Assembly: GCF_024362525.1 (NCBI RefSeq)
Contig: NZ_CP101458.1
Location: 2,542,001-2,606,000 of the forward strand
Origin: Natrononativus amylolyticus
GTDB taxonomy: Archaea; Halobacteriota; Halobacteria; Halobacteriales; Natrialbaceae
DNA: 64,000 nucleotides
Direction of reading: 5' to 3'
Within the stretch, counting starts at the first letter, position 1, and each line of letters begins with the position of its first letter. Below are positions 1-64,000 of this stretch, piece by piece. The notes beneath the pieces were generated by a model that did not search any database, had not been told where the DNA came from, and saw only the letters and a list, made by a program, of their open reading frames with translations. The translations under genes and the position numbers were made by a program.

Positions 1-742
1 CCGTCTTGTGGGCGATCTCGACGTCGTCGGTTTCGGTCGGCAGGTACCGAGCGGCCATCGAGGCGTCCGTCTGTTCGGCGAGCGGGACGAGCAGGCGCTC
101 GGAGGCCGCCGGGGACAGCCGCTCGCCGCGGTGGATCCCCCCGAGGAGTCGCGCGCAGTCGAGCGGCGTGACCGTGTTCAGGTACGGCCCCTCGGGAACC
201 GACGCCCCCGCGAGCGGCTCCGTCCGCATCATCTTCCGCCGGAGCGCCGTCCCTTCCAGCCCCAGCCGATCCGCACACGCGGCGATCCGCTCGAGGCCGA
301 GGTGGTCGATCAGTTCGTTCGTCGCCGTGTTGTCGCTGATGGCGATCATCGCGTACGCACACTCCTCGAGGGTGGGGCGGGGCGACTCGAGCAGGTGGAA
401 CAGGCCGGCGCCGCCGACGCGGTTCTCCGGCGAGATCGGCCCGCGCTCGGAGAGTTCCTCGAGGCGGCCGTCGTAGCGCTCGTAGAGCGCGTAGAGGAGC
501 AGGAGCTTCACGACGCTCGCGCTGCCGAACCGCTCGCTGTGCGCCCGCGCGACGATCGGGTCCCCTTCGGGGGCGTCCGCGTCGCCGACGTACACCCCCA
601 GTCGCCCCTCGAGCCCGTCGGCGACGGCGTCGACGTACGTCCCGAGTTCGGCCGCCGACCGCAGCGACGGTGGCGGACGGGCCACCGTCCGACCGCGCTC
701 GATTCCGCCGTCGTCGCGCCCGAAAGCGTCGCTTCCGTCCAT
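1..742 (-). CDS. Class A beta-lactamase-like serine hydrolase (3' end cut by window edge)
   Basis: Reading leftward from ATG at 742 gives about 247 residues with no stop before the window edge. The family signatures are visible: SVVK (Ser76-Lys79, nucleophile and general base), SDN (Ser136-Asn138), and an HKT that begins the third (KTG-like) box right at the edge. No signal peptide or lipobox is visible, so the enzyme is probably cytoplasmic. Class A folds hydrolyse beta-lactams or act as D-Ala-type peptidases; archaea are not the target of beta-lactams, so a peptidase or amidase role fits better. It is divergent from the PLP decarboxylase gene at 829, with an 86 bp shared intergenic region. 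An in-frame upstream GTG exists; the ATG is preferred. The family call is fairly safe, the substrate unknown. Confidence 0.8.
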   Translation of the reverse strand, partial: MDGSDAFGRDDGGIERGRTVARPPPSLRSAAELGTYVDAVADGLEGRLGVYVGDADAPEGDPIVARAHSERFGSASVVKLLLLYALYERYDGRLEELSERGPISPENRVGGAGLFHLLESPRPTLEECAYAMIAISDNTATNELIDHLGLERIAACADRLGLEGTALRRKMMRTEPLAGASVPEGPYLNTVTPLDCARLLGGIHRGERLSPAASERLLVPLAEQTDASMAARYLPTETDDVEIAHKT

Positions 743-828
743 ACGGTGCGTCCGGTCGCGGACCACCAGAACCGTGACCCTCGCATGCTAGGGCCTCCCT
801 TTTCACGTGACGTGGGCATGGCGAACGT

Positions 829-2139
829 ATGCACCTCGAGGCACGGCGAGCGCGGCTTCTCGAACGGGAGTCGGCGCTCCGGTCGCCGTTCGAAACGCCA
901 GTCTACGTCTTCTGGGAGGACGACATCAGGGAGAACTACCGGCGCCTGCGTGGCGCCCTCGACGACCACTACCCGGACTCCGCGATCCACTTCGCGGTGA
1001 AGGCGAACTACAATCCCGGCATCCTCTCGGTGCTCCGCGACGAGGGCTGTCGCGCCGAAGTGTACGCCGGCGGCGAGCTCACCGCGGCCCTCGAGGCCGG
1101 CTTCGATCCGTCGGAGCTGCTCGTGACCGGGATGAACCGCCGGCCGGCCGACGTCGAGCGCGCTCTCGAGTGCGGCGTCGAGCGGTTCCTCGTCGACAAC
1201 GCGACCGAACTCGAGCGGCTGATCGAGATCGCGACCGACCTCGAGCGCCGCCCGCAGGTGCTGATTCGCGGCAACCCCTCCATGGAGGTGCCGACTCACC
1301 CCGAGGTGGCGACGGCGACCCACGAGACCAAGTTCGGGCTGGACATCGACTCGGGCCGGGCGATGACCGTCGCCGAGCGGGCCGTCGACTCCGCCGCCGT
1401 CGACCTGACGGGTGTCCAACTTCACATCGGCAGCCAGATCAAAAGCGCTGAGCCCTACGGCGTCGCCGCGCGGGCGATGTGCGGGTTCGCCGCCGAGATC
1501 CGCGACGAACTCGGCGTCGAGATCGACGTCCTCGACCTCGGGGGCGGCTTTCCCGTCTCCTACGACGAGGACGTTCCCGCCGCCGAAACGATCGTCGAGC
1601 GGATCGCCGACACCGTCGCCGAGGCGACGGCCGAGGCAGGACTCCCGGCGCCGACGCTCTACCTCGAGCCGGGCCGGCGGCTCGTCGGCAACGCCGGCAC
1701 CCTGCTCGCGACCGTCGGCGTCGTCAAGGAGACCCCCTACCGGACGTTCGCCGTCCTCGACGCGGGGACGAACGCCGTCTCCTCGTACTGGCCGTACCCG
1801 ATCTACGCCCTCGCCGAGGGCGAGCCGACCGAACGCTACCACGTCGCCGGTCCGCTCTGTTACTCCGGGGACGTGATCGCCGAAGACGTCCCCCTGCCGC
1901 CGCTCGAGCGGGACGACGTGATCGCCGTCGACCGGATCGGCGCCTACTCGCTGGGCAGCGCCTCGAACACGAACGCCCAGCCGAAGCCGCCGGTCCTGCT
2001 CGCCCGCTCGAACGGCGACGTCGACGTGATCCGCGAACCCGAGCGCTACGAGGACGTCATCTCTCACGCGGCGGTCCCCGCCGACCTCGCCGACGCGGCG
2101 CCGGTTCCGTCCGCGACGGACGCGGAGGGTGGACGATGA
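829..2139 (+). CDS. Fold-type III PLP amino-acid decarboxylase, diaminopimelate/ornithine decarboxylase-like
   Basis: A 436-residue protein of the alanine-racemase-fold decarboxylases. Lys58 in HFAVKANYNP is the PLP Schiff-base lysine, HIGSQI and GGGFPVSYDED follow the barrel pattern, and EPGRRLVGNAG is the phosphate-binding and dimer region. The C-terminal LCYSGDV and GAYSLGSA correspond to the Cys and Tyr regions that complete the active site across the dimer. The usual YNSRPRP-type loop of DAP decarboxylase is replaced by NTNAQPKP, so the substrate may differ (DAP, lysine, ornithine or an N-acyl derivative). Its last codons overlap the next gene as ATGA (2136-2139), so it is translationally coupled to the NlpC/P60 peptidase. 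In a murein-peptide pathway it could turn released DAP into lysine; that is inference. Confidence 0.85.
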   Translation: MHLEARRARLLERESALRSPFETPVYVFWEDDIRENYRRLRGALDDHYPDSAIHFAVKANYNPGILSVLRDEGCRAEVYAGGELTAALEAGFDPSELLVTGMNRRPADVERALECGVERFLVDNATELERLIEIATDLERRPQVLIRGNPSMEVPTHPEVATATHETKFGLDIDSGRAMTVAERAVDSAAVDLTGVQLHIGSQIKSAEPYGVAARAMCGFAAEIRDELGVEIDVLDLGGGFPVSYDEDVPAAETIVERIADTVAEATAEAGLPAPTLYLEPGRRLVGNAGTLLATVGVVKETPYRTFAVLDAGTNAVSSYWPYPIYALAEGEPTERYHVAGPLCYSGDVIAEDVPLPPLERDDVIAVDRIGAYSLGSASNTNAQPKPPVLLARSNGDVDVIREPERYEDVISHAAVPADLADAAPVPSATDAEGGR

Positions 2140-3149
2140 CGACGCCGGCCGATCTCGCCCTCGAGCGCGCCGCGGCGGTCGCCGCCCCCGACCGCCGGGT
2201 CGAGCCGTTCGACCTCGAGGCGCGGGTCGAATCCGACGGCGTCGTCCTCGAGGGAGTCCTCGGAACCGAGTGCGTCCGGCGAGCGGTCCGCCGGGAACTC
2301 GACCGGACCCCCGGCGTCGGAGTCGTGCGAGACGAGACGGTCGTCCTGGAGGGAGACGGCGAGGCGCTGACGGTGAGCCGCGACGCCGTTCCCGTCCGCG
2401 GCGCGCCGGAGACCGACGCCGAGCAGGTGACCCAGGCGCTGTACGGCGCCGCCCTCACCGGCTACGACCGGGAGGCGGGGTGGCGGCGGGTCCGGGTCTC
2501 GGACGGCTACGTCGGCTGGGTCGAGCGCGAGCACCTCGAGCGGCCGGCGGACGAAAACGGCGGCTCGTGGACCGCCGATGCGGTGATCACCGCCACACCG
2601 GCGACGCCGCTCGAGGGCGGGCACGGAACGCCCGCCCGCCTCCAGGCCGGAACCGGCTGTCGGTTCGAGGGCGAATCCGACGGGGTCGCGACCGTCGCGT
2701 TTCGGACCGGCGCGAGCGCCCGCCTTCCCACCGACGCGGTGCGCTCGCTCTCGGAGGCGACGCCGGCAGCGCCCGTCGGAACCGGCGAGGACGTCGTCGC
2801 TGTCGCCAGGGGCTTCCTCGAGACGCCCTACGAGTGGGGCGGGATGCGCGCCGACGGCATCGACTGCTCGGGGCTCGCCTGGGTGTCCTACGCCACCCTC
2901 GGCGTCGTCCTCCCGCGAGACGCCGACCAGCAGGAGACGGTCGGCGCCGACGTCGACCGGGACGACCTCGCTCCCGGCGACCTCCTCTTTTTCCCCGGCC
3001 ACGTCGCCATCAGCCTCGGCGGGAGCGAGTACGTCCACGCCTACGGCGACGCCGACGGGGTGACGATCAACAGCCTCGACCCCGACGACGACCGCTACGT
3101 CGAGTCCCTTGACGACTCCCTGCGGACGACGAAGCGGCTGCTCGAGTAG
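2136..3149 (+). CDS. NlpC/P60 cysteine peptidase with SH3-like domains (YkfC-like gamma-D-glutamyl endopeptidase)
   Basis: A 337-residue protein starting at the ATG of the ATGA overlap with the upstream decarboxylase. Residues about 25-75 are a small alpha/beta segment resembling a BON domain, 85-137 an SH3-like domain (ALYG...GYVGWVE), about 148-205 a second degenerate SH3-like region, and 218-337 the NlpC/P60 domain. The catalytic Cys244 sits in GIDCSGL, with His289 (PGHVAIS) and His301. PYEWGG before the Cys is typical of YkfC/YkfC-like enzymes, which cleave L-Ala-gamma-D-Glu-diamino acid peptides in the cytosol. There is no signal peptide, consistent with action on imported peptides. A substrate other than murein, such as poly-gamma-glutamate, is possible. 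Confidence 0.88.
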   Translation: MTTPADLALERAAAVAAPDRRVEPFDLEARVESDGVVLEGVLGTECVRRAVRRELDRTPGVGVVRDETVVLEGDGEALTVSRDAVPVRGAPETDAEQVTQALYGAALTGYDREAGWRRVRVSDGYVGWVEREHLERPADENGGSWTADAVITATPATPLEGGHGTPARLQAGTGCRFEGESDGVATVAFRTGASARLPTDAVRSLSEATPAAPVGTGEDVVAVARGFLETPYEWGGMRADGIDCSGLAWVSYATLGVVLPRDADQQETVGADVDRDDLAPGDLLFFPGHVAISLGGSEYVHAYGDADGVTINSLDPDDDRYVESLDDSLRTTKRLLE

Positions 3150-3157
3150 GCGCCCGC

Positions 3158-5293
3158 TCAGTCCACCCGTCGAAGCGAGAGGACCGCCGTCGAACACGCT
3201 TCCACGTCGAGGTCGACCGCGACCGTCTCCCCCCGAACCGCGAGCGCGGCGTCGACGTCCGATGGGGACTCGAGGTCGAGTTTACCCTCGAACGGGCGCT
3301 CGAGGTCGAGACGACACTCGTGATCGACGGTCGACCAGTTCGTGACCACGAGAGCGGTCTCGTCGGCCGAAACCCGCCAGTGGCCGGCCAGCACCGCCTC
3401 GAGGGCGACGTCGTAGCGGCCGTGGCGGTACATCTCCCACTCGACGGTGTGGGTCGGCACGCCCGCGACCGCGGGGTCCCGAAGGCGTTCGCCCAGGGTG
3501 ATCGCGCGAGCGCGCCCCTCGAGCGCCTCGACGGCGCGACGGAGGTACCGCCGCTCTGTCTCGTGTTCGTCCTCGAGCAGCGCCTCGGCGACGTAGTGGC
3601 TGAGCCAGCCGAGCTGGCCCCCGAAGACGAGACACTGGGCGACTTTCGACCGGAACGCCGCGCCCGACTCGAGGTCGCACCCGAAGAACTGCCGGCCGAA
3701 GGTGGCGCAGTAGTCGCCGTACACCGCGGGAAACAGCGGAATCAGGCCGTCACGCGCGGAGTTCCACATGAGGTAGCCCGCGAGGCGATCCATGTACGGT
3801 TCGGCGTTGTTCTCGGTCGTCACGGCGAACTCGGGTCGGGTTTCGTCGGCGTCAGCCCGGATTCCAGCGAGGAGGTCGCGGTAGCCGTCGACGCCGTAGC
3901 TCCCCCCGCCTGGCGGGTGGCCGTGGTCCGTCGCGACGCAGTCCGGCGGCGCGTACGCTCCGAGCTGGTCGAGGTACACCGCACTCGCGGCCGTCTCCTC
4001 GCGGAGTTGGGTGACGACGTCCCGGATCGTCTCGCGCCACGCCGAAACGGCGGGACACATCGCGACCATCCGCTGGCCGCCGTAGCTCTCGTAGGCGAGC
4101 GCGCGATCGACCGGCTCGAGGCGGGCGCTCGCCACCCGCGCGGCGGCGTCCTCGAGCCCGCGGCGTCGCCACGTCTCGCCGTTCGGGTCGGCGATCCGGG
4201 CGTTGACGTACGGCATCACCCGGACGTCGTCGGCCTCGAGGGCGGCCACCGCCTCGAGCCACCCCTCGCGGGCCGGGAAGTAATCGGGATAGTCGACGTC
4301 GAACGGCCCCTGGTGCCAGGTGTACCAGTGGACCCCCGTCGGCACCGGGAACGCGTCCCGGAGGCGCTCGAGGAGGGCGAGGTCGCCCTCGATATCGGTC
4401 TCGCGCGGGGCGAGCAACCACCAGAGCCGACGCTCGAGGAACCACTCCGGAACGTCCCCCCGATCGGCGAGCGGTCCGGCGTCGGTCCAGCCGGCGCCCG
4501 CCGTCGCCCACCGGCGGTAGCGCCGGGCGGCGTCGTACCAGTCGCCCGCAACCGTCGCGGTCACGACCGGGTACGGAAACGAGACCGTCGTCGCCGGCTC
4601 GCCGACTCCCGGAGGTCGATGACTGATCTCGAGGCCGAGCGCGCCATCGGCGGGATCTGTCGCGAACGACTTGGGTCGGCCCCGCGGGTCGTGGGCCGCG
4701 ACGTAGGCGCCGCCGTCGCCCCCGAGAACCGAGAGGAACTGCATGTTACAGCGGGCGCCGGGATACCGGGCCTCGTAGGTCGCGTCGTCGGGGTTCTCGA
4801 GTGGCTCCCTGACACACCGCCCCCAGCCGTCCGGCAGCACCAGTTCGGTGTCGCCGCCGGTACCGCTGTCGACGACCACCTCGTCGACGGCAGGTAGCGA
4901 CACCGACTCGAGACTCGCCGCGACGCCGTCGACCGCGAGTTCCGCGCTCCAGGAGACCGCGCTGGAGCCGTCCTCGAGCCGTCCGGAGAGCGTCGTTGAG
5001 ACGGTTCCCGACTCCGCTTCGAACTCGAGGGGTTCTTCGCGCCAGCGCAGGGTCACCTCGGCGCCCGTCGCGGTCGCGGTGCGGTCTGCGGTGAACGTCG
5101 CGCCCGCCCCGTTTGCCGTCGCGGCCACGCCGTCCGCGTCGCGGAACGCGGCCGTCCAGAACGCGCCGTCGTCGGCGCGGAACGCGACCCTTCGCTCGCC
5201 GTCTGCGAGAATCAGTTCCGAACCGCCGCCGCCGACGGTACACTCGAGGCCCTCGACCGAAACCGACACCGACTCGTCCGTCTGCGGAGCCAT
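3158..5293 (-). CDS. Large glycoside-hydrolase-like protein (TIM-barrel, DUF6259-like)
   Basis: A 711-residue protein converging on the NlpC/P60 gene with an 8 bp gap. The N-terminal 250 residues are beta-rich (sandwich-like). The middle section looks like an (alpha/beta)8 barrel: GVHWYTWHQGPF, VMPYVNARI, AVYLDQLGAYAPPDC and FAVTTENNAEPYMDRL are strand-end motifs with acidic residues suited to glycoside hydrolysis. The last 100 residues are again beta-rich. There is no signal peptide. I resemble it to DUF6259 proteins from memory, which is not certain; substrate unknown. The ATG at 5293 is preferred over the in-frame GTG at 5329, because that GTG lies inside the terminal repeat of a mobile repeat element (5318-5438) and the extra residues look unrelated. 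The context beside peptide-salvage enzymes hints at sugar-peptide degradation. Confidence 0.7.
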   Translation of the reverse strand: MAPQTDESVSVSVEGLECTVGGGGSELILADGERRVAFRADDGAFWTAAFRDADGVAATANGAGATFTADRTATATGAEVTLRWREEPLEFEAESGTVSTTLSGRLEDGSSAVSWSAELAVDGVAASLESVSLPAVDEVVVDSGTGGDTELVLPDGWGRCVREPLENPDDATYEARYPGARCNMQFLSVLGGDGGAYVAAHDPRGRPKSFATDPADGALGLEISHRPPGVGEPATTVSFPYPVVTATVAGDWYDAARRYRRWATAGAGWTDAGPLADRGDVPEWFLERRLWWLLAPRETDIEGDLALLERLRDAFPVPTGVHWYTWHQGPFDVDYPDYFPAREGWLEAVAALEADDVRVMPYVNARIADPNGETWRRRGLEDAAARVASARLEPVDRALAYESYGGQRMVAMCPAVSAWRETIRDVVTQLREETAASAVYLDQLGAYAPPDCVATDHGHPPGGGSYGVDGYRDLLAGIRADADETRPEFAVTTENNAEPYMDRLAGYLMWNSARDGLIPLFPAVYGDYCATFGRQFFGCDLESGAAFRSKVAQCLVFGGQLGWLSHYVAEALLEDEHETERRYLRRAVEALEGRARAITLGERLRDPAVAGVPTHTVEWEMYRHGRYDVALEAVLAGHWRVSADETALVVTNWSTVDHECRLDLERPFEGKLDLESPSDVDAALAVRGETVAVDLDVEACSTAVLSLRRVD

Positions 5294-5317
5294 TTCCGGA
5301 TCGTACGGAACCGAGGG

Positions 5318-5438
5318 TATAGTAGCCACTGAAAGTCACTGCACACTGCTCGCGGAGGCTCGCCCGAAGCCGCCCCCACCGCGCCGGTTTCGGGCGTCGC
5401 GTGCGAGCAGTGTGCAACCCGTTTCAGTTGTTACGATA
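5318..5438. mobile_element. MITE-like palindromic element, copy 1
   Basis: About 121 bp bounded by imperfect inverted repeats: left TATAGTAGCCACTGAAA, right (reverse-complemented) TATCGTAACAACTGAAA. Inside, CACTGCTCGC and GCGAGCAGTG pair, so the element folds into a long hairpin. It has no coding capacity. A second copy with nearly the same sequence and ends lies at 48282-48405. It sits immediately upstream of, and partly overlaps, the possible 5' end of the glycoside-hydrolase-like gene. Confidence 0.8.
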
Positions 5439-5576
5439 TCAGTCCCGGTGGAAGCGACAACCAGGTCGAACTCACCGTGACTCGTCCATTGTTGGGCCGG
5501 GATTCATAAGCCGACCCCGACAATCGCTCGCCATGCACGCACGTCCACGACGAACCGACCGCCGATGGGGGAAGCG

Positions 5577-6662
5577 ATGATCGTCGACAGCGTCGACGTC
5601 TTCGAACTCGATCTCGCGCTGACCGACGCCTTCGAGATCTCGCTCGGAACCAAAGAACGGGCGGCGAACGTCCTCGTCCGCATCGAGACCGACTCCGGAA
5701 CCGTCGGCCACGGCGAGGCCGCCCCGCTCGAGACGATCACCGGCGAGACCCAGGCGAGCGCGGCGGCGGCCGCACGAGCGGGGGCGGCGGTCCTCGAGGG
5801 CGGGGACCTCCGAAACCGGCGCGGCCTCGTCTCGGAGCTTCGGAGCGCGCTTCCAGGATCGGTCTCCGCGATTCTGGCCCTCGAGACCGCCTGCTACGAC
5901 GCCTACTGTCGCGAGCGGGGGATCGCCCTGGCGGAGTGTTTCGGCGGGAAGCCGACGCCCGTCCGGACGGATATTACGATCTCGATCGTCGACGCCGAAA
6001 CCGCGGCCGCCGAGGCCGAGGCGGCGATCGAGGGCGGTTTCGACGAACTCAAAATCAAGGTCGGCGGCGACCTCGCTGACGACCTCGCGCGCGTCGCGGC
6101 GGTTAGAGAGGTCGCCCCCGACGCCGCGGTCAAGGTCGACGCGAACCAGGGCTGGACGCCCAAGAAGGCGATCCGGTTCGCCGATCGGGCTCGCGCCCGC
6201 GACTTCGACCTCGAGTTGCTCGAACAGCCCGTCCACCGCGACGACATCGCGGGGTTGAAGCGAGTCACCGACGCCGTCGACGTTCCCGTCGCGGCCGACG
6301 AGGCGGTCTTCACGCCCGCCGACGCGACCCGGATCGCGCGCGAACGGGCGGCCGACGTCGTGAACATCAAGCTCGCGAAGTCGGGACTCACCGACGGTGC
6401 GGCGATCGCCGAGATCGCCCGCGGCGCGAACCTCGAGTGTATGGTGGGCTGCATGCTCGAGTCCGCCCTCGGCCTGCACACCAGCGCCCACCTCGTCGCC
6501 GGGCTGGGCGGCTTCGCCTACGTCGACCTCGACGGCAACCTCTCACACGCCGACCGGCTCACGGACGTCCCGCGCGGACCGGTGCTCGACGTCGAGGGGC
6601 CGGGTCACGGCATCGTCCCCGACGCGGACGTCCTCGCGGACCTCGAGGACGCCGGCCGATGA
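5577..6662 (+). CDS. Enolase-superfamily dipeptide epimerase (L-Ala-D/L-Glu epimerase-like)
   Basis: A 361-residue protein of the muconate-lactonising subgroup. All catalytic elements are visible: the KxK pair in ELKIKVGGD, metal ligands Asp in VKVDANQGW, Glu in LELLEQPV and Asp in VAADEAVF, and the second-face lysine in NIKLAKSG. Near the C-terminus VDLDG supplies the DxD motif with which dipeptide epimerases grip the substrate's amino group, after MVGCMLES. The start MIVDSV at 5577 is preferred; ATG 5565 would add four residues. It is coupled by ATGA (6659-6662) to the next gene. Known relatives interconvert L-Ala-D-Glu and L-Ala-L-Glu in murein recycling; an N-acyl-D-glutamate racemase (DgcA-like) role is the main alternative. 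Confidence 0.88.
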   Translation: MIVDSVDVFELDLALTDAFEISLGTKERAANVLVRIETDSGTVGHGEAAPLETITGETQASAAAAARAGAAVLEGGDLRNRRGLVSELRSALPGSVSAILALETACYDAYCRERGIALAECFGGKPTPVRTDITISIVDAETAAAEAEAAIEGGFDELKIKVGGDLADDLARVAAVREVAPDAAVKVDANQGWTPKKAIRFADRARARDFDLELLEQPVHRDDIAGLKRVTDAVDVPVAADEAVFTPADATRIARERAADVVNIKLAKSGLTDGAAIAEIARGANLECMVGCMLESALGLHTSAHLVAGLGGFAYVDLDGNLSHADRLTDVPRGPVLDVEGPGHGIVPDADVLADLEDAGR

Positions 6663-7744
6663 GCGCCGCGGGCGGAACGGAGCCGTTCGAGGTCGGGGAG
6701 ACGGCCGACGCACCCCGCGTCCGGGCACTGCTCGAGGAGGGCCTCGAGCGGGAGCGTTACACCGGCGCGGTCGCGGTGTTCGGCGGACCCGACGAGCCGC
6801 CGGCGCTCGAGGCCGTCGGCCAGCCCTCGCCGACCGACGACCGGCCCGTCACGGGCGAGACGCCGTTCGACGTCGCCTCGCTCACCAAACCGATCGTGAC
6901 GACCACCGCGTTCTTCCGACTGCTCGAGCGCGGCGACCTCACGCTGACGGATACGGTGGGCGATCACGTGCCGGCCCTCGAACGCCGGCGCCGCGGCGAG
7001 ATCCCGCTGCACCGGCTGCTGACCCACACCTCGGGGCTCCAGCCGTACGCGTTTTCCGAGGAGTGGTCGAGCCGGGAGGAGGTTCTCGAGGCGCTGTACG
7101 ACCGCCACCTCTTCGACCGGCGGATCGGCGACGGCTTCGTCTACAGCTGTCTGAACTACGTTCACCTGGCCGAGGTGCTCCGCCGGGTGACCGGCGACTC
7201 GCTCGCGGCCCTCGCCGAGGAGCACGTCCTCGAGCCGGTGGCGATGAGGGGAGCAAGCCTCGGTCCATACGATTCGCCCCCGTCGACGGGCGTGGTCGCG
7301 ACCTACGACCGCGAGTACGACGGCCGCGGCGAGATCGTAAACGAGGTCCACGACCCGATCGCGAACGCGATGGGCGCCGAGAGCGGCAACGCCGGCCTGT
7401 TCGCCTCCGGCCTCGACGTCGCGCGGTTCGCGCGCTCGTTGCTGGCAGACGCCGGGGGCGCGGGGCGGGTGCTGTCGGCCCCGACGGTCGACTGCCTGGC
7501 GGTCCGGCGAAGCGGAACCGAGACCGCCTCGCAGGGCTACGGCTGGCGCGTCGCGACGGACCTGATTCCGGCTCCCCAGTGGTCCGGGCGGTCGATCGGT
7601 CACACCGGGTTTACGGGGACCTCGCTCTGGCTGGATCTCGAGGCCGGACGCTTCGCCTGTCTGCTCACGAACGCCGTCTACCACGACGTCCAGCTCTACC
7701 GGTTCCGCCAGCGCTACCACGCGATCGTACCCGCCCGCGGCTAA
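6659..7744 (+). CDS. Class C beta-lactamase/PBP4*-like serine hydrolase
   Basis: A 361-residue protein starting in the ATGA overlap with the epimerase gene, so the two are almost certainly co-translated. Motifs: SLTK (VASLTKPIV) with nucleophile Ser and Lys, YSCLN as the Tyr-x-Asn box, and HTGFTG as the KTG-equivalent box. No secretion signal is visible. The family includes AmpC-type lactamases, D-aminopeptidases, DD-peptidases and esterases; homologues sit in bacterial murein-recycling operons. Here a D-amino-acid peptidase or amidase acting with the epimerase is the economical guess. An esterase cannot be excluded. Confidence 0.83.
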   Translation: MSAAGGTEPFEVGETADAPRVRALLEEGLERERYTGAVAVFGGPDEPPALEAVGQPSPTDDRPVTGETPFDVASLTKPIVTTTAFFRLLERGDLTLTDTVGDHVPALERRRRGEIPLHRLLTHTSGLQPYAFSEEWSSREEVLEALYDRHLFDRRIGDGFVYSCLNYVHLAEVLRRVTGDSLAALAEEHVLEPVAMRGASLGPYDSPPSTGVVATYDREYDGRGEIVNEVHDPIANAMGAESGNAGLFASGLDVARFARSLLADAGGAGRVLSAPTVDCLAVRRSGTETASQGYGWRVATDLIPAPQWSGRSIGHTGFTGTSLWLDLEAGRFACLLTNAVYHDVQLYRFRQRYHAIVPARG

Positions 7745-7793
7745 CCGCCGGTCGGACGAAAACCCTTTTCGGAGTCGTCAGCGAACTCGAGTC

Positions 7794-8300
7794 GTGACGC
7801 GCACCCGAGAGATTCGACGGGCGGCGCAGACGGACGCCGCGGCCATCCGCGATGTCGCCCGCGAGAGCTGGCACGCCGCCTACGACGACCTGCTCGGGAG
7901 CGATACCGTCGACGCCGTCGTCGACGACTGGTACGCGATCGACCGCCTCCGGAGCGCAATCGGGGCGTCGAGCCACCACGTTTTCGTCGCCGGCGAGGTC
8001 GTCGGCTTCGGCCACGCCAGCCCGTGGGAGGGAGCCCCCGACGTCGCCCACCTGACGCGGCTCTACGTCCACCCCGCCTTCTGGGGCGACGGCGTCGGCT
8101 CGCACCTGCTCGAGCACCTCGACGCCGCTCTCGCTGGAGAGGGGTACGAGCGGCTGCGACTCGAGGTGTTCGCCGAGAACGACGTCGGCGTCGGCTTCTA
8201 CGAGTCGCGGGGGTTCGACCGACTCGAGACGATCGAGGAGGAGTTTCTGGGTGAGACGTACGACGTCGCGGTCTACGGGCGGCCGATCGGCTCCGAGTGA
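7794..8300 (+). CDS. GNAT-family N-acetyltransferase
   Basis: A 168-residue protein starting with GTG (reads MTRTREIRRA). The GNAT fold is shown by HLTRLYVHPAFWGDGVGSHLL, whose beta4 strand and Q/RxxGxG/A-like loop (WGDGVGS) bind acetyl-CoA, and by the later LRLEVFAENDVGVGFYESRGF, the beta5-alpha4 region typical of the RimI-like branch. It follows the serine hydrolase by 49 bp on the same strand, so it may be read with the cluster. The acceptor is unknown; amino-acid N-acetylation, such as of D-glutamate, would suit the neighbourhood but is inference. Confidence 0.85.
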   Translation: MTRTREIRRAAQTDAAAIRDVARESWHAAYDDLLGSDTVDAVVDDWYAIDRLRSAIGASSHHVFVAGEVVGFGHASPWEGAPDVAHLTRLYVHPAFWGDGVGSHLLEHLDAALAGEGYERLRLEVFAENDVGVGFYESRGFDRLETIEEEFLGETYDVAVYGRPIGSE

Positions 8301-8352
8301 GTACGAACGGGATGACTTCCGCCAGGAACGGCGCGGCAACCGGTACGGACGA

Positions 8353-8499
8353 TCAGGTGTACAGGAGGTGAAGCGCCTCCCGTATGTGGTAGGTCGCCTC
8401 TCGATCGTCGCTGCGCGCGAGTGCCTTCTCGAGGTGGTGTTCGATTCGTCGGTGTTCGGAGTCACTTTCTTCGGTCGGCCCGCTGAACTCTGCACTCAT
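8353..8499 (-). CDS. Small conserved haloarchaeal protein (48 aa)
   Basis: Starts at ATG 8499 (MSAEFSGPTEES) and ends in ALHLLYT. It is highly acidic and mostly helical (RRIEHHLEKALARSDDREA), and converges on the GNAT gene. Upstream, GATTTATG around 8540 on the minus strand could be the TATA element. I recognise the type as a short protein common in haloarchaea but know no function. A longer upstream reading in the same frame adds residues of unlike composition and was discarded. Confidence 0.6.
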   Translation of the reverse strand: MSAEFSGPTEESDSEHRRIEHHLEKALARSDDREATYHIREALHLLYT

Positions 8500-8739
8500 G
8501 TCGTCTTCACCAGTAATGGTGATATCTAAAGGACATAAATCCTTCGTCGGGTCGCCGACATGAATCGGAACGAGTCGGGAAACGGCAGCCGAACGACTGG
8601 AACGGCGGTCTCTCGAGGGCTTCGCGTCGCGCGGTGAAACCGCGCGAACGGTATGCTGGACCTCTGGTCCCGCACTACTCAACTCTCGCTCTCCTCGCGG
8701 CATTCGCCGCTCGGTACGTCGAGGCCTCGTTCCCTTCGC

Positions 8740-10044
8740 TCACTCGGCCTCGCTCTCCTCAACCACCTCGATCCCCCGGTTGTTGACCGCCTGGGGGTCG
8801 AGGCCGACCTCCTGGAGGAACCCCTTGTACTCGCGTTCGCACTGCTCGGCGGCCTTCTGTTTGTCGCTCGCGCGATCGCACAGGGCGATGAGGTTCTCTG
8901 GCACGTCGTTCTGGTAGACGATCCAGTGGTTGATCAGGTCGCTAAGCCTTCGGATCGGGCTGGTGAAGTGGCCGTAGATCTCGAAGTTCAGCGCGTGGTG
9001 GCCGCCGAACGGGTCGTTCATGTACTTCGCCCGCGGCATCACCTTCATCACGGCCCACTGGATCTTGTCGAGCTGGCGACCCGGCGCGGTCTCGAGCGTG
9101 GCGTTGACCGCTCTCCGGGGATCGTCCCAGGTGTCGCCGGGGATCGAAACCCCGTCTAGCTCCTGGATCTCCTGGAGGGCTTTCGACCACTCGTCGGGGC
9201 TGGGCTGGGGGTGGACCCGGTACATCGCCTCGACCCCGCGGGACCACATCAGCTCGTGCGTGACGGCCTTGTTCGCCTTCAGCATGCACTCCTCGATGAT
9301 GGTGTGGGCGCGGTCCCGACTCGGGTTGAGTACCAGCGAGCCGTCCTCCTTTCGCTGCTCGTGCATCCGGTCTGCGACCTCGTGAACCAGGACGTTCTCC
9401 TCGTGGAGGGGCGCGTCGGGGTCCTCGAGTCGCTTCTCGGCCTGGGCGTAGGTGAGCCGCTCGTCGGACTCGATGACGGACTTGTAGATGTCGATGGACT
9501 CGTAGGAGAGCTCCTCCTTGTCGAGGTGCATCTCGACGGTGTGGGCGAAGCGCTCCTCGTTGGGAACCAGCGAGCAGACCGACTCCGCGAGCACCGGCGG
9601 CAGCATGTGGATGGTGTAGCCGGGCAGGTAGACGGTGTTGCCCCGCTCGACGGCCTCGGCCCACATCGCCGACTCGGGGTGGACGTAGTGGGTCACGTCG
9701 GCGATGTGAACCCAGAGGACGTACTCGTCGTCGCGCTCCTCGATCGAGAGCGCGTCGTCGAAGTCCTGAGCGTCGATCGGGTCGGTCGTCCACGTCGTGA
9801 GGTGGCGCAGATCCGTCCGCTCGTCGTCGTCGATCCCCTCGCTGATCTCCGACTGGATGTCTTCAGTGCGCGCTTCGGCCTCCTCGAGCACCTCGGGCGG
9901 AAACCCGTCGCGGATCTCGAGTTTTTCGAACAGTTCCTCGCGTTTGTTCTCGAGGTGGCGGGCGAGTTCCTCGCTGATCTCGACCGGACCCTGTCCCTCG
10001 GCCGTACCGGCGGCCGCCTGGGCGTCGGCTGCGTCGTCGCTCAT
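8740..10044 (-). CDS. RNase R-like exoribonuclease, RNB domain only
   Basis: A 434-residue protein starting at ATG 10044 (MSDDAADAQA). The RNB (RNase II/R) catalytic block is clear: DPIDAQDFDDALSI gives the metal-binding aspartates, followed by VHIADVTHYV, LPGYTIHMLPP and SRDRAHTIIEECM. HFTSPIRRLSDLINH near the C-terminus is the conserved arginine-containing RNA-binding helix. The cold-shock and S1 domains of bacterial RNase II/R are absent; haloarchaeal RNase R consisting of little more than the RNB domain is known. It degrades RNA 3'-5' in the cytoplasm. A longer in-frame reading to 10203 has low-complexity Ser/Arg sequence and was rejected. Confidence 0.93.
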   Translation of the reverse strand: MSDDAADAQAAAGTAEGQGPVEISEELARHLENKREELFEKLEIRDGFPPEVLEEAEARTEDIQSEISEGIDDDERTDLRHLTTWTTDPIDAQDFDDALSIEERDDEYVLWVHIADVTHYVHPESAMWAEAVERGNTVYLPGYTIHMLPPVLAESVCSLVPNEERFAHTVEMHLDKEELSYESIDIYKSVIESDERLTYAQAEKRLEDPDAPLHEENVLVHEVADRMHEQRKEDGSLVLNPSRDRAHTIIEECMLKANKAVTHELMWSRGVEAMYRVHPQPSPDEWSKALQEIQELDGVSIPGDTWDDPRRAVNATLETAPGRQLDKIQWAVMKVMPRAKYMNDPFGGHHALNFEIYGHFTSPIRRLSDLINHWIVYQNDVPENLIALCDRASDKQKAAEQCEREYKGFLQEVGLDPQAVNNRGIEVVEESEAE

Positions 10045-10117
10045 ATCCTCGCCTACGAAGGTGAGCGTCAAAGACGTGTCGGGAGCGCTCGAGTCGGACG
10101 AACGAATCGACCGCCGA

Positions 10118-10408
10118 TCAGGACTCTTCGAGCGGGCCGTACCGTTCCTCGACGACCGCCAGGTACCACGAGAGGAACTCCGCCTGGCTGCGCTCGCCGG
10201 CACCGACCTCGACGAGCAGCGCCTCGAGTTCGGCCCGCGAGTGGCGACACAGGTCGTTGTCGCAGGGTTTACACAGGTGTTCGAACGTCTTTCCCTCGCG
10301 GTCCCACCGGTCGCCGTACTTGTCGTACTCCCGGGCCCGGTCGCGGGCGAGCTCGCGACCGCAGGCGATACAGGTCACCAGCCGCTCGCGTCGCCTGGCA
10401 CGCCACAT
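10118..10408 (-). CDS. Small zinc-ribbon protein, HNH-like spacing, unknown function
   Basis: A 96-residue protein starting at ATG 10408 (MWRARRRERL). Two Cys pairs, CIACGREL (Cys13/Cys16) and CKPCDNDLC (Cys47/Cys50, plus Cys54) with a His at about 45, should bind one zinc ion. The remainder is charged helix. Proteins of this kind are widespread in haloarchaea without an assigned role; the spacing is reminiscent of HNH or DksA-type zinc fingers, but no catalytic HNH triad is convincing. It lies upstream of the RNB gene on the same strand (73 bp gap) and is divergent from the PUA gene at 10503. Confidence 0.72.
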   Translation of the reverse strand: MWRARRRERLVTCIACGRELARDRAREYDKYGDRWDREGKTFEHLCKPCDNDLCRHSRAELEALLVEVGAGERSQAEFLSWYLAVVEERYGPLEES

Positions 10409-10471
10409 ACTGTCACCCTGTTCGTGTTCGTACTTAGCGGTTGCCACGCCACACCTCGCGGGGAGCGGGCG

Positions 10472-10479
10472 TTTTATAG
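10472..10479 (+). promoter_or_regulatory. TATA box of the PUA-domain gene
   Basis: TTTTATAG lies about 27 bp before the ATG at 10503, so transcription should start at or a few bases before the ATG, giving a leaderless mRNA, the common haloarchaeal arrangement. Confidence 0.6.
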
Positions 10480-10502
10480 CCGGACCGGTCGTTGGGCCGG
10501 GT

Positions 10503-10982
10503 ATGCAGGTGAAATCACGCCACCACCTTCGCAGCGACGCCGTCTCGGACCTCGAGACGGCCATCGCCGAGAAGCTGGGTGTGACGCTCGACGGCGACAG
10601 CTACGAGCGCGTCGAGTTCGAGGAATCAGATACCGAAGTCGTGCTCGTCGACGGCGAGCCACACGTCACGTACTTCGACGGCGAGCCGTTTCTCACCGTC
10701 CGCGGCGCCAACGCCTACGAACCCGACCGCCGCGATGTCGTCGTCGACGCCGGCGCCGTCTCGTTCGTCAGCGACGGCGCGGACGTGATGCGACCGGGGA
10801 TCACCCGCGCCGACGGCGAGATCTCTCCGGACGACCTCGTCGTGATCGCAGAGGAATCCCACGGAAAGATCCTCGCCGTCGGACGCGCGCGCGTCCACGG
10901 CTCGGAGATGACGGGCAGCGAGGGGAAGGTGATCGACTCGCTGCACCACGTCGGCGACGAACTGTTCGAGTTCACCGGCTGA
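10503..10982 (+). CDS. PUA-domain RNA-binding protein (MCT-1/Tma20-like)
   Basis: A 159-residue protein. Residues 1-80 form the N-terminal pre-PUA-like region (MQVKSRHHLRSDAVSDLE...), and the rest a PUA domain with VVVDAGAVSFVSDGADVMRPGI, the hallmark of the archaeal MCT-1/DENR-type PUA proteins, then DLVVIAEESHGKILAVGRARV. Such proteins bind structured RNA such as tRNA or the ribosome, possibly in initiation or recycling. The ATG at 10503 is fixed by the TATA box 27 bp upstream. Precise role unproven in archaea. Confidence 0.87.
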   Translation: MQVKSRHHLRSDAVSDLETAIAEKLGVTLDGDSYERVEFEESDTEVVLVDGEPHVTYFDGEPFLTVRGANAYEPDRRDVVVDAGAVSFVSDGADVMRPGITRADGEISPDDLVVIAEESHGKILAVGRARVHGSEMTGSEGKVIDSLHHVGDELFEFTG

Positions 10983-11081
10983 GTTATCGACCGGAGTGAG
11001 CACCAGACGGGCTTCCGGGGGCTGTTCCGGCGCGACCCTGCGGATCGCAGTCGTGCCGAGAAACCGGCGCCGCAGACCGCA

Positions 11082-11792
11082 TCAGGCGCTCTCGGTCGCC
11101 TCGAGCGAGTCCGACTCGTAGGCCTCCTCGTAGCGCGCCATCGCGTCTTCGTACCCCTGGCTCGCCAGTTCGTACGTCTCCCGGAGATCCGCGAGCGGCG
11201 TCTCCGTCGCGTCGACCCGGAGGTCGTCGTAGAACGGTGCCAGCTCCCGGTCTTCAGTCGTCCGCACGCGGACGGCCGCGCTCTGGATCGGTAACTCCTC
11301 GCGTTTGTCCCCGCCCTCCTCGTGGCCCGCCTCGAGGGCGTCGATCAGCCGTTCGGCGAGCGGCGCGTCCCCGCCGGCCTCGTAGGCGTCGGCGGTCGCC
11401 TCGAGCACCGCTTCTCCCGTCAGGAGGTTCCCCGCGACGGTGTAGCTCTCGCCCTCGCGGTGGCCGTACCACCCCTTGCACTCCTCGCCCGAGAACGCGA
11501 AGCTTCCCGAGGCGTCGACGCCGTGGAGCTGGCGCTGGGCGGCGCCGTCGTCGGCGTTGAGCAGCGCCTCGAGCGCGTCGTCGACGGCCAGTCCGTCGTC
11601 GATGTAGGCGATGCCGCGCCGGCCGAGGTCGACGTTGACCAGGCTCTGGGTCGCCACCGCCCCGTTTTCGCTCACGAACGGACAGAGCGTTCCCACGCCC
11701 GGCAGGCGGGTCGTGACCGCCACGCCGAAGCGGTCGTGGGTCTCGCCGTCCTCGCTCTCGTAGGTTTCGTGAACGCAGATGCTGAACGTCAT
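11082..11792 (-). CDS. DUF1028 family protein (putative Ntn-type hydrolase)
   Basis: A 236-residue protein starting at ATG 11792 (MTFSICVHETY). Typical DUF1028 stretches are LPGVGTLCPFVSENGAVATQ, GRRGIAYIDDG, QRQLHGVDASG, CKGWYGHREGESYTVAGNLL and ERLIDALEAG. The fold resembles N-terminal-nucleophile hydrolases; Thr2 following Met1 would then be the candidate nucleophile, which is inference. Such proteins are often found beside peptide or amino-acid utilisation genes. Its gene is followed on the same strand by the halolysin gene's neighbourhood, but no operon is evident. ATG 11819 would add nine residues and is less likely. Confidence 0.82.
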   Translation of the reverse strand: MTFSICVHETYESEDGETHDRFGVAVTTRLPGVGTLCPFVSENGAVATQSLVNVDLGRRGIAYIDDGLAVDDALEALLNADDGAAQRQLHGVDASGSFAFSGEECKGWYGHREGESYTVAGNLLTGEAVLEATADAYEAGGDAPLAERLIDALEAGHEEGGDKREELPIQSAAVRVRTTEDRELAPFYDDLRVDATETPLADLRETYELASQGYEDAMARYEEAYESDSLEATESA

Positions 11793-11844
11793 GGGAGAGG
11801 TCACGGACTGCGTTCGCAAAAAAGGGCGCCTGGCGGCAGGACCG

Positions 11845-13356
11845 TCAGTAGCCGGTCGTCTCGCTCGCCTCGTTACCCGCCTCGTCGACGACCGTCAGGC
11901 GGACGCCGTCCGGATCGTCGCGCGTGCGGAGTTCGTGAGTCCCCGACGCACTCGAGCCGCTCACGGACGAGGACTCGCTCTCGAGGACGGTCGAGCCGTC
12001 GAGCAGCTCCGTCGTGACCGACTCGAGTGCACCGTCGTCGTCCGATACCGCCCAGTCGACGTCGGCGCTGGACCACGGGCCGTTTCCGGAGGCGTCGACG
12101 GAGAACGAGTCGATCATCGGCTCGGAGTCGATCGGATCGTCGTCGCCGTTGTCGTCGTCATCGTCGTCGTTGCTCTCGATATCGAGCGCCGCAGCGACGT
12201 TGAGCCGGCCGGCCCCCTGATCGGTGTCCGGGAGACCGATGTCGTCCGCCGCCGCCTTCAGTTCGTCGCGGACGTTCGCGGGGTTGGTTCCCGCGGCGAT
12301 CAGGGTTGCAGCGGCGCCGGCGACGTGCGGACACGCCATCGAGGTGCCGGAGAACTCGGCGTAGTCGTCGCGCGGAATCGTCGAGAGCGTGTCGACGCCG
12401 GGGGCGGCCAGTTCGACCTCTGGTCCGGTCGAGGAGAAGTCCGCGAGGTCGTCGTTCTCGTCGGTCGCACTCACGGCGATAACCTCGTCGTAGGCGGCGG
12501 GATAGCCGACGCAGTCGGTACACGGCCCGGAGTTGCCCGCGGCCGCGACGAGGACGACGCCCTGATCCGCCGCGTACTGGACGGCGTCCTCGACCGCCGA
12601 GGAGCCGCTGTCCGCCCCGAGGCTCATGCTCTGGACGTCGTGGCCCTGGTCTGCCGACCAGACGATTCCCTCCGCGATGTCGTCGAACGTACCGCCCCCG
12701 TCGCACTGGAGCACCTTTACCGCGTGCAGCGTGACGTCAGGAGCAACGCCGAGGACGCCGACGCCGTCGTCGGCCGCGCCGACGGTCCCGGCACAGTGGG
12801 TGCCGTGGTCGTTGTCGTCGTCCCACTCTTCGAGACACTCCTCGATATCGTTGCCGCCGCCGAACGGGCCGCCGCCACAGCCGGTCGTACAGGCGGCGTC
12901 GTCGGTCGCGTACCCCTCGCCGAGGTTCGCCGCGAGGGTTTCGTGCTCGGCGTCGATACCCGTGTCGAGGACGGCGACGCTGACGCCGTCGCCGGTCTCG
13001 CCGTCGTCGATGGCGAGATCGGCCTTGACCGTCTCGATACCGTACGGCGTCGTCTGGCTGAGGGCGTGCATCCGTCCGTTGGGCTCGACGTACCGGACGT
13101 TGGGGTTGTTTCGCAGTCCGTCGAGCGCCGCCTCGGAAAACTGACCCGAAACCGCCCGGCCGATCGAGCCGAAGTCGAGTTCCTTGCGAACCGAGTCGGC
13201 CGCCCGCCGGGCCGTCTCGAGGCCGCTGTCCGGTTCGACGCCGACGATGTAGGCACCCTCGTCCGCGCCGGCGACCTGTCCTGCGAGCGCCGATGCAGCC
13301 ACACCAGCCCCGACCCCCTTCAGCAGCGTCCGTCGTGAAACGTTCTCATTCGTCAT
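11845..13356 (-). CDS. Halolysin-type subtilisin-like serine protease, Tat-exported
   Basis: A 503-residue precursor. Residues 1-31 are a twin-arginine signal (SRRTLLKGVGAGVAASALAG), 32-100 an inhibitor-I9-like propeptide, and about 101-370 the subtilase domain with Asp131 (VAVLDTGID), His184 (NDHGTHCAG), oxyanion Asn275 (AAAGNSG) and Ser339 (FSGTSMACPH). A linker of mostly Asp/Asn (about 384-402) leads to a C-terminal extension of some 100 residues, as in halolysins, where it aids activity at high salt and substrate binding. Cys-rich ACTTGCGGG in a 40-residue insert after Asp131 is unusual and may form a disulfide. It is secreted and degrades extracellular protein. Confidence 0.95.
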   Translation of the reverse strand: MTNENVSRRTLLKGVGAGVAASALAGQVAGADEGAYIVGVEPDSGLETARRAADSVRKELDFGSIGRAVSGQFSEAALDGLRNNPNVRYVEPNGRMHALSQTTPYGIETVKADLAIDDGETGDGVSVAVLDTGIDAEHETLAANLGEGYATDDAACTTGCGGGPFGGGNDIEECLEEWDDDNDHGTHCAGTVGAADDGVGVLGVAPDVTLHAVKVLQCDGGGTFDDIAEGIVWSADQGHDVQSMSLGADSGSSAVEDAVQYAADQGVVLVAAAGNSGPCTDCVGYPAAYDEVIAVSATDENDDLADFSSTGPEVELAAPGVDTLSTIPRDDYAEFSGTSMACPHVAGAAATLIAAGTNPANVRDELKAAADDIGLPDTDQGAGRLNVAAALDIESNDDDDDDNGDDDPIDSEPMIDSFSVDASGNGPWSSADVDWAVSDDDGALESVTTELLDGSTVLESESSSVSGSSASGTHELRTRDDPDGVRLTVVDEAGNEASETTGY

Positions 13357-13386
13357 GGTAAGCGACGACTACACTCATGCGGACGC

Positions 13387-13400
13387 GATATATAATAAAT
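13387..13400 (-). promoter_or_regulatory. TATA box of the halolysin gene
   Basis: On the minus strand ATTTATTATATATC is a strong TATA element about 38 bp before the ATG at 13356, predicting a leader of roughly 10 nt. The flanking 13400-13560 is strikingly AT-rich for this genome and is shared with the divergent sepF gene; no further element is recognised in it. Confidence 0.6.
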
Positions 13401-13577
13401 CCGTATATTATCCCAGGGAAAATACCAATAGAAAACACATATGAGTATACTAATACAATATAGCTACTGGTAACTGATAGCGGACGCCCGGGCGGTCCGC
13501 TCGAGGCGCGTATCGGTGTCTCCCGGGCAAGCCGTCTGACGTAAGAACTATACCGGCAGCGACGGTGGCTTTCGCCT

Positions 13578-13934
13578 ATGGGATTCATGGACAAGATCGT
13601 CGGCGGCGGGCAGTCTCGAAGCACGGAGGAGTACGTCGAACTCGACCTCGACGACGCCGCCCACGCCTCGAGCGAGGCGGGAATGCACGTTCACATCGCC
13701 GAGATCGACGGCCAAGCCGCCGCGATAGACATCAAAGACGCCGTCTACGACGGCGACATCGTCATCGCGGACATCACCCGCCTGCGGACGAAAGACAGTA
13801 CGACCGAACACATCGTCGACGAACTCCGCCAGGTCGCAAAGGAGGTCGACGGCGACATCGTCCTGAAGGGCGACGACCAGATCATCATCACGCCGACGGG
13901 CGTCGGTATCAGCCGGGAGAAGCTCGGTCGGTAG
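13578..13934 (+). CDS. sepF: Cell division protein SepF (archaeal)
   Basis: A 118-residue protein. MGFMDKIVGGG is a short amphipathic membrane-targeting helix, then an acidic linker and the SepF/DUF552 domain (HVHIAEIDGQAAAIDIKDAVYDGD, IVLKGDDQIIITPTGVGIS). In haloarchaea SepF anchors FtsZ1/FtsZ2 at the membrane of the division site. The size matches archaeal homologues. It is transcribed alone, divergent from the halolysin gene. Confidence 0.93.
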   Translation: MGFMDKIVGGGQSRSTEEYVELDLDDAAHASSEAGMHVHIAEIDGQAAAIDIKDAVYDGDIVIADITRLRTKDSTTEHIVDELRQVAKEVDGDIVLKGDDQIIITPTGVGISREKLGR

Positions 13935-14063
13935 GGGATCGTCGCGGACGGCTAACGACGCTGAGCCGTCGCACATCGTACTGCTTCGGTCGTCGGCTGA
14001 GAGAGGAGCGGATGCTCCGGCAGCGCAACGTGAGAAGAGAAGAGAAGAGAAACCGAACCGGAG

Positions 14064-16250
14064 TTAGATGTAGTTGATCGACTGGGGGAGCTCGAGCTTC
14101 ATGCCCTTTCGCTCGCGGATCTCCATGATCTCCTCGGTCTGCAGCGAGTCGGACATGACCTCGAAGCCGGCGTTCTCCGTGTTCCAGGAGGCCCGCCCCT
14201 CGGTCGCAGAGCGGATGTCGCTCGCGAAGCCGATCATCTCCTCGACGGGTGCGATACCCTCGACGACCATGAGGTCACCCTCCTGGTACATGTCGTCGAC
14301 GCGGCCACGGCGACCCTGGATCTCGCCGCTGGCGGCGCCCATGTGGTCGTTCGGGACGTCGATGCGGACGTCCTGCATCGGTTCGAGCAGCTTGATGTGG
14401 CCGTCGATCAGCGACTTGTGGACGGCTTCGCGGGTCGCGGGGATCACCTGTGCCGGACCGCGGTGGATGGTGTCCTCGTGGAGTTTGGCGTCCTGCAGGC
14501 GGATGAGCGTCCCCTGAACCGGCTCGTTGGCGAGCGGACCGTTGTCCAGGGCCTCCTCGAGCCCCTCGATGAACAGCTCCATCGTCTCGTTCAGGTGCTG
14601 GATCCCCTTCGTCTCGTCGAGCAGGATGTTGGTGCCGTGGATGTGCTCGACGTTCTGGGAGTCGTCCTTGTGCATGCCGGCGTCCTGGAGCGCCTCGCGG
14701 CGCTCCTGTTCGGGCATGTCCATCGTCGCTTCGCCGAGTTTGAGGATCTCGACGAGCTCCTCGCTGAGCGGCTCCGCGGAGAGGTAAAAGCGGTTGTGGC
14801 GGTTCGGCGAGATGCCCTCGACCGTGTCGCTCGCGCGCTGGACGGCCTCGCGGTAGACGACGATCGGCTCGCCTGTGTTGACCGGGATGCCCTGGTTCTT
14901 CTCGATACGCTGGGTGATGACCTCGAGGTGAAGCTCACCCTGTCCGGAGATCAGGTGCTCGCCGGTGTCCTCGTTGATCGTGATCTGGATTGTCGGGTCC
15001 TCCTTGGAGACCTGGCGTAGCGTCTCGATGAGCTTTGGCAGGTCGTCCATCGTCTTCGCCTCGACGGCCTTCGTGATGACCGGCTCCGAGATGTGTTCGA
15101 TCGACTCGAACGGCGTCATCTCGATGCTCGAGACGGTCGAGCCCGCGATCGCGTCGCGCAGGCCGGTGACGGCGGCGATGTTCCCGGCGGGAACCTTCTC
15201 GACTTCCTCGCGCTCGCCGCCCATGTAGATGCCGACGGACTGGACGCGGTTCTTGCCCGCGGTGCCCGAGACGTACAGCTCCTGGCCCTTCTCGAGGGTT
15301 CCCGAGAAGACGCGACCGGAGGCGATCTCGCCGGCGTGAGGGTCCATCCCGATGTCGGTGACCATGAAGACGACCTCGCCGGACTCGTCGACGAGACGCA
15401 TCGTCTCGGCGAGTTCGGACTCGTCGTCGCCGCGCCAGATGCGCGGGATACGGCGGGGCTGGGCCTCGAGCGGGTTCGGGAAGTGCTCACAGACCATGTC
15501 GAGGACGACGTCCGACAGCGGCGTGCGCTCGTGAAGCTCCTGGCGTTTGCCGGCCTGCTCGAGTTCGATGATGTCGCCGAAGTCCATCCCGGTCGCCTGC
15601 ATCGAGGGCATCGAGACGCCCCACTTGTACAGCGCCGAACCGAAGCCGACGGTACCACCCTCGACGGAGACGGTCCAGTCGTCGACGTCGTCCATGTCCT
15701 GGGTCATCCCGTCGATGAGGTCGTTGACGTCGCCGATGACCTTCAGGAGGCGCTCTTGCATCTCCTGGGGGCCCTCCTGGAGCTCGGAGATGAGGCGGTC
15801 GACCTTGTTGATGAACAGGGTCGGCTTGACGCCCTCGCGGAGCGCCTGGCGCAGGACGGTCTCGGTCTGGGGCATCGCACCCTCGACGGCGTCGACGACG
15901 ACGAGCGCCCCGTCGACGGCTCGCATCGCACGCGTGACGTCGCCACCGAAGTCGACGTGGCCCGGCGTGTCGATGAGGTTGATGAGGTGGTTGGTGTCCT
16001 CGTACTCGTGGGTCATCGAAACGTTCGCCGCGTCGATGGTGATCCCACGTTCCTGCTCGTCTTCCTCCGTGTCCATCGCGAGCTGTTCGCCGGCAGTCTC
16101 GTCGGAGATCATGCCCGCGCCAGCGAGGAGGTTGTCAGAAAGGGTCGTTTTTCCGTGATCGACGTGTGCGGCGATGGCGATGTTCCGGATGTTCTCCGGT
16201 TCGTCCATCAGCCGTTCACACTCTTGGACGATCTTTTTGCGTCGGCCCAT
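14064..16250 (-). CDS. fusA: Translation elongation factor EF-2
   Basis: A 728-residue GTPase. Start is ATG 16250 ([14 protein letters not shown]), the conserved beginning; the upstream in-frame extension is spurious. The G1 loop AHVDHGKT is at about residues 28-35, G2 [10 protein letters not shown]3 DTPGHVDF, G4 INKVDR, then domains [15 protein letters not shown] near residue 600 contains the histidine converted to diphthamide in archaea and eukaryotes. It drives ribosomal translocation. It lies downstream of rpsL-rpsG on the same strand, the archaeal str-operon arrangement, but is separated from them by the oppositely oriented gene at 16472. Confidence 0.98.
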
Positions 16251-16471
16251 ATACCCCCTACTATCGGTAGCGGGGTCAAAAGGGTAGTGTTTCGCCGCGA
16301 GACGAAATCCGGCGAGCGCCCGGTTGGACCGCCGAACACTCAATATCCAGTGAGTGACTGTCACACGGCGGTATCCAGTAGCGACAACCGTTGCAGCCCC
16401 CGTCGAGCGGACACCACCCGGCACAACCGGGCGCAAAAGCCATACCGTCTCGAACCCTGATACGGGTACAC

Positions 16472-17227
16472 ATGGATCTCCGCGTACAGGGGCCGGGGCC
16501 GACCGCGCCCTTTCTCGGGGCTCGAGACCTCTTCGAAACCGAGTACGAGCTCTCCCTGCCCGTCCACGTTCAGCTCCGGGAGGACCCCGACGAGCGAACC
16601 TGGGCCGCCCACTACGACGACCGGCACGTCCTCAACATCTCGAGGCAAGCCGCCTCGAGCGCCCTCGCTCGCGAACTCGCCCTCCACGAGTTCTCCCACA
16701 TGGCCCGCCACGAGGAGAGCCACCCCTCACACGTCCAGTCGACCGAGGAGGTGCTCTACCTCGCGCTGGCCGGAAAGACCGTCGAACGCCGAAAACTGGC
16801 CCACTGCTACCAGATCGCTAACCACATGAAGGACATCTACGCCGACGACATCACCCTCGCGGTGGGTCCCGGCGAGAAACTGCTCGCGTTCCTCGAGTCC
16901 TCGCTGGCCGCCGCGGTCGCCGACCGGCCGACGGCGCCGTCGGGGCCGAACGTCACGCGCATCTCACCCGGCGCCGATCCGGAGATCACGGCCGTCAACG
17001 CCGCCTTCGCGCTCGCGCTCGCCGAGCGACACGACCTGCTCGCGGCCGATCACCGGCTGTACGACCTCGCCCACGCCGCCAGCGAGGACGCCCCTGGCGT
17101 CGACTTCGAGGGCTTTCGCGAGCGGTTTCGGGAGCTGACGCGGGAACCGGACTCGAGTTCCTACCGACAGGTGCTGGTGGACGCGACGCGGGCGTACGTA
17201 GACGCCGACGGCCGGGCGGCCGACTGA
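16472..17227 (+). CDS. DUF5781-like putative zinc metalloprotease
   Basis: A 251-residue protein starting at ATG 16472 ([10 protein letters not shown]). [12 protein letters not shown] contains an HExxH-like motif written HEFSH, with [22 protein letters not shown] downstream as candidate third ligand region. No signal or membrane segment. I place it with the haloarchaeal DUF5781 proteins, which neighbour EF-2. Function unknown: a cytosolic peptidase is plausible, but the motif alone does not prove activity. It is divergent from fusA and converges on rpsG. Confidence 0.72.
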
Positions 17228-17371
17228 ACCGATCCGCGCGAGCGGCCACCCGACACCGTCGGCGGGGTCGGTCGCCGAGGCGCCGTCCGCGACTCGAGCG
17301 CGAAGAGGGGGACCGGTCGGTAGCCGGATCGCAGAGAGCAATCGAAAAGTCGCGAACGGCGAGTCGAACCG

Positions 17372-17980
17372 TTAGCGGGCAGCAGCCGCGACGCGCTCTT
17401 TCTCTTCTTTCTGGCTGATCGCGTACGTCTGGACGTCGTAGTTGGCCGCGCCGATGAGCTGGTTGGCGATGGCCTCGGGGACGGAGGTCGGCGTCTTGAA
17501 CGACGCGCTCTTGACGCCCTCGGCGATGAACTTAAGCGCCTGGTCGACACGCCGCTGCGGGGCGACGTCGACGGCCTTCGGGACCGAAATGCCACCGTAC
17601 TTCAGGCGGACGGTCTCCTCCCGGGGGGCGGCGTTCTCGACGGCCGTGACGAGCACCTGTGCCGGGTTCTCCTCGGTGCGCTCGTGGATGAGGTCGAACG
17701 CCTCGCGGACGTGGTTCAGGTTCTGCTGTTTCTTGCCCGTGTTCTCCTCGGTCTGCATCAGCCGGTTGATGAACCGCTCGACGACCGAAACCTCGGACTT
17801 CTGGAACTGCTTGCCGGCGTGACGACCCGCGGTGTGGGCAACCGGGGTCACCGCCAGGTACCGCTCCGTCGAGGGGTCGTTGTAGGCGATCTCGGAGACG
17901 TCCCACTTGCCGAACAGCTTCGCGGTGAGGTCGCCGCCGCCGGCGGGGGCGTCGGGGTCGGGTTGGTCTTCTGCAGCCAT
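17372..17980 (-). CDS. rpsG: 30S ribosomal protein S7 (uS7)
   Basis: A 202-residue protein. After an acidic N-terminal extension (MAAEDQPDPDAPAGGGD), KLFGKWDVSEIAYNDPSTER and the core NRLMQTEENTGKKQQ, EENPAQVLVTAVENAAPREE and VPKAVDVAPQRRVDQALKF are archaeal S7 signatures. It binds the 3' major domain of 16S rRNA. The gene follows rpsL after 2 bp, so the two are cotranscribed. Confidence 0.98.
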   Translation of the reverse strand: MAAEDQPDPDAPAGGGDLTAKLFGKWDVSEIAYNDPSTERYLAVTPVAHTAGRHAGKQFQKSEVSVVERFINRLMQTEENTGKKQQNLNHVREAFDLIHERTEENPAQVLVTAVENAAPREETVRLKYGGISVPKAVDVAPQRRVDQALKFIAEGVKSASFKTPTSVPEAIANQLIGAANYDVQTYAISQKEEKERVAAAAR

Positions 17981-17982
17981 GG

Positions 17983-18411
17983 TTATCGCACCGGTTTCTC
18001 CGCGTTGCCGCGAACGAGTTCGAGCAGCGCGACGCCGTTGACCTTGTCGACCTTGTAGTTGACGCCGGAGAGGTCACCCATCGCACGACCCTTCGCCCCA
18101 CCGATCCCCGCGATGGTGACTTCGTCGTGCTCGTCGATGAACGAAATCGCACCGTCACCGGGACAGAAGGCGGTGACCTGCTTGCCGTTCTTGATGAGCT
18201 GGACCCGGACGCACTTCCGGATCGCCGAGTTGGGCTGTTTCGCCTCGATGCCCACCTTTTCGAGTACGATACCTCGAGCCTGCGGGGCGCCCTCGAGGGG
18301 GTCTGACTTCTCGCGGAGGCCCCGTGCGCGGCGCGCGTAGTCGGAGTCGGACCACCGCTGTTGCTGGCGGTCCTTCTTGAGCTTGCGCGCGGCGTACTTG
18401 CCGTTTGCCAT
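17983..18411 (-). CDS. rpsL: 30S ribosomal protein S12 (uS12)
   Basis: A 142-residue protein starting at ATG 18411 ([13 protein letters not shown]). [15 protein letters not shown], the decoding-centre loop, and the C-terminal [12 protein letters not shown] identify uS12. A further in-frame ATG at 18444 would add 11 residues not seen in the family. Upstream on the minus strand GTGCTTAAGTG (near 18440) is a likely TATA element about 25 bp before the start, so the rpsL-rpsG pair has its own promoter and does not rely on readthrough from the rpo operon, from which it is cut off by the 18.7-22 kb insertion. Confidence 0.98.
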
Positions 18412-18666
18412 GCACGTCGCTATCCGACGGAGGCACTTAAGCACCCCGTTTCGGAGTTCCGCGTTACGCCTCGAGAGCGCCGGACGGGGGGCAACGAAGG
18501 AATCTGAGGGCGTTTCGTCCCTCGAGGGTAGCTCTCGTCGAACGAGGGGACAGACGTCCTACGGCCGTCGCTCCGGACCGACGGCCGATAGCCCGGGGCG
18601 CCTCCGTCGACGGGTCGAGTACCCGTGCGCCGGTTCTTGTTAGCTATCCCGACGGTAACTACCGAA

Positions 18667-18678
18667 AATAACTTATGA
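18667..18678 (+). promoter_or_regulatory. Putative TATA box of the TRAP-permease operon
   Basis: AATAACTTATGA lies about 26-30 bp before the ATG at 18703, within an AT-rich patch in GC-rich surroundings. It predicts transcription start near 18700. Confidence 0.45.
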
Positions 18679-18702
18679 ATTGGATATAGAGGTAATGTTA
18701 CT

Positions 18703-18807
18703 ATGCGATCCAGAGGCTATGAAGCGGTCCCGATCGGTGCCGCGGACGGCCGAGAGCGACCGGACCGTCCGATCGACGGTCCGGTAAACGGCGGTGTCCG
18801 AGTATGA
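18703..18807 (+). CDS. Possible 34-aa leader ORF of the TRAP permease gene
   Basis: ATG 18703 opens a 34-codon frame (begins MRSRGYEAVPIG, ends GGVRV) whose TGA overlaps the permease ATG as ATGA at 18804-18807, the same coupling seen elsewhere in the window. The TATA-like element predicts a transcript beginning almost at this ATG, so it would be read as a leaderless ORF. The product has no recognised domain. It may serve translation coupling only, or be chance. Confidence 0.4.
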   Translation: MRSRGYEAVPIGAADGRERPDRPIDGPVNGGVRV

Positions 18808-21083
18808 CCGAACCCCCGGCGCCAGAGGAAGTGAGAAACCCGTCCAGATCGGCGGTGTACGGGCTCGGAACGGTCGTGTCCGTCGGGGCGATCCTGCTCT
18901 GGGTCGTCGTGCTCACCGAAGGGACCGGTGGACGGCACGGCACCTACGTCCGCGCCTTGTTCGGGCTGGTGCTCGTCGGTTTCGCTTTCACGGCGTCTCG
19001 ACGAGCACTGAGTCCGGACTCGAGAGCCGAGATCGCGACCCGCCTCGCCCTGACGACCGGGGTTCTCGTCGGCGCGGTCCTGCTCTGGGCGGCGGTCGTC
19101 TCGGGCGTCAACGGTCCGCAGCCGAGGACACAGTTGGCCGTCCTCGTTCTCGGACTGGTGCTCGCCGTCTACGCCGTCGAAGAGATCCGGCGAGCCGTCG
19201 AAACCGACGCGCGGTCGACCGCCGTCGTCATGGTCGGCGTCGCAGCCGCACTGGTCGCCGCCACGTGGTACTTCTATCGAAACGCGCTCGACCTTCTCGG
19301 TCGGGGAGATGTGTCGACAGTCGGAGGCGTTTCCGCCGCGCTGGTCGTCCTCGTCGTGTGTTACGTCGTCTGGCGGGAGATCGGACCGGTACCCGTTCTG
19401 GCACTCGCCGTAACGGTCGCGTACGCGTTGCTCGGCGGGTGGTTCCCGGAACTGCTCGGCCACGGGGGGATCGGAATCGAACGGGTATTCCTGATTCTGG
19501 CCGCCGGGTTGGACGGCGTGTACGGCTTCCTGACCCAGCAGGCGGCCCTGATCATCGCGGCGCCGGTGCTCTACGTCTCGCTCGTCTACGCCTACGGCGG
19601 GTTTCGGGTGATCCGAACCGCTGCCGTTCGGGCGTCCCGGTCCCGGCGCGCGGGATACGTCGTGACGACGACGCTCTCCGCCGCGGCGATCGGTTCCGTC
19701 AGCGGCGCGTACCTCGCGAACGCGGACCTGACCGGCGGCCACACCGTCTCGAATCTGCGAGATCGCGGCGTCCCGGCGCGAATCGCCGCGGGCGTCGAGG
19801 CCGCGGCGTCGACCGCCGGACAGGTGTTGCCCGTGCCCGTCGTCCTCGCTGCCGGCGGCTTCCTCCTCGGAGAGCGACCCCCGCATCGCGAGGTAGTGCT
19901 CGCCGGCCTGGTACCGGCTGCGGTGCTGGTGGCCTGCCTGCTCGTCGGCGTGCTTCTGGTGACCAGAACGAGTGCGACACCGGAATCGACGGGCGCGACG
20001 TCGAAATTTACGACCCCGAACGAGGGAGTGCCTCGGACGCTATCCCGTGCAGGCGCGGTCGGGGAAACGATCCGCCTCGGCGCGCCGCTCTTGCTGTTCG
20101 GCTACCTGGTCGCCGACCAGCGGCCGCTGTCGTTCGCCTTCGCCGCGGCGGTCGTCGCGCTGCTGACCCTGGGGATCGCCACCCCCGTCTTCGAAGCTGT
20201 CTACCGGTCGGCGACGGGCGAATCGTGGTTCCGCGACGGGCGCGAACCCACCGCGGAGACGCAGCGGGATAGAGCCGCCGGGACGACCGTCGAGGGGGTC
20301 GGAGCGCGGCTCGAGCGAGCCGCGACGATCGCCGCCCGATTCCGTCCGACCGCGGCGCTTTCGCGGGCGCTCGAGGAGACTGTCAGCGGATTGCGAACCG
20401 GAGCGCTCGTTCTCGCGCCCCTGATAGCCGTCCTCGCCGTACTCAACGGCGTGATCGATCTGCTGCAGGCCGTGAATGTGTTCGCCACCGCGGCCGATTC
20501 GCTGGATGCGCTCGGGCAGGGCGGGCCGTTCGCGATCGTCGCGCTCGCCCTGGCGGCCTCGCTCGTGCTCGCCGCGGGCCTCCCCACGGTCGGAGCGGTC
20601 GTCGTCGGCGGACTGTTCACGAGCGTCTTGGTCGCGAGCTACGGAGCCGACCCCCTCACGGTCTTCTACGTGGCCCTCTACGCCGCGCTCGCGGCGGGCG
20701 TCGCCCCGCCGGTCGCCGCCGCGGCCGTCCGGACCGCACGGATCGCCGACGCGAACACGTGGGCGGTCTCGAAAGTCGCGACGGGGCTCCTCGCTCCCCT
20801 GTTCGTCCTTCCCTTCGCGTTCGTCGCGCATCCGGAACTCGTCTCGACGACCCTCGACCTCGCCACGCTCCGCGCGGGTTCCCTGGCGTTGCTCGGCGGG
20901 TTCGGGATGGTATACGCGTTGTGTGCATCCTTCGATGGCGTCGCTCGCTACGAGTCCCTCCGCCGGCTCGTCCTCGTCGCCGCCGGCGCCGTGGCGATCG
21001 CGCACCCGACGGTCGCGATCCAGGTCGCAGCCGGCGTCGTCGTTCTCGGGGTCAGCGGCCCGATAGTTCGAGAAGCAGGATGA
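18804..21083 (+). CDS. TRAP-type fused permease, divergent (DctQM-like)
   Basis: A 759-residue polytopic membrane protein with well over a dozen hydrophobic segments. The block LTQQAALIIAAPVLYVSL, then AAIGSVSGAYLANADLTG, then IAAGVEAAASTAGQVLPVP follows the order seen in fused 4TM/12TM TRAP permeases, including the small-residue turn and the EA.AST.GQ.LP motif. A charged loop at about 390-520 separates the halves. TRAP systems import organic acids with Na+ or H+ and a periplasmic-type binding protein; no TAXI/DctP-like gene is next to it, so it is an orphan. It lies between rpsL and nusA on the opposite strand, where most archaea have no gene. Confidence 0.75.
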   Translation: MTEPPAPEEVRNPSRSAVYGLGTVVSVGAILLWVVVLTEGTGGRHGTYVRALFGLVLVGFAFTASRRALSPDSRAEIATRLALTTGVLVGAVLLWAAVVSGVNGPQPRTQLAVLVLGLVLAVYAVEEIRRAVETDARSTAVVMVGVAAALVAATWYFYRNALDLLGRGDVSTVGGVSAALVVLVVCYVVWREIGPVPVLALAVTVAYALLGGWFPELLGHGGIGIERVFLILAAGLDGVYGFLTQQAALIIAAPVLYVSLVYAYGGFRVIRTAAVRASRSRRAGYVVTTTLSAAAIGSVSGAYLANADLTGGHTVSNLRDRGVPARIAAGVEAAASTAGQVLPVPVVLAAGGFLLGERPPHREVVLAGLVPAAVLVACLLVGVLLVTRTSATPESTGATSKFTTPNEGVPRTLSRAGAVGETIRLGAPLLLFGYLVADQRPLSFAFAAAVVALLTLGIATPVFEAVYRSATGESWFRDGREPTAETQRDRAAGTTVEGVGARLERAATIAARFRPTAALSRALEETVSGLRTGALVLAPLIAVLAVLNGVIDLLQAVNVFATAADSLDALGQGGPFAIVALALAASLVLAAGLPTVGAVVVGGLFTSVLVASYGADPLTVFYVALYAALAAGVAPPVAAAAVRTARIADANTWAVSKVATGLLAPLFVLPFAFVAHPELVSTTLDLATLRAGSLALLGGFGMVYALCASFDGVARYESLRRLVLVAAGAVAIAHPTVAIQVAAGVVVLGVSGPIVREAG

Positions 21084-21180
21084 AGACGGCCGCTGCTCGC
21101 CCGTCACGAGTACCCGTTCCAGGCGCGACCGGCACCGCCACGTTTCGGCTGTCGAAGTCACGAGCAGTATTGACAGAAAG

Positions 21181-21191
21181 GTATACTATAC
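21181..21191 (+). promoter_or_regulatory. TATA box of the lipoprotein-like gene
   Basis: GTATACTATAC is about 25 bp ahead of the GTG at 21212 and supports that codon as a leaderless start. Confidence 0.5.
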
Positions 21192-21211
21192 TACGATTGC
21201 GATTGTTCCAG

Positions 21212-21976
21212 GTGAAGCGAAGAGCCGTCCTCGCGGGGTGTTCGGATCCGAGTACGACGATTCGACTCGAGGCTCACTCCCCGGAGGCCGTAGGCACCCC
21301 GGTCGACGGCGGCCGGGACTGGTCCATCTCGTTCGATCTCGAGTACGAACTGACCGGTTTGAACGAGACCGATGGCCTCTACGGGGTCGGGTCGTTTCTG
21401 GTCGACAGCGACGGGAACGTCCTCGAGCGCATCGAACACGGAGATCTAGCGTGGAACGCGCTCGCCGCGGACGAACGAGAGACGACCGAATCGGAGGACG
21501 GATTCGAGTTCTATCGCGGAACGGTCCGCGAGACGGTGTCGGCGGCGACCGACCGACCGCCACGCTGGATCGTGTTCACCGCCGATCGCGCGGACGGTGC
21601 GCGGTCTAGCGTGAGGGTGTACGGCCTCGCCGTCGACGACGCGCTCGAGTTACCGTCGATAGACGGCGACTGTGAACGCGTGATCGCCGACCGTGAGGAG
21701 ATCGAAATCACCGACGATGACTGGGACCAGATTAGACTCGGCCGCTATACGTCGTTCCCGCCGACCGACGAGATTCCGTCCGAAGAAACGGAGGCAGATG
21801 CTGCGAAAGCGACGACAGAAGCAACTGTCGTGAACGATACAACGAACGAGACCACAGACGGCGCATCGAACCGATCGAAGACGCGAGACGCAGTCCCGGA
21901 AGGCGGCTGTGCTTCGGACAACGAGACGACGGCCACGGACAACAAGACACCAGCGAACGCGTCGGCCGAAGACTAA
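21212..21976 (+). CDS. Lipoprotein-like protein of unknown function with truncated signal
   Basis: A 254-residue product from GTG 21212, beginning MKRRAVLAGCSDPSTTIRLE. LAGC followed by SDP looks like a lipobox and twin-arginine-type start, but only four residues (AVLA) separate the arginines from the cysteine, so the hydrophobic core seems deleted. Residues about 15-170 are beta-rich (WSISFDLEYELTGL, GVGSFLVDSDGNVL), and the rest is a Thr/Asn/Glu-rich low-complexity tail typical of haloarchaeal surface proteins. No family is recognised. It follows the permease by 128 bp with its own TATA box; it is not an obvious TRAP substrate-binding protein. Confidence 0.65.
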   Translation: MKRRAVLAGCSDPSTTIRLEAHSPEAVGTPVDGGRDWSISFDLEYELTGLNETDGLYGVGSFLVDSDGNVLERIEHGDLAWNALAADERETTESEDGFEFYRGTVRETVSAATDRPPRWIVFTADRADGARSSVRVYGLAVDDALELPSIDGDCERVIADREEIEITDDDWDQIRLGRYTSFPPTDEIPSEETEADAAKATTEATVVNDTTNETTDGASNRSKTRDAVPEGGCASDNETTATDNKTPANASAED

Positions 21977-22006
21977 CGACGAATCCGCGGTCGGTAGCGG
22001 GGACGA

Positions 22007-22426
22007 TCAAAGCAACTGTACGTCGTCGATCTCGAAGTGCCGGCGCGCGAGCGTTCGGGCGGCCTCGATCGTCCGGCCGTCGGTGCCGATAGCGACGCCG
22101 CGATCCTCGTCTGCGACCTCGACGTAGGCGACGGTGTCCTCGTTCTCGCTGATCGTGACGTTGTACACCGCCGCCGGCGCAAACGCGTTCGCGACGAACT
22201 CCTCGGCCCGTTCGGCGTGTTCGATCAGCCGAACCGGCTTCCCGACGCGCTCTTCGAACCGCTGTACGTGCTGTCCATGCGACCCGATCGCCTCGCCCAT
22301 CTCCCCTCGAGCGACGACGACGAGGAGCCGGTCCCCGTCGATCACGCAGTCCCGACCGCTCGCGCCCGTGATCTCCTCGAGGGTCGCGAGGTACCGCCGG
22401 GCGTCGTCCGAGAGGGTGACGACCAT
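22007..22426 (-). CDS. nusA: NusA-like KH-domain transcription factor
   Basis: A 139-residue protein with two KH domains only: ARGEMGEAIGSHGQHVQRFEE (first) and EDRGVAIGTDGRTIEAARTL (second), each with a GxxG loop. Archaeal NusA lacks the N-terminal and S1 domains of the bacterial factor and is thought to bind RNA during termination or antitermination. It starts directly after the rpoA2 stop (no gap) and is the last gene of the rpo operon here. Confidence 0.95.
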   Translation of the reverse strand: MVVTLSDDARRYLATLEEITGASGRDCVIDGDRLLVVVARGEMGEAIGSHGQHVQRFEERVGKPVRLIEHAERAEEFVANAFAPAAVYNVTISENEDTVAYVEVADEDRGVAIGTDGRTIEAARTLARRHFEIDDVQLL

Positions 22427-23614
22427 CTAGTCGGCCTTCGGCGTGGTCGAGCCCATCCGGAGGTCGACGTCGCCGGTGCCGAGCTTGATCGGCTTGCCGA
22501 CGATAACGTTCTCGGTGACGCCGTTGAGTTCGTCGACCTCGCCGTGGATGGCGGCGTTGAGCAGGTGGTTGACCGTGACCTCGAACGCCGCACGCGCGAG
22601 GACGGAGTCCTTCGACCCCGAGATGCCGTGGCGGCCGATCGACTCGATGGTTCCCTCGTTGGTCATCATGTCCGCGACCAGCATCAGGTGGCGGACGTTC
22701 ACGTCGTCCAGCCCCTGTTCGGCCAGCGTGTTGTGCGTCTCCTCGATGATCGCCTCGCGGGCGGCCTCGATACCGAGATTGCGGTGGATCTCGTGGATGT
22801 TGTTACACGTCGTTCGGGAGGCGTCGACGCCCTCGATCGAGAGCACGTCGCCGAACGCCGATCCCTCAGTGTAGAGGACGAACTGCTCGTCGCCGTCTTC
22901 GAACTCCTCGCGGCGGATAACGACCCGCGAGATGTCTTCGATTCCCTTGAACGTGATGTCCCGAAGCTCCTCGACCAGCTGGAGCAGGTCGCGGTAGGAG
23001 GGGTCCTCGGGGCCGAACTCGACGGAGGTCCCTTCCTGAACGGTGCTCACTCCCAGCGAGTCCTCGATGATCTCGGCGACCTCCTCGGGCGTGATCATTC
23101 GCTCCTCCAAGGTGTCGCGGTTGAGCGAGATCTGAACCCGCATGTCGGCGACGTTCGTCGAGACGTCACCCAGCGCCAGGATCTTCGTCGCCTCGATCTT
23201 CCAGACGACCTCGTGGGCCATCTCCCGCTCGGTGGCGTACTCGTCCTCGAGGTAGACCGTCATCATCGGCGTGTCCGGGGTCTTCCGGGCGTCGACCAGC
23301 TCGATCAGCCGCGGCAGTCCCTGGGTAACGTCGATCTCCGCGACACCCGCGTAGTGGAACGTGTTCATCGTCAGCTGGGTCCCGGGCTCGCCGATCGACT
23401 GCGCCGAGACGGTGCCGACGGGGTCGAGGGGGTCGACGCGCGTATCCAGGTACCGGTTCTCGACCGCCTGGGCGATCTCGTTCGCCTGTTCGACGGAGAT
23501 CCCCTCGCGGGACTCGATCGTCTCGTAGACCCGGTCCTTGAGTCGTCGCGGCAGGTCGGTGTCCTCGACGAGCGCGACGACGTCGTCGTCGACATCGAAG
23601 GCGACCTCAGTCAT
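22427..23614 (-). CDS. rpoA2: DNA-directed RNA polymerase subunit A''
   Basis: A 395-residue C-terminal part of the largest RNAP subunit. [27 protein letters not shown] is the trigger-loop and bridge-adjacent region shared with eukaryotic Rpb1, here split off as in all archaea (quoted stretch at about residues 63-89; key GEPGTQ and TFH). FDPEMPWRP is not in this frame. It overlaps rpoA1 by 8 bp and abuts nusA, so expression is tightly coupled. Confidence 0.97.
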
Positions 23615-26570
23615 CGGAGGTCACCTCCGCGCCCCCGCCGACGCGCCGACTGTCGGCGTGCTCCGACAGGTTCGTCGGCCGCCGTTTCGTACCGAGGAAC
23701 TCGGCGCGCTCCTCCTCGGAGGCGAACTCCGAGTTGAGGACGCGGTCGGCGATCCGATCGACGTTGATGTCGTGTTCCTCGCCGGAGGAGACCATCACGG
23801 GCGAGGTGCCGTCCTCGCCGAACTCGAACTGGACGATCGTGTCGCTCGTATCGCGCACGGTGCCGTCGTACTGGGCCTCGAGCTCCGACAGCGCGTTGAT
23901 CAGCCGGCGCTGGAGGTAGCCGGATTTCGAGGTCCGGACTGCGGTGTCGACCAGCCCCTCGCGGCCGCCCATCGCGTGGAAGAAGAACTCACGCGGGGTG
24001 AGCCCGGCCGTGTAGGAGTTCTCGACGAAGCCGTGGGCCTCCGCAGAGAGGTCGTTCGGTTTGTAGTGAGAAAGCGTTCGGTCCTCGTAGCCGCGGTTGA
24101 TCCGCTCGCCTCGAACCGCCTGCTGGCCGACGCAGCCGGCCATCTGTGTCAAGTTGAGCATCGAACCGCGGGCTCCGGAGGTGGCCATGACGACCGCCGG
24201 GTTGTCCTCGGTGAAGTGCTCCTCGGCGATGTTCCCGGCGTTGTCACGCGCACGCGAGAGCGTCTGCATGATCTTCATCTCGAGGGTCTCGTCGATCGTT
24301 CGGCCCGGCAGGGACTCGAGTTCGCCCCGCTCGTAGGCCTCGATCAGCTCCTCGACGCGGTCGTTCGCGTCGGTGATCGTCTCGTCGATCCGCGACCGGG
24401 CTTCCTCCGGAATCGTCTCGTCGTCGATCCCGATCGAGAACCCGAAGTGCATGATCGCCCGCATCGCCAGCGTCGAGACCTCGTTGATGAAGATCCGGGC
24501 ACGGGTGTTGCCGTACACCTTCGTGATCGTGTCGACGATCTCGCCGCCGAACTCGCCGACCTCGTCCTCGGCGATGGTGCCCTCGACGAGCTGGCCGTTC
24601 TCGACGATCACGTCCTCGCCGACCGTACCGGTAAATTCGAGGTTCAGATCGTCGGGCAACAGCTCCGAGAAGACGTCCCGGCCGGTCCAGAACGGCTCGT
24701 CCTCGTCGTCGATGCCGCTCGGCTCGGGTAGTTCGTCGATCCGCGTCGCCCGCAGCAGGTCGAGCGCCTGCGTCTCGTTGAATCGCGGGTTGTCGTGGGT
24801 GAGCAGGTACGTGCCGCTGATGTGGTCCTGGATCGCGCCGATGATGTTGCCGCCGAACCGGGGCGAGAGGATTTGCTCCTGAACGCGCATGAGGACGCGG
24901 GCCTCCGCGCGGGCCTCCTCGTTCTGGAGGGCGTGCATGTTCATCTCGTCGCCGTCGAAGTCGGCGTTGTACGGCGGGCAGACGACGGTGTTCAGCCGGA
25001 ACGTCTTGTACGGCATCACCACGACCTCGTGGGCCATGATCGACATCCGGTGGAGCGACGGCTGGCGGTTGAAAATGACGATGTCGCCGTCGATGAGGTG
25101 TCGGTTGACCTCCCAGCCGGGGCCGACGGTCTGGATTTCGGACTCCTCTGCCTCCTCGCTCATCCCAGCGAGCGCCTCGCAGTTCTTTTCCGTCACCTTC
25201 AGACGCCGACCGTCGGGACGGCGGACGTAGTTCGCGCCGGGGTGGCCGTTCGGGCCGTTCGCCACGTACCGTTTGGCCTCCTCGACGTTGCGCTCGGTGA
25301 CGAGCATCGTCTGGGTCATCTCCTTTGCGACGCGGTCGGGGACGCCGACCTCGTTGAGCGAGAGGGTCGGGTCCGGCGAGATGACGGTTCGGGCGGAGAA
25401 GTTCACGCGCTTTCCGGACAGCGAACCCCGGAACCGCCCCTCCTTGCCCTTGAGGCGCTGGGAGAGGGTCTTGAGCGGCCGGCCGGAGCGGTGTCGGGCC
25501 GGCGGCGTTCCCGAGATCTCGTTGTCCATGAACGTCGTCACGTGGTACTGCAACAGCTCCCACAGGTCCTCGATGATCAGCTGTGGCGCGCCGGCCTCGC
25601 GGTTCTCCATGAACCGCTGGTTGATCCGGATGATGTCCACGAGCTTGTGGGTGAGGTCGTCCTCGCTGCGCTGACCGTTGTCGAGCGTGATCGACGGCCG
25701 CGCGGTGACCGGCGGTACCGGCAGCACCGTGAGAATCATCCACTCCGGTCGCGAGCGCTCGGCGTTGATGCCGAGCACCGCGATGTCCTCGTCCGGAATC
25801 GCCTCGAACCAGTCGCGGATATCGCTCGGCATCAGCTTGTTCGTGTCCTCGACGGTGAGGTCGATGTCCAGGGCCTTCTCGATCGCCTTGCGCTGGCCCT
25901 CGCGGGGGCGGAACGAGCCCGAGAGGATCTCGTTGATCCGGCTGAGGTCGATCTCGGTCTTCGCGGCGAGTTCGTCCGGCGTCGTCCGCTCGATACCGGC
26001 CTCCTCGTCGCCCTGCATCGCGCCGGCGATCCGCTGGGAGTACTCACTCGAGAGCACCTGCTGGACCTCGTAGTAGGTCGTGGGCTTCTCGTGTTCGATG
26101 TCGTACTGGATCTCGCCGCAGTGGGGACAGCGGTCCTTCTTCCGGGCCTGGCGGATCGCCGCCTTCGTCACGTTGTTCAGGTCGTGGCCGAGCTTTCGGT
26201 GCTGGTCGAGCTGGCCGTGGAACTCCTCTTTCTCGTCTTCGGTCAACAGGAGCCGCGAACACTCCCGGCAGGTCCCCCGGAGCAGGCGCCGGATGAGCTT
26301 CGTGAAGCCGACGTGGATCACCGGCGCGGCGAGTTCGATGTGACCGAAGTGGCCGTTACACGACCCCGAGTGTTTGCCGCAGGTCTTACACTCGAGTCCG
26401 GGGTCGATAACCCCTAACCGGGGGTCCATCAGCCCCATGTCGATGGGGAAGCCGTCGTCGTCGTAGGTGTCGGCGGTGATGATCTTCGTCGCGCTCATCT
26501 CCCGGTACTCCTCGGGCTCCATCAGCCCGAAGTTGATCGATCCGATGTCTTTCGGTGTTGATTGAATCAT
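23607..26570 (-). CDS. rpoA1: DNA-directed RNA polymerase subunit A'
   Basis: A 987-residue protein. [12 protein letters not shown] at about residue 530 holds the three aspartates of the catalytic Mg site. Zinc-binding clusters [17 protein letters not shown] (clamp), CRECSR and CPHCGEI are present near the N-terminus, and ARTVISPDP and GKRVNFS mark the DNA-binding cleft. The length is normal for archaeal A'. It begins right after rpoB1 ends. Confidence 0.98.
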
Positions 26571-28400
26571 TTAGACGGCGTCCTCCAGTTCCAGTCGCGG
26601 TGCGATTCCGAGCGCCTTCATCTCGTCGAGCAAGAGCTTGAACGCGTAGCTCATCTCGATCTCGTGGATGTCGGTTTCCTCCTCGCAGTTCGGACAGTAC
26701 ACCCGGCGCTGTTCGACGTTCTCGACCGCGCTCATCCCGCAGTTCCCGCAGACGTGGATGAACTCGCGGTCGGACTCGTCGAGCAGCCGTTCTTTGAGCG
26801 TCATCGCGGCGCCGTGTCCGATGAACACGTCGCGTTCCATCTCCCCGATACGCAGTCCACCCTCGCGGGCGCGACCCTCGGTGGGCTGGCGGGTGAGCAC
26901 CTGCACCGGCCCGCGTGAACGGGCGTGCAGCTTGTTCGAGACCATGTGGTAGAGCTTCTGGTAGAAGATGATCCCCACGAAGATCTCGGCCTCGATCTTC
27001 TCGCCGGTGACCCCGGAGTACATCGTCTCCTTGCCGGCGGAGTTGAATCCGTTCTCCTCGAGTCCGCCCCGCAACTCGTCTTCGTCCTCGCCGAGGAACG
27101 GCGTGCCGTCGACCCGACGGCCCTCCATCGCGCCGAGTTTGCCGCCGATCATCTCGAGGATGTGGCCGACGGTCATCCGCGAGGGCAGCGCGTGCGGGTT
27201 GACGACGAGGTCGGGGACGACGCCCTCCTCGGTGAAGGGCATGTCCTCCTGCGGTGCGAGGTGGCCGACGACCCCCTTCTGGCCGTGGCGGCTGGCGAAC
27301 TTGTCCCCGAGTTCGGGGATCCGCTCGTCCCGTACCGACACTTTCGAGAGCTTCGAGCCGTCCTCGCCCTCCATCAGGGTGACGGTGTCGACGACGCCGG
27401 ACTCACCCGAGCGCATCGTCACGCTGGTTTCGCGGCGCTTCTGGGGCGAGAGGCCGCCCATGTCGTCCGGTTCCTCGAGGAATCGGGGCGGTGAGGTCTT
27501 CCCGAGCAGGACGGAGTTCTCGTCGACCGTCGTCTCGGGGTTGACCAGGCCGTCCTCGTCGAGGTGCGTGTACGCTTCCTCGCCACGGGCCCCGCGGACG
27601 TCCTGGGAGGGGATCTCGAAGCGGTCCTCCTGGCCGCCGGGGTAGCGTCGCTCCTCGCCCTCGTAGGTCCGGAAGAAGTGCGAGCGGGCGAGCGCCCGTT
27701 CCACGGAGGCCTTGTTCATGACCAGCGCGTCCTCGATGTTGAACCCCTCGTAGCTCATCACGGCGACGACGAAGTTCTGGGCGGCGGGCCGGTCGTCGAA
27801 GCCGATCTGCTCGGTGGTCTGGGTCTTGACCATCGAGAGTTGCGGGTAGTGCAGCAGGTGCTGGCGCGTGTCCGGTCGGATCCGGTAGTTCGCCGACGGC
27901 AGCCCCAGCGACTGCTTGATCATCCCCGCACCCATCGTAATCCGGGGGCTCGCGTTGTGCTCGGGGTACGGGATCATCCCCGCGCCGATCCCGAAGATGA
28001 GCTGCGGGTCGATCTCGAGGTGCGTGTGATCCTCCTCGAGATCGTCCTCGTCGACGGCGACGTAGATGTCCTCTTCCTCCTCGGCGTCGATGAACTCGAT
28101 GTAGCCGTGTTCGACCAAGTCCTCGAACGTGAGGTCGCCGTTCTGGAACGCCTCGATCTCCTGTCCCGAGAGGCGGGGCTCGCCGTCCTCGACGACGAGC
28201 AGCGGGCGCCGCGCCCGTCCCGCGTCGGCGTTGACGATCACTTCGCGCGTGCGATCTTTGACCGACACGTTGACCATCTCGCTGACGTCGCCGAGCCGGC
28301 GGGCTTCGCGGATCTGTTCGGCCAGTTCGTGCGGATCGGGATGGGTCCCCACCAGCGATCCGTTGACGTACACCTTGGCTTCGCGTTGTTGGCTGCTCAT
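26571..28400 (-). CDS. rpoB1: DNA-directed RNA polymerase subunit B'
   Basis: A 609-residue C-terminal half of the split second-largest subunit. [33 protein letters not shown] and the C-terminal zinc ribbon [19 protein letters not shown] identify it. Starts at ATG 28400 ([14 protein letters not shown]), 6 bp after the rpoB2 stop. Splitting of B into B' and B'' is usual in haloarchaea and methanogens. Confidence 0.98.
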
Positions 28401-28406
28401 AGTCTG

Positions 28407-29981
28407 TTAGTCGTCTGCCGGCGTTCGGGTGGTTCCCTCGAGGCCCGGAATGCCCTCGACTCCCATCGACGCCAGTTCGCGTTTGAGTTCCTGTTCGTCC
28501 TCGACGTTCTGGGAGAGCTCCATCGCCTGTGCGAAGTTCTTCACCAGTCCACAGTTCGGCCCCTCCGGCGTCTCGGAGGGACAGATGCGACCCCACTGGG
28601 TCGCGTGCAGGTCCCGCGCCTCGAAGTGGGGCTGGCTGCGCGAGAGCGGGCTGCGGAGCCGGCGCAGATGGCTGAGAACACCCATGAAGTCCGTGCGGTC
28701 GACCAGCTGTGAGACGCCAGAACGGCCACCCACCCAGTTGCCCGTCGCGATCGGATGCTCTAAGCGTTCGGTGAGCACGTCAGAACGCACGACGGTGTTC
28801 ACCGAGAGGTTCCGGTTTCGCATGTTGGCGCGCTCGAGCTGGTACTTCACGTCCCTCGCCAGCTTGTTCAGGGCGGTCCGGAACAGGTCCTTCATCAGGT
28901 CGCCGCTCACCTTGAGGCGCTTGTTCGCGTAGTGGTCCTTGTCGTCGGATTCGCGCCGCCCGAGCGCGAGTTCGAAACACGCCTCGGCCATCCGACAGAG
29001 GTAGTGGGCCTTGTTGATCCGGACGTCCTCCTCCTCGACGCCCTCCTCGTGGAGGTGCGGGAGCAGGTAGCGGTCGATGACGTAGTTCGCCCGTTTGAGC
29101 TGGTAGTTCTTGCCTTGCCCCGAGGCGACCCGTTTCCCGAGGGCCTCGATCGCCTCCTCCTCGGTCTGGACCTCGGCCTCCTCTAAGTTCTCGAGCATGT
29201 ACTTGACGACCTCGGGGTCGTTCGAGACCTTGTGGACGATCTCCTCGTCGCTCTCGAGGCCCAGTGCGCGCACGAGCGTGACGAAGTTGATCGAACCCGA
29301 CACGGAGGGGAAGCTGACCTCGAGCAGCCCGTTCCGGGTCCGCTCACACAGCACCAGCGCGCGGTACCCGCGGCGCTGGCTGAACGTCTTGGCGACCTGG
29401 ATCTCGTCGCCGTACTTGGTGTCGTACTCCGCGAGGATCTTGTTCGGCGCGAGGTCCTCAGAGGTCATCAGCACCCGCTCGGAGCCGTTGACGATGAAGT
29501 AGCCGCCGGGATCGGCGGGGTCCTCGCCGATCTCGATCAGTTCCTCGTCGGAGAAGCCCGCGATGTTACACTTCTCGGAGCCGACCATGATCGGCATCCG
29601 GCCGATCTTCGTCTCCGTCGAGTCGACGACGCGCTGGTCGTTCTCCTCGCCCTTGACGATGCTCATCTCCATGAACACCGGCGCGGAGTAGGTGATGTTT
29701 CGGAGGCGGGCTTCCTGTGGATACAGCAACTCCTCGCTACCGTCGGCCTCGCGGACCCGTGGGGTTACCACGCGGACGTCGCCGAGTTCGACGTGGACCG
29801 GCTCCTCGCCCTCCTTGTCGCCGATGTCCGTGTCGATCGTTGCCTTCTCGTCGACGACCTCCTGCATACCGCGGTTGAGGAAGGCGTTGAACGAGCGGTA
29901 GTGATGCTCCGCGAGGCGCTCTCGCGAGAAGTACTCCCGGGAGATGTCGCGCCGTTTGTCTCGGTCGAGTTCGATTGCCAT
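28407..29981 (-). CDS. rpoB2: DNA-directed RNA polymerase subunit B''
   Basis: A 524-residue N-terminal half of subunit B: KRRDISREYFSRERLAEHHY at the N-terminus, GGYFIVNGSERVLMTSEDLA, and LSRSQPHFEARDLHATQWG followed by SETPEGPNCGLVKN, the lobe/fork segment conserved in all RNAPs. Its ATG follows the rpoH stop without a gap. Confidence 0.98.
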   Translation of the reverse strand: MAIELDRDKRRDISREYFSRERLAEHHYRSFNAFLNRGMQEVVDEKATIDTDIGDKEGEEPVHVELGDVRVVTPRVREADGSEELLYPQEARLRNITYSAPVFMEMSIVKGEENDQRVVDSTETKIGRMPIMVGSEKCNIAGFSDEELIEIGEDPADPGGYFIVNGSERVLMTSEDLAPNKILAEYDTKYGDEIQVAKTFSQRRGYRALVLCERTRNGLLEVSFPSVSGSINFVTLVRALGLESDEEIVHKVSNDPEVVKYMLENLEEAEVQTEEEAIEALGKRVASGQGKNYQLKRANYVIDRYLLPHLHEEGVEEEDVRINKAHYLCRMAEACFELALGRRESDDKDHYANKRLKVSGDLMKDLFRTALNKLARDVKYQLERANMRNRNLSVNTVVRSDVLTERLEHPIATGNWVGGRSGVSQLVDRTDFMGVLSHLRRLRSPLSRSQPHFEARDLHATQWGRICPSETPEGPNCGLVKNFAQAMELSQNVEDEQELKRELASMGVEGIPGLEGTTRTPADD

Positions 29982-30209
29982 TTATTCCACCACGAGTCGG
30001 TATACCACTGCCTGGTCGGTCGTGCGCGAGTCTCGGACGATTTTGATGACGTCCCCGACGTCCGCCTCGTCGGGAAGCGCCGGGTCGTTGCGTTTGATCT
30101 TCGGTAGGTCTGTGCGGTCGATGTCGTACTCTGAGAGCACCTCCTCGAGGACGGCTTCCTCGAGAACAGTGTGCTCCGGGACGAGTTCGTGTTGGCTTAC
30201 GTCTACCAT
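29982..30209 (-). CDS. rpoH: DNA-directed RNA polymerase subunit H
   Basis: A 75-residue protein homologous to the C-terminal domain of Rpb5: [30 protein letters not shown] and the end VVYRLVVE. It helps shape the downstream DNA channel. First gene of the operon rpoH-rpoB2-rpoB1-rpoA1-rpoA2-nusA. Confidence 0.97.
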
Positions 30210-30277
30210 GTGTTGGTGTGGGCTAACGGGAGAGAAGCGGCTGTCACGAGATACTACAGGGACGTATCGGCGGCAGG

Positions 30278-30287
30278 CATTTAACGG
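30278..30287 (-). promoter_or_regulatory. Putative promoter (TATA) of the RNA polymerase operon
   Basis: On the minus strand CCGTTAAATG lies about 70 bp before the rpoH ATG, predicting a leader of some 45 nt, longer than the leaderless norm. Between 30288 and 30500 I see nothing further except the upstream region of tRNA-Asp. Confidence 0.45.
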
Positions 30288-30512
30288 TTACTAACTGGAG
30301 CGGAGCCACCGCTATCCGGTCTGGCGAACCTGACCGGGGAGACCGTTCACACCGAGTGATACCCCGTTCTCAGTTAAATCCCTTTGGATGGTGTGACAGC
30401 ATAGCACGGAACGGGGCTCGAGCGGCGATATCGTGGGCCGGTGGCCCCTACCACGGAGCGACCGATTGGAAAGCCTTAATACTCCGACCCGGCAACGAAG
30501 AGTTGCGAGCAA

Positions 30513-30585
30513 GCCCGGGTGGTGTAGTGGCCTATCATACAACCCTGTCACGGTTGTGACGCGGGTTCAAATCCCGCCTCGGGCG
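30513..30585 (+). tRNA. tRNA-Asp (GTC)
   Basis: A complete 73 nt cloverleaf: acceptor GCCCGGG pairs with CTCGGGC followed by discriminator G; anticodon stem CAACC/GGTTG (30540-30556) with loop CTGTCAC and anticodon GTC at 30547-30549; T arm GCGGG TTCAAAT CCCGC. CCA is not encoded. CTTAATAC about 35 bp upstream is a likely TATA element. There is no intron. Confidence 0.97.
30564..30581 (+). repeat. Attachment-site-like repeat, tRNA copy
   Basis: GGTTCAAATCCCGCCTCG, the T-loop and 3' acceptor part of tRNA-Asp, is repeated exactly at 30713-30730; similarity continues a further 10 bp (GGCGTCTTTCT against AGCGGCTTTCT). Confidence 0.75.
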
Positions 30586-30712
30586 TCTTTCTTCCGCGAA
30601 CAACCTCGACGAGCACCGCGTAGCGTGTGCTCATTATACGTGAGCGGAAGAGACCCCATACGAGGGATTTGAATCAGGGAGTGAAGCGAGTGCCAGCGAG
30701 CGAAACGACCGT

Positions 30713-30730
30713 GGTTCAAATCCCGCCTCG
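30713..30730 (+). repeat. Attachment-site-like repeat, distal copy (tRNA 3'-end scar)
   Basis: An exact copy of the 3' part of tRNA-Asp 149 bp downstream, without the rest of a tRNA. This is how integrative elements that use tRNA genes leave their second attachment site. Only about 130 bp of non-coding DNA lies between the copies, so the element itself is gone. Confidence 0.7.
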
Positions 30731-30767
30731 AGCGGCTTTCTACCCAGTTCGGCTTGCAACCGGCTGG

Positions 30768-30821
30768 AACCGACACTAAGCACCTACTGAATAGAACCGG
30801 CACTAAACAGTTAGTGGATAG
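30768..30821 (+). repeat. Imperfect tandem duplication, two 27 bp units
   Basis: Units 30768-30794 and 30795-30821 both begin AACCG.CACTAA and end G.ATAG, with a diverged middle. They are in the non-coding stretch between tRNA-Asp and the PIMT-like gene. The origin is unknown; a protein-binding site or replication slippage are both possible. Confidence 0.6.
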
Positions 30822-30877
30822 CTTTAATTGCCCACGGTGCTTACCGGTAGTTGGCGATCTGAGACTGACTGTCGCCA

Positions 30878-30897
30878 CCCCCCCCCCCCCCCCCCCC
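30878..30897 (+). repeat. Homopolymer run of 20 C
   Basis: An uninterrupted run of twenty C in non-coding DNA, followed by AACTTTCCC. It lies about 60 bp beyond the stop end of the minus-strand gene at 30955. Such runs slip readily in replication and in sequencing, so the length may not be exact. Confidence 0.9.
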
Positions 30898-30954
30898 AAC
30901 TTTCCCTTTCCCTTTAAACGACCCGTAGAGCCGTCAGGAGCGACGGATCGGCAG

Positions 30955-31686
30955 TCACTCCCACTCGATCCACTCCTGCTCCCAGCCGGCCCGCGCGCTC
31001 GCCCGCTGGCGAGCGTGCTCGACGTCCTCCCGGGCCGTCCGGTTGCGCTCGAGCGAGCCGGACTGCTCGCCGTCGACGAGCAGCGGGTCGAACGAGACCG
31101 CCGCAAAGCGTTCCGTCGAGCCGTCGGCGGACACCGCCTCGAGACGTTGGCGCTGGCTTCCCCGCGGGAACACCAGCCGGCCGTCGGCGCTGAGTTGCTC
31201 GAGCAGCGCCCGCGGCGGGTCGATCGCCGCCGCCTCGACGAGAATGCGGTCGAACGGCGCGTACTCGGGGAGGCCGCGCGCGCCGTCGCGACAGTCGACG
31301 AGCACGCCGCCGTAGCCCGCCCGCTCGAGATTGGCGCGCGCCTCGTAGACCACCGGACGGGCGATGTCGACGGCGTGGACGTTGCGCTCGCCGGCGAGTT
31401 CGGCGACGACGGCGACCGTGTAGCCGACGCCCGCGCCGACGACGAGCACCGAGTCGCCCTCGCGGACGGCGAGCGCCTGCAGCAGGCGGGCGACGCTGCT
31501 CGGCGAGAGCACGCGCGTTCCGAGGCGGTCGCTGTCGCGGTCGGCGTAGGCGACCCGCTCGTCCTCGAGGAACTCGTGTCGGGGGACGTCGCGCATCGCG
31601 ACGGCGACGGCCTCGTCGGTGAGGACGCCCTTGGACTCGTGGATGAGTCCGTCGACCATGTCCTCTCGAAGCGCCGCGGGGTCCAT
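30955..31686 (-). CDS. Protein-L-isoaspartate O-methyltransferase-like protein, divergent paralogue
   Basis: A 243-residue class I methyltransferase related to PIMT. MVDGLIHESKGVLTDEAV and DVPRHEFLEDE match the family's N-terminus, but the SAM motif is LVVGAGVGYTVAV instead of LEVGTGCGYHAAV, and the isoaspartyl-site motif TISAPHM of true PIMT (present in the neighbour at 34092) is replaced by VLSPSSV. Activity on isoaspartate is therefore doubtful. The start ATG 31686 is preferred over 31716 because TTGATTAG near 31714 looks like its TATA element, giving a leaderless transcript. Confidence 0.8.
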   Translation of the reverse strand: MDPAALREDMVDGLIHESKGVLTDEAVAVAMRDVPRHEFLEDERVAYADRDSDRLGTRVLSPSSVARLLQALAVREGDSVLVVGAGVGYTVAVVAELAGERNVHAVDIARPVVYEARANLERAGYGGVLVDCRDGARGLPEYAPFDRILVEAAAIDPPRALLEQLSADGRLVFPRGSQRQRLEAVSADGSTERFAAVSFDPLLVDGEQSGSLERNRTAREDVEHARQRASARAGWEQEWIEWE

Positions 31687-31758
31687 GCCGTCGGGTATCG
31701 CCCCGACGCTAATCAATGGCGCGCTTGCCCACTCCCTTGATTCACCTCGAAGTCGACG

Positions 31759-32727
31759 CTACCCGGTCGGCTCCGGCGTTCGCCCGCCGATTGCCTGTCG
31801 ATCGGTTCCGGGAATCGCCTCGAGTCGAACAGACTCGAACCCCGCCGTTCGAAACCACTCGCGGTAGGTCGACTCGTCGTACGCCCGGCCGGCCGGGGTC
31901 TCGAGCAACGCCGCCGCGGCCGCCCGGCTCGCACCGGCCGAGTGACCGGCCACCCGGTCGACGACGACCGTCCAGCCGCCGGGTTCGAGCGCGTCGAACG
32001 CCGACTCGAGCAGCGCCTCGTTCTCCCCGGGGGCGTTCCGGACCGTTCGGTCGATCGAGACGACGAGATCCGGTCCGTCCGCGTCCGCCGGGACGGTCGT
32101 CACCGGCCCCTCTCCGGGGACCTCGAGTCGAGAGACCGGAGCGCCGGCGAGGACCGACTCCGAGGCTGCGAGCCGGGACGGACGGTCGGCGAGCGTGACG
32201 GGACGACCTCGCGCCGCGAACTCGACGGCGTGGCGGCCGGGAGCCCCGCCGACCTCGAGAACGCGATCCGCGTCGGGCGCGAACCGGCAGGCCGCGGTTA
32301 CGACCGCCCTGACCGCGGCCTCGTCCGCGGTCGCGGCGGCGGCCAATCGGTGTCGCTCCTCGAGGTCGGTGGACGGCCGCGACTCGCCGGTCCGGAGGGT
32401 CTCGGCCAGCTCGAGGCCGCGGTCGAGCCTGTCGAGGGCCGCCGGCACGGGTCCGATCGAACGGACGTCGGTCTTCGCGAGAAAGCCGAGCGCACGGTTC
32501 GTGGGCTCGTAGACGGTCGTCTCCCCGCGGGTCGCACGCACCCGTTCGAGAAACCCCTCCGCCTCGAGAATCGCGACGAGCACCTCGGCGCTTCGCCGGG
32601 TGATCCCGGCCTCCGCGGCCAGTTCAGCCGGGGTGTCGGCGGTGGTCATCAGCGCCTCGAGCGCCCCGGTTTCGCGGGCGGCGCGCAACGCGAGCAGCGT
32701 CTCCGGCTCGAGCGGTCGATCGGTCAT
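31759..32727 (-). CDS. SAM-dependent methyltransferase with winged-helix N-terminus
   Basis: A 322-residue protein from ATG 32727 (MTDRPLEPETLL). Residues about 8-85 form a dimerisation/winged-helix domain as in plant-type and polyketide O-methyltransferases (AELAAEAGITRRSAEVLVAIL). VLEVGGAPGRHAVEFAARG at about 160 is SAM motif I; PDLVVSIDRTVRN and LEPGGWTVVVDRVAG follow as later motifs. The substrate is unknown; small-molecule O-methylation is the family norm. It is divergent from the PQQ-propeller gene and lies upstream of, on the same strand as, the PIMT-like gene, with a 72 bp gap. Confidence 0.8.
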   Translation of the reverse strand: MTDRPLEPETLLALRAARETGALEALMTTADTPAELAAEAGITRRSAEVLVAILEAEGFLERVRATRGETTVYEPTNRALGFLAKTDVRSIGPVPAALDRLDRGLELAETLRTGESRPSTDLEERHRLAAAATADEAAVRAVVTAACRFAPDADRVLEVGGAPGRHAVEFAARGRPVTLADRPSRLAASESVLAGAPVSRLEVPGEGPVTTVPADADGPDLVVSIDRTVRNAPGENEALLESAFDALEPGGWTVVVDRVAGHSAGASRAAAAALLETPAGRAYDESTYREWFRTAGFESVRLEAIPGTDRQAIGGRTPEPTG

Positions 32728-32839
32728 ACTCGGAGGTCGCGCGGTATCACGAAAAGGGACGCGCTCGTCGACAGCGGCAAGGTGAAAGCGCGCTTTGAGC
32801 GTGCAGAAAGGGTTTACCGTAACGTTCTGATCGGAAGAC

Positions 32840-34081
32840 ATGAACAGACGCGGATTCCTCGGCCGGCTCACCGTCGGCGCGGCCGGCGTCGTATCGGTGA
32901 GCGGCTGTCTCGGTTCGTCGGAGTCGCCGCCGGAGGAGCGGTCGAACGGGACGGACGACGGCGGCGGCCTCGAGGCCACACCCGACGAGTGGCGCCACGA
33001 CGTCGGCGGCGGAATCGACGCCGTCGCGGCGGGGCGGGTGATCGGCCGGGAGTTCTGGCGCCACGACGACGCCGACGGCGGGATCTTCGCGCTCGACGCC
33101 GAGACCGGCGAGCACCGGTGGACGTACGGCGAAACCGGAGGCTTCAGCGGCTACACGGAGGTCGCCGTCGACGACGCCGCCTACGTCGGCCTTGGTGACG
33201 ACGCGATCGGAAGCGGCTCCGGCGAGCTGGTGGCACTCGAGTTCGACGGCGAGGTGCGGTGGACGGCCGACACGGGAAGCGTCTACGCCAGGCCGCAAGT
33301 GGTCGACGGCGTCGTCTACGTCGGCAGCGACGACGGCGTCGTCAGGGCGCTCGACGCAGAAGACGGCGGGGAACTGTGGTCGGTCGAACCCGGAGACGGA
33401 GAGACGAGCCAGGCGGTAGACGTCGCCGCGGTAACCGACGTCGTCTACGTGGAGGCGGGACGGCTCGTCGCACTCGAGAGAGACGACGGGAGCGTCGCCT
33501 GGCGCTACGGCGAGGCGAACGGCCGGGTGGGCCTCGAGGCGGTCGCAGACGACGTTGCGTACGTCGCGGACAGCGACGGCGTCGCCGCCGTGGTCGACGG
33601 CGAGGCGGCCTGGCACGTCCCGTTCGAGTCCAACCGGTGGATCCGAGGGCTCGAGTCGGATCGGGTGCTCGTCAGACACGAGTGGGACCTGTACGCCCTC
33701 GACGCCGGGGACGGCGAGCAGCGGTGGGTCGTGGAGGATCTCGAGCAGATGCGGATCGCGACTCACGACGGACGGGTGTACGTCGGCTCGGATCGACTGA
33801 GCGCCCTCGACGCCGAGGACGGCCGCGAGGAGTGGGTGACCGACGTCGACGACGGAGAGCCGGTAGAGTCGGTGGCGGTCGCGGCGGATGGGGAAGCCGA
33901 ACCGACGCTGTTCGTCCACAGCGGCGACGCTCGCCTGGCTCGAGTCGACGCCGGCGGGACCGAGACGTGGACGGAAACCGTCGACGGGTCGGTGTACGGC
34001 GGCGGCGAGATTCGCCCCGAGGGAGGCGATCACGCGTTCGTCGGCACGACCGAGGCGATCTACTCGCTGAAACCGACGTAG
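32840..34081 (+). CDS. PQQ-like beta-propeller lipoprotein, Tat-exported
   Basis: A 413-residue protein. NRRGFLGRLTVGAAGVVSVSGC is a twin-arginine signal ending in a lipobox, with Cys near residue 23 lipid-modified, then a Ser/Glu-rich linker. The rest is repeated blades of the PQQ/BamB type: IFALDAETGEHRWTYGE, VRALDAEDGGELWSVE, LVALERDDGSVAWRYGE, LYALDAGDGEQRWVVE, LSALDAEDGREEWVTD. It should face the outside of the cell, anchored to the membrane; haloarchaea have many such propellers of unknown ligand. No quinoprotein dehydrogenase cofactor motif is evident, so a scaffold role is more likely. Confidence 0.9.
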   Translation: MNRRGFLGRLTVGAAGVVSVSGCLGSSESPPEERSNGTDDGGGLEATPDEWRHDVGGGIDAVAAGRVIGREFWRHDDADGGIFALDAETGEHRWTYGETGGFSGYTEVAVDDAAYVGLGDDAIGSGSGELVALEFDGEVRWTADTGSVYARPQVVDGVVYVGSDDGVVRALDAEDGGELWSVEPGDGETSQAVDVAAVTDVVYVEAGRLVALERDDGSVAWRYGEANGRVGLEAVADDVAYVADSDGVAAVVDGEAAWHVPFESNRWIRGLESDRVLVRHEWDLYALDAGDGEQRWVVEDLEQMRIATHDGRVYVGSDRLSALDAEDGREEWVTDVDDGEPVESVAVAADGEAEPTLFVHSGDARLARVDAGGTETWTETVDGSVYGGGEIRPEGGDHAFVGTTEAIYSLKPT

Positions 34082-34091
34082 CCCCGGCGGA

Positions 34092-34754
34092 TCAGCCCCG
34101 CATCCGGACGAACCGAACCCCGCCGTGCTCGCTGCGCTCGAGCGAGCCGTCCGCGCGCCTGTCGATCGCGACGAGCGTCTGGGAGACGGTTCCCACCGGC
34201 GCCAGAAGCCGACCGCCCGGCCGGAGCTGCTCGAGCAGCGCGTCGGGAACCCCGGCGGTGGCGCAGGTCAGGTAGATCGCGTCGAAGGGCGCGTGCTCGG
34301 GCCACCCCTCCCGACCGTCGCCGACGCGGACCCGCACGCCGTCGTCGCCGATCTCGGCGAGTCGATTGCGGGCGTGTTCCGCGAGTTCGGCGCTGTACTC
34401 GACCGAGTAGACGTTCTCCGGGCCGACGAGTTCGGCGGTGACGGCCGCGTGGTAGCCACAGCCGGTGCCGACCTCGAGCACCTCGTCGCCGGGCTTGAGG
34501 TCGAGCAGTTCGGTCATGATCCCGACCATGTGCGGCGCGCTGATCGTCTGGTCGTCGCCGATCGGCAGCGGCTGGTCGCTGTACGCCTGCTCCCGACGGG
34601 CGGGCGGGACGAACGCGTGTCTGGGGACGGTTTCGAGCGCCTCGAGGACGCGCCCGTCGGTGACCCGGCTGCGGCGCTCGAGTCCCTCGACCATCCGTTC
34701 GCGGTCCTCGAGTCGGTCGTCTCCGCCGGTCCGGTCGCGGTCGCCCCCGGTCAT
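34092..34754 (-). CDS. pcm: Protein-L-isoaspartate O-methyltransferase
   Basis: A 220-residue PIMT: VPRHAFVPPARREQAYSD, the substrate motif QTISAPHMVGIM, SAM motif VLEVGTGCGYHAAVTAELVG, and RVGDGREGWPEHAPFDAIYL. It repairs isoaspartyl residues in aged proteins in the cytosol. It begins 1 bp after the end of the zinc-finger gene upstream (34756), so the two are one transcription unit. A degenerate paralogue lies 2.4 kb away. Confidence 0.95.
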   Translation of the reverse strand: MTGGDRDRTGGDDRLEDRERMVEGLERRSRVTDGRVLEALETVPRHAFVPPARREQAYSDQPLPIGDDQTISAPHMVGIMTELLDLKPGDEVLEVGTGCGYHAAVTAELVGPENVYSVEYSAELAEHARNRLAEIGDDGVRVRVGDGREGWPEHAPFDAIYLTCATAGVPDALLEQLRPGGRLLAPVGTVSQTLVAIDRRADGSLERSEHGGVRFVRMRG

Positions 34755-34755
34755 C

Positions 34756-35409
34756 TCACCAGGCCGACCAGGCGGTCGAGGTCTGGTCGAAGGCGTAGAC
34801 GCGCTTTAGGTCCTTCGCGAAGCCGACGTCGCCCTCGACCTCGAAGCGATCCCGTCGGTAGCCCTCCGCGTCCTGGCGGACGACGAAGGCGTCGATCTCG
34901 AACTCGTCGTCGCCGAACTCCTCGACCGCGCCGACTTCGAACTCGTAGTCGCCGGGGACGTAGACGGTGACGCTGCGGCTGTCCTCGCGCCGGCCGTCCT
35001 GGGGGTGGATCGTGACGTCGACGGAGACGTTGTCGACCTCGCGGGTCCAGACGGTTTCGACGTCCTCCGCCGTGGCCGACTCGCGTCGGCGCTCGTCGCC
35101 GATCTCGAGGCTGGTGATGCGAACCGTCGAGAGCACCTCCTCGGTCTCGAGGAGGAACTCGTCGCCCGTCTCGAGGGTTTCCTCGGCCGGCGTCGTCACG
35201 TTCGCGGTGAACGACTCGCCGTCCTGGGAGACGACGACGTCGAGGGAGACCTCGCGCTCGCGTTCGGGCTGGATCTTGTGGACGTGTCCGCAGTCGCTAC
35301 AGCGAACGGTGAGGTGGCCGCCGCCCTCGGTCAGGACCTCGTGGACCGTCTCGAGGTCGGACGAACACGAGGGGCAGGGTGTGGGAATCCGATCCGGAAT
35401 GTCGCTCAT
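34756..35409 (-). CDS. HVO_0476-type zinc-finger protein
   Basis: A 217-residue acidic protein. The N-terminal ribbon has CPSC (residues about 12-15) and CSDC (about 37-40) followed by GHVHKIQ, binding one zinc. The rest is beta-rich (SLDVVVSQDGESFTANV, VSVDVTIHPQDG) and ends in STAWSAW. I recognise it as the conserved haloarchaeal family named after HVO_0476; function unknown. It is cotranscribed with pcm. Confidence 0.83.
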   Translation of the reverse strand: MSDIPDRIPTPCPSCSSDLETVHEVLTEGGGHLTVRCSDCGHVHKIQPEREREVSLDVVVSQDGESFTANVTTPAEETLETGDEFLLETEEVLSTVRITSLEIGDERRRESATAEDVETVWTREVDNVSVDVTIHPQDGRREDSRSVTVYVPGDYEFEVGAVEEFGDDEFEIDAFVVRQDAEGYRRDRFEVEGDVGFAKDLKRVYAFDQTSTAWSAW

Positions 35410-35471
35410 ACGCCGGGGTACACGCTACGGCCGTAAAAGGCGATTGAACCGCTCGGCACGGAGCTACGCTC

Positions 35472-35494
35472 GAGGAAGTGTCACTTCCTCACCA
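35472..35494. repeat. Palindrome-bearing direct repeat, copy 1
   Basis: The 19 bp perfect palindrome GAGGAAGTG-T-CACTTCCTC followed by ACCA occurs here and again at 35571-35593, 99 bp away. This copy is non-coding, between the zinc-finger gene and the aminopeptidase gene; it could act as a terminator for either direction. Confidence 0.8.
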
Positions 35495-35562
35495 CTCACG
35501 GCTCGTCGCCGTTCGCCATCGGCAGCCTCACGGCTTCCCCGTCTCGCGGTTACACCGCTCGA

Positions 35563-36510
35563 CTAGGCCTGAGGAAGTGTCACTTCCTCACCATCCGCAA
35601 ACACCGTCGGCTCCCGAAGAATGCCGTCGAGATGGATCGGCGCGTCGACGTCGCCGCCGATGCCCGCGTCGTCGCCGATGGCGATGTGGACCGTGCCGCC
35701 AGCCTTCTCGTCGAGCAGCACCGAGCCGATCAGGTCCGTCACCGCGACGTTCGTCCCGATACCGAGCTCCGCGAGGTTGTAGGCGGCGTCGCCCACATCC
35801 TCAGCAGCGGTCTCGACCGTCTCGCGAATCTCGTCGTCGGAGATGTGCGTGACCAGACCGTCCTCGACGTCGAAGGTGAGTTGCTGGCCGTCCTCGAGCA
35901 GCCCGTGGGGGCGCATCGTGCCATCGACGACGAACCGGCCGTCGGCGCTCTCGGGGCTGACGAACACCTCGCCGGCGGGGAGGTTCGACATCGTTCCGGC
36001 CTCGTGGACGATGCCGGTGTCCGAGAGGAACTCGCGGTTCGCGACATCGAACGTGATGTCGGTGCCCGCCTCCGTCGTCACGCGAATCTCGCTCGCGCCG
36101 TCGACCTGCTCGCGGACGTCCGCGCAGTGGGCGGCGATCCGCTCGTAATCCGCGTCGAGCCCCGTGACGAACACTTCCTCGGTGATACCGGGGAGGGTGG
36201 CGACGCGGGCACCCGCCTCGTTCGCCTCGGAACGGGCGCGGGTGTGGCTCAGGCTCTTGGTCGTCGGCGCGAGCACCACGTCAGCGTCGGCCATCGCCGC
36301 GGCGACGGGTGCCGGCGGCTCGCTGCCGTGGGTCGGCCCCGGCGGATACCGGAGGATCACGGCGTCGTCGGTGATCTCGCCGGCGACGGCGTACAGCGCC
36401 TCGCCGATCGGCTCGCGCTTGTCGTCGGTGACGATCAAACACGATTCGTCCCCCTCGAGAGCCATACACTGTCGCACCGCCGTCTCGGCGGCCGCCTGCA
36501 GATCGGACAT
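35563..36510 (-). CDS. M29-type aminopeptidase
   Basis: A 315-residue protein of the thermophilic-type metalloaminopeptidase family (M29/leucyl aminopeptidase II-like). LAPTTKSLSHTRARSEANEAGARVATLPG and ITFDVANREFLSDTG, then NLPAGEVFVSPES with metal ligand Glu, and GTNVAVTDLIGSVLLDEKAGGTVHIAIGDD with later acidic ligands (longer stretches lie at about residues 81-109 and 237-267). It trims N-terminal residues from peptides in the cytosol. The last codons (GEEVTLPQ) encode copy 2 of the palindromic repeat found again just downstream of the stop. Confidence 0.85.
   Translation of the reverse strand: MSDLQAAAETAVRQCMALEGDESCLIVTDDKREPIGEALYAVAGEITDDAVILRYPPGPTHGSEPPAPVAAAMADADVVLAPTTKSLSHTRARSEANEAGARVATLPGITEEVFVTGLDADYERIAAHCADVREQVDGASEIRVTTEAGTDITFDVANREFLSDTGIVHEAGTMSNLPAGEVFVSPESADGRFVVDGTMRPHGLLEDGQQLTFDVEDGLVTHISDDEIRETVETAAEDVGDAAYNLAELGIGTNVAVTDLIGSVLLDEKAGGTVHIAIGDDAGIGGDVDAPIHLDGILREPTVFADGEEVTLPQA
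35571..35593. repeat. Palindrome-bearing direct repeat, copy 2 (inside aminopeptidase 3' end)
   Basis: Same 23 bp as 35472-35494. Here it is coding and lies right before the stop codon of the aminopeptidase gene, specifying EEVTLPQ. The 76 bp between the copies has no recognised feature apart from that stop. Confidence 0.8.
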
Positions 36511-36670
36511 GGCTACCAGTCGACTGAGCGAGCGGATAGGTCTTGCTCATCGCGTCCGGAACCGTACCCGAGAGGGGCCGTTGGTCGTGTCTTAACCCCG
36601 CACACGCGATCGCCGAAACGGCGGTTAGCAACTCCGAAGCGAGTAACAATCACGCGGGAACGCTCGAAAC

Positions 36671-36678
36671 GATTATCC
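36671..36678 (+). promoter_or_regulatory. TATA-like element of the GAPDH gene
   Basis: GATTATCC preceded by CGAAAC (possible BRE) lies about 30 bp before the ATG at 36704, so the message would have almost no leader. Confidence 0.4.
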
Positions 36679-36703
36679 GGGTCGGCACTGGACTGGCGAG
36701 TAC

Positions 36704-37717
36704 ATGCTGCAGGTCGCCATCAACGGCTACGGTACGATCGGGAAACGCGTCGCGGACGCCGTCCGCGAACAGCCCGACATGGAGGTGCTGGGCGTCGCGA
36801 AGACCCGTCCGAACTTCGAGGCCGAAACCGCCATCGAGAAGGGGTACCCGCTGTACGCCGCCATCGAGGAGCGCGCCGACCAGTTCGCGGAAGCCGGCCT
36901 CGAGATCGCCGGCCCCGTCGACGACCTCGTCGACGAAGCCGACGTCGTCGTCGACGCCACGCCCTCGGGAATCGGCGCCGAGAACAGGACGCTGTACGAG
37001 GAGTACGACACGCCCGCGCTCTATCAGGGCGGCGAGGACGCCGCGGTGGCGGACGTGAGCTTCAACGCCCGCTCGAACTACGCCGAGTCCGTCGACGCCG
37101 ACCACGTCCGCGTCGTCTCCTGTAACACGACCGGGCTCTCGCGGGTCGTGGCGCCCCTCGAGGAAACGTACGGCATCGAAAAAGTCCGCGCGACCCTCGT
37201 CCGCCGCGGCGGCGACCCCGGCCAGACCTCTCGCGGGCCGATCAACGACATTCTGCCGAACCCCGTCACGGTGCCCTCCCACCACGGCCCCGACGTCAAC
37301 ACCATCTTCCCCGATCTGGACATCGACACGCTCGGGATGAAAGTGCCCGCGACGCTGATGCACATGCACAGCCTGAACGTCACCCTCGAGGAGGGGGTCG
37401 AGGCCGCCGCGGTGAGAGAGCTGTTCGCCGACGAGTCGCGGCTGTTCCTGATCCCCGAGACGGCCGCCATCGACGGCAGCGGCAAGCTCAAGGAGTACGC
37501 CTTGGACGCCGGTCGGCCGCGGGGCGACCTCTGGGAGAACTGCATCTGGGAGGAGTCGATCTCGACGGTCGGAAACGACCTCTACCTCTTCCAGGGCATC
37601 CACCAGGAGTCCGACGTCGTCCCCGAGAACGTCGACGCGATCCGTGCGGTCACCGGCACGGCCGACGCCGAAGAGAGCATGGAGACGACAGACGAGACGC
37701 TCGGAATCGGATTCTGA
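36704..37717 (+). CDS. gap: Type II glyceraldehyde-3-phosphate dehydrogenase
   Basis: A 337-residue archaeal-type [20 protein letters not shown] at residues 5-19 is the nucleotide-binding loop, [12 protein letters not shown] at about 140 carries the catalytic Cys, and [21 protein letters not shown] the catalytic-domain loop (about 166-186). Archaeal type II GAPDH uses phosphate and NAD(P) and is usually the gluconeogenic enzyme in haloarchaea that also have the bacterial-type one. It is monocistronic, divergent from the aminopeptidase. Confidence 0.97.
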
Positions 37718-37785
37718 TCCGGGTTTCGCCGGCGAGTATCGGATCCGACAGAAGGTTTTTGCCGCGTCGCCTGCTACGCTCGCGT

Positions 37786-38175
37786 ATGCGCCGAGATGAC
37801 CGCGACGAACCCTTCGACGACCTGTTTCGCGAAATCGAGCGGATGATGAACGACATGATGCGCGGCGCCGACGTCGACTTCGAGTCGAGTATGGAAACCG
37901 GGTTCGGCGCGGACACTCACGTCGACGTCCACGAGACGGACGACGAGGTCCGGATCGTCGCCGACCTCCCCGGCGTCCCGAAGGAGAACATCGACCTCGA
38001 GTGCGACGGCAAGACGCTCACGATCTCCGCCCACAGCGACCACCGCGAGTACGACGAGCGGGTCACGCTCCCCCGTCGCGTGAACGAACACACGGCCTCG
38101 GCGACGTACAACAACGGCGTCCTCGAGGTCGTCTTCGATCCCGCAGAGCAGTCCTCGGACATCAGTCTCGAGTAG
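37786..38175 (+). CDS. Hsp20/alpha-crystallin small heat-shock protein
   Basis: A 129-residue protein from ATG 37786 (MRRDDRDEPFDDL). Residues about 45-125 form the alpha-crystallin domain: HVDVHETDDEVRIVADLPGV and TLTISAHSDHREYDE; the family's ALPxGVL-like strand reads NNGVLEVVFD. The C-terminal IxI-type tail is DISLE. It is a holdase chaperone. The in-frame TTG at 37759 is not needed; GGTTTTTGCC at 37753-37762 looks like the TATA element. Confidence 0.92.
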   Translation: MRRDDRDEPFDDLFREIERMMNDMMRGADVDFESSMETGFGADTHVDVHETDDEVRIVADLPGVPKENIDLECDGKTLTISAHSDHREYDERVTLPRRVNEHTASATYNNGVLEVVFDPAEQSSDISLE

Positions 38176-38711
38176 CGCGATCCGAGAGACCGCCGTGACG
38201 CTATCCTCGCCGTTCGTTTCACCGGCCAAAGACGTATTTCCCGACGATCCGTACGACGGTTCCAGACCTGGCAAGGGGAAGGTCGAGTACGAGTGACCCG
38301 CGTGACTCTCGAACTGCGGAACTGGTGCTGGAAACATCCCATTTCGTCCGGAATCGCCGGCTCGTACGAGGAAGCGGACGTCGTAAGACGAGCCAAACCG
38401 CCACAGGTCGGGCAGGTCCGCCGACGGCTTCGCCTCAATAGTAAGAACGCGACTGTCATCGATTCGAGGGCGATCGAACGGTTCCGTTTCGGTGAGATCC
38501 ACCCCTCGAGGCGAGACAACAGCGAGTTGCCGGAGGAGACGGATCGGAAACGGTCTGAGCGGTTTATGCCGTCCGTGACGCTTGGAGGCTTAGAGGGGGG
38601 CTCGAACGGCGACTGAAGTAGTGAGAAGAGAAGACGCGTATCGGTACTCAGCCAGGACAGGACAGTCAACTGTAGCCGGAAGTCGGTCGCGAACAGCCCC
38701 AGAGACACCGA
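38176..38711. other. Non-coding stretch between hsp20 and the glycosyltransferase gene
   Basis: 536 bp with no convincing gene: reading frames on both strands have composition unlike proteins and no start context. GCGGTTTATGCC near 38558 may be a TATA element for the glycosyltransferase gene, which would give it a leader of some 125 nt. Possibly the leader is regulatory; no known riboswitch is recognised. Confidence 0.5.
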
Positions 38712-40022
38712 ATGAGAGGGCAACGCGAAAACGGAGCGGAGAGGGAGTACCGATACGGCCCGCCCGAGAGTACAGTTGCCGGGATCGTCGCATCGTCGGC
38801 CGATGGCGGTACGATAGACGAGATCGGTCAGATTCGGCGAGCGAAGGCTGCCGGCTACGACGTTCTCGTCGCGCTCTCGAGCGAACGGTCACCGGAACTG
38901 GCCCGATTCGCCCGGCTGATCGGTGCGCAGGTCGTCGACATCGACCTCGACGTCGACGACGCCGTCTCCCGGGACGTTCTCGCCTATTTAGCCTCCCAGC
39001 AGGGATACTCGAGCATCACGTATCCGGACGGCGATGCACCGACCGAACCGATCGACCCCGTCGAGCGACTCGAGTGGGCGACGGAACCCGACCGATCGGG
39101 GCGAGCGGACCGCCGACCGCCGCACGTCGTCGCGATACCCGCCTACAACGAGGCGGGAACGATCGCCGAAATTGTCGAATCCGCGACCGCACACGCCGAC
39201 CGCGTACTGGTGATCGACGACGGGAGCGTCGACGAGACGGCCGAGCGGGCGCGCGAAGCGGGAGCGACCGTCATTCGGCACGACTTCAACATGGGGTACG
39301 GCGCGGCGCTCAAGACCGCGTTCGACGACGCGGCGCGGCGAGGAGCGCGCTCGCTCGTCACGCTCGACGGCGACGGGCAACACGACGCCGTAGACATCCC
39401 GGTACTGCGCGAGGCGCTCGAGGCCGGCTCGGCGGACGTCGTCATCGGGAGCCGGTTCGTCGAGGGGGCGGCGACGGACATCAGTCCGCTGCGTCGGTCG
39501 GGGCTCTGGCTGATCAACGTCCTGACGAACGTGAGTCTGGGCTACGTCGGCCCCCGCGGGCGGATCTCCGACACCCAGAGCGGCTTTCGCGCCTACAGCG
39601 GCCGAGCGGTTCGCTCGCTCAGCGGGGACGACCGACTCGAGAGCCAGATGGGCGCGAGCACCGACATCCTCTACCACGCGCGAAAGTACGGCTACGAGAT
39701 CGAGGAGGTCGGGACCAGTATTTCGTACGACGTCGCGAACTCGAGCAGCCAGGGGCCGTTCTCCCACGGAATGACGCTCGTGACGAACATCGCGAAGACG
39801 GCCGCGTACCAGCATCCGGTTCTGAGTCTCGGTCTCCCGGGGCTTGTAAGCGTACTTATCGGGCTTTGGTTGTCGTTCGTGGTTGTCGTGGGGTATCTCG
39901 AGACGGGGACTGTGGGTATAACGTCGTTCATAGTCGCAATTCTCTGTGGGTGGTTCGGTGCCGTCGCGTCGATTACAGCCGTACTTATCGTGGTGCTCAA
40001 GGTACACGGTGGTCCGAAATAA
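38712..40022 (+). CDS. Family 2 glycosyltransferase, dolichyl-phosphate hexose synthase-like, with C-terminal membrane segments
   Basis: A 436-residue protein. Residues about 20-125 are an alpha/beta domain with DILVALSSERSPELARF-like sequence (read VLVALSSERSPELARF) that may bind a nucleotide. Residues 138-360 are GT-A family 2: AIPAYNEAGTIAEIV, VLVIDDGSVDET, MGYGAALKTAF, TLDGDGQHD and SDTQSGFRAYSG. The last 80 residues contain two hydrophobic segments (LPGLVSVLIGLWLSFVVVVG and IVAILCGWFGAVASITAVLI). It likely charges polyprenyl phosphate with a sugar for N-glycan or polysaccharide assembly. Base composition changes to AT-rich at about 39840, within the membrane-segment part, marking the left border of the polysaccharide island. 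Confidence 0.88.
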   Translation: MRGQRENGAEREYRYGPPESTVAGIVASSADGGTIDEIGQIRRAKAAGYDVLVALSSERSPELARFARLIGAQVVDIDLDVDDAVSRDVLAYLASQQGYSSITYPDGDAPTEPIDPVERLEWATEPDRSGRADRRPPHVVAIPAYNEAGTIAEIVESATAHADRVLVIDDGSVDETAERAREAGATVIRHDFNMGYGAALKTAFDDAARRGARSLVTLDGDGQHDAVDIPVLREALEAGSADVVIGSRFVEGAATDISPLRRSGLWLINVLTNVSLGYVGPRGRISDTQSGFRAYSGRAVRSLSGDDRLESQMGASTDILYHARKYGYEIEEVGTSISYDVANSSSQGPFSHGMTLVTNIAKTAAYQHPVLSLGLPGLVSVLIGLWLSFVVVVGYLETGTVGITSFIVAILCGWFGAVASITAVLIVVLKVHGGPK

Positions 40023-40062
40023 GACAGTTTCACCCTCGTTTAAAACGACAAATTAAGTAGAT

Positions 40063-41241
40063 ATGAATGTACTTCAAATAGATAAGAAATCGCCGTACCC
40101 GCCATCGAGTGGGGCCGAAAAACGCGTGTGGAGAACGGCGGAGAGACTATCCAAACTGGGCGAGGTGTGGCTCGCCGCTCCTGACTGTGGCAGCGGTTCC
40201 GTTCCAGCGCCGGTCGAGTTTGTACCGATTCGGTCGCGAATGATGACGCGGAAGTTCGTGAGCAATGACCTCTGGTACGGTGGGTTTGTGGTCGGCGAAC
40301 GAAACCCCGTTCAGTGGATGCAGACAACCGTAATCACTCGCAGTCTTACCGCTCTAGACGTGAAATTCGATGTAGTCGTCTCAGAGGCTCCACAAATGAT
40401 TCCTCCCGCAAGAACAATGGCAGAGAAACACAACGCGAAACTACTAATAAATAAGCACAACTCGTATTTCGATTTGTTGGATCAGTATCTCGTACAATCA
40501 GCCTTTCCAGATCCGCTTCGCCAACGTGCGGTAAAGAACTTGAAACGGTACGAACAACAATCTATTAACGTTGCAGATATCGTCGTATTTCAGTCTGAGG
40601 ACGACCAGAAATCTTTCGAGATACCCCAAGACACCGTAACGATGGTGATTCCGAACGGAACAGATTACGAGGAGATACAATCTGGAGGAGATCCCGACGA
40701 CCTTGCTGGTAAGCTAGGTATCAGTACAAATTCGTTCGTCTGCCTATTCATCGGTTCGTACGATTACGAACCGAATACTGCTGCGGCCGAGACAATCATA
40801 TACGATCTTGCACCCCAACTGCGAGAAATGGAGTTCGTACTAGTTGGGCGAAATCCACCCCCTACGTCCCAGCCAAACGTCCATACTACCGGGTACGTCG
40901 AACAGTTGAGCGACGCGCTCGAACTCGCGGATATCGGGCTTTGTCCGATACCGCGAGGGTCCGGCACAAAATTAAAAATGCTCGATTACATGGCTGCCGG
41001 ACTCCCGATCGTGACGACGTCTGTCGGAGCACAGGGACTGCCGATCGCTGGCGGCAAGCACGCGCTGGTATGCGACGACGCGGCCGCGATGATCACAGCA
41101 ATAACGGAGGTAGCCGACTCCCCCGAACTCCGTTCGCGGCTTTCGACGAATGCGTACGCACTTTCACAACAATACGCGTGGAGTACGCTCATGGACGGTT
41201 ACGACCGCTTGTTCGAGGTAGAACTCCTACAATTAGAGTGA
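40063..41241 (+). CDS. GT4-type glycosyltransferase
   Basis: A 392-residue GT-B fold enzyme. The N-terminal half starts MNVLQIDKKSPYPPSSGAEKR; the C-terminal half has CLFIGSYDYEPNTAAAETI, LVGRNPPPT and the donor-binding PRGSGTKLKMLDYMAAGLPI, where a Glu of the usual EALA motif is replaced by K-M-L-D. Transfers a sugar from a nucleotide donor at the inner face of the membrane. Codon use is visibly AT-richer than in flanking housekeeping genes. It follows the GT2 gene by 40 bp. Confidence 0.88.
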   Translation: MNVLQIDKKSPYPPSSGAEKRVWRTAERLSKLGEVWLAAPDCGSGSVPAPVEFVPIRSRMMTRKFVSNDLWYGGFVVGERNPVQWMQTTVITRSLTALDVKFDVVVSEAPQMIPPARTMAEKHNAKLLINKHNSYFDLLDQYLVQSAFPDPLRQRAVKNLKRYEQQSINVADIVVFQSEDDQKSFEIPQDTVTMVIPNGTDYEEIQSGGDPDDLAGKLGISTNSFVCLFIGSYDYEPNTAAAETIIYDLAPQLREMEFVLVGRNPPPTSQPNVHTTGYVEQLSDALELADIGLCPIPRGSGTKLKMLDYMAAGLPIVTTSVGAQGLPIAGGKHALVCDDAAAMITAITEVADSPELRSRLSTNAYALSQQYAWSTLMDGYDRLFEVELLQLE

Positions 41242-41291
41242 GAAATCATCGGCGCGAGCTCCCTCCGAGGCTTGTAAACTCTACCATCGCA

Positions 41292-42485
41292 TCAGTTCGT
41301 GTATACATCGATCAATCGGTCAGTGTGGTCATCGAGCGTGTAGTGAGTTGCCCATCGTCGGGCATTCTCTTTCAGTGTTTGGAGGTCTCGACCCAACACC
41401 TCATCGGTCATTGCGAGGAACGCGTCGACGTCACCAGGTGGGAAGAGCGCCCCGGTTACGCCGGGTTCGATCAACTCGGGGAACCCGCCGATATCGCTGG
41501 CGATCACGGGTAGACCCTGTGCGAACGCCTCGATGATAACCAATCCGGCGGTCTCACGAACAAGCGATGGTACGACAGCCACAGTCGACGCCTGACGAAG
41601 CGTCTCGAGTTCGGATTGCGAAAGAAAACCATGATACCGTACATTGTCTAGTTGGACCGCCGCATCCAGAACGGCCCGTTCGTATGGTCCCGTTCCGCAG
41701 ATGTGAAAGGTGATGTCGGGGCGACGCCGAGCTGCAGTCAGCACGGTTTCGACCCCTTTCGCTTTCGTTAACCGTCCCGCAAAAAGGACGGTCGGTGCTG
41801 CTGGTGGAGGTGGCACCTCGTCGACTACGCGCTCAACACCGTGGCGAAGTAATACGCATACAGTAGTCCGAAAGAACCCGTGCGCTCGGTGTTCGTCGAT
41901 CACATCGCGACTAGGGCCGATCACGGTGTCGGGCACACCGAACAAGAACCGTTGCAAGCGACTGAAAACCGCGCATATAAAGGGATGATTCCCGACCGTG
42001 CGTAACTCCGCATTGCGAACCGACGCGAGTCGTGGGTTGCTGTTCGGACAGACGAGATTGTAATCATGGAGCGTATGAACGTGCCGTATCCCACGCCGTT
42101 GAGAGATCTGACCCGTGAGCGTTGAAATCCCGTCAAGGTTGTTCGTATGGACGACGTCTGGTTGCTCTTGTGTCAAAACCCACGAGATAGCAGCAGCAGC
42201 GTGTAAGTTTGCTGCATCGAGGAGTCGCCAGCCGGCCTGGATCGGAAGACTATGTTGCTCATACACACTCACGTGGGCCACGTTGAGTGGGAAGAACCGC
42301 CAAATTGTGATACCGTCGTAGGTATCGTTCTTCGGAACGAGAGAGGTAATGCCCTCGTATGGTCTCGTCGTGATCACGACGGTGTCGTGTCCCCGCCTCT
42401 GGAGAGATTTCGCGATCCGATGAACGTAAATCTCGGCGCCGCCTCTAACCGATAGTGGGTTCCCGGATACTAGGGCAACTTTCAC
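41292..42485 (-). CDS. GT4-type glycosyltransferase
   Basis: A 397-residue GT-B glycosyltransferase when started at GTG 42485 (MKVALVSGNPLSVRGGAE). A TATA element ATATAT at 42519-42524 predicts a start of transcription near 42495, downstream of the alternative ATGs at 42512 and 42527; the usual family beginning also favours the GTG. PPPPAAPTVLFAGRLTKAKG opens the donor domain, FHICGTGPYERAVLD follows, and VRETAGLVIIEAFAQGLPVI holds the conserved E.E pair. It faces opposite to its neighbours, and converges on the GT4 gene before it. Confidence 0.87.
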   Translation of the reverse strand: MKVALVSGNPLSVRGGAEIYVHRIAKSLQRRGHDTVVITTRPYEGITSLVPKNDTYDGITIWRFFPLNVAHVSVYEQHSLPIQAGWRLLDAANLHAAAAISWVLTQEQPDVVHTNNLDGISTLTGQISQRRGIRHVHTLHDYNLVCPNSNPRLASVRNAELRTVGNHPFICAVFSRLQRFLFGVPDTVIGPSRDVIDEHRAHGFFRTTVCVLLRHGVERVVDEVPPPPAAPTVLFAGRLTKAKGVETVLTAARRRPDITFHICGTGPYERAVLDAAVQLDNVRYHGFLSQSELETLRQASTVAVVPSLVRETAGLVIIEAFAQGLPVIASDIGGFPELIEPGVTGALFPPGDVDAFLAMTDEVLGRDLQTLKENARRWATHYTLDDHTDRLIDVYTN

Positions 42486-42718
42486 ACAGGGTATGGCATC
42501 GAACGAGCGCATAAATCTATATATCAAATTTGATCTATTTTCACATAGGATTCTGTAACAATCGCCAACTGTAGGACGGTATGTCAGTACACCAATTGAT
42601 CACCCACAGGATGGCCCGTGGTTGCACATGTAACCTCCGCATCACCCGATTGTTCTGAAATACCAGATAATAGATGGAGGTCTCTAGTACGAAAGACGGT
42701 GTCAAAACCCCATGGTGA

Positions 42719-43311
42719 GTGTCAACCGGTGGAAACGAGCACAAGCAGGGAGTCGAAAAGTTGGGCACACGAGAACTGCTGGGGAAAAATGGTGTACAGA
42801 GATATTTTCAGGAGAGATCCAACAGGAATATGGCATCATTCGAGGGCGAGTGCGTTCTCGCAGTTGGCTCGGGCACCGGCGGAATCCACGACATCCCAGT
42901 CGATTGTTTTTCGGTTGGAATCGATCCGTTGACGGTCGAATTTTTGGGTACCGTCGAAGACACTAACGCCCATCTAATCACAGGGGTCGGTGAACGACTC
43001 CCGTTTTCAGAGAACACCTTCGATTCGTCTGGTCACTCAACGTACTCGATCACGTGCAGAAACCTGCAGATGTAATCGCTGAAGCATTCCGTGACCTTCG
43101 GCCGGGAGGTAATTTGTATTTAGACGTCAATTGCTTTTCCCTCCCAGCCACTGTTCGTAAACAGCTCGGATGGATAGATCAGCTACACCCCCATCATTTT
43201 TCTCCTACACAAATGCGTTCATTAATTAGTTCTGCCGGATTCACTATCAAACAGCTCGAGGTCACCAAAGCCTCCTTCGAACAATCAGGAAAAAAGTTCA
43301 TAGCAAACTGA
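42719..43311 (+). pseudogene. SAM-dependent methyltransferase (type 11), frameshifted
   Basis: Two overlapping frames make up one methyltransferase. The first (from 42719) runs through motif I VLAVGSGTGGI and VGERLPFSENTFDSS, then stops at 43075. The second frame, in which TTC GTC TGG begins near 43027, reads FVWSLNVLDHVQKPADVI (the motif expected after ENTFD) and continues to 43311 through FRDLRPGGNLYLDVN. One base has been gained or lost close to 43026, so the enzyme is probably inactive. A sequencing error is the alternative. Between 42486 and 42718 there is no gene. Confidence 0.8.
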
Positions 43312-43482
43312 AATTTATATCTAGAAGTCATATTTTCCGACTCAGAAAAGGATATCTTATTGGTCAGAAGCCGACCGAGCGGAGATGAACTCGGCCAAAG
43401 CGGATCTTACAGAATAAAAGTGAATTACCTCCAATACGGTAGCAATACTTTAGAATGAGTACGAGCTTCATATGAGCTAATT

Positions 43483-45432
43483 GTGCGTATAAAGCATCTC
43501 CAAGCTCTAGAACAGGCGTTCTATCCCATAGCAATCCTTACAATAATCGGAGTACTATTATTGGTCTACGCACTGGTTGGGACGATATCTGCAATCAAAG
43601 GAAGCTACGTACTCATCGGCCTGCTTCTCGCGTATAGCATCACAGCGGTCGTGATACCAGGAGAGCGGTCTCATCGCACGATGCGAACGGATCGCTATTT
43701 GAAACTCCTCGTCATCAGCTGGCTGTTCGCTCTTGCGGTTGCGGTTTTAACCGCGAACCGGTTGTACGGACTGTTGATCGGTCTGCCGATTGGTTATCTT
43801 CTCCTAGGGCTCCAGCTTCGATCGAAAACGTCACCCCCATCGTATCTGTTCCAGATTGCGCTACTGTTCTCACTGGGACCACTGACAAAATATCTAACAA
43901 ACGGATTCTATTTCGGGGAAGGGGATATATTTCACAACTCGAGATGGATCAATGAGTTGGTAGAAAGCGGTCAACTTGCGTCGCTCGAGCGGTACGCTGA
44001 TTTCCCCGGGTATCATCTTCTGAGCGCTACGGTAAGTGCTGTAACCGATCTTCCAGCCTACGATACCGTGGTGATGGTACAGCTTTCGGCATTTGTAATG
44101 TCAATAGTGGTAATATACCTCCTGGGGGAGATGTTATTGAAAGATGCCCGGTTGGCGATTATCATTGCGTTAGGAATGTCACTCGTGTTTTGGATGTCAT
44201 TCTACGTGATGCGTGGGGTTCCACAAACGGTTGCCACCACACTCGTTGTGTTTATCTTGTACATCGCGTTTCGTAGTCGGATACAGAACACCAATTTGAG
44301 ATGTATAGCGATGGGGATCATCGTAGGATTCACACTCGTTTTCACACATCACCTCACAATATTATTATTTGCACCGATCATCGCAGTTATTCTCCTCACA
44401 CCCTGGATCCAAAATCGCTACACTGACATCCCATCAGCACGTCAACCACAAGCGCTTGTATTTATCATCACCGGCGTATTAGCTGTGTTTTATTGGTCCG
44501 TCCAAGGGCAATTTACCGGAGAGTTATTGTATTTTTCCCGAATCATGTTACAAGCGGTAATCTCAACCGGAGAGGGTGCCGGAAATCTCACATATGCATT
44601 CGGGTATACGTTGCCCCCGCTAAGTGCTCGGTCCGCAGCTCGCAGTCTCTTGACCCCTGAAGGGATCTATTTTATCCTCCTCGTGACTGTCTCAACCCTC
44701 GGGATCCAACACTTACTTTCCAGGCTCGACCGGTATTCGAACGTACTCGGACTCTGTCTCGTCGGTATACTCGGTGCACCGCTCGTCCTTCGATCCCCAA
44801 TCCTCACCGAACACGACCGGCTTCGGTTATCGTTCGCGATCTTTTTCGTTTTTCTCGTCGGAATCGGGTTACTTCGTGTACTCGAGGCGGGCCACAGAGC
44901 ACGAAGCGCCCAAGTGATTTTCCTCGTTCTGTTAGTAGCTCTCGGAACGCTCTCTCCACTCATCGCCGGAGACGACATGTACAGTGTACGCCAGGGTGAG
45001 AGCCTCTACGATGATCGGCCGCTCCCAGAGCCGGATAAGGAGTTCTCGGCAGGGGAATACAATCAGCTTCGGGACATCAGTTCGTTTGCACAAGCAAGCG
45101 ACGGCGGAATTTCGAGTTTCTCACACGAGACCCGAGCCCTCGAGATGTTTGGGGTTGATAACGCGACCGACGATTCATTATATGTGTCATCAGAGGGGCT
45201 GGATTCCGACCGAAGCCTGTTCCTGTACCGTGATCGGTGGCCAGACCATCGGACCCCACACGACCAGTCGGAAACTCTCTTACGAATCACGATGTCCGAA
45301 ACATGGCTCGAACAGCTGATTGTAACAGAAAACAAGGTGTACGATACCGGGGAGATGGGTCTTTTGTGGAAGAATGATGGCGGCACATACGGCAGCGAAG
45401 CCACAGAAACGGTTGATACTGGCACACAATAG
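43483..45432 (+). CDS. Large polytopic membrane protein, GT-C-like, polysaccharide locus
   Basis: A 649-residue protein from GTG 43483. At least twelve hydrophobic segments fill residues 10-500 (for example IAILTIIGVLLLVYALVG, IAVILLTPWI, ALVFIITGVLAVFYW, VIFLVLLVALGTLS). The first large loop contains GEGDIFHNSRWINELV, an acidic pair in the place where GT-C glycosyltransferases have their catalytic motif, then YADFPGYHLLSA. A soluble C-terminal tail of about 150 residues follows. Likely a polyprenyl-phosphate-sugar-dependent transferase or a polymerase; the family is not recognised. 43312-43482 upstream is empty. Confidence 0.65.
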   Translation: MRIKHLQALEQAFYPIAILTIIGVLLLVYALVGTISAIKGSYVLIGLLLAYSITAVVIPGERSHRTMRTDRYLKLLVISWLFALAVAVLTANRLYGLLIGLPIGYLLLGLQLRSKTSPPSYLFQIALLFSLGPLTKYLTNGFYFGEGDIFHNSRWINELVESGQLASLERYADFPGYHLLSATVSAVTDLPAYDTVVMVQLSAFVMSIVVIYLLGEMLLKDARLAIIIALGMSLVFWMSFYVMRGVPQTVATTLVVFILYIAFRSRIQNTNLRCIAMGIIVGFTLVFTHHLTILLFAPIIAVILLTPWIQNRYTDIPSARQPQALVFIITGVLAVFYWSVQGQFTGELLYFSRIMLQAVISTGEGAGNLTYAFGYTLPPLSARSAARSLLTPEGIYFILLVTVSTLGIQHLLSRLDRYSNVLGLCLVGILGAPLVLRSPILTEHDRLRLSFAIFFVFLVGIGLLRVLEAGHRARSAQVIFLVLLVALGTLSPLIAGDDMYSVRQGESLYDDRPLPEPDKEFSAGEYNQLRDISSFAQASDGGISSFSHETRALEMFGVDNATDDSLYVSSEGLDSDRSLFLYRDRWPDHRTPHDQSETLLRITMSETWLEQLIVTENKVYDTGEMGLLWKNDGGTYGSEATETVDTGTQ

Positions 45433-45607
45433 CATCCAGAAGCCAAGATCTGTATACCGCTCTTCTGTAGGGATTGTTGATACTGCTCAGTTGTGACTCT
45501 CGAATCGAAGACGACAGGGACACTGCTGACGCGGTGCCCGATGCAGATGATTCCGATCAATGTGTTTGGGTCGGAATCGGTCGCAGCCAACCTATTGCAG
45601 CAGGTTC

Positions 45608-45722
45608 GCTATAGTAGTCGTTGAAACGATTTACTCACCGGTCGCACGGGAGCGGCCAGCAGGCACGCGCTGGCCGCACATTCACGACTGGGAGTGCAAT
45701 GACATTCAACGACTACTATAGC
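45608..45722. mobile_element. MITE with perfect 18 bp terminal inverted repeats (IS1595-associated)
   Basis: 115 bp flanked by GCTATAGTAGTCGTTGAA and its exact reverse complement. An inner 9 bp inverted repeat (GCGGCCAGC/GCTGGCCGC) forms a central hairpin. It has no coding capacity. The right end abuts the relic of an IS1595-type transposase, suggesting that the inverted repeats belong to that IS family. Confidence 0.85.
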
Positions 45723-45874
45723 ATAACGGTGTTTCTTGTCCCCGCTGCCGTTCTGACCGCAACGATCAGAACGGCAGCGGGCACTCCCAGCGCTATCTCT
45801 GTAAGAATTGCGACCGTACGTTCAACGATAAGACTGGCACAATCTTTGCCCACGCGATCAAAGCCATGCTGTGA
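45723..45874 (+). pseudogene. IS1595-family transposase relic (zinc-ribbon end)
   Basis: In the frame from 45737, CPRCRSDRNDQNGSGHSQRY continues as LCKNCDRTFNDKTGTIFAH and stops at 45874. This is the N-terminal zinc ribbon (CxxC...CxxC, then RTFND.TGT.F.H) of haloarchaeal IS1595-type transposases. The DDE catalytic domain is missing and no start remains, so only a fragment of some 50 codons survives. It lies directly next to an inverted repeat end at 45705-45722. Confidence 0.8.
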
Positions 45875-45935
45875 AATCAACAAAGTGCTACACAAGAGGT
45901 ATACTTTAGAGTGCTTCGCATACTGTTCTGTAAGC

Positions 45936-46952
45936 ATGAGATCTGCGCCCCTACTGGAATCACATAACGGCGTTTCAAATCCAGTTCTTAGTGCTGCAGA
46001 CGTTACCGACTGTGCAAATCCCGAATTCGTTGCCGATCCGTTTTACGCATTTCACGACGATACTCATCACCTCTTCTTCGAGATTTTAGACGACGGTATG
46101 GGAGTAATCGGGCACGCAACGAGTGACAATGGCCTGAACTGGAGCTATCAGCAAGTCATTCTTAAGGAACCCTTCCATCTATCGTATCCGTATGTGTTCC
46201 AATCGGGTGGCGAGTGGTATATGTTGCCGGAACACACGGCAGAGACGCAACGCTCGCTCCGAATTTATAAAGCGGTCCAGTTTCCGCGTTCATGGGTGCT
46301 GGCAGAGACTGCGTTATCAGGGAAACGGATTATTGATCCCACGCTGGTACAAACAGATGATACGTGGTTCCTTTTCGTTAGCCACGATGGGGCAAGCGTG
46401 GAACTGTATTTTTCGGACAAGTGGTGTACGGACACATGGATCCGCCACCCGAAGAGTCCAATCACGGAGACAGCCTATATGGGGCGGATGGCTGGGCGTC
46501 CGATTGGTGGTGAACCGCTCTTTCTCCCGTTTCAGGACCTACGATACCTTTACGGAGAACTGGTTCGATGCTGTCGGGTAGATCGGCTGACTCCGACGGA
46601 GTACAGCCACACCGAAATCGGCGGCTCACCGATTCTTCGGGCGCAATTCACTCATAAGTGGAACGACCGAGGGATGCATCACATCGATTGCAGTCCGGTT
46701 ACAGAGTTCGGACACGACTTTGTAGTGGTTGACGGCTGCAATCCAGTAGGAGCCTGGTCAATCAGCCTCTATCAACCGACTACAAGAGCGGAAACGCTAT
46801 TGAGGGAACAGAAATTACTCCGACGCCAAGCTCGCCGAGGCAAAATTATTGCAACCGCTCAACTCAGGGAAGCATACCGCATCTACGAGGAGTATGGAGC
46901 ACGCGAACTGGTGCGGCGTGTCGGGGAAAGAGCGCGTGACCACGTTCGATAG
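45936..46952 (+). CDS. GH43-like beta-propeller protein of polysaccharide loci
   Basis: A 338-residue protein from ATG 45936 (MRSAPLLESHN). The reading frame is open further upstream, but that part is the transposase relic and MITE. Five-bladed propeller features: EFVADPFYAFHDDTHHLFFEIL, GVIGHATSDNGLNWSYQQVI, PYVFQSGGEWYMLPEHT, IDPTLVQTDDTWFLFVSHDG. Acidic residues at blade starts (DP, E.H) resemble the catalytic set of GH43/GH32. Such domains, related to the N-terminal part of glucosamine inositolphosphorylceramide transferase, accompany glycosyltransferases in surface-glycan clusters; whether hydrolytic or transferring is unknown. No signal peptide. Confidence 0.75.
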   Translation: MRSAPLLESHNGVSNPVLSAADVTDCANPEFVADPFYAFHDDTHHLFFEILDDGMGVIGHATSDNGLNWSYQQVILKEPFHLSYPYVFQSGGEWYMLPEHTAETQRSLRIYKAVQFPRSWVLAETALSGKRIIDPTLVQTDDTWFLFVSHDGASVELYFSDKWCTDTWIRHPKSPITETAYMGRMAGRPIGGEPLFLPFQDLRYLYGELVRCCRVDRLTPTEYSHTEIGGSPILRAQFTHKWNDRGMHHIDCSPVTEFGHDFVVVDGCNPVGAWSISLYQPTTRAETLLREQKLLRRQARRGKIIATAQLREAYRIYEEYGARELVRRVGERARDHVR

Positions 46953-47060
46953 CGGTAGGTCGATCAGCCACTGGAGTCTGGAGGTTAGACGACTGTAAAC
47001 GGAAGTAGTACTCAACTTTTATTTCCGGGTAGTGGACAACGTTGGATCGGAGGCAGGTAG

Positions 47061-47819
47061 TTACTCGAACGACTGCGTCACTGGTACTTTGGCGGAGACG
47101 ATGAACTGGCCGCCGCTATGTCGTGTCCAGGGAAGTGAAGCGAGACAGTGCTGTACACTAATCGTGGTCTCGAGGTAAACACGCGAGAGTCGCTGTGAAA
47201 TGGTCTCGAGGATGGGAATTCCGGCCCAGACATACTCATTGAAGTAAAACGTTGATGTGATCTCTGTATCCGTAAATCCCGCTACCATCAGTTGGAAGCG
47301 TACGTCTGGTAGTGAGTGTAGCGCGACATCATACTGCTGTGGAGCCCATTCACCCAATCGCGGGAACAGTCGGTGTTGGTTATGCACAGTAAATACGAGC
47401 TGTCCCTGGGGAGCAAGCACGCGGTTGATATCCCGCAAGAGGGGCACGAGATCCTCGATATACTCGAAAATCCCGATAGCGGTTACTAGATCAAAGGTGT
47501 TCGACGTGAAGGGGAGTTGTGATGCGTCGCCCCGGACGAAATCATGAGGAGATCGTGTCTTTGACTGCTTGAGCATTTCTGCGGAAACGTCAAGGCCGAC
47601 GAGTTGCGAGTACTGTCCAGTCCGATTTAACACGCGGACAAAGCGACCGCCGCCCGTTCCTATGTCAAGCACCGACCCGGTTGTCGTATCTATCAGTTCA
47701 ATAATGTAGTTGGTCTCGAGTTCGGTTAGGTATCGCCCCTCAAACCCTTGGTACCGGTCTTCGTACGTTTCGGCCTCGGAATCGTACACCTGTTTAATCC
47801 GTTCTGTCAATTTAATCAT
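47061..47819 (-). CDS. Class I SAM-dependent methyltransferase
   Basis: A 252-residue protein. VLDIGTGGGRFVRVL is motif I, LVGLDVSAEMLKQ motif II, FVRGDASQLPFTSNTFDLVT the acidic and post-motif II region, and VLAPQGQLVFTVHN the motif III area. It is the UbiE/type 11 branch and may methylate a sugar or a lipid carrier in the island. It converges on the propeller-protein gene and is intact, in contrast to the frameshifted homologue at 42719. Confidence 0.88.
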   Translation of the reverse strand: MIKLTERIKQVYDSEAETYEDRYQGFEGRYLTELETNYIIELIDTTTGSVLDIGTGGGRFVRVLNRTGQYSQLVGLDVSAEMLKQSKTRSPHDFVRGDASQLPFTSNTFDLVTAIGIFEYIEDLVPLLRDINRVLAPQGQLVFTVHNQHRLFPRLGEWAPQQYDVALHSLPDVRFQLMVAGFTDTEITSTFYFNEYVWAGIPILETISQRLSRVYLETTISVQHCLASLPWTRHSGGQFIVSAKVPVTQSFE

Positions 47820-48657
47820 GGTAAAGACGTGCGGAAGGGGCTTATAGTAATCATGTGCCTATAGCGATCTTCCAGCAGCCGCTTAATTACGCCCACATTA
47901 TAGTTATATTAATATTGTCTCCAGTAGTTACGTCGGAACAAAGAATTTTCTGCGAGAACTGACCGGGTAACATTGAGTTTCCGGTTGATGGCTAACTACG
48001 CTCTCCGGTTAGATATGGGTTGGCCTTTGACTACAGCGGCCAGAGTTAAAAGAGATGGTTTCAGATGATGAAAATCCAAATTGATCCCCTCCATACAATC
48101 TGGGCGGGCAATCCGGCAAACTCTGGACATTGAATCGGTCAATTCGTCCACCACTAAACGAAATCTGCTGATCCAGACACTCACCCGCCGTACACCAGTG
48201 TGTCGCTTCAAGCGTCAACTAGTACGTGAAGCAACGATGAAGGAATGGTGTTAGCTGATCAATTCACAGCTGAAGCAGCACTATAGTAGCTACTGAAACT
48301 CAGTATACACTGCTCGCACAGGCTCGCCCGAAGCCAGCCCCACCGCGCGCCCGGTTTCGGGCGTCGCGTGCGAGCAGTGTGTAACCCGTTTCAGTTGTTA
48401 CGATAGATCGTACCACCTACATCTGATGTATGATTGCACCGACCAAACGGTAGACAACCAGCGTTGTAAATACCTCGTACTACTAAAAGTCTGTTACAAC
48501 TTTTCAGCGCTCTACGGTATGGTGGATGTATTAAGGCAGTCGGCGTGGTATCCATTAACGAACGAGACTTCGTGCCAGGTGGAAGCAGCATATAGCGATC
48601 AGATAGGCGAAAACCCGCTGCGGAATCGATACTCTGCTCCGATGGCCCTATTGTACC
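47820..48657. other. Gene-free 0.84 kb with one MITE
   Basis: No convincing gene. A 69-codon minus-strand frame at 48009-48218 (contains SFSGGRIDRFNVQSLPDC and ends in GRCSQRPTHI) has protein-like composition and may be the decayed end of a longer gene, but is unrecognised. The element at 48282-48405 is described separately. Confidence 0.6.
48282..48405. mobile_element. MITE-like palindromic element, copy 2
   Basis: 124 bp, nearly identical to 5318-5438: left end TATAGTAGCTACTGAAA, right end reverse-complemented TATCGTAACAACTGAAA, and the inner arms ACACTGCTCGCA/TGCGAGCAGTGT. The two copies differ by few substitutions and short indels, mainly around the central GC-rich loop, so they amplified recently. 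Confidence 0.85.
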
Positions 48658-49983
48658 ATGAACGATACTTTCACGACTAGCCAATTTGAAACGATACAAG
48701 ACATCGCACGGCAAACGTTTGATGAACAGCTATCAGTAGCCGATCCTGATGGGAAGGAGGTCTCGTTCGCAGACCTCCTTGCCATTGGCCTCACACGAAG
48801 ACAAGCCCTAATTGTTCTCGGCCTCGTTACAGGAGGTGCCACTATCGGATTCGCGCTTGCAGAAATCGATCGTGACCAAAATGAATCAATATCCCTCTCA
48901 CTGAACGACGATAATTATTCGTCCATCGAACATACAGCAATGAACGGCTTGATTGTGCCTATTGCTCCTGGTGTACGTCTCTCAGACGCGATAGACCCAG
49001 AGAAAATGGAAAGACCAATACAGAATGCGGTTGACCTCGTCGCAGATACGGGCGGCAGAGTGCTCCTCCCACCAACGCAGATTCTAGAGTCAGAGACAAT
49101 CACTCTTCCTAGCAAAACAAGCATCCAGGGATACTGGGGAAACACCTCAATCTCGTTTCCACCCGACACCGACGGGATCCTTTTTGATCCAGATTCTCCG
49201 CTATCGGTAACCGATGATGACTATGTTAAATACATCGCTATCGATGGAGTGACTCTCGACGGGCCGGGCCATAATATACCGACCTCTGGCGTAGCAATCC
49301 GCGATCGGGGGCTTTGGATGTCACATTTCGGGCGGGTGGAATTCAGAGATTGGAACGGAGTCACCTGGTGGGTAGAAAACGGTGCGATGAGTTTTGATAA
49401 CCGTTTTAATTACGTACATTTTACTTCTTGTGACGCTGGTGAGCCGACAAAGGATGGAGACGGGTTGATCAACTGGAAATCCGGCGGGGCGTCTAACTAC
49501 TTCGGTTACATCACATCATTCCCAACTAATAGTTACAGCGGCGAGAACTCCCGTCTTTTCTCGGTCGAAGGAATTTCAGCAATAATCAACGGGATTAATT
49601 GTGGGAAACATTCGGGAGAGGCAATACGCGGATACTATAACCAGTTGTACATCAACTCACTCCACTGGGAGCCAGAAGACCAATCATCACCGGAGGAATC
49701 AATACTGAACCTTCGCCATAGTAGTCCCTTCTATCTCAGCAATCTCAAAATGGATATGACTGCGTCAGCGGAGTACGCCTATATCATCAACGACTCCGGG
49801 CCGATGCAACTTCCAGTGCCCGATACCGCACACGACACCGAAATAACCGAAAATGTCCTGCTGATCGAAGAGGCCCCTGTCGATCATATAACGTACCACG
49901 GCTCATCAGGGGATGTAGACGATAACGCTGACGATGAAACTTCGTTAGTACACTGCATCGGTGATTTTGAACATGTTGGCTAA
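48658..49983 (+). CDS. Tat-targeted right-handed beta-helix (pectate-lyase-like) protein
   Basis: A 441-residue protein. After 50 polar residues, TRRQALIVLGLVTGGATIGF is a twin-arginine signal or signal-anchor placed unusually deep (about residues 46-65). Residues about 100-400 show the beta-helix pattern: IQNAVDLVADTGGRVLLPPT, ETITLPSKTSIQGYWGN, YIAIDGVTLDGPGHNI, FGRVEFRDWNG, followed by asparagine- and glycine-rich turns. This is the architecture of polysaccharide lyases, epimerases and tailspike-type proteins. It probably acts on, or binds, the exported polysaccharide outside the membrane. No catalytic residues can be named. Confidence 0.75.
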   Translation: MNDTFTTSQFETIQDIARQTFDEQLSVADPDGKEVSFADLLAIGLTRRQALIVLGLVTGGATIGFALAEIDRDQNESISLSLNDDNYSSIEHTAMNGLIVPIAPGVRLSDAIDPEKMERPIQNAVDLVADTGGRVLLPPTQILESETITLPSKTSIQGYWGNTSISFPPDTDGILFDPDSPLSVTDDDYVKYIAIDGVTLDGPGHNIPTSGVAIRDRGLWMSHFGRVEFRDWNGVTWWVENGAMSFDNRFNYVHFTSCDAGEPTKDGDGLINWKSGGASNYFGYITSFPTNSYSGENSRLFSVEGISAIINGINCGKHSGEAIRGYYNQLYINSLHWEPEDQSSPEESILNLRHSSPFYLSNLKMDMTASAEYAYIINDSGPMQLPVPDTAHDTEITENVLLIEEAPVDHITYHGSSGDVDDNADDETSLVHCIGDFEHVG

Positions 49984-50105
49984 ATTAAGACCAACACTAC
50001 GTTATATTGATCTCAACCAGCAATCCGACTTGCACCATTGTATCGATTTTTTCGGCACCCAATACCGGTTTCAGATTGTCTCGTTATAGAGGTGTAATAG
50101 GTCCA

Positions 50106-51569
50106 ATGAGATCAGATTTACATCAGGGTATTGCCTCTGTATTTCTTTCTCGAGGCGGAGAGTTGTTACTGGGCTTACTGATAACACCAATTCTCGTTCG
50201 AATACTCGGAAGTTCTCTGTATGGTGATTACGCGACAATGCTATCGATCATTGCAATTTGCATGATCTTCCTTAGCGAGGGTATTTTCGATGGTTGCCGA
50301 AAGTACATTGGGGAGGACCCGACCTCTACCGATTGGGCTACTAACGTGTTCGGGTTTTATTTTCGTATTGCACTATTACTTATCGTTCTAACTATACCTT
50401 TTATCATTGTGTTTACGTATGCAGGATTCGTACAAGAAATATTTTCAAAAGATTTTGTTTTATATTTCTACATTTTGCCAGCGGTGTTGTTCGCACAGCA
50501 GATGTTCACCGTCGTACGTGGTACACTAATGGGTTTCAATCTCGAACACCGGTCTGAACCGCTTCTCATCGTCCAAGCGTTTGTCTGGGGCGTTCTCAGT
50601 ATCAGTCTTGCATACTTAGGATACGGTGTGTTCGGAGTCCTCGTTGGGCATGTGATATCTCTGGGGTTGGCTGCACTACTCGGTTTCACAATAATTTTCA
50701 GCCGCATAAACATCAAAAATGTAATTGGAGGGATTCCGAGTTCATTTCCCCGACAACAGCTTCTCCTGTTCAATTCCCTCTCTGTGATTCTTGCACTTTT
50801 CATGACGTCCCTATATCATGTTGATATACTCCTACTCCGAATCTTCGTTGGAAGCACCCAAACGGGATATTATAAGGCGGCGCTCGTGGTTGCGGAATTT
50901 CTCTGGTTCGCACCAATTGCCGTCCAGATGGTGTACCTCCAGTCATCCTCCGAAATGTGGACTAAAGGAGAATATGCCGAGATTAACTCGCTCATCTCTC
51001 AAACGACGCGTTATACATTGCTGTTTACGCTTCTTATTGCAATTGGTATCGCTTCGCTCACCAGGCCATTTATACAAGCCTACTTCGGTCCAGACTTCAC
51101 TCCGGCAGCTTTGCCGCTCTTAATTTTGCTACCTGGTTCGCTGGGATTAGCACTCGCACGACCGATTTATGCTATTGGACAGGGAAAAGGTGATTTACAG
51201 CCGCTACTGTACGCGACTGGAACCGCGGCGAGCATCAACATCGTTTTGAATCTTGCGCTCATTCCAACTTACGGCATGACTGGTGCTGCGGCGGCGACTT
51301 CAATCGGATATGGATCGATGTTCGTCTTTCATACACTAGCTGCCCGCCGGATCGGTTTCAATCCGATTAGGGACATACGAGCGCAACGGGTAATCGCCAC
51401 AGCGGTTGTCGCTGGACCGGCCATCTTCGGGCTCGCTGCAATTATACCCTCAGACACCCTCTCGCTCCTCGTGGTTCCGCCCGTTGGCTTTGTCATCTAC
51501 TTCGGTGTAGCAGTCGGTGTCGGTGCACTGGACTTTAGGGAAATATCGTATCCATTCAAAAGCATATGA
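50106..51569 (+). CDS. Polysaccharide flippase (Wzx/MATE-like oligosaccharide exporter)
   Basis: A 487-residue protein from ATG 50106 (MRSDLHQGIASVFLSRGGE), the typical beginning SVFLSRGGELLLGLLITPIL of this family; the frame's earlier Met adds unlike sequence. About 14 hydrophobic segments; VRILGSSLYGDYATMLSI and PTYGMTGAAAATSIGYG are flippase hallmarks. It should translocate lipid-linked oligosaccharide across the membrane. Its presence implies a Wzx-type pathway for the glycans built by the GT genes around it. Confidence 0.9.
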   Translation: MRSDLHQGIASVFLSRGGELLLGLLITPILVRILGSSLYGDYATMLSIIAICMIFLSEGIFDGCRKYIGEDPTSTDWATNVFGFYFRIALLLIVLTIPFIIVFTYAGFVQEIFSKDFVLYFYILPAVLFAQQMFTVVRGTLMGFNLEHRSEPLLIVQAFVWGVLSISLAYLGYGVFGVLVGHVISLGLAALLGFTIIFSRINIKNVIGGIPSSFPRQQLLLFNSLSVILALFMTSLYHVDILLLRIFVGSTQTGYYKAALVVAEFLWFAPIAVQMVYLQSSSEMWTKGEYAEINSLISQTTRYTLLFTLLIAIGIASLTRPFIQAYFGPDFTPAALPLLILLPGSLGLALARPIYAIGQGKGDLQPLLYATGTAASINIVLNLALIPTYGMTGAAAATSIGYGSMFVFHTLAARRIGFNPIRDIRAQRVIATAVVAGPAIFGLAAIIPSDTLSLLVVPPVGFVIYFGVAVGVGALDFREISYPFKSI

Positions 51570-51809
51570 GAGCGTCGACTCAATCGGTATATCCACGTGA
51601 GAGCAGTAACCACATCACCGTTGGTGACCCAGGGCTTGAACTGGCAGATCGACGGCATTAGGACCGATATTCCGTTACAGGGCAGAGTGACGTTTTCATC
51701 ACAATCTAACAAAAGGAAGTGAACCTCTCGTATTATTGTGGTTGCTAGTGTACTCATCAGTTATGAGGCCGCGCCGGTCAAAAGAGGAATAGCGCACCCT
51801 CTGGACAGA

Positions 51810-53150
51810 ATGCATCGTTTACGACGATGGGGTGAACAACTGAGAAGTGACCTACGACTAATGAACGGACAGAGAATACACAAGGAAAAGACCGAATACG
51901 TACTGGTGACAGAGTATTTCTACCCGGATACGGCCTCCTCCGGGCGGTTAATGACGGAACTAGCAGTCGGACTCAAACGCCGTGGGATAGATATCTCGGT
52001 CTATACGAGTCAACCTAATTATCATCACAGTACGACCCAAAAACAAGAACGGCGGACCACGTATAAAGGCGTACCCGTAAGACGAACGAGGGCGCCACAG
52101 GTACGACAAACCTCGCTTCCCCGTCGGCTTTTCAACTGGTTCGTCTTTACCACCGCAACGTTCTTTGGGTTGCTGTTCAGTCGACCAAAACCCAATCGAG
52201 AACTCGTTTGTGTCTCAAACCCTCCGTTTTTGTCTATCGCAGTGTGGCTCGTTTGCCGAATCCGAAGATGTGAGTACACCTATATCGTGCACGATCTGTA
52301 TCCGGACCAGCCGGTTGAGCTGGGATACCTCGAAGAAGGAGGTGTGGTTGAAACGATCTGGTCAACGGTCCAAGAGCACGTCTACTGCGACGCGAAACAC
52401 GTCGTGACAAACGGCGTCGTAATGCGGGATCGGATTAGTGAAAACACGGGTGGTGCGGTAACACCGGAGGAGATCACGGTGATCCATAACTGGGAGAACG
52501 GGGACCTGATCAGACCACGTCGAACCGACGACTGGGTGCGTGAAAAGCTGGATCTGAACGATTCGTTCGTGCTGCTCTACTCGGGGAACATTGGATTATA
52601 CCACGATTTCGAGACAGTAGTCGAGGCAGCTACCGAGTTCAGTGACGGAGAAGTCGCATTCGTCATCATCGGCGACGGAGATAGTAAGGCAACCGTCGAG
52701 CGACTGGCCAAGAAGCGAGGAATATATGGGACGAAGGTACACTTCCTTCCGTTTCAGTCTCCAGAGGTGTTTCCGTATAGCGTCACTTCGGGCGACGCCC
52801 ATCTTGTCACCGTCCGTGAAGGGTTTGAAGGAGTGAATCTCTCGATCAAGACGTACACGGCGATGGCCGCCGGGAAGCCCGTCCTGGCAATCGCTCAGCC
52901 GTGGGACGATGAATCATTCCTCATTGACAACCACAATATCGGCAAACACGTCTCTCAAGGTGACGTTGCTGGCGTCGTCCGGGCTATCGAGGAATGGAAG
53001 ATGAACCCGGCACTCGTCGATCAACAGGGGAAAAATGCCCGACGTGCATACGAAGAGCACTATACGAAGACAGCAGCAATACAGAAATACGAACAGTTGT
53101 TCACCCACGGGGCAGCAGCCGTCGAAAATAGTTTTCCGTATGCCAACTGA
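51810..53150 (+). CDS. GT4-type glycosyltransferase (WbuB-like)
   Basis: A 446-residue GT-B enzyme if begun at ATG 51810; GTG 51738 and ATG 51861 are alternatives and I cannot decide firmly. VLVTEYFYPDTASSGRLMTE and YTSQPNYHHS begin the acceptor domain, CEYTYIVHDLYPDQPVELGY is the WbuB-type motif, then VIHNWENGDLI, LLYSGNIGLYHDFETVVEAA and VREGFEGVNLSIKTYTAMAAGKPVL of the donor domain (at about residues 355-380; the EALA motif is K-T-Y-T). WbuB enzymes add N-acetyl-fucosamine-type sugars in O-antigen units; the donor here is open. 51570-51809 has no separate gene. Confidence 0.85.
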   Translation: MHRLRRWGEQLRSDLRLMNGQRIHKEKTEYVLVTEYFYPDTASSGRLMTELAVGLKRRGIDISVYTSQPNYHHSTTQKQERRTTYKGVPVRRTRAPQVRQTSLPRRLFNWFVFTTATFFGLLFSRPKPNRELVCVSNPPFLSIAVWLVCRIRRCEYTYIVHDLYPDQPVELGYLEEGGVVETIWSTVQEHVYCDAKHVVTNGVVMRDRISENTGGAVTPEEITVIHNWENGDLIRPRRTDDWVREKLDLNDSFVLLYSGNIGLYHDFETVVEAATEFSDGEVAFVIIGDGDSKATVERLAKKRGIYGTKVHFLPFQSPEVFPYSVTSGDAHLVTVREGFEGVNLSIKTYTAMAAGKPVLAIAQPWDDESFLIDNHNIGKHVSQGDVAGVVRAIEEWKMNPALVDQQGKNARRAYEEHYTKTAAIQKYEQLFTHGAAAVENSFPYAN

Positions 53151-53207
53151 TCGACAGCCCGAAATCGGCGTAATCAGATCATCACCGCCTGAAGATTGTA
53201 CCCGGAC

Positions 53208-54113
53208 CTATAACACATCTAACTGTTTCTCGAGTGTGTCAAAGTCGAAAGTGGCTAACAGTGACTCGAGTTTCTGTTCCAGTGCACCCATCCCATAGAA
53301 GCTAACAAATTTTTTATGCAGCGGTAATCGCGTACTCGTGATAGAAAGGTCAAATTCCCAAGGGTGGAAATACAGTATAGCAGGAACTTCACATTTATTG
53401 AGGTTTGAGATCCCTTTCGATATGAATCGCTCTGGCATTATACGCGCATAAAACCCGCCTGCAATGGGAACTCGGGCCGTCGGATGAAACGCCGCTAGCG
53501 GAAATTCCAGCAAACCCTCATCTACACCTTCGGAAAACGGATCATCGACATCGACATGATACGGCCGGATCGGCGCCCCCGAAACACCGTACATCGGCGT
53601 CCGCACCGGAAACACGCTCGAGTCATACTCGAGCCCCGACCGCTCGAGGACGTCGAACGCCCACGCCGTCTTCGGTGTGATCGAGAAGTTCGGAGCGCGA
53701 AACCCCTTCGGCGGCGAACCGACCGCGTCCTCGATCGCGGCGGCGCTGTCGGCGAGTTCGGCTTCGAACTCCTCGGGGGTGAGTTCGAACAGCGGCGTGT
53801 GGGTGTGCCCGTGGCTCGCGATCTCGTGGCCGTCGTCGGCCAGTGCGGCGATCAGCTCCGGATACTCGAGGGCGACCTCGCCGACGACGAAGAAGGTCGC
53901 CCGGACGTCGTGGGCGTCGAGCAGGTCGCGAACGATGCGGACGGAATCCTCGAGTCGATCCACCGGATCGTCGACCGCGTCGCGGATGAGCGTCGCGGTG
54001 TACCAGTGCTCGAGGTCGAACGAGAGAACGTTCGCGACGGCGCCTCGCTCGCCGTCAGCGGCCGGTCGCGGGGATCCCCGGCTGTCGGCACTCGAGCGCT
54101 CGAGGTCGGTCAT
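53208..54113 (-). CDS. Polysaccharide deacetylase (NodB-like, DUF3473 type)
   Basis: A 301-residue protein from ATG 54113 (MTDLERSSADSRG). NVLSFDLEHWY carries the catalytic Asp, HEIASHGHTHTPLFEL the His pair for metal binding, GFRAPNFSITPKT the later active-site Arg region, and AILYFHPWEFD the conserved His. It removes acetyl groups from amino sugars of a polysaccharide. The 3' third (53208 to about 53550) is AT-rich, the 5' part GC-rich, so the island's right border lies within this gene and it is probably a recombinant. Confidence 0.9.
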   Translation of the reverse strand: MTDLERSSADSRGSPRPAADGERGAVANVLSFDLEHWYTATLIRDAVDDPVDRLEDSVRIVRDLLDAHDVRATFFVVGEVALEYPELIAALADDGHEIASHGHTHTPLFELTPEEFEAELADSAAAIEDAVGSPPKGFRAPNFSITPKTAWAFDVLERSGLEYDSSVFPVRTPMYGVSGAPIRPYHVDVDDPFSEGVDEGLLEFPLAAFHPTARVPIAGGFYARIMPERFISKGISNLNKCEVPAILYFHPWEFDLSITSTRLPLHKKFVSFYGMGALEQKLESLLATFDFDTLEKQLDVL

Positions 54114-54244
54114 GAATCTGCTCGAAGTCCGGTGTCGGTCGGCTTTGTTAGCGCCGTCGTACAGACGCGACATCGCGACTTACTGTGCCCGTGAAACGGA
54201 CTGGTCGCCGACCGAGAGCGAGAGCGCACCATTCCCGGGTCGCA

Positions 54245-54740
54245 CTACTCGACGGTCACGCTCTTGGCACGGTGACGCGGCTTGTCGATCGACCGCCCTA
54301 TCCCGCGGGCGACCCAGTAGGCGAGCAACTGGGGCGGGACGTTCACCAGAATCGGCGTCAGTCACGGGTGAGCCGCCGGCACCTCGAGAACGGAATCCGT
54401 GTACCGCTCGACCGCCCGGGCGCATCGGTCACGGCGATCACGGGCGCTCCCCGAGCGTCGGTCTCGCTGACGTTACTCAACGTCTTTCTGAGTGGTTCCT
54501 GGGGCCCGGCCACGAGCGCGATCGTCGGTGATCTCCTTCCTCTTCAGCGCCCCCTCGAGGGCGACTGGGGCCTGCAGTCCGCGGCCGACGAAGAAGTGGG
54601 CGTCGGCGCCGGCGTACGCCTCGGCGACGTCGCGGGCGGTCGACGTATCGAGGATCGTCTGACTCAGATTCACCAGATCGCGAACCTCGACGAGGAACTC
54701 GGCGTCGCACCCGACGGCCGTCTCACGGACGTTCGGGAGG
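54245..54740 (-). pseudogene. glmS: Decayed glmS (glucosamine-6-phosphate synthase, C-terminal SIS region)
   Basis: Fragments of the isomerase half of GlmS in different frames on the minus strand: DLVNLSQTILDTSTARDVAE and GRGLQAPVALEGALKRKEIT (near 54540-54680), then NVSETDARGAPVIAVTDA (54420-54480), then [20 protein letters not shown] running to the authentic C-terminus AKSVTVE and stop at 54245-54247. The N-terminal glutaminase domain and several segments are missing and stops interrupt the frames. No functional product is expected; an intact copy should exist elsewhere, since the cell needs UDP-GlcNAc for such glycans. Confidence 0.82.
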
Positions 54741-54867
54741 GAAACCGGACGTTGACGTCGAAACGGTCCCTCGGCGCTGCGCGTGTCGGAGCCGGGGTTC
54801 TCGGTGGGTACCGATCCCGACGTCGCCGGCCGGAGGCCGACCCGGCGTTAGCTTCCCCGACCGGCGA

Positions 54868-55746
54868 TTATGGCTCCGACTCCGCAACCGCTGCGATCGA
54901 AGCAGCCAGCCGGTCGTAAAACCCCGGCTCGTACTTCGTCGCCGCGTCGATCGTCGGCCGGGCGTTCGTCTCGTTGACGACCGCCCGGTCCCCGCTCACG
55001 AGCAGGTCGACGCCCAGAAACGGAATCTCGAGGGTTCGGGCGACGTCTTCGGCGAGTTCGCGCCACTCCGCCGGAAGCTCGACGCCGGTCGCCGTCGCCC
55101 CGCGGTGGACGTTGTGCTTCCACCGTCCCTCCGATACCGCGTCCGCGGGAAGACTGCGCTCGACGGCGCCGACGTACTCCCCCTCGAGCACCATCACCCG
55201 GTAGTCCGTCACCTCGGGGAGGAACTCCTGAACGAGAAACGACTTGTCGCCGGTCGCCCGGTAGTCGTGGACCAGCGAGAGGTAGTCGCAGATGCCGAGA
55301 AACGAGTCGAGGTCGTGAGCCTTCGCGACGCCGGCACCCCGGGTCGTCGAGGTCGGTTTAACGACGACCGGCGGATCGAAGCGGTCGAACACCGACCGCA
55401 GCTCCGCCTCCGAGACGGGGTTCGAGACGAACACCGACTCCGGAACGGGGAGTCCGGCCCGCTCGAGGCGGGCGAGCACTTCCGCCTTGTTCCGCGAGGT
55501 GAGCACCGCGTCGCGGCCGTTGAGCCACGGAACCCCGAGCAGGGCGTCGGCGACGCCGCCCTCCATCAGTCGGCCGGGAAAGACGAATCCGGCGTCGAAC
55601 GCCGTCTCCGACAGCGGCGTCTTACCACCCAGGGGGACGGACCGTTCGCGCACGGCGACGTGGTGACAGCGCACCCCTCGCTCCGCCAGGGGCGCCGCCA
55701 TCCGCTCGAACGTCTCCGCGCGGTTCGCCACCGCCAGGTCGATCAT
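54868..55746 (-). CDS. RimK-like ATP-grasp ligase
   Basis: A 292-residue protein. The ATP-grasp domain is seen in SRNKAEVLARLERAGLPVPE, VVVKPTSTTRGAGVAKAHDL, VQEFLPEVTDYRVMVLEGE and FLGVDLLVSGDRAVVNETNARP, where the last Glu and Asn bind Mg. Such ligases join an amino acid, often glutamate, to a cofactor or protein C-terminus (RimK, MptN/CofF, LysX). The N-terminal 90 residues lack a clear relative, so the substrate is open. It is monocistronic. Confidence 0.8.
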   Translation of the reverse strand: MIDLAVANRAETFERMAAPLAERGVRCHHVAVRERSVPLGGKTPLSETAFDAGFVFPGRLMEGGVADALLGVPWLNGRDAVLTSRNKAEVLARLERAGLPVPESVFVSNPVSEAELRSVFDRFDPPVVVKPTSTTRGAGVAKAHDLDSFLGICDYLSLVHDYRATGDKSFLVQEFLPEVTDYRVMVLEGEYVGAVERSLPADAVSEGRWKHNVHRGATATGVELPAEWRELAEDVARTLEIPFLGVDLLVSGDRAVVNETNARPTIDAATKYEPGFYDRLAASIAAVAESEP

Positions 55747-55892
55747 ACTCGAGTCTGCGCCCCGGGGGAGAAAAAGCTACTCGAGACGCGCGCCGAACCG
55801 TCGCGACCGCTGGGCGGCGGGTGCGGTCGCCAGCCTCGAGCGATCGGGAGCGGCGGCTACGCGGCAGGAAACGGTCGAAAAGTCCTCCGGTC

Positions 55893-56423
55893 TCAGGAGA
55901 TGAGCTGCTCTTCGCCCTTCTCGACGACGATCCGACACGGCGGCGTGATCTTGTTGTACGCGCGGCGGAACGCGTCCTTTGCGGCCTCGGCGTCGTCGAC
56001 GTCACACCAGACGGTGAACAGGCGGTCGCCCTTCTGAATGCGTGCGGCGGTGCCGACGATCTTCCCGAACGACTGGCGCATCCCGTCGGAAACACGGTCC
56101 GCACCCGCACCCGTCGCCTGCTTGTTCTCGCGGATGACGTGGTGGGGGAACTTCCGGAGGATCATCTTGTAGTTGCCCTCGCCGGCGTTCTTGATCATGT
56201 GGCGGTTCGCCGACAGGCGTGAGGCCTCGAGGCTGCCGTGGCGAATCTGACACTCCTCGTCGAGGACGAGGCTGATCTGGACGGGGTAGTCGTCGGGATC
56301 GGCGCTGATGTCGCCCATCTTGTGCTGTGCGATCTTCGAACCCGGGATGCCGGTGATGTACTCGCGTCGCGTGTACGCCGGCTTACTGATCTCCCGGTAC
56401 ATGGAGGCGGGTTTGTCGGACAT
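55893..56423 (-). CDS. rpl10e: 50S ribosomal protein L10e (uL16)
   Basis: A 176-residue protein beginning [75 protein letters not shown] and [15 protein letters not shown] are invariant in archaeal and eukaryotic L10e, which sits near the peptidyl-transferase centre. Monocistronic. Confidence 0.98.
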
Positions 56424-56505
56424 GGTTGTGATTACTTATGAAAATCGAGGCCTACCGCGCGGATAAAGCCTTCGAACCGCTCCGCAGGCAGAGCGATCGC
56501 CCGTC

Positions 56506-56733
56506 TCAGGATCGGGTCACGTACTCGCCGTCGTCTTTCTCGACGAGTCCATCGGTCGACAGCGAGCCGAGCACGCTCAGGATGGCGATCTTCTTCATCG
56601 CGAGCACCTGATTCAGTTCGTCCACCGTCGCTCCGTCGGCGGCCTCGAGGTAGAGGTAGACCAGTTTCGCACGCGGCGAGGTGATCGTTTCGGGCAACGG
56701 TTCGATCGGTGACGCGGGACGGTGTCGGATCAT
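56506..56733 (-). CDS. Small winged-helix protein (75 aa)
   Basis: TSPRAKLVYLYLEAADGATV, ELNQVLAMKKIAILSVLGSL and STDGLVEKDDGEYV make a complete winged helix-turn-helix of the TrmB/MarR-like type common as single-domain regulators in haloarchaea. It binds DNA presumably; target unknown. The AT-rich stretch upstream (56740-56830: TATAAATCTATATTCAG on the plus strand) holds TATA-like sequence for this gene. 56734-56939 contains nothing else recognised. Confidence 0.75.
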   Translation of the reverse strand: MIRHRPASPIEPLPETITSPRAKLVYLYLEAADGATVDELNQVLAMKKIAILSVLGSLSTDGLVEKDDGEYVTRS

Positions 56734-56939
56734 TGAACGGAGACAGGCCGAGCTGACGTATAAATCTATATTCAGTGAAATGCATACTGGTTAGTCGATC
56801 TATGTGTATTAATACGAGTATTATGATCGCGGGCGGCTACCGTCTCAACGGCTCCAGATTCACTCGCGAGAGGTCTCACAAGAGCAGGAGCCAAACGGCA
56901 GCGTGTGACCGGTTCACACGCTGCGGCCCGGATCGTCGG

Positions 56940-57230
56940 CTACTGAACGACCGTTACCGGTTCGCTCGTGGACGCAACGGACTGCTCGGCGTCCGCGGCT
57001 GGCAGCGCGACGAGTCCGGACTCGCTGTCGTAGTCGACGATGCCGATCGCATCGAGCACCGGCAGGTCGACTACGTGGAGTTCCTCGTGGACGTCACCCC
57101 ATCGCTCGAGCCGTCCCGCCGGCTCGCTGGACGGCGCGACGAGGACGTCGACGAGCTGATCGACGGTCGCGGGCACGTCGAGGCGCTCGAGCGCGGCGAC
57201 GATCGACCGCTGCCGACACGTCGCGCTCAC
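56940..57230 (-). CDS. Haloarchaeal winged-helix protein (DUF7344-like)
   Basis: A 96-residue protein: RQRSIVAALERLDVPATVDQ, VHEELHVVDLPVLDAIGIVD and YDSESGLVAL follow the pattern of the DUF7344-type haloarchaeal regulators, whose motif ELHHVHLPKL-D-GLVDYD is characteristic. The tail is low in structure. Role unknown, likely transcriptional. Same strand as the 75-aa winged-helix gene; no shared operon is clear. Confidence 0.75.
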   Translation of the reverse strand: MSATCRQRSIVAALERLDVPATVDQLVDVLVAPSSEPAGRLERWGDVHEELHVVDLPVLDAIGIVDYDSESGLVALPAADAEQSVASTSEPVTVVQ

Positions 57231-57432
57231 GTGGCTACCTCCGTCACGCTGGCCGGAAAGTACGGAAGTAAATACATTCTATATAGACATTCACGGCGTC
57301 CTAGTACTTAACAATCGTGGTGAACAGGATCGGGGTATTTGAACCGGCTGTGCGTGAGATCGGAGTCCGGCGACGGGTCTCGAGCCGTCGGTCGCCACCG
57401 TACTTATGCCCGTTCCCCCGGTACTGACTGGC

Positions 57433-58704
57433 ATGAAGAGTTTCAAGATCGGGTCGCTCTTCGACATCCCGATCAAGCTCGATCTCACGTTCTTACTGGT
57501 GTTACCGCTTTTCGCCTACCTCATCGGCGTCCAGATCGGCCCGGTCGTCGATCTCCTCAACGCGACCATGGGGGCGAACATCGACGGCGACGCGCTCACC
57601 ACCGAGTGGTGGCTCCCCTACCTGATCGGACTGATCGCCGCGATCGGGCTGTTCGTCGGCGTCGTCTTCCACGAACTCGGGCACTCGCTGACCGCCCAGC
57701 GGTACGGCTTCCCGATCGACTCGATCACGCTCTGGCTGTTCGGCGGGATCGCCGCCCTCTCGGAGATGCCCGAGGACTGGCGCCAGGAACTCACCATCGC
57801 CATCGCCGGCCCGATCGTCAGCGTCCTCGTCGGCATCGGCTCCTACGGACTGTTCGTGCTCACCCCCGAGAGTTTCGACGGGGCGCGATTCGTTCTGGGT
57901 TACCTCGCCGTCCTCAACGTCGCACTGGCGGTCTTCAACATGGTGCCCGCATTCCCGATGGACGGCGGCCGGATCCTCCGGGCGCTGCTCGCCCGAAGCC
58001 AGCCCTACGCCCAGGCGACCCAGCAGGCCGCGAGCATCGGCAAACTGTTCGCCATCGCGATGGGGCTGTTCGGCCTGCTCGTCGCGTTCAACATCATCCT
58101 CATTGGCGTCGCCTTCTTCGTCTACATCGCCGCCTCGAGCGAGGCTCAGCAGGTGACGATGAAAGCCGCCTTCGAGGGCGTCACCGTCCGGGACATCATG
58201 ACGCCGGAGTCGAACCTCCACACCGTCAGTCCCGACACCAGCGTCGCAGACCTCGTCCAGCGGATGTTCAGCGAGCGCCACACCGGCTACCCGGTCCTCG
58301 AAGACGGTCGCCTCGTCGGGCTGGTCACCCTCTCGGACGCGCGAACGATCGACGCGGTCGAACGCGACGCCTACACCGTCGAGGAGGTGATGACGACCGA
58401 CCTCGAGACGATCACCCCCGACGCCGACGCGATGACCGCCCTCGAGCGGATGCAGCGAAACGACATCGGCCGACTGCTGGTCGTCAACGGAACGGGACGG
58501 TCCCACCACGACGCCGACCGGGATTCGCCGACGGCCGGCGCGTCGCCGGACACGTTCGACCTCGCGGCGGAACGAGGCTGGGACGACGACCCCGAAGACG
58601 ACCTCGTCGGATTGATTTCGCGAACCGACGTGATGACCGCGTTCAACATCGTCCAGCAGAGCGGCGCGATCGACCACTCGAGCCAGCCCTACCGTGCGAA
58701 CTGA
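57433..58704 (+). CDS. Site-2-protease-type membrane metalloprotease (M50) with CBS domains
   Basis: A 423-residue protein from ATG 57433 (MKSFKIGSLFDIPI). Six or so hydrophobic segments fill residues 20-235; FHELGHSL at about residue 80 is the zinc-binding HExxH motif and VPAFPMDGGRILRALL at about 176 supplies the third ligand Asp. Residues about 250-400 hold two CBS motifs (VRDIMTPESNLHTVSPDTSV; VEEVMTTDLETITPDADAM), the second split by a 45-residue acidic insert (RSHHDADRDSPTAGASPDTF onward). It cleaves membrane-embedded substrates and is probably controlled by adenosyl nucleotides through the CBS pair. Confidence 0.93.
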   Translation: MKSFKIGSLFDIPIKLDLTFLLVLPLFAYLIGVQIGPVVDLLNATMGANIDGDALTTEWWLPYLIGLIAAIGLFVGVVFHELGHSLTAQRYGFPIDSITLWLFGGIAALSEMPEDWRQELTIAIAGPIVSVLVGIGSYGLFVLTPESFDGARFVLGYLAVLNVALAVFNMVPAFPMDGGRILRALLARSQPYAQATQQAASIGKLFAIAMGLFGLLVAFNIILIGVAFFVYIAASSEAQQVTMKAAFEGVTVRDIMTPESNLHTVSPDTSVADLVQRMFSERHTGYPVLEDGRLVGLVTLSDARTIDAVERDAYTVEEVMTTDLETITPDADAMTALERMQRNDIGRLLVVNGTGRSHHDADRDSPTAGASPDTFDLAAERGWDDDPEDDLVGLISRTDVMTAFNIVQQSGAIDHSSQPYRAN

Positions 58705-58770
58705 ATCTGTCGCTGCGTGCGTCCGGCTTCTGTTCGGTCTCGAGTTCGTGACTTGCCGCTCGCGATAGAC

Positions 58771-58829
58771 GGTCCAGGTACGAGAATTGAACCACGGTCG
58801 CAGCGAAGCTGCTCCCTAATTCAATTCTC
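58771..58829. repeat. tRNA-His 3'-end copy with palindrome, copy A
   Basis: GGTCCAGGTACGAGAATTGA repeats the complement of the last bases of tRNA-His (one mismatch), followed by a palindrome: GAGAATTGAA pairs with TTCAATTCTC at its end, enclosing GCAGC-GAA-GCTGC. It is non-coding and lies 200 bp from the tRNA gene. Confidence 0.8.
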
Positions 58830-58869
58830 TGTTGGACACCTGTGGCTCACGTGTTTGTTCGCTGTAGGG

Positions 58870-58928
58870 GGTCCAGGTGCGAGAATTGAACCACGGTCGC
58901 AGCGAAGCTGCTCCCTAATTCAATTCTC
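58870..58928. repeat. tRNA-His 3'-end copy with palindrome, copy B
   Basis: Same 59 bp unit as 58771-58829, 99 bp further on; here the tRNA-like part GGTCCAGGTGCGAGAATTGA is an exact match to the tRNA gene. The unit then repeats its palindrome. The next occurrence, 101 bp away, is the tRNA gene itself. Confidence 0.85.
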
Positions 58929-58970
58929 GACGTTGTACATCTGCGACTCACGGCGGTGTTCGTCGCAGAA

Positions 58971-59045
58971 GGTCCAGGTGCGAGAATTGAACCCGCGTCT
59001 CAGCCTCCACAAGGCTGAAGGATAGTCCACTACCCCAACCCGGAC
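58971..59045 (-). tRNA. tRNA-His (GTG)
   Basis: 75 nt on the minus strand: acceptor GTCCGGG pairs with CCTGGAC (one G-T pair) and the discriminator is C, as in tRNA-His. Anticodon stem CAGCC/GGCTG with loop TTGTGGA, anticodon GTG. T arm GCGGG TTCAATT CTCGC. The G at position -1 is not encoded (T precedes), so it must be added by a His-tRNA guanylyltransferase-type enzyme. CCA is not encoded. Confidence 0.96.
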
Positions 59046-59221
59046 ACGTTAGCATCAGTATCTATCGCCGTGTACCTGAAATACGTTACGACTCGAGACG
59101 CCAGCGTGTGGCCTCATAGCGCGTGACAGCCCGACACGAAATTGCTCGAAACCGAACACCCGCACCACCGACGCACATCCGCACGCCTTTTGACACCCGC
59201 GGCCGTACCACCGGTCAACGC

Positions 59222-59677
59222 GTGGCCATCACCGACAAAATCTACGTCAAGAACCACCGCCAACTGAGCTCCCAGCTCGAGACGAACATCCCGAAAGGGG
59301 CGTTCAAGGGCGCGACCCTCGACGTGCTCTTTCAGGGTGCGGGCCTCGAGAAGCTCGACGACGCCACACGGGAGCGGGTGCTCGACTTCGCGAGCGACTT
59401 CCTCGACTGCGCCTGCGACAACAACCCCTACTGTGGCTGTCCCGAACGGAAGTTCATTCGCTACCTCCTCGACCTGCGCGCCCAGGGGCTCGGCCCCGAC
59501 GCCATCGTCGACGTGATGAGCGACGACTACATGGTGTACGCCTACTCCGGCGACGTACTCTCGTTTCTCGACAGCGGCGTCCGGACCCTCGAGGCCGCGG
59601 AGGGGCTGGCCGCCGTCGAAGGAGCCGACGAGACCCGCGAGCGGATTCGACAAACCAAACGGGACCTCGCGCGGTAG
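59222..59677 (+). CDS. DUF5814-like conserved haloarchaeal protein
   Basis: A 151-residue protein from GTG 59222 (MAITDKIYVKNHRQL); longer in-frame readings are rejected. A cysteine cluster DCACDNNPYCGCPERK (about residues 64-79) suggests metal binding, and the rest is helical (KFIRYLLDLRAQGLGPDAIV). I recall this as the DUF5814 family, which in some archaea appears as an extension of helicases; function unknown. It converges on the ribbon-helix-helix gene. Confidence 0.75.
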   Translation: MAITDKIYVKNHRQLSSQLETNIPKGAFKGATLDVLFQGAGLEKLDDATRERVLDFASDFLDCACDNNPYCGCPERKFIRYLLDLRAQGLGPDAIVDVMSDDYMVYAYSGDVLSFLDSGVRTLEAAEGLAAVEGADETRERIRQTKRDLAR

Positions 59678-59678
59678 C

Positions 59679-60080
59679 TCAGCGGTGGGCGCTCTCGTCG
59701 TCGTCGAGGTCGTCGAGTAACAGCACTTCCTCGGTTTCGTCCTCGGCATCGAGTCGCTCGCGGAGCTCCGCGACGTACGCCGTGTGCTCTTCGACCTGCT
59801 CGCGGAGGTGCTCGGCCTCGAGTTCGAGGCGCTCGTGCTCGCGGACGAAACTCTTCGGCACCTCGACCGTGGGCGGAAACGTCGGCTCGCCGTCGTCGCC
59901 TCCCGCCCCGAGTTCGGACTCCGGAACGACGGCGACCTGACCGTCGTGTTCGACGAGCAGGTCGACGTAGTCCCGGAACACCGCGGACAACGAGATGTCG
60001 CGCTCCTCGGCGATCTCCTGGAGCGCCTCGAAGGCGTCCTCGTTCACCCGAAAGGAGATCGTCTTGTTCTTGTTGCCCAT
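59679..60080 (-). CDS. Ribbon-helix-helix (CopG-like) protein
   Basis: A 133-residue protein from ATG 60080; GTG 60089 is possible. KTISFRVNEDAFEALQEIAE, then RDISLSAVFRDYVDLLV, is a ribbon-helix-helix DNA-binding domain (residues about 5-45). A linker is followed by a coiled coil (REHERLELEAEHLREQVEEH) and an acidic tail. TTATTAAGTATC on the minus strand near 60107 is the probable TATA element. Likely a dimeric transcription or chromosome-associated factor. Confidence 0.82.
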   Translation of the reverse strand: MGNKNKTISFRVNEDAFEALQEIAEERDISLSAVFRDYVDLLVEHDGQVAVVPESELGAGGDDGEPTFPPTVEVPKSFVREHERLELEAEHLREQVEEHTAYVAELRERLDAEDETEEVLLLDDLDDDESAHR

Positions 60081-60219
60081 CTCGCTCACACTCGGGGTTC
60101 GTGATACTTAATAATTCGTCAGACGGTGGCCCTGAATCGAAGCGTCGGTGCGGGCGATCGGGCGCCTCTACAAGCGGTTCCTCGTGGCGAAAATCAGGAA
60201 TGGAGCGCGACGGGGGGTC

Positions 60220-60846
60220 TCAGGCCGTCGCTTCGGCGTCCTCGAGGCTCTCGAGGGCCTGGATCACGTCGCGGCGGTAGTTCTCCGGCGGCGAGTCGTA
60301 CCGGTCGCGGGCCATCTGGGCGTACTCGTTGGTCGGCGCCGTCGAACCGCTCTCGGGGGCCTCCTGTTCGGCCTCCCACTCGCCGAACGCCTCGACGCGG
60401 TCGAGGGTTCGTTCGGCGCACTCGACGACCCACCGGTCGCGGGTCGCGTCGTCGACGACCGAGATCGACTCCGGCCGTAAGGAGACGTTGACCGTGCCGT
60501 CGTCGGTCTCGTAGGTCCGCGGCTTGCCGACGATGGCGACGTACGCCGGCGGCTCCGTGTCTCGAAGGACGGAGGCCGCTTCGGGCTGGTACTGCCCGGC
60601 GTAGACGAAGAACGTCCCCGTCGGATCGACGACGCGGCCGCGCCAGTACTCGCTCTCGTCGCCGACGTCCTCGGTCTCGGTCAGCGTGCCGACGACGAAG
60701 ACGCGGTTGGCGCGGTCGCCGGTCGGGAGGAGCGCGTAGTTGGGGGCGCGCTCGTCGTCGCTCTCTTTGAAGGTGTACGTCGCGTCGTTGAATTCGGAGG
60801 CGAAGACGCGGCGGGCGACTTCGCGCGTGAGTTCTGCCTGGGACAT
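60220..60846 (-). CDS. RPA-associated protein (COG3390-type)
   Basis: A 208-residue protein. REVARRVFASEFNDATYTFK, NRVFVVGTLTETEDVGDES, YWRGRVVDPTGTFFVYAGQY and PPAYVAIVGKPRTYE outline an OB-fold, as in haloarchaeal RPA-associated proteins, which are encoded with RPA and bind it. It starts 1 bp after the rpa gene ends, so they form an operon. The tail (about 150-208) is acidic. Confidence 0.9.
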   Translation of the reverse strand: MSQAELTREVARRVFASEFNDATYTFKESDDERAPNYALLPTGDRANRVFVVGTLTETEDVGDESEYWRGRVVDPTGTFFVYAGQYQPEAASVLRDTEPPAYVAIVGKPRTYETDDGTVNVSLRPESISVVDDATRDRWVVECAERTLDRVEAFGEWEAEQEAPESGSTAPTNEYAQMARDRYDSPPENYRRDVIQALESLEDAEATA

Positions 60847-60847
60847 C

Positions 60848-61777
60848 TTACATCGACCTCGCTTTGATCAGCAGTTCCTCTGCATCCACCGGCCCGTGGA
60901 GCTCCTCGACCTCGTCGGCCAGCACGTACCGGCCGAACGTCGGCCCCTCGATCCGGTAGTAGGTACCGACGACGGCGTCGCGGATCTCGTCCGCGACGAC
61001 GGTCGTGTCGAGGGCGTCCATCGCCATGTCCTTGGCCTCCTCGAGGCTGATTCCCGTCAGCCCCTCGGTCGCCTCGGCGTCGAAGATGACCTCGTGGGCG
61101 TCGATACCGTCGTCGACGACGCCCTTGATCCGGAGGTCGAACTCGCCTTCGACCTCGCCGTGTTCGCTGCAGCGGCCGTTCTGGAGGACGCGTGTGCAGT
61201 CTTCCTTGGGACAGCGCTTGATGAGGCCGCTGCCGCTTTGCATGTCGACGAGCGCGCCTTCGATCTCGCTCGTGTCGTCGCCGACCTCGATCTCCTCGTC
61301 GAGTTCCTCGATCACCGTCGTCGAGTTGAGCTTGACCGAGTACCGCCCCTGGTACTCGTCGGTGACGACGTTCCGGAGGTCGTAGACGCCGCCTTCCTCG
61401 AGGCTCGGGAGGTCGGATTTGGCCCACTTGGTGAACTTGATCGTTCCCGTGGGATCGCCCAGCAGCCCCACCTGCGCGATGGAGTCGCTGCGGGGCTCCC
61501 AGAGCTCGATCACCTTGGCGGTGAGGTCGACCCACTGTTCGGGTTCGTCGATCTCCTCGACCTGGGCCGCCTCGCTGCCGCCGCGGGCGATGTCCTCGCG
61601 CTCTAAGCCCGCCTCCTCTAAGTAGTGGTTCGTGACGCTGCGGCGGGCCTCGTCGATCGGCACTTTGTACTCGTCGACGAGGGTCCGCAGGCGCTCCTCG
61701 ACGTCGTCGATCGAGACGTCGAGATGGTCTGAAAACTGGCCGTGTATGTCGTCCGCGTGCTGTCGTACGTCGCTCAT
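60848..61777 (-). CDS. rpa: Replication protein A (single-stranded DNA-binding)
   Basis: A 309-residue protein from ATG 61777 (MSDVRQHADDIHG); further upstream in-frame sequence is rejected as unlike the family. OB-fold regions are seen at about 75-160 (WVDLTAKVIELWEPRSDSIA, GTIKFTKWAKSDLPSLEEGG) and after the zinc finger CPKEDCTRVLQNGRCSEHGE (about 190-209). It protects single-stranded DNA in replication and repair. In Haloferax the RPA3-type operon has this same RPA plus associated-protein order. Confidence 0.94.
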   Translation of the reverse strand: MSDVRQHADDIHGQFSDHLDVSIDDVEERLRTLVDEYKVPIDEARRSVTNHYLEEAGLEREDIARGGSEAAQVEEIDEPEQWVDLTAKVIELWEPRSDSIAQVGLLGDPTGTIKFTKWAKSDLPSLEEGGVYDLRNVVTDEYQGRYSVKLNSTTVIEELDEEIEVGDDTSEIEGALVDMQSGSGLIKRCPKEDCTRVLQNGRCSEHGEVEGEFDLRIKGVVDDGIDAHEVIFDAEATEGLTGISLEEAKDMAMDALDTTVVADEIRDAVVGTYYRIEGPTFGRYVLADEVEELHGPVDAEELLIKARSM

Positions 61778-61985
61778 TGTGTCACGCCTCCTCCTGGGTT
61801 TCACTGGGAGGCACACGTTCGTTCGTTCCCGATCGTATTTAAACTGCCGCAACCGGGGTGAAAGTGAACCGACGGCGGAGATCGGTCGCCGCAGTCTGTC
61901 GATTTCGACGGGGCATCGGCGACCGGCGAAAGTGAAGAGCGGGCGACGGGCATATGTGGCCCGCGGTCGAAAGCGGGTGTAGAAC

Positions 61986-62297
61986 ATGCCAGATCGGCGT
62001 CGCCTCGAGCGCACACTCCGAAAACAGCTCAGACGGGCGGGCGAGCAGTACGAGGAGCTTCGCCGGTCGACCGACGGCCAGCTCGACGAGGCCCGCGAGG
62101 CGTACGCCTCCGCACGGAACGCCAAGCGTCTGCCGACGGACCACGCGGGTCGGGCGAAGATCGTCTGCCGGCGCTACGCCGAACAGCGGGCGGCGAAGCT
62201 GGACGAGCAGTATCGCCCCGCGTGTTACGAGGCCGACCACCCCGACTGCGAGGGCTGCGTCGAGGACGTCCGCGACGGGCGGATCGAGACCTGGTAG
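61986..62297 (+). CDS. Small conserved haloarchaeal protein (103 aa, DUF7091-like)
   Basis: A charged, helical protein: LRKQLRRAGEQYEELRRS, AREAYASARNAKRLPTDHAG, KIVCRRYAEQRAAKLDEQYR and a C-terminal HPDCEGCVEDVRDGRIETW with a CxxC pair that, with Cys at RPACYE, may bind zinc. I associate it loosely with DUF7091. Function unknown. It is divergent from rpa and converges on the membrane-protein gene. Confidence 0.72.
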   Translation: MPDRRRLERTLRKQLRRAGEQYEELRRSTDGQLDEAREAYASARNAKRLPTDHAGRAKIVCRRYAEQRAAKLDEQYRPACYEADHPDCEGCVEDVRDGRIETW

Positions 62298-62315
62298 CCC
62301 GTTCCGAGAGAGGGC

Positions 62316-62828
62316 TCAGTAGACGAAGCGGTGGTAGAACGACTCGGCCAGTCGCGGGAAGGCGAGCGCAGCGAGAGTCGAGACGGTCGCCCCAACGGCG
62401 AGCGACAGCGGCGGCGTTCCGACCTCGGTCGCGAGTGCGACCCCGCCGAAGACCCCACACGCGAGCGCGAGGTTGTAGTACACGAGCCGGAACGCGACGA
62501 GCGAGAGTTTCAGCGACACCCAGCCGCGGACGTCCGTCCGGAGCGGCGCGATCCAGCCGCCCCGGATCGCGACCGCGACGGCCACGAAGGTGAACCACGC
62601 GACCATCCCCGTCGTCACGACCCCGAACGGGCGGGTATCCTGGGTGGCGTAAACGGCGAACAGGATCGGGAGGATCGAGAACGAGACGTCACCGAAGACG
62701 CGTGCGGTATCGTGGAGCACGCAGCCGACCGGGTGTTTCTCGGTGGAGAGTCGCTTCCCGTAGCCGTACCAGCCGTCGCGCCGGCGGCTGGTCGCGGGAC
62801 GGGTATCTCGTGCGGGCCGCCGTTCCAT
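62316..62828 (-). CDS. Membrane protein of unknown function (170 aa)
   Basis: After a basic, polar N-terminus (about 45 residues), four hydrophobic segments follow: FSILPILFAVYATQ, VTTGMVAWFTFVAVAVAIRG, LVAFRLVYYNLALACGVFGG and LSLAVGATVSTLAALAFP. No family is recognised. Downstream of the SDR gene on the same strand, with 40 bp between; the same transcription unit is possible. Confidence 0.7.
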   Translation of the reverse strand: MERRPARDTRPATSRRRDGWYGYGKRLSTEKHPVGCVLHDTARVFGDVSFSILPILFAVYATQDTRPFGVVTTGMVAWFTFVAVAVAIRGGWIAPLRTDVRGWVSLKLSLVAFRLVYYNLALACGVFGGVALATEVGTPPLSLAVGATVSTLAALAFPRLAESFYHRFVY

Positions 62829-62868
62829 GGCTCGAGTTGGCAGCCCGACGGCATAAGTACCGGTCTCG

Positions 62869-63660
62869 CTAGCTCCGCAGGAGTCCGCCGTCGATCGGCA
62901 CCTCGGCGCCGGTGACGAAACTCGAGCGCGGACTCGAGAGGAAGGCGACGACCTCGCCGAGCTCTTCGGGGTCGCCGATGCGCTCCATCGGGATGTCGCT
63001 CGCCAGGTGGGCGAGGCCGTCCTCGTAGTCGTCGTACTCGCCGCGGTCGATCCGCGCCTCGATGAGCTCCTCGATCCGCGGCGTCTCGATCGTCCCCGGC
63101 AGCACGGCGTTGGCCCTGATCTCCGGGGCGAACTCCCGCGAGATCGTCTTGACGAGGCCGATCACGCCGCGGCGGACCGAGTTCGAGAGGAGCAGGCCGT
63201 CGACGACCTCCTGGACGGTCCGCGAGGTGATACAGACGACCGTCCCCTCCTCGCTCTCGAGGAGGTGCGGGTAGGCCTCCTCGACCGTCCAGACGACGCT
63301 CATCACGAGCAGGTCGTACGCCCGGTACCACTCGCGCTCGTTCGTCTCGAGAAAGGTCGTACTCGGCGGCCCGCCGGCGCTCGTGACGAGGTGGTCGATC
63401 CCGCCGAACGCCTCGGCGGTCGTCGCGACCAGGTCGGCGACCTCGTCGGGATCGGTGAGGTCCGTCTGACGCGCCAGCACGGCCGCGCCGTCGGCCGCCT
63501 CCCGCTCGACGCGTTCGCGGGCGGTCTCGAGTCGGTCTTCGTCGCGCCCGCAGATGGCGACGTCCGCGCCTTCGCGTGCGAGAACGACTGCGCTGGCGAG
63601 TCCGAGGCCGCTCGAGCTCGCCGTGACGAGTGCTGCGTTTCCCTCCAGTCGAAGCGACAT
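62869..63660 (-). CDS. Short-chain dehydrogenase/reductase with atypical catalytic site
   Basis: A 263-residue SDR from ATG 63660 (MSLRLEGNAALVTAS). SSGLGLASAVVLAREGADVA is the TGxxxGxG-type nucleotide loop, HLVTSAGGPP replaces the NNAG motif, and AVLPGTIETPRI follows. The usual YxxxK is NSVRR (SNSVRRGVIGLVKTIS), so the catalytic Tyr is Asn and the Lys is Arg. A set of SDRs with this N-S-V-R variant exists; activity must differ or be lost. Cofactor preference cannot be told. ATG 63687 would add nine residues. Confidence 0.85.
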   Translation of the reverse strand: MSLRLEGNAALVTASSSGLGLASAVVLAREGADVAICGRDEDRLETARERVEREAADGAAVLARQTDLTDPDEVADLVATTAEAFGGIDHLVTSAGGPPSTTFLETNEREWYRAYDLLVMSVVWTVEEAYPHLLESEEGTVVCITSRTVQEVVDGLLLSNSVRRGVIGLVKTISREFAPEIRANAVLPGTIETPRIEELIEARIDRGEYDDYEDGLAHLASDIPMERIGDPEELGEVVAFLSSPRSSFVTGAEVPIDGGLLRS

Positions 63661-63754
63661 GGGGGTACCGACGGCGGCGACGTACAAAGGAACACGGACC
63701 GGGGCAACTCGGGGTCGAAAGCCGCGACGGAGCGTGCGCGTCGGCGACCCGCGA

Positions 63755-64000
63755 TCACTCCGACTGACGGACCCGAACCGTCCCCTCGGTGGTGACGCCG
63801 ACGACGAGCGCCTCGACCACTTGCCGGCCGCTCACCGCCTCGCCCGCGGCGTCGCTGACGACCTTCATCAGATCGGGGGCGGTGTGACTGACCTTGACCC
63901 CCGCCTCGTCGCAGGCGTCGTACACCTGCTGTGGGACGTCGTAGAGGTCGGTGCCGGCCGGAACGTGAACCCTGACCGGGGCGCGCAGCGCGTCCGCGAA
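63755..64000 (-). CDS. Unrecognised protein, C-terminal 81 residues (5' end outside window)
   Basis: An open frame enters from the right edge and ends at TGA (63755-63757). It reads FADALRAPVRVHVPAGTDLY, ... DACDEAGVKVSHTAPDLM, ... VVEALVVGVTTEGTVRVRQS-E. Codon composition is that of a real haloarchaeal gene (GC-rich third positions, acidic product). The 81 residues do not let me name the family. Confidence 0.65.
   Translation of the reverse strand, partial: FADALRAPVRVHVPAGTDLYDVPQQVYDACDEAGVKVSHTAPDLMKVVSDAAGEAVSGRQVVEALVVGVTTEGTVRVRQSE

What the first reader, a model, noticed from the sequence alone, without database searches (positions are those of the whole stretch)
18703..21976. Transporter and lipoprotein genes wedged between nusA and rpsL
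The order rpoH-B''-B'-A'-A''-nusA-rpsL-rpsG with EF-2 nearby is among the most conserved in archaea. Here 3.3 kb on the opposite strand, coding for an orphan TRAP-type permease and an unusual lipoprotein-like gene, splits it. rpsL has evidently gained or kept its own promoter. The event shows that the operon can tolerate disruption.
Basis: partly seen in the sequence, partly recalled or inferred. Interest (0 to 1): 0.55.

Follow-up and report, generated by a model that had tools for sequence, protein, structure and literature searches.

The report
Variable gene slot between nusA and rpsL
The two extra genes sit at a boundary between transcription units where many related salt-loving archaea carry different genes, because rpsL has its own conserved promoter there; it is a recurrent event, not a unique break of an operon.

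Summary
Between nusA (22007-22426, -) and rpsL (17983-18411, -) lie a diverged TRAP-type permease (18804-21083, +), with a plausible promoter of its own, and a lipoprotein-like gene (21212-21976, +).

"A disrupted operon" is the wrong frame. Of 136 junction loci fetched (121 from this family), 125 (112) contain rpsL. In those 112 the nusA-rpsL gap is 71 to 10,111 bp, over 700 bp in 61, and cargo differs between and within genera (aldehyde dehydrogenase, FMN oxidoreductase, molybdoenzyme set, CetZ, transducers and others). Measured gaps inside the flanking units are at most 110 bp. rpsL has a TATA/BRE-like promoter 30-33 nt before its ATG in 125 of 125 junctions, compact or split, so it was kept, not gained.

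The lipoprotein family was found in three other genomes, of one genus, always at this junction. The permease at this junction is private. The nearest relative on the tree has a 166-bp junction without the genes. The window's lipoprotein lacks 30 nt, in frame, that encode its signal-peptide core in relatives.

The downstream edge of rpsG is at least as variable: this is a transcription-unit-boundary effect, not a dedicated integration site.

The parts
17372..17980 (-). rpsG (S7), 202 aa; 2 bp from rpsL
   Evidence: homologues 71-88% identical in the loci
17983..18411 (-). rpsL (S12), 142 aa
   Evidence: PF00164 165.4 bits; homologues 90-99% identical in the loci
18435..18453 (-). rpsL core promoter (predicted): CGAAAC (BRE-like) and CTTAAGT (TATA-like), 30 nt before the ATG
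   Evidence: YTTAAGT at 30-33 nt in 125 of 125 junctions; position in the window; haloarchaeal BRE CGAAA and TATA TTWT from passages of PMC4983044, from which TTAA departs in its last base
18454..18518 (-). conserved sequence upstream of the rpsL promoter, still shared with relative G020; function unknown
   Evidence: homology with G020 begins 107 nt before the rpsL ATG; relaxed motif in 92 of 125 junctions
18519..22001 (.). inserted or replaced stretch relative to G020 (about 3.5 kb here against about 49 bp there)
   Evidence: blastn of junctions
18663..18676 (+). candidate promoter of the permease unit: CGAAAA and TTAT, 30 nt before ATG 18703
   Evidence: the CGAAA-spacer-TTWT pattern occurs 3.9e-5 times per base in the window, both strands; consensus in PMC4983044
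18703..18807 (+). 34-aa ORF whose stop overlaps the permease start (ATGA); possible leader or coupled ORF
   Evidence: coding status untested
18804..21083 (+). diverged TRAP-type (DctM-domain) fused permease, 759 aa, about 15 hydrophobic segments
   Evidence: PF06808 E 3e-16; TIGR02123 below cut-off; 70 of 129 columns invariant in 15 homologue rows kept
21212..21976 (+). lipoprotein-like gene, 254 aa from GTG; keeps RR and lipobox Cys but lacks the hydrophobic core of its signal peptide
22007..22426 (-). nusA (archaeal NusA-like), 139 aa; stop 30 bp from the lipoprotein stop, convergent
   Evidence: TIGR01952 168.7 bits
22427..23614 (-). rpoA'', abutting nusA

Best explanation
nusA|rpsL in this family is a boundary between two transcription units: the RNA polymerase genes with nusA, and rpsL-rpsG with its own proximal promoter. 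DNA between the nusA stop and about -60 to -110 of rpsL is under little constraint, so genes are repeatedly gained, swapped and lost there, on either strand, without harm to the essential genes. The window shows one such state. The lipoprotein gene belongs to a cargo family of this junction shared with another genus. A diverged TRAP-type permease unit with its own promoter is found at this junction in this genome only. Exchange most likely goes by homologous recombination anchored in the conserved flanks rather than by a site-specific integrase. Shown: variable cargo, universal promoter-like box, sharp breakpoints at the nusA stop and the rpsL promoter block. Inferred: the recombination mechanism, actual transcription, and that the truncated lipoprotein is no longer exported.
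For: Gap nusA-rpsL over 700 bp in 61 of 112 family junctions. Internal gaps: rpoA''|nusA at most 110 bp in 111 and rpsL|rpsG at most 41 bp in 111; rpo-internal gaps at most 91 bp in 9 to 14 loci. YTTAAGT box in 125 of 125. At least 46 changes of cargo state (29 states) and 29 changes empty/occupied on a 125-row tree. Close pair G118/G119: flanks 95.3% and 97.8% identical, but 174 bp in one against 2,814 bp in the other between the nusA stop and rpsL -66. G020, the row beside the window's on the tree, has a 166-bp junction without genes. Lipoprotein family in 3 of 390 other class genomes, in each between nusA and rpsL. No tRNA gene there and only a weak 21-nt, 76% pair near the insert's ends among the 20 of 27 repeat families shown.
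Against: The rpsG downstream gap is over 700 bp in 71 of 96 loci, so nusA|rpsL is not special among boundaries. Transcription was not measured; nusA-rpsL read-through may persist. The rpsL box TTAA departs from the TTWT consensus. In 9 of 121 family loci rpsL was not found in the fetched stretch, so a long junction and relocation cannot be told apart; 10 family loci gave no rpoA'' match in the 200 bp held upstream. Genes were called by a home-made ORF scorer. The grouping with G020 has SH-aLRT 90 only, and the row of highest identity is G015 (86%), whose junction holds an FMN-dehydrogenase gene.
Confidence: 0.82

Rival explanations
1. One reading: one recent, unusual insertion broke a rigid operon, and rpsL then gained a promoter.
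For: The permease is found at this junction in this genome alone of the 136 loci, and G020 lacks both genes.
Against: 61 of 112 family junctions exceed 700 bp with varied cargo; the rpsL box is also in all 58 junctions of 500 bp or less.
Confidence: 0.05
2. The lipoprotein (and perhaps other cargo) is ancestral at this junction and was lost many times by vertical descent; little exchange took place.
For: The c0 and c2 trees mostly group by genus: c0 needs 8 changes of genus label, the least possible, and starred branches do not rule out that g8 is one clade. c14 has the same orientation in G000, G094, G104 and G108. Cassette identity between genera G130 and G109 (88.9%) equals that of their rpsL-rpsG side (89.4%).
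Against: c14 of G000 is closer to G094 (53.6%) than G094 is to its congeners G104 and G108 (44.2%, 43.1%). The G130 (g2) cassette is as close to that of G109 (g8) as G109 is to congener G107 (88.9 against 86.4%), while nusA is 76.5% (g2-g8) against 83.7% within g8. c14 was found in only four of 391 genomes.
Confidence: 0.3
3. An integrating mobile element uses this junction as a specific site.
For: IS200/IS605-type genes occur at the junction of G007 and downstream of nusA in G062.
Against: Breakpoints vary (rpsL -66, -107); no tRNA and no strong bounding repeat; neither gene of the window's insert matches a recombinase family.
Confidence: 0.05
4. Assembly error or chimera.
For: None found; reads were not available.
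Against: The junction lies inside a 2.98-Mb contig; the lipoprotein family sits at the same junction in three other genomes.
Confidence: 0.01

Closest known systems
Insertions between rpoBC and str operons in Gammaproteobacteria (tusDCB, event P29; PMC8046335, passages)
   Same: The corresponding boundary (RNA polymerase genes | rpsL; the correspondence is my inference) opened by gene insertion between operons.
   Different: There it was traced to one event in the ancestor of a deep clade, after which the pairs often separated fully; here many different cargoes change within genera.
Split of the archaeal str/L30e cluster at nusA | S12 in part of the Asgard genomes (PMC10833476, passages)
   Same: The cluster breaks at the same joint, with S12-S7 kept together.
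   Different: There the halves lie in different regions of the genome; here they lie within about 10 kb in 112 of 121 family loci, with cargo between in about half of those.
Gene gain inside haloarchaeal operon-like structures (PMC7760734, passages: 86 insertions of 946 single-type changes)
   Same: Gene gain in or next to haloarchaeal operons.
   Different: Insertions inside units are the rarer class there; here turnover is frequent, fitting a unit boundary. 'nusA' and 'RNA polymerase' do not occur in its main text.
TRAP-type fused permease (TIGR02123 / PF06808)
   Same: DctM domain, fused length, many hydrophobic segments.
   Different: Below the TIGR02123 cut-off, 59 of 129 columns invariant in homologues changed (many conservatively), no binding protein beside it.

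Membership tests
TRAP transporter fused permease (TIGR02123/PF06808) | DctM domain above curated cut-off | tested here: met
   PF06808 59.6 bits against 23.8
TRAP transporter fused permease (TIGR02123/PF06808) | TIGR02123 above curated cut-off | tested here: not met
   157.6 bits against 320.65; the permease beside the TAXI pair of the same genome scores 531.6
TRAP transporter fused permease (TIGR02123/PF06808) | TAXI-type binding protein encoded alongside | tested here: not met
   TIGR02122 matches of the genome lie at C1 71.6-73.8 kb, 0.77 Mb and 1.63 Mb, not here; the neighbour gene matches no family
TRAP transporter fused permease (TIGR02123/PF06808) | transport activity | not testable with these tools
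   needs uptake assay
Haloarchaeal Tat lipoprotein (definition recalled) | twin arginine and lipobox Cys | tested here: met
   VKRRAVLAGC
Haloarchaeal Tat lipoprotein (definition recalled) | hydrophobic core between RR and Cys | tested here: not met
   10 residues present in G104 are absent, a 30-nt in-frame difference between two GCGGGG copies as seen in G104; G094 and G108 also keep the core
Recurrent variable-cargo locus | conserved flanks with different cargo in many genomes | tested here: met
   27 gene-bearing states, 58 empty and 3 gene-less longer junctions among 125; flanks
Recurrent variable-cargo locus | more variable than other unit boundaries | tested here: not met
   rpsG downstream gap over 700 bp in 71 of 96
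Integrative mobile element site | integrase plus att repeats or tRNA | tested here: not met
   window's insert only: no recombinase family among its two proteins, no strong bounding repeat, no tRNA

The most novel reading that the evidence does not exclude
The nusA|rpsL joint of haloarchaea is an active exchange port: near-invariant flanks (rpsL above all) guide homologous recombination that swaps whole cargo cassettes, even between genera, so essential transcription and translation genes act as the homology arms for accessory genes, including metabolic operons and injection-system effector arrays.
Probability: 0.3. Interest if true: 0.6.

Novelty: new member of a known kind. Interest (0 to 1): 0.4.

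Why it matters
It corrects the idea that the archaeal RNA polymerase/S12-S7 cluster is uniformly rigid. It is rigid inside its units and open at the joint, at the same joint where part of the Asgard clusters split and, by analogy, where bacterial rpoBC and str operons were separated. It offers a simple rule (own proximal promoter plus unit boundary means a tolerated insertion), and family-wide material with empty and filled sites in close relatives to test whether conserved flanks guide exchange of accessory genes.

Tried and rejected
Structure of the lipoprotein: a single-sequence prediction gave pLDDT 33.8 and was not used. Solved structures: no match for the permease at E up to 0.01. RNA hairpin or covarying dyad upstream of rpsL: arms pair strongly in the two f5 genomes only; over 125 genomes the own partner ranks 0.565 against partners of other groups, and the mean fold z is -0.8 (mono-nucleotide shuffles, 42 sequences), so no general hairpin is claimed. 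Two TAXI binding-protein genes elsewhere in the genome as partners of the permease: dropped, because a TIGR02123 permease lies beside them. Searches for a paper on this junction: none of the rows listed is about it by title or abstract start (searches list only the top rows of what matched). The 1989 paper on halobacterial RNA polymerase gene transcription was seen only as a reference.

Rows left out: 4 of 125 family genomes had no nusA match at 1e-25. 9 of 121 family loci and 2 of 15 loci of other families had no rpsL in the fetched stretch and are not in the gap counts, the promoter count or the tree; one of the 9 (G011) lies at a contig end. 3 of 18 other-family genomes with a nusA match were not fetched. 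The class searches drew 391 genomes from a larger group and scored only the best candidates of each. In one search two of the 15 homologue rows are the same gene (L006 and L034).
Full report
What is there. The window is bases 2542001-2606000 of a 2.98-Mb contig. On the - strand rpoA'', nusA, rpsL and rpsG are in order, with 3.6 kb between nusA and rpsL. That stretch holds a 759-aa permease (18804-21083, +) and a lipoprotein-like gene (21212-21976, +). The permease matches PF06808 above its cut-off and TIGR02123 below it. In an alignment with 15 homologue rows (two of them the same gene) it keeps 70 of the 129 columns invariant in them; many of the 59 changes are conservative. It is a strongly diverged member. 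A CGAAAA...TTAT pair lies 30 nt before ATG 18703, the start of a 34-aa ORF that overlaps the permease start. That fits the haloarchaeal BRE/TATA consensus and the preference for leaderless transcripts reported in PMC4983044 (passages). A promoter of the lipoprotein gene was not tested.

Where else the genes occur. The permease was sought in 61 genomes, 125 family genomes (E up to 1e-70) and 391 class genomes (E up to 1e-90), the window's own included in each. The best-scoring matches in other genomes are about 36% identical over 670 residues; partial matches reach 46% over shorter stretches. Of the 136 junction loci only the window's own holds it. The lipoprotein family was found in 3 of 390 other class genomes (G094, G104, G108; one genus, g8). 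In these three it lies between nusA and rpsL in the same orientation. Identity is 53.6, 45.6 and 43.5% to the window's copy, while the g8 copies are 43.1 to 56.5% identical to each other. The window's copy is therefore as close to g8 copies as these are among themselves, which hints at exchange, though four sequences do not prove it.

The shortened signal peptide. The homologues begin MRRRTVMAGVVGTLPLLSGC (G094), MNRRTVIAGVVATVPLLSGC (G108) and MKRRRVIAGIVTTTPLFAGC (G104). The window has VKRRAVLAGC. G104 DNA carries two GCGGGG hexamers 30 nt apart and the window has one, as expected of a deletion between short repeats. The reading frame is kept. Export of this copy is doubtful (inference).

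The junction across the family. nusA was found in 121 of 125 family genomes. I took the downstream stretch of these 121 (the window's own included) and of 15 genomes of other families. rpsL was found downstream on the same strand in 125 of the 136, of which 112 are in the family. In those 112 the gap has quartiles 235, 1038 and 2845 bp and a maximum of 10,111; 63 exceed 500 bp and 61 exceed 700 bp. My ORF scorer and clustering gave 27 gene-bearing states, 58 empty junctions and 3 longer ones without a called gene among the 125. Pfam identifies representatives: aldehyde dehydrogenase with a V4R-like neighbour (just below cut-off), FMN-dependent dehydrogenase, a molybdopterin oxidoreductase set, CetZ, chemotaxis transducer with binding protein, PAP2, PQQ repeats, a BAT/HTH_10 regulator, DAO, and eCIS_core, Pvc16 and AAA proteins. 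Named examples: Halobiforma nitratireducens and Halopiger goleimassiliensis carry the aldehyde dehydrogenase pair, the latter also the binding protein and transducer. Natrinema ejinorense has the Pvc16/AAA/eCIS_core set after nusA with no rpsL in the 8 kb held; N. hispanicum has a Pvc16-like gene only. Natronorubrum texcoconense is compact, 188 bp.

Is the variability confined to boundaries? Gaps rpoA''|nusA (111 family loci) and rpsL|rpsG (111) are at most 110 and 41 bp (with other gene starts, gives at most 80 for the second). Gaps within the rpo genes are at most 91 bp in 9 to 14 loci. Against a special status of nusA|rpsL: the gap between rpsG and the conserved DUF5781 gene (16472-17227 in the window) exceeds 700 bp in 71 of 96 loci. 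The rule suggested is that unit boundaries are open, with rpsL-rpsG a small conserved block between two open edges. I did not measure boundaries elsewhere in these genomes.

Why rpsL survives. YTTAAGT begins 30 to 33 nt before the rpsL ATG in 125 of 125 junctions, 58 of them 500 bp or shorter. The seven letters 13 to 7 nt before it contain AAA in the 124 cases listed, most often TCGAAAC (54). The density of the motif in the same loci would give 0.00085 per 16-position slot. I chose the motif after seeing the sequences, the genomes are related, and TTAA is not the TTWT of the consensus, so this is a description, not a blind test. It shows that the box is old and does not depend on the insert. 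Homology with G020 (166 bp, no gene) runs from nusA to a few bases past its stop and resumes 107 nt before rpsL: about 49 bp there stand against about 3.5 kb here.

History. On a tree of nusA+rpsL+rpsG DNA (125 rows, quick method, 33 of 122 inner branches weak) cargo content, 29 states, needs at least 46 changes and empty/occupied at least 29. Direction cannot be read from this. G020 (g21) groups with the window's row at SH-aLRT 90 and is nearest by path; the row of highest identity is G015 (g16), whose junction holds the FMN-dehydrogenase gene. The close pair G118/G119 has flanks 95.3% and 97.8% identical, yet 174 bp in one correspond to 2,814 bp in the other, with breaks at the nusA stop and 66 nt before rpsL. 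Between genera, the cassette of G130 (g2) is 88.9% identical to that of G109 (g8), against 86.4% between G109 and congener G107, while nusA is 76.5% against 83.7%; but the rpsL-rpsG side of G130 and G109 is 89.4% too, and they pair in the cassette gene tree at SH-aLRT 88 only. That tree groups g26 and g28 by genus; g8 is split, but not by starred branches. Replacement within a genus is well shown by G118/G119; exchange between genera is a weak hint, and descent with loss is not excluded.

Comparison with print. Part of the Asgard genomes split the archaeal cluster between nusA and S12 (PMC10833476, passages). Gammaproteobacteria inserted tusDCB between rpoBC and str (PMC8046335, passages). In 76 haloarchaea insertions made up 86 of 946 single-type changes of operon-like structures (PMC7760734, outline and passages). 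I found no paper on this junction in the rows listed; only open-licence papers are held, and some of these lists were cut.

Verdict. As an event it is ordinary for this clade; as a pattern it is a clear, quantified case of recurrent cargo turnover at a housekeeping boundary.

Noticed in passing
L154:4080-15395; L052; L059; L063; L019:8499-14250 (Natrinema ejinorense): Downstream of nusA in genus g8 genomes and in the named Natrinema ejinorense locus: a Pvc16-like gene, an AAA ATPase gene and ORFs of the eCIS_core/DUF4157 cluster (six called in L154; one representative tested in Pfam) alternating with c4 ORFs (five in L154; no Pfam match for the representative), like an array of injection-system effectors. 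PMC11566945 (passages) reports DUF4157 proteins in the secretome of a haloarchaeal system.
   Followed up: partly
window 18454-18518 (-): Conserved block upstream of the rpsL promoter (GAAACGCnCTCAGAT type; relaxed motif in 92 of 125). In the two f5 genomes it forms a long inverted repeat; no general covariation.
   Followed up: partly
window 18703-18807 (+): 34-aa ORF with stop overlapping the permease start codon; possible leader or coupled ORF.
   Followed up: no
L031:7697-8158: Second, partial rpoA''/nusA-like copy with an internal TAG in G108, just before the lipoprotein gene.
   Followed up: no
L044:9408-10954; L130:8597-10461: IS200/IS605-type genes: TnpA (Y1_Tnp in L130; the L044 copy by clustering) and TnpB-like (TNB domain in both) at the nusA-rpsL junction of G007 and downstream of nusA in G062.
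   Followed up: partly
nusA of G016, G018, G019, G022, G023, G025: NusA matches are split at about residues 18-49 of the query, consistent with an insertion in the N-terminal part in several genera.
   Followed up: no
window 17228-17371: The edge between rpsG and the DUF5781 gene is at least as variable across the family as nusA|rpsL: over 700 bp in 71 of 96 loci.
   Followed up: partly
L056, L065, L145, L147, L149: A four-gene molybdopterin oxidoreductase set (c10, c9, c8, c6) lies downstream of nusA in five genomes of three genera (g8, g13, g24); in L065 and L145 rpsL was not reached.
   Followed up: no
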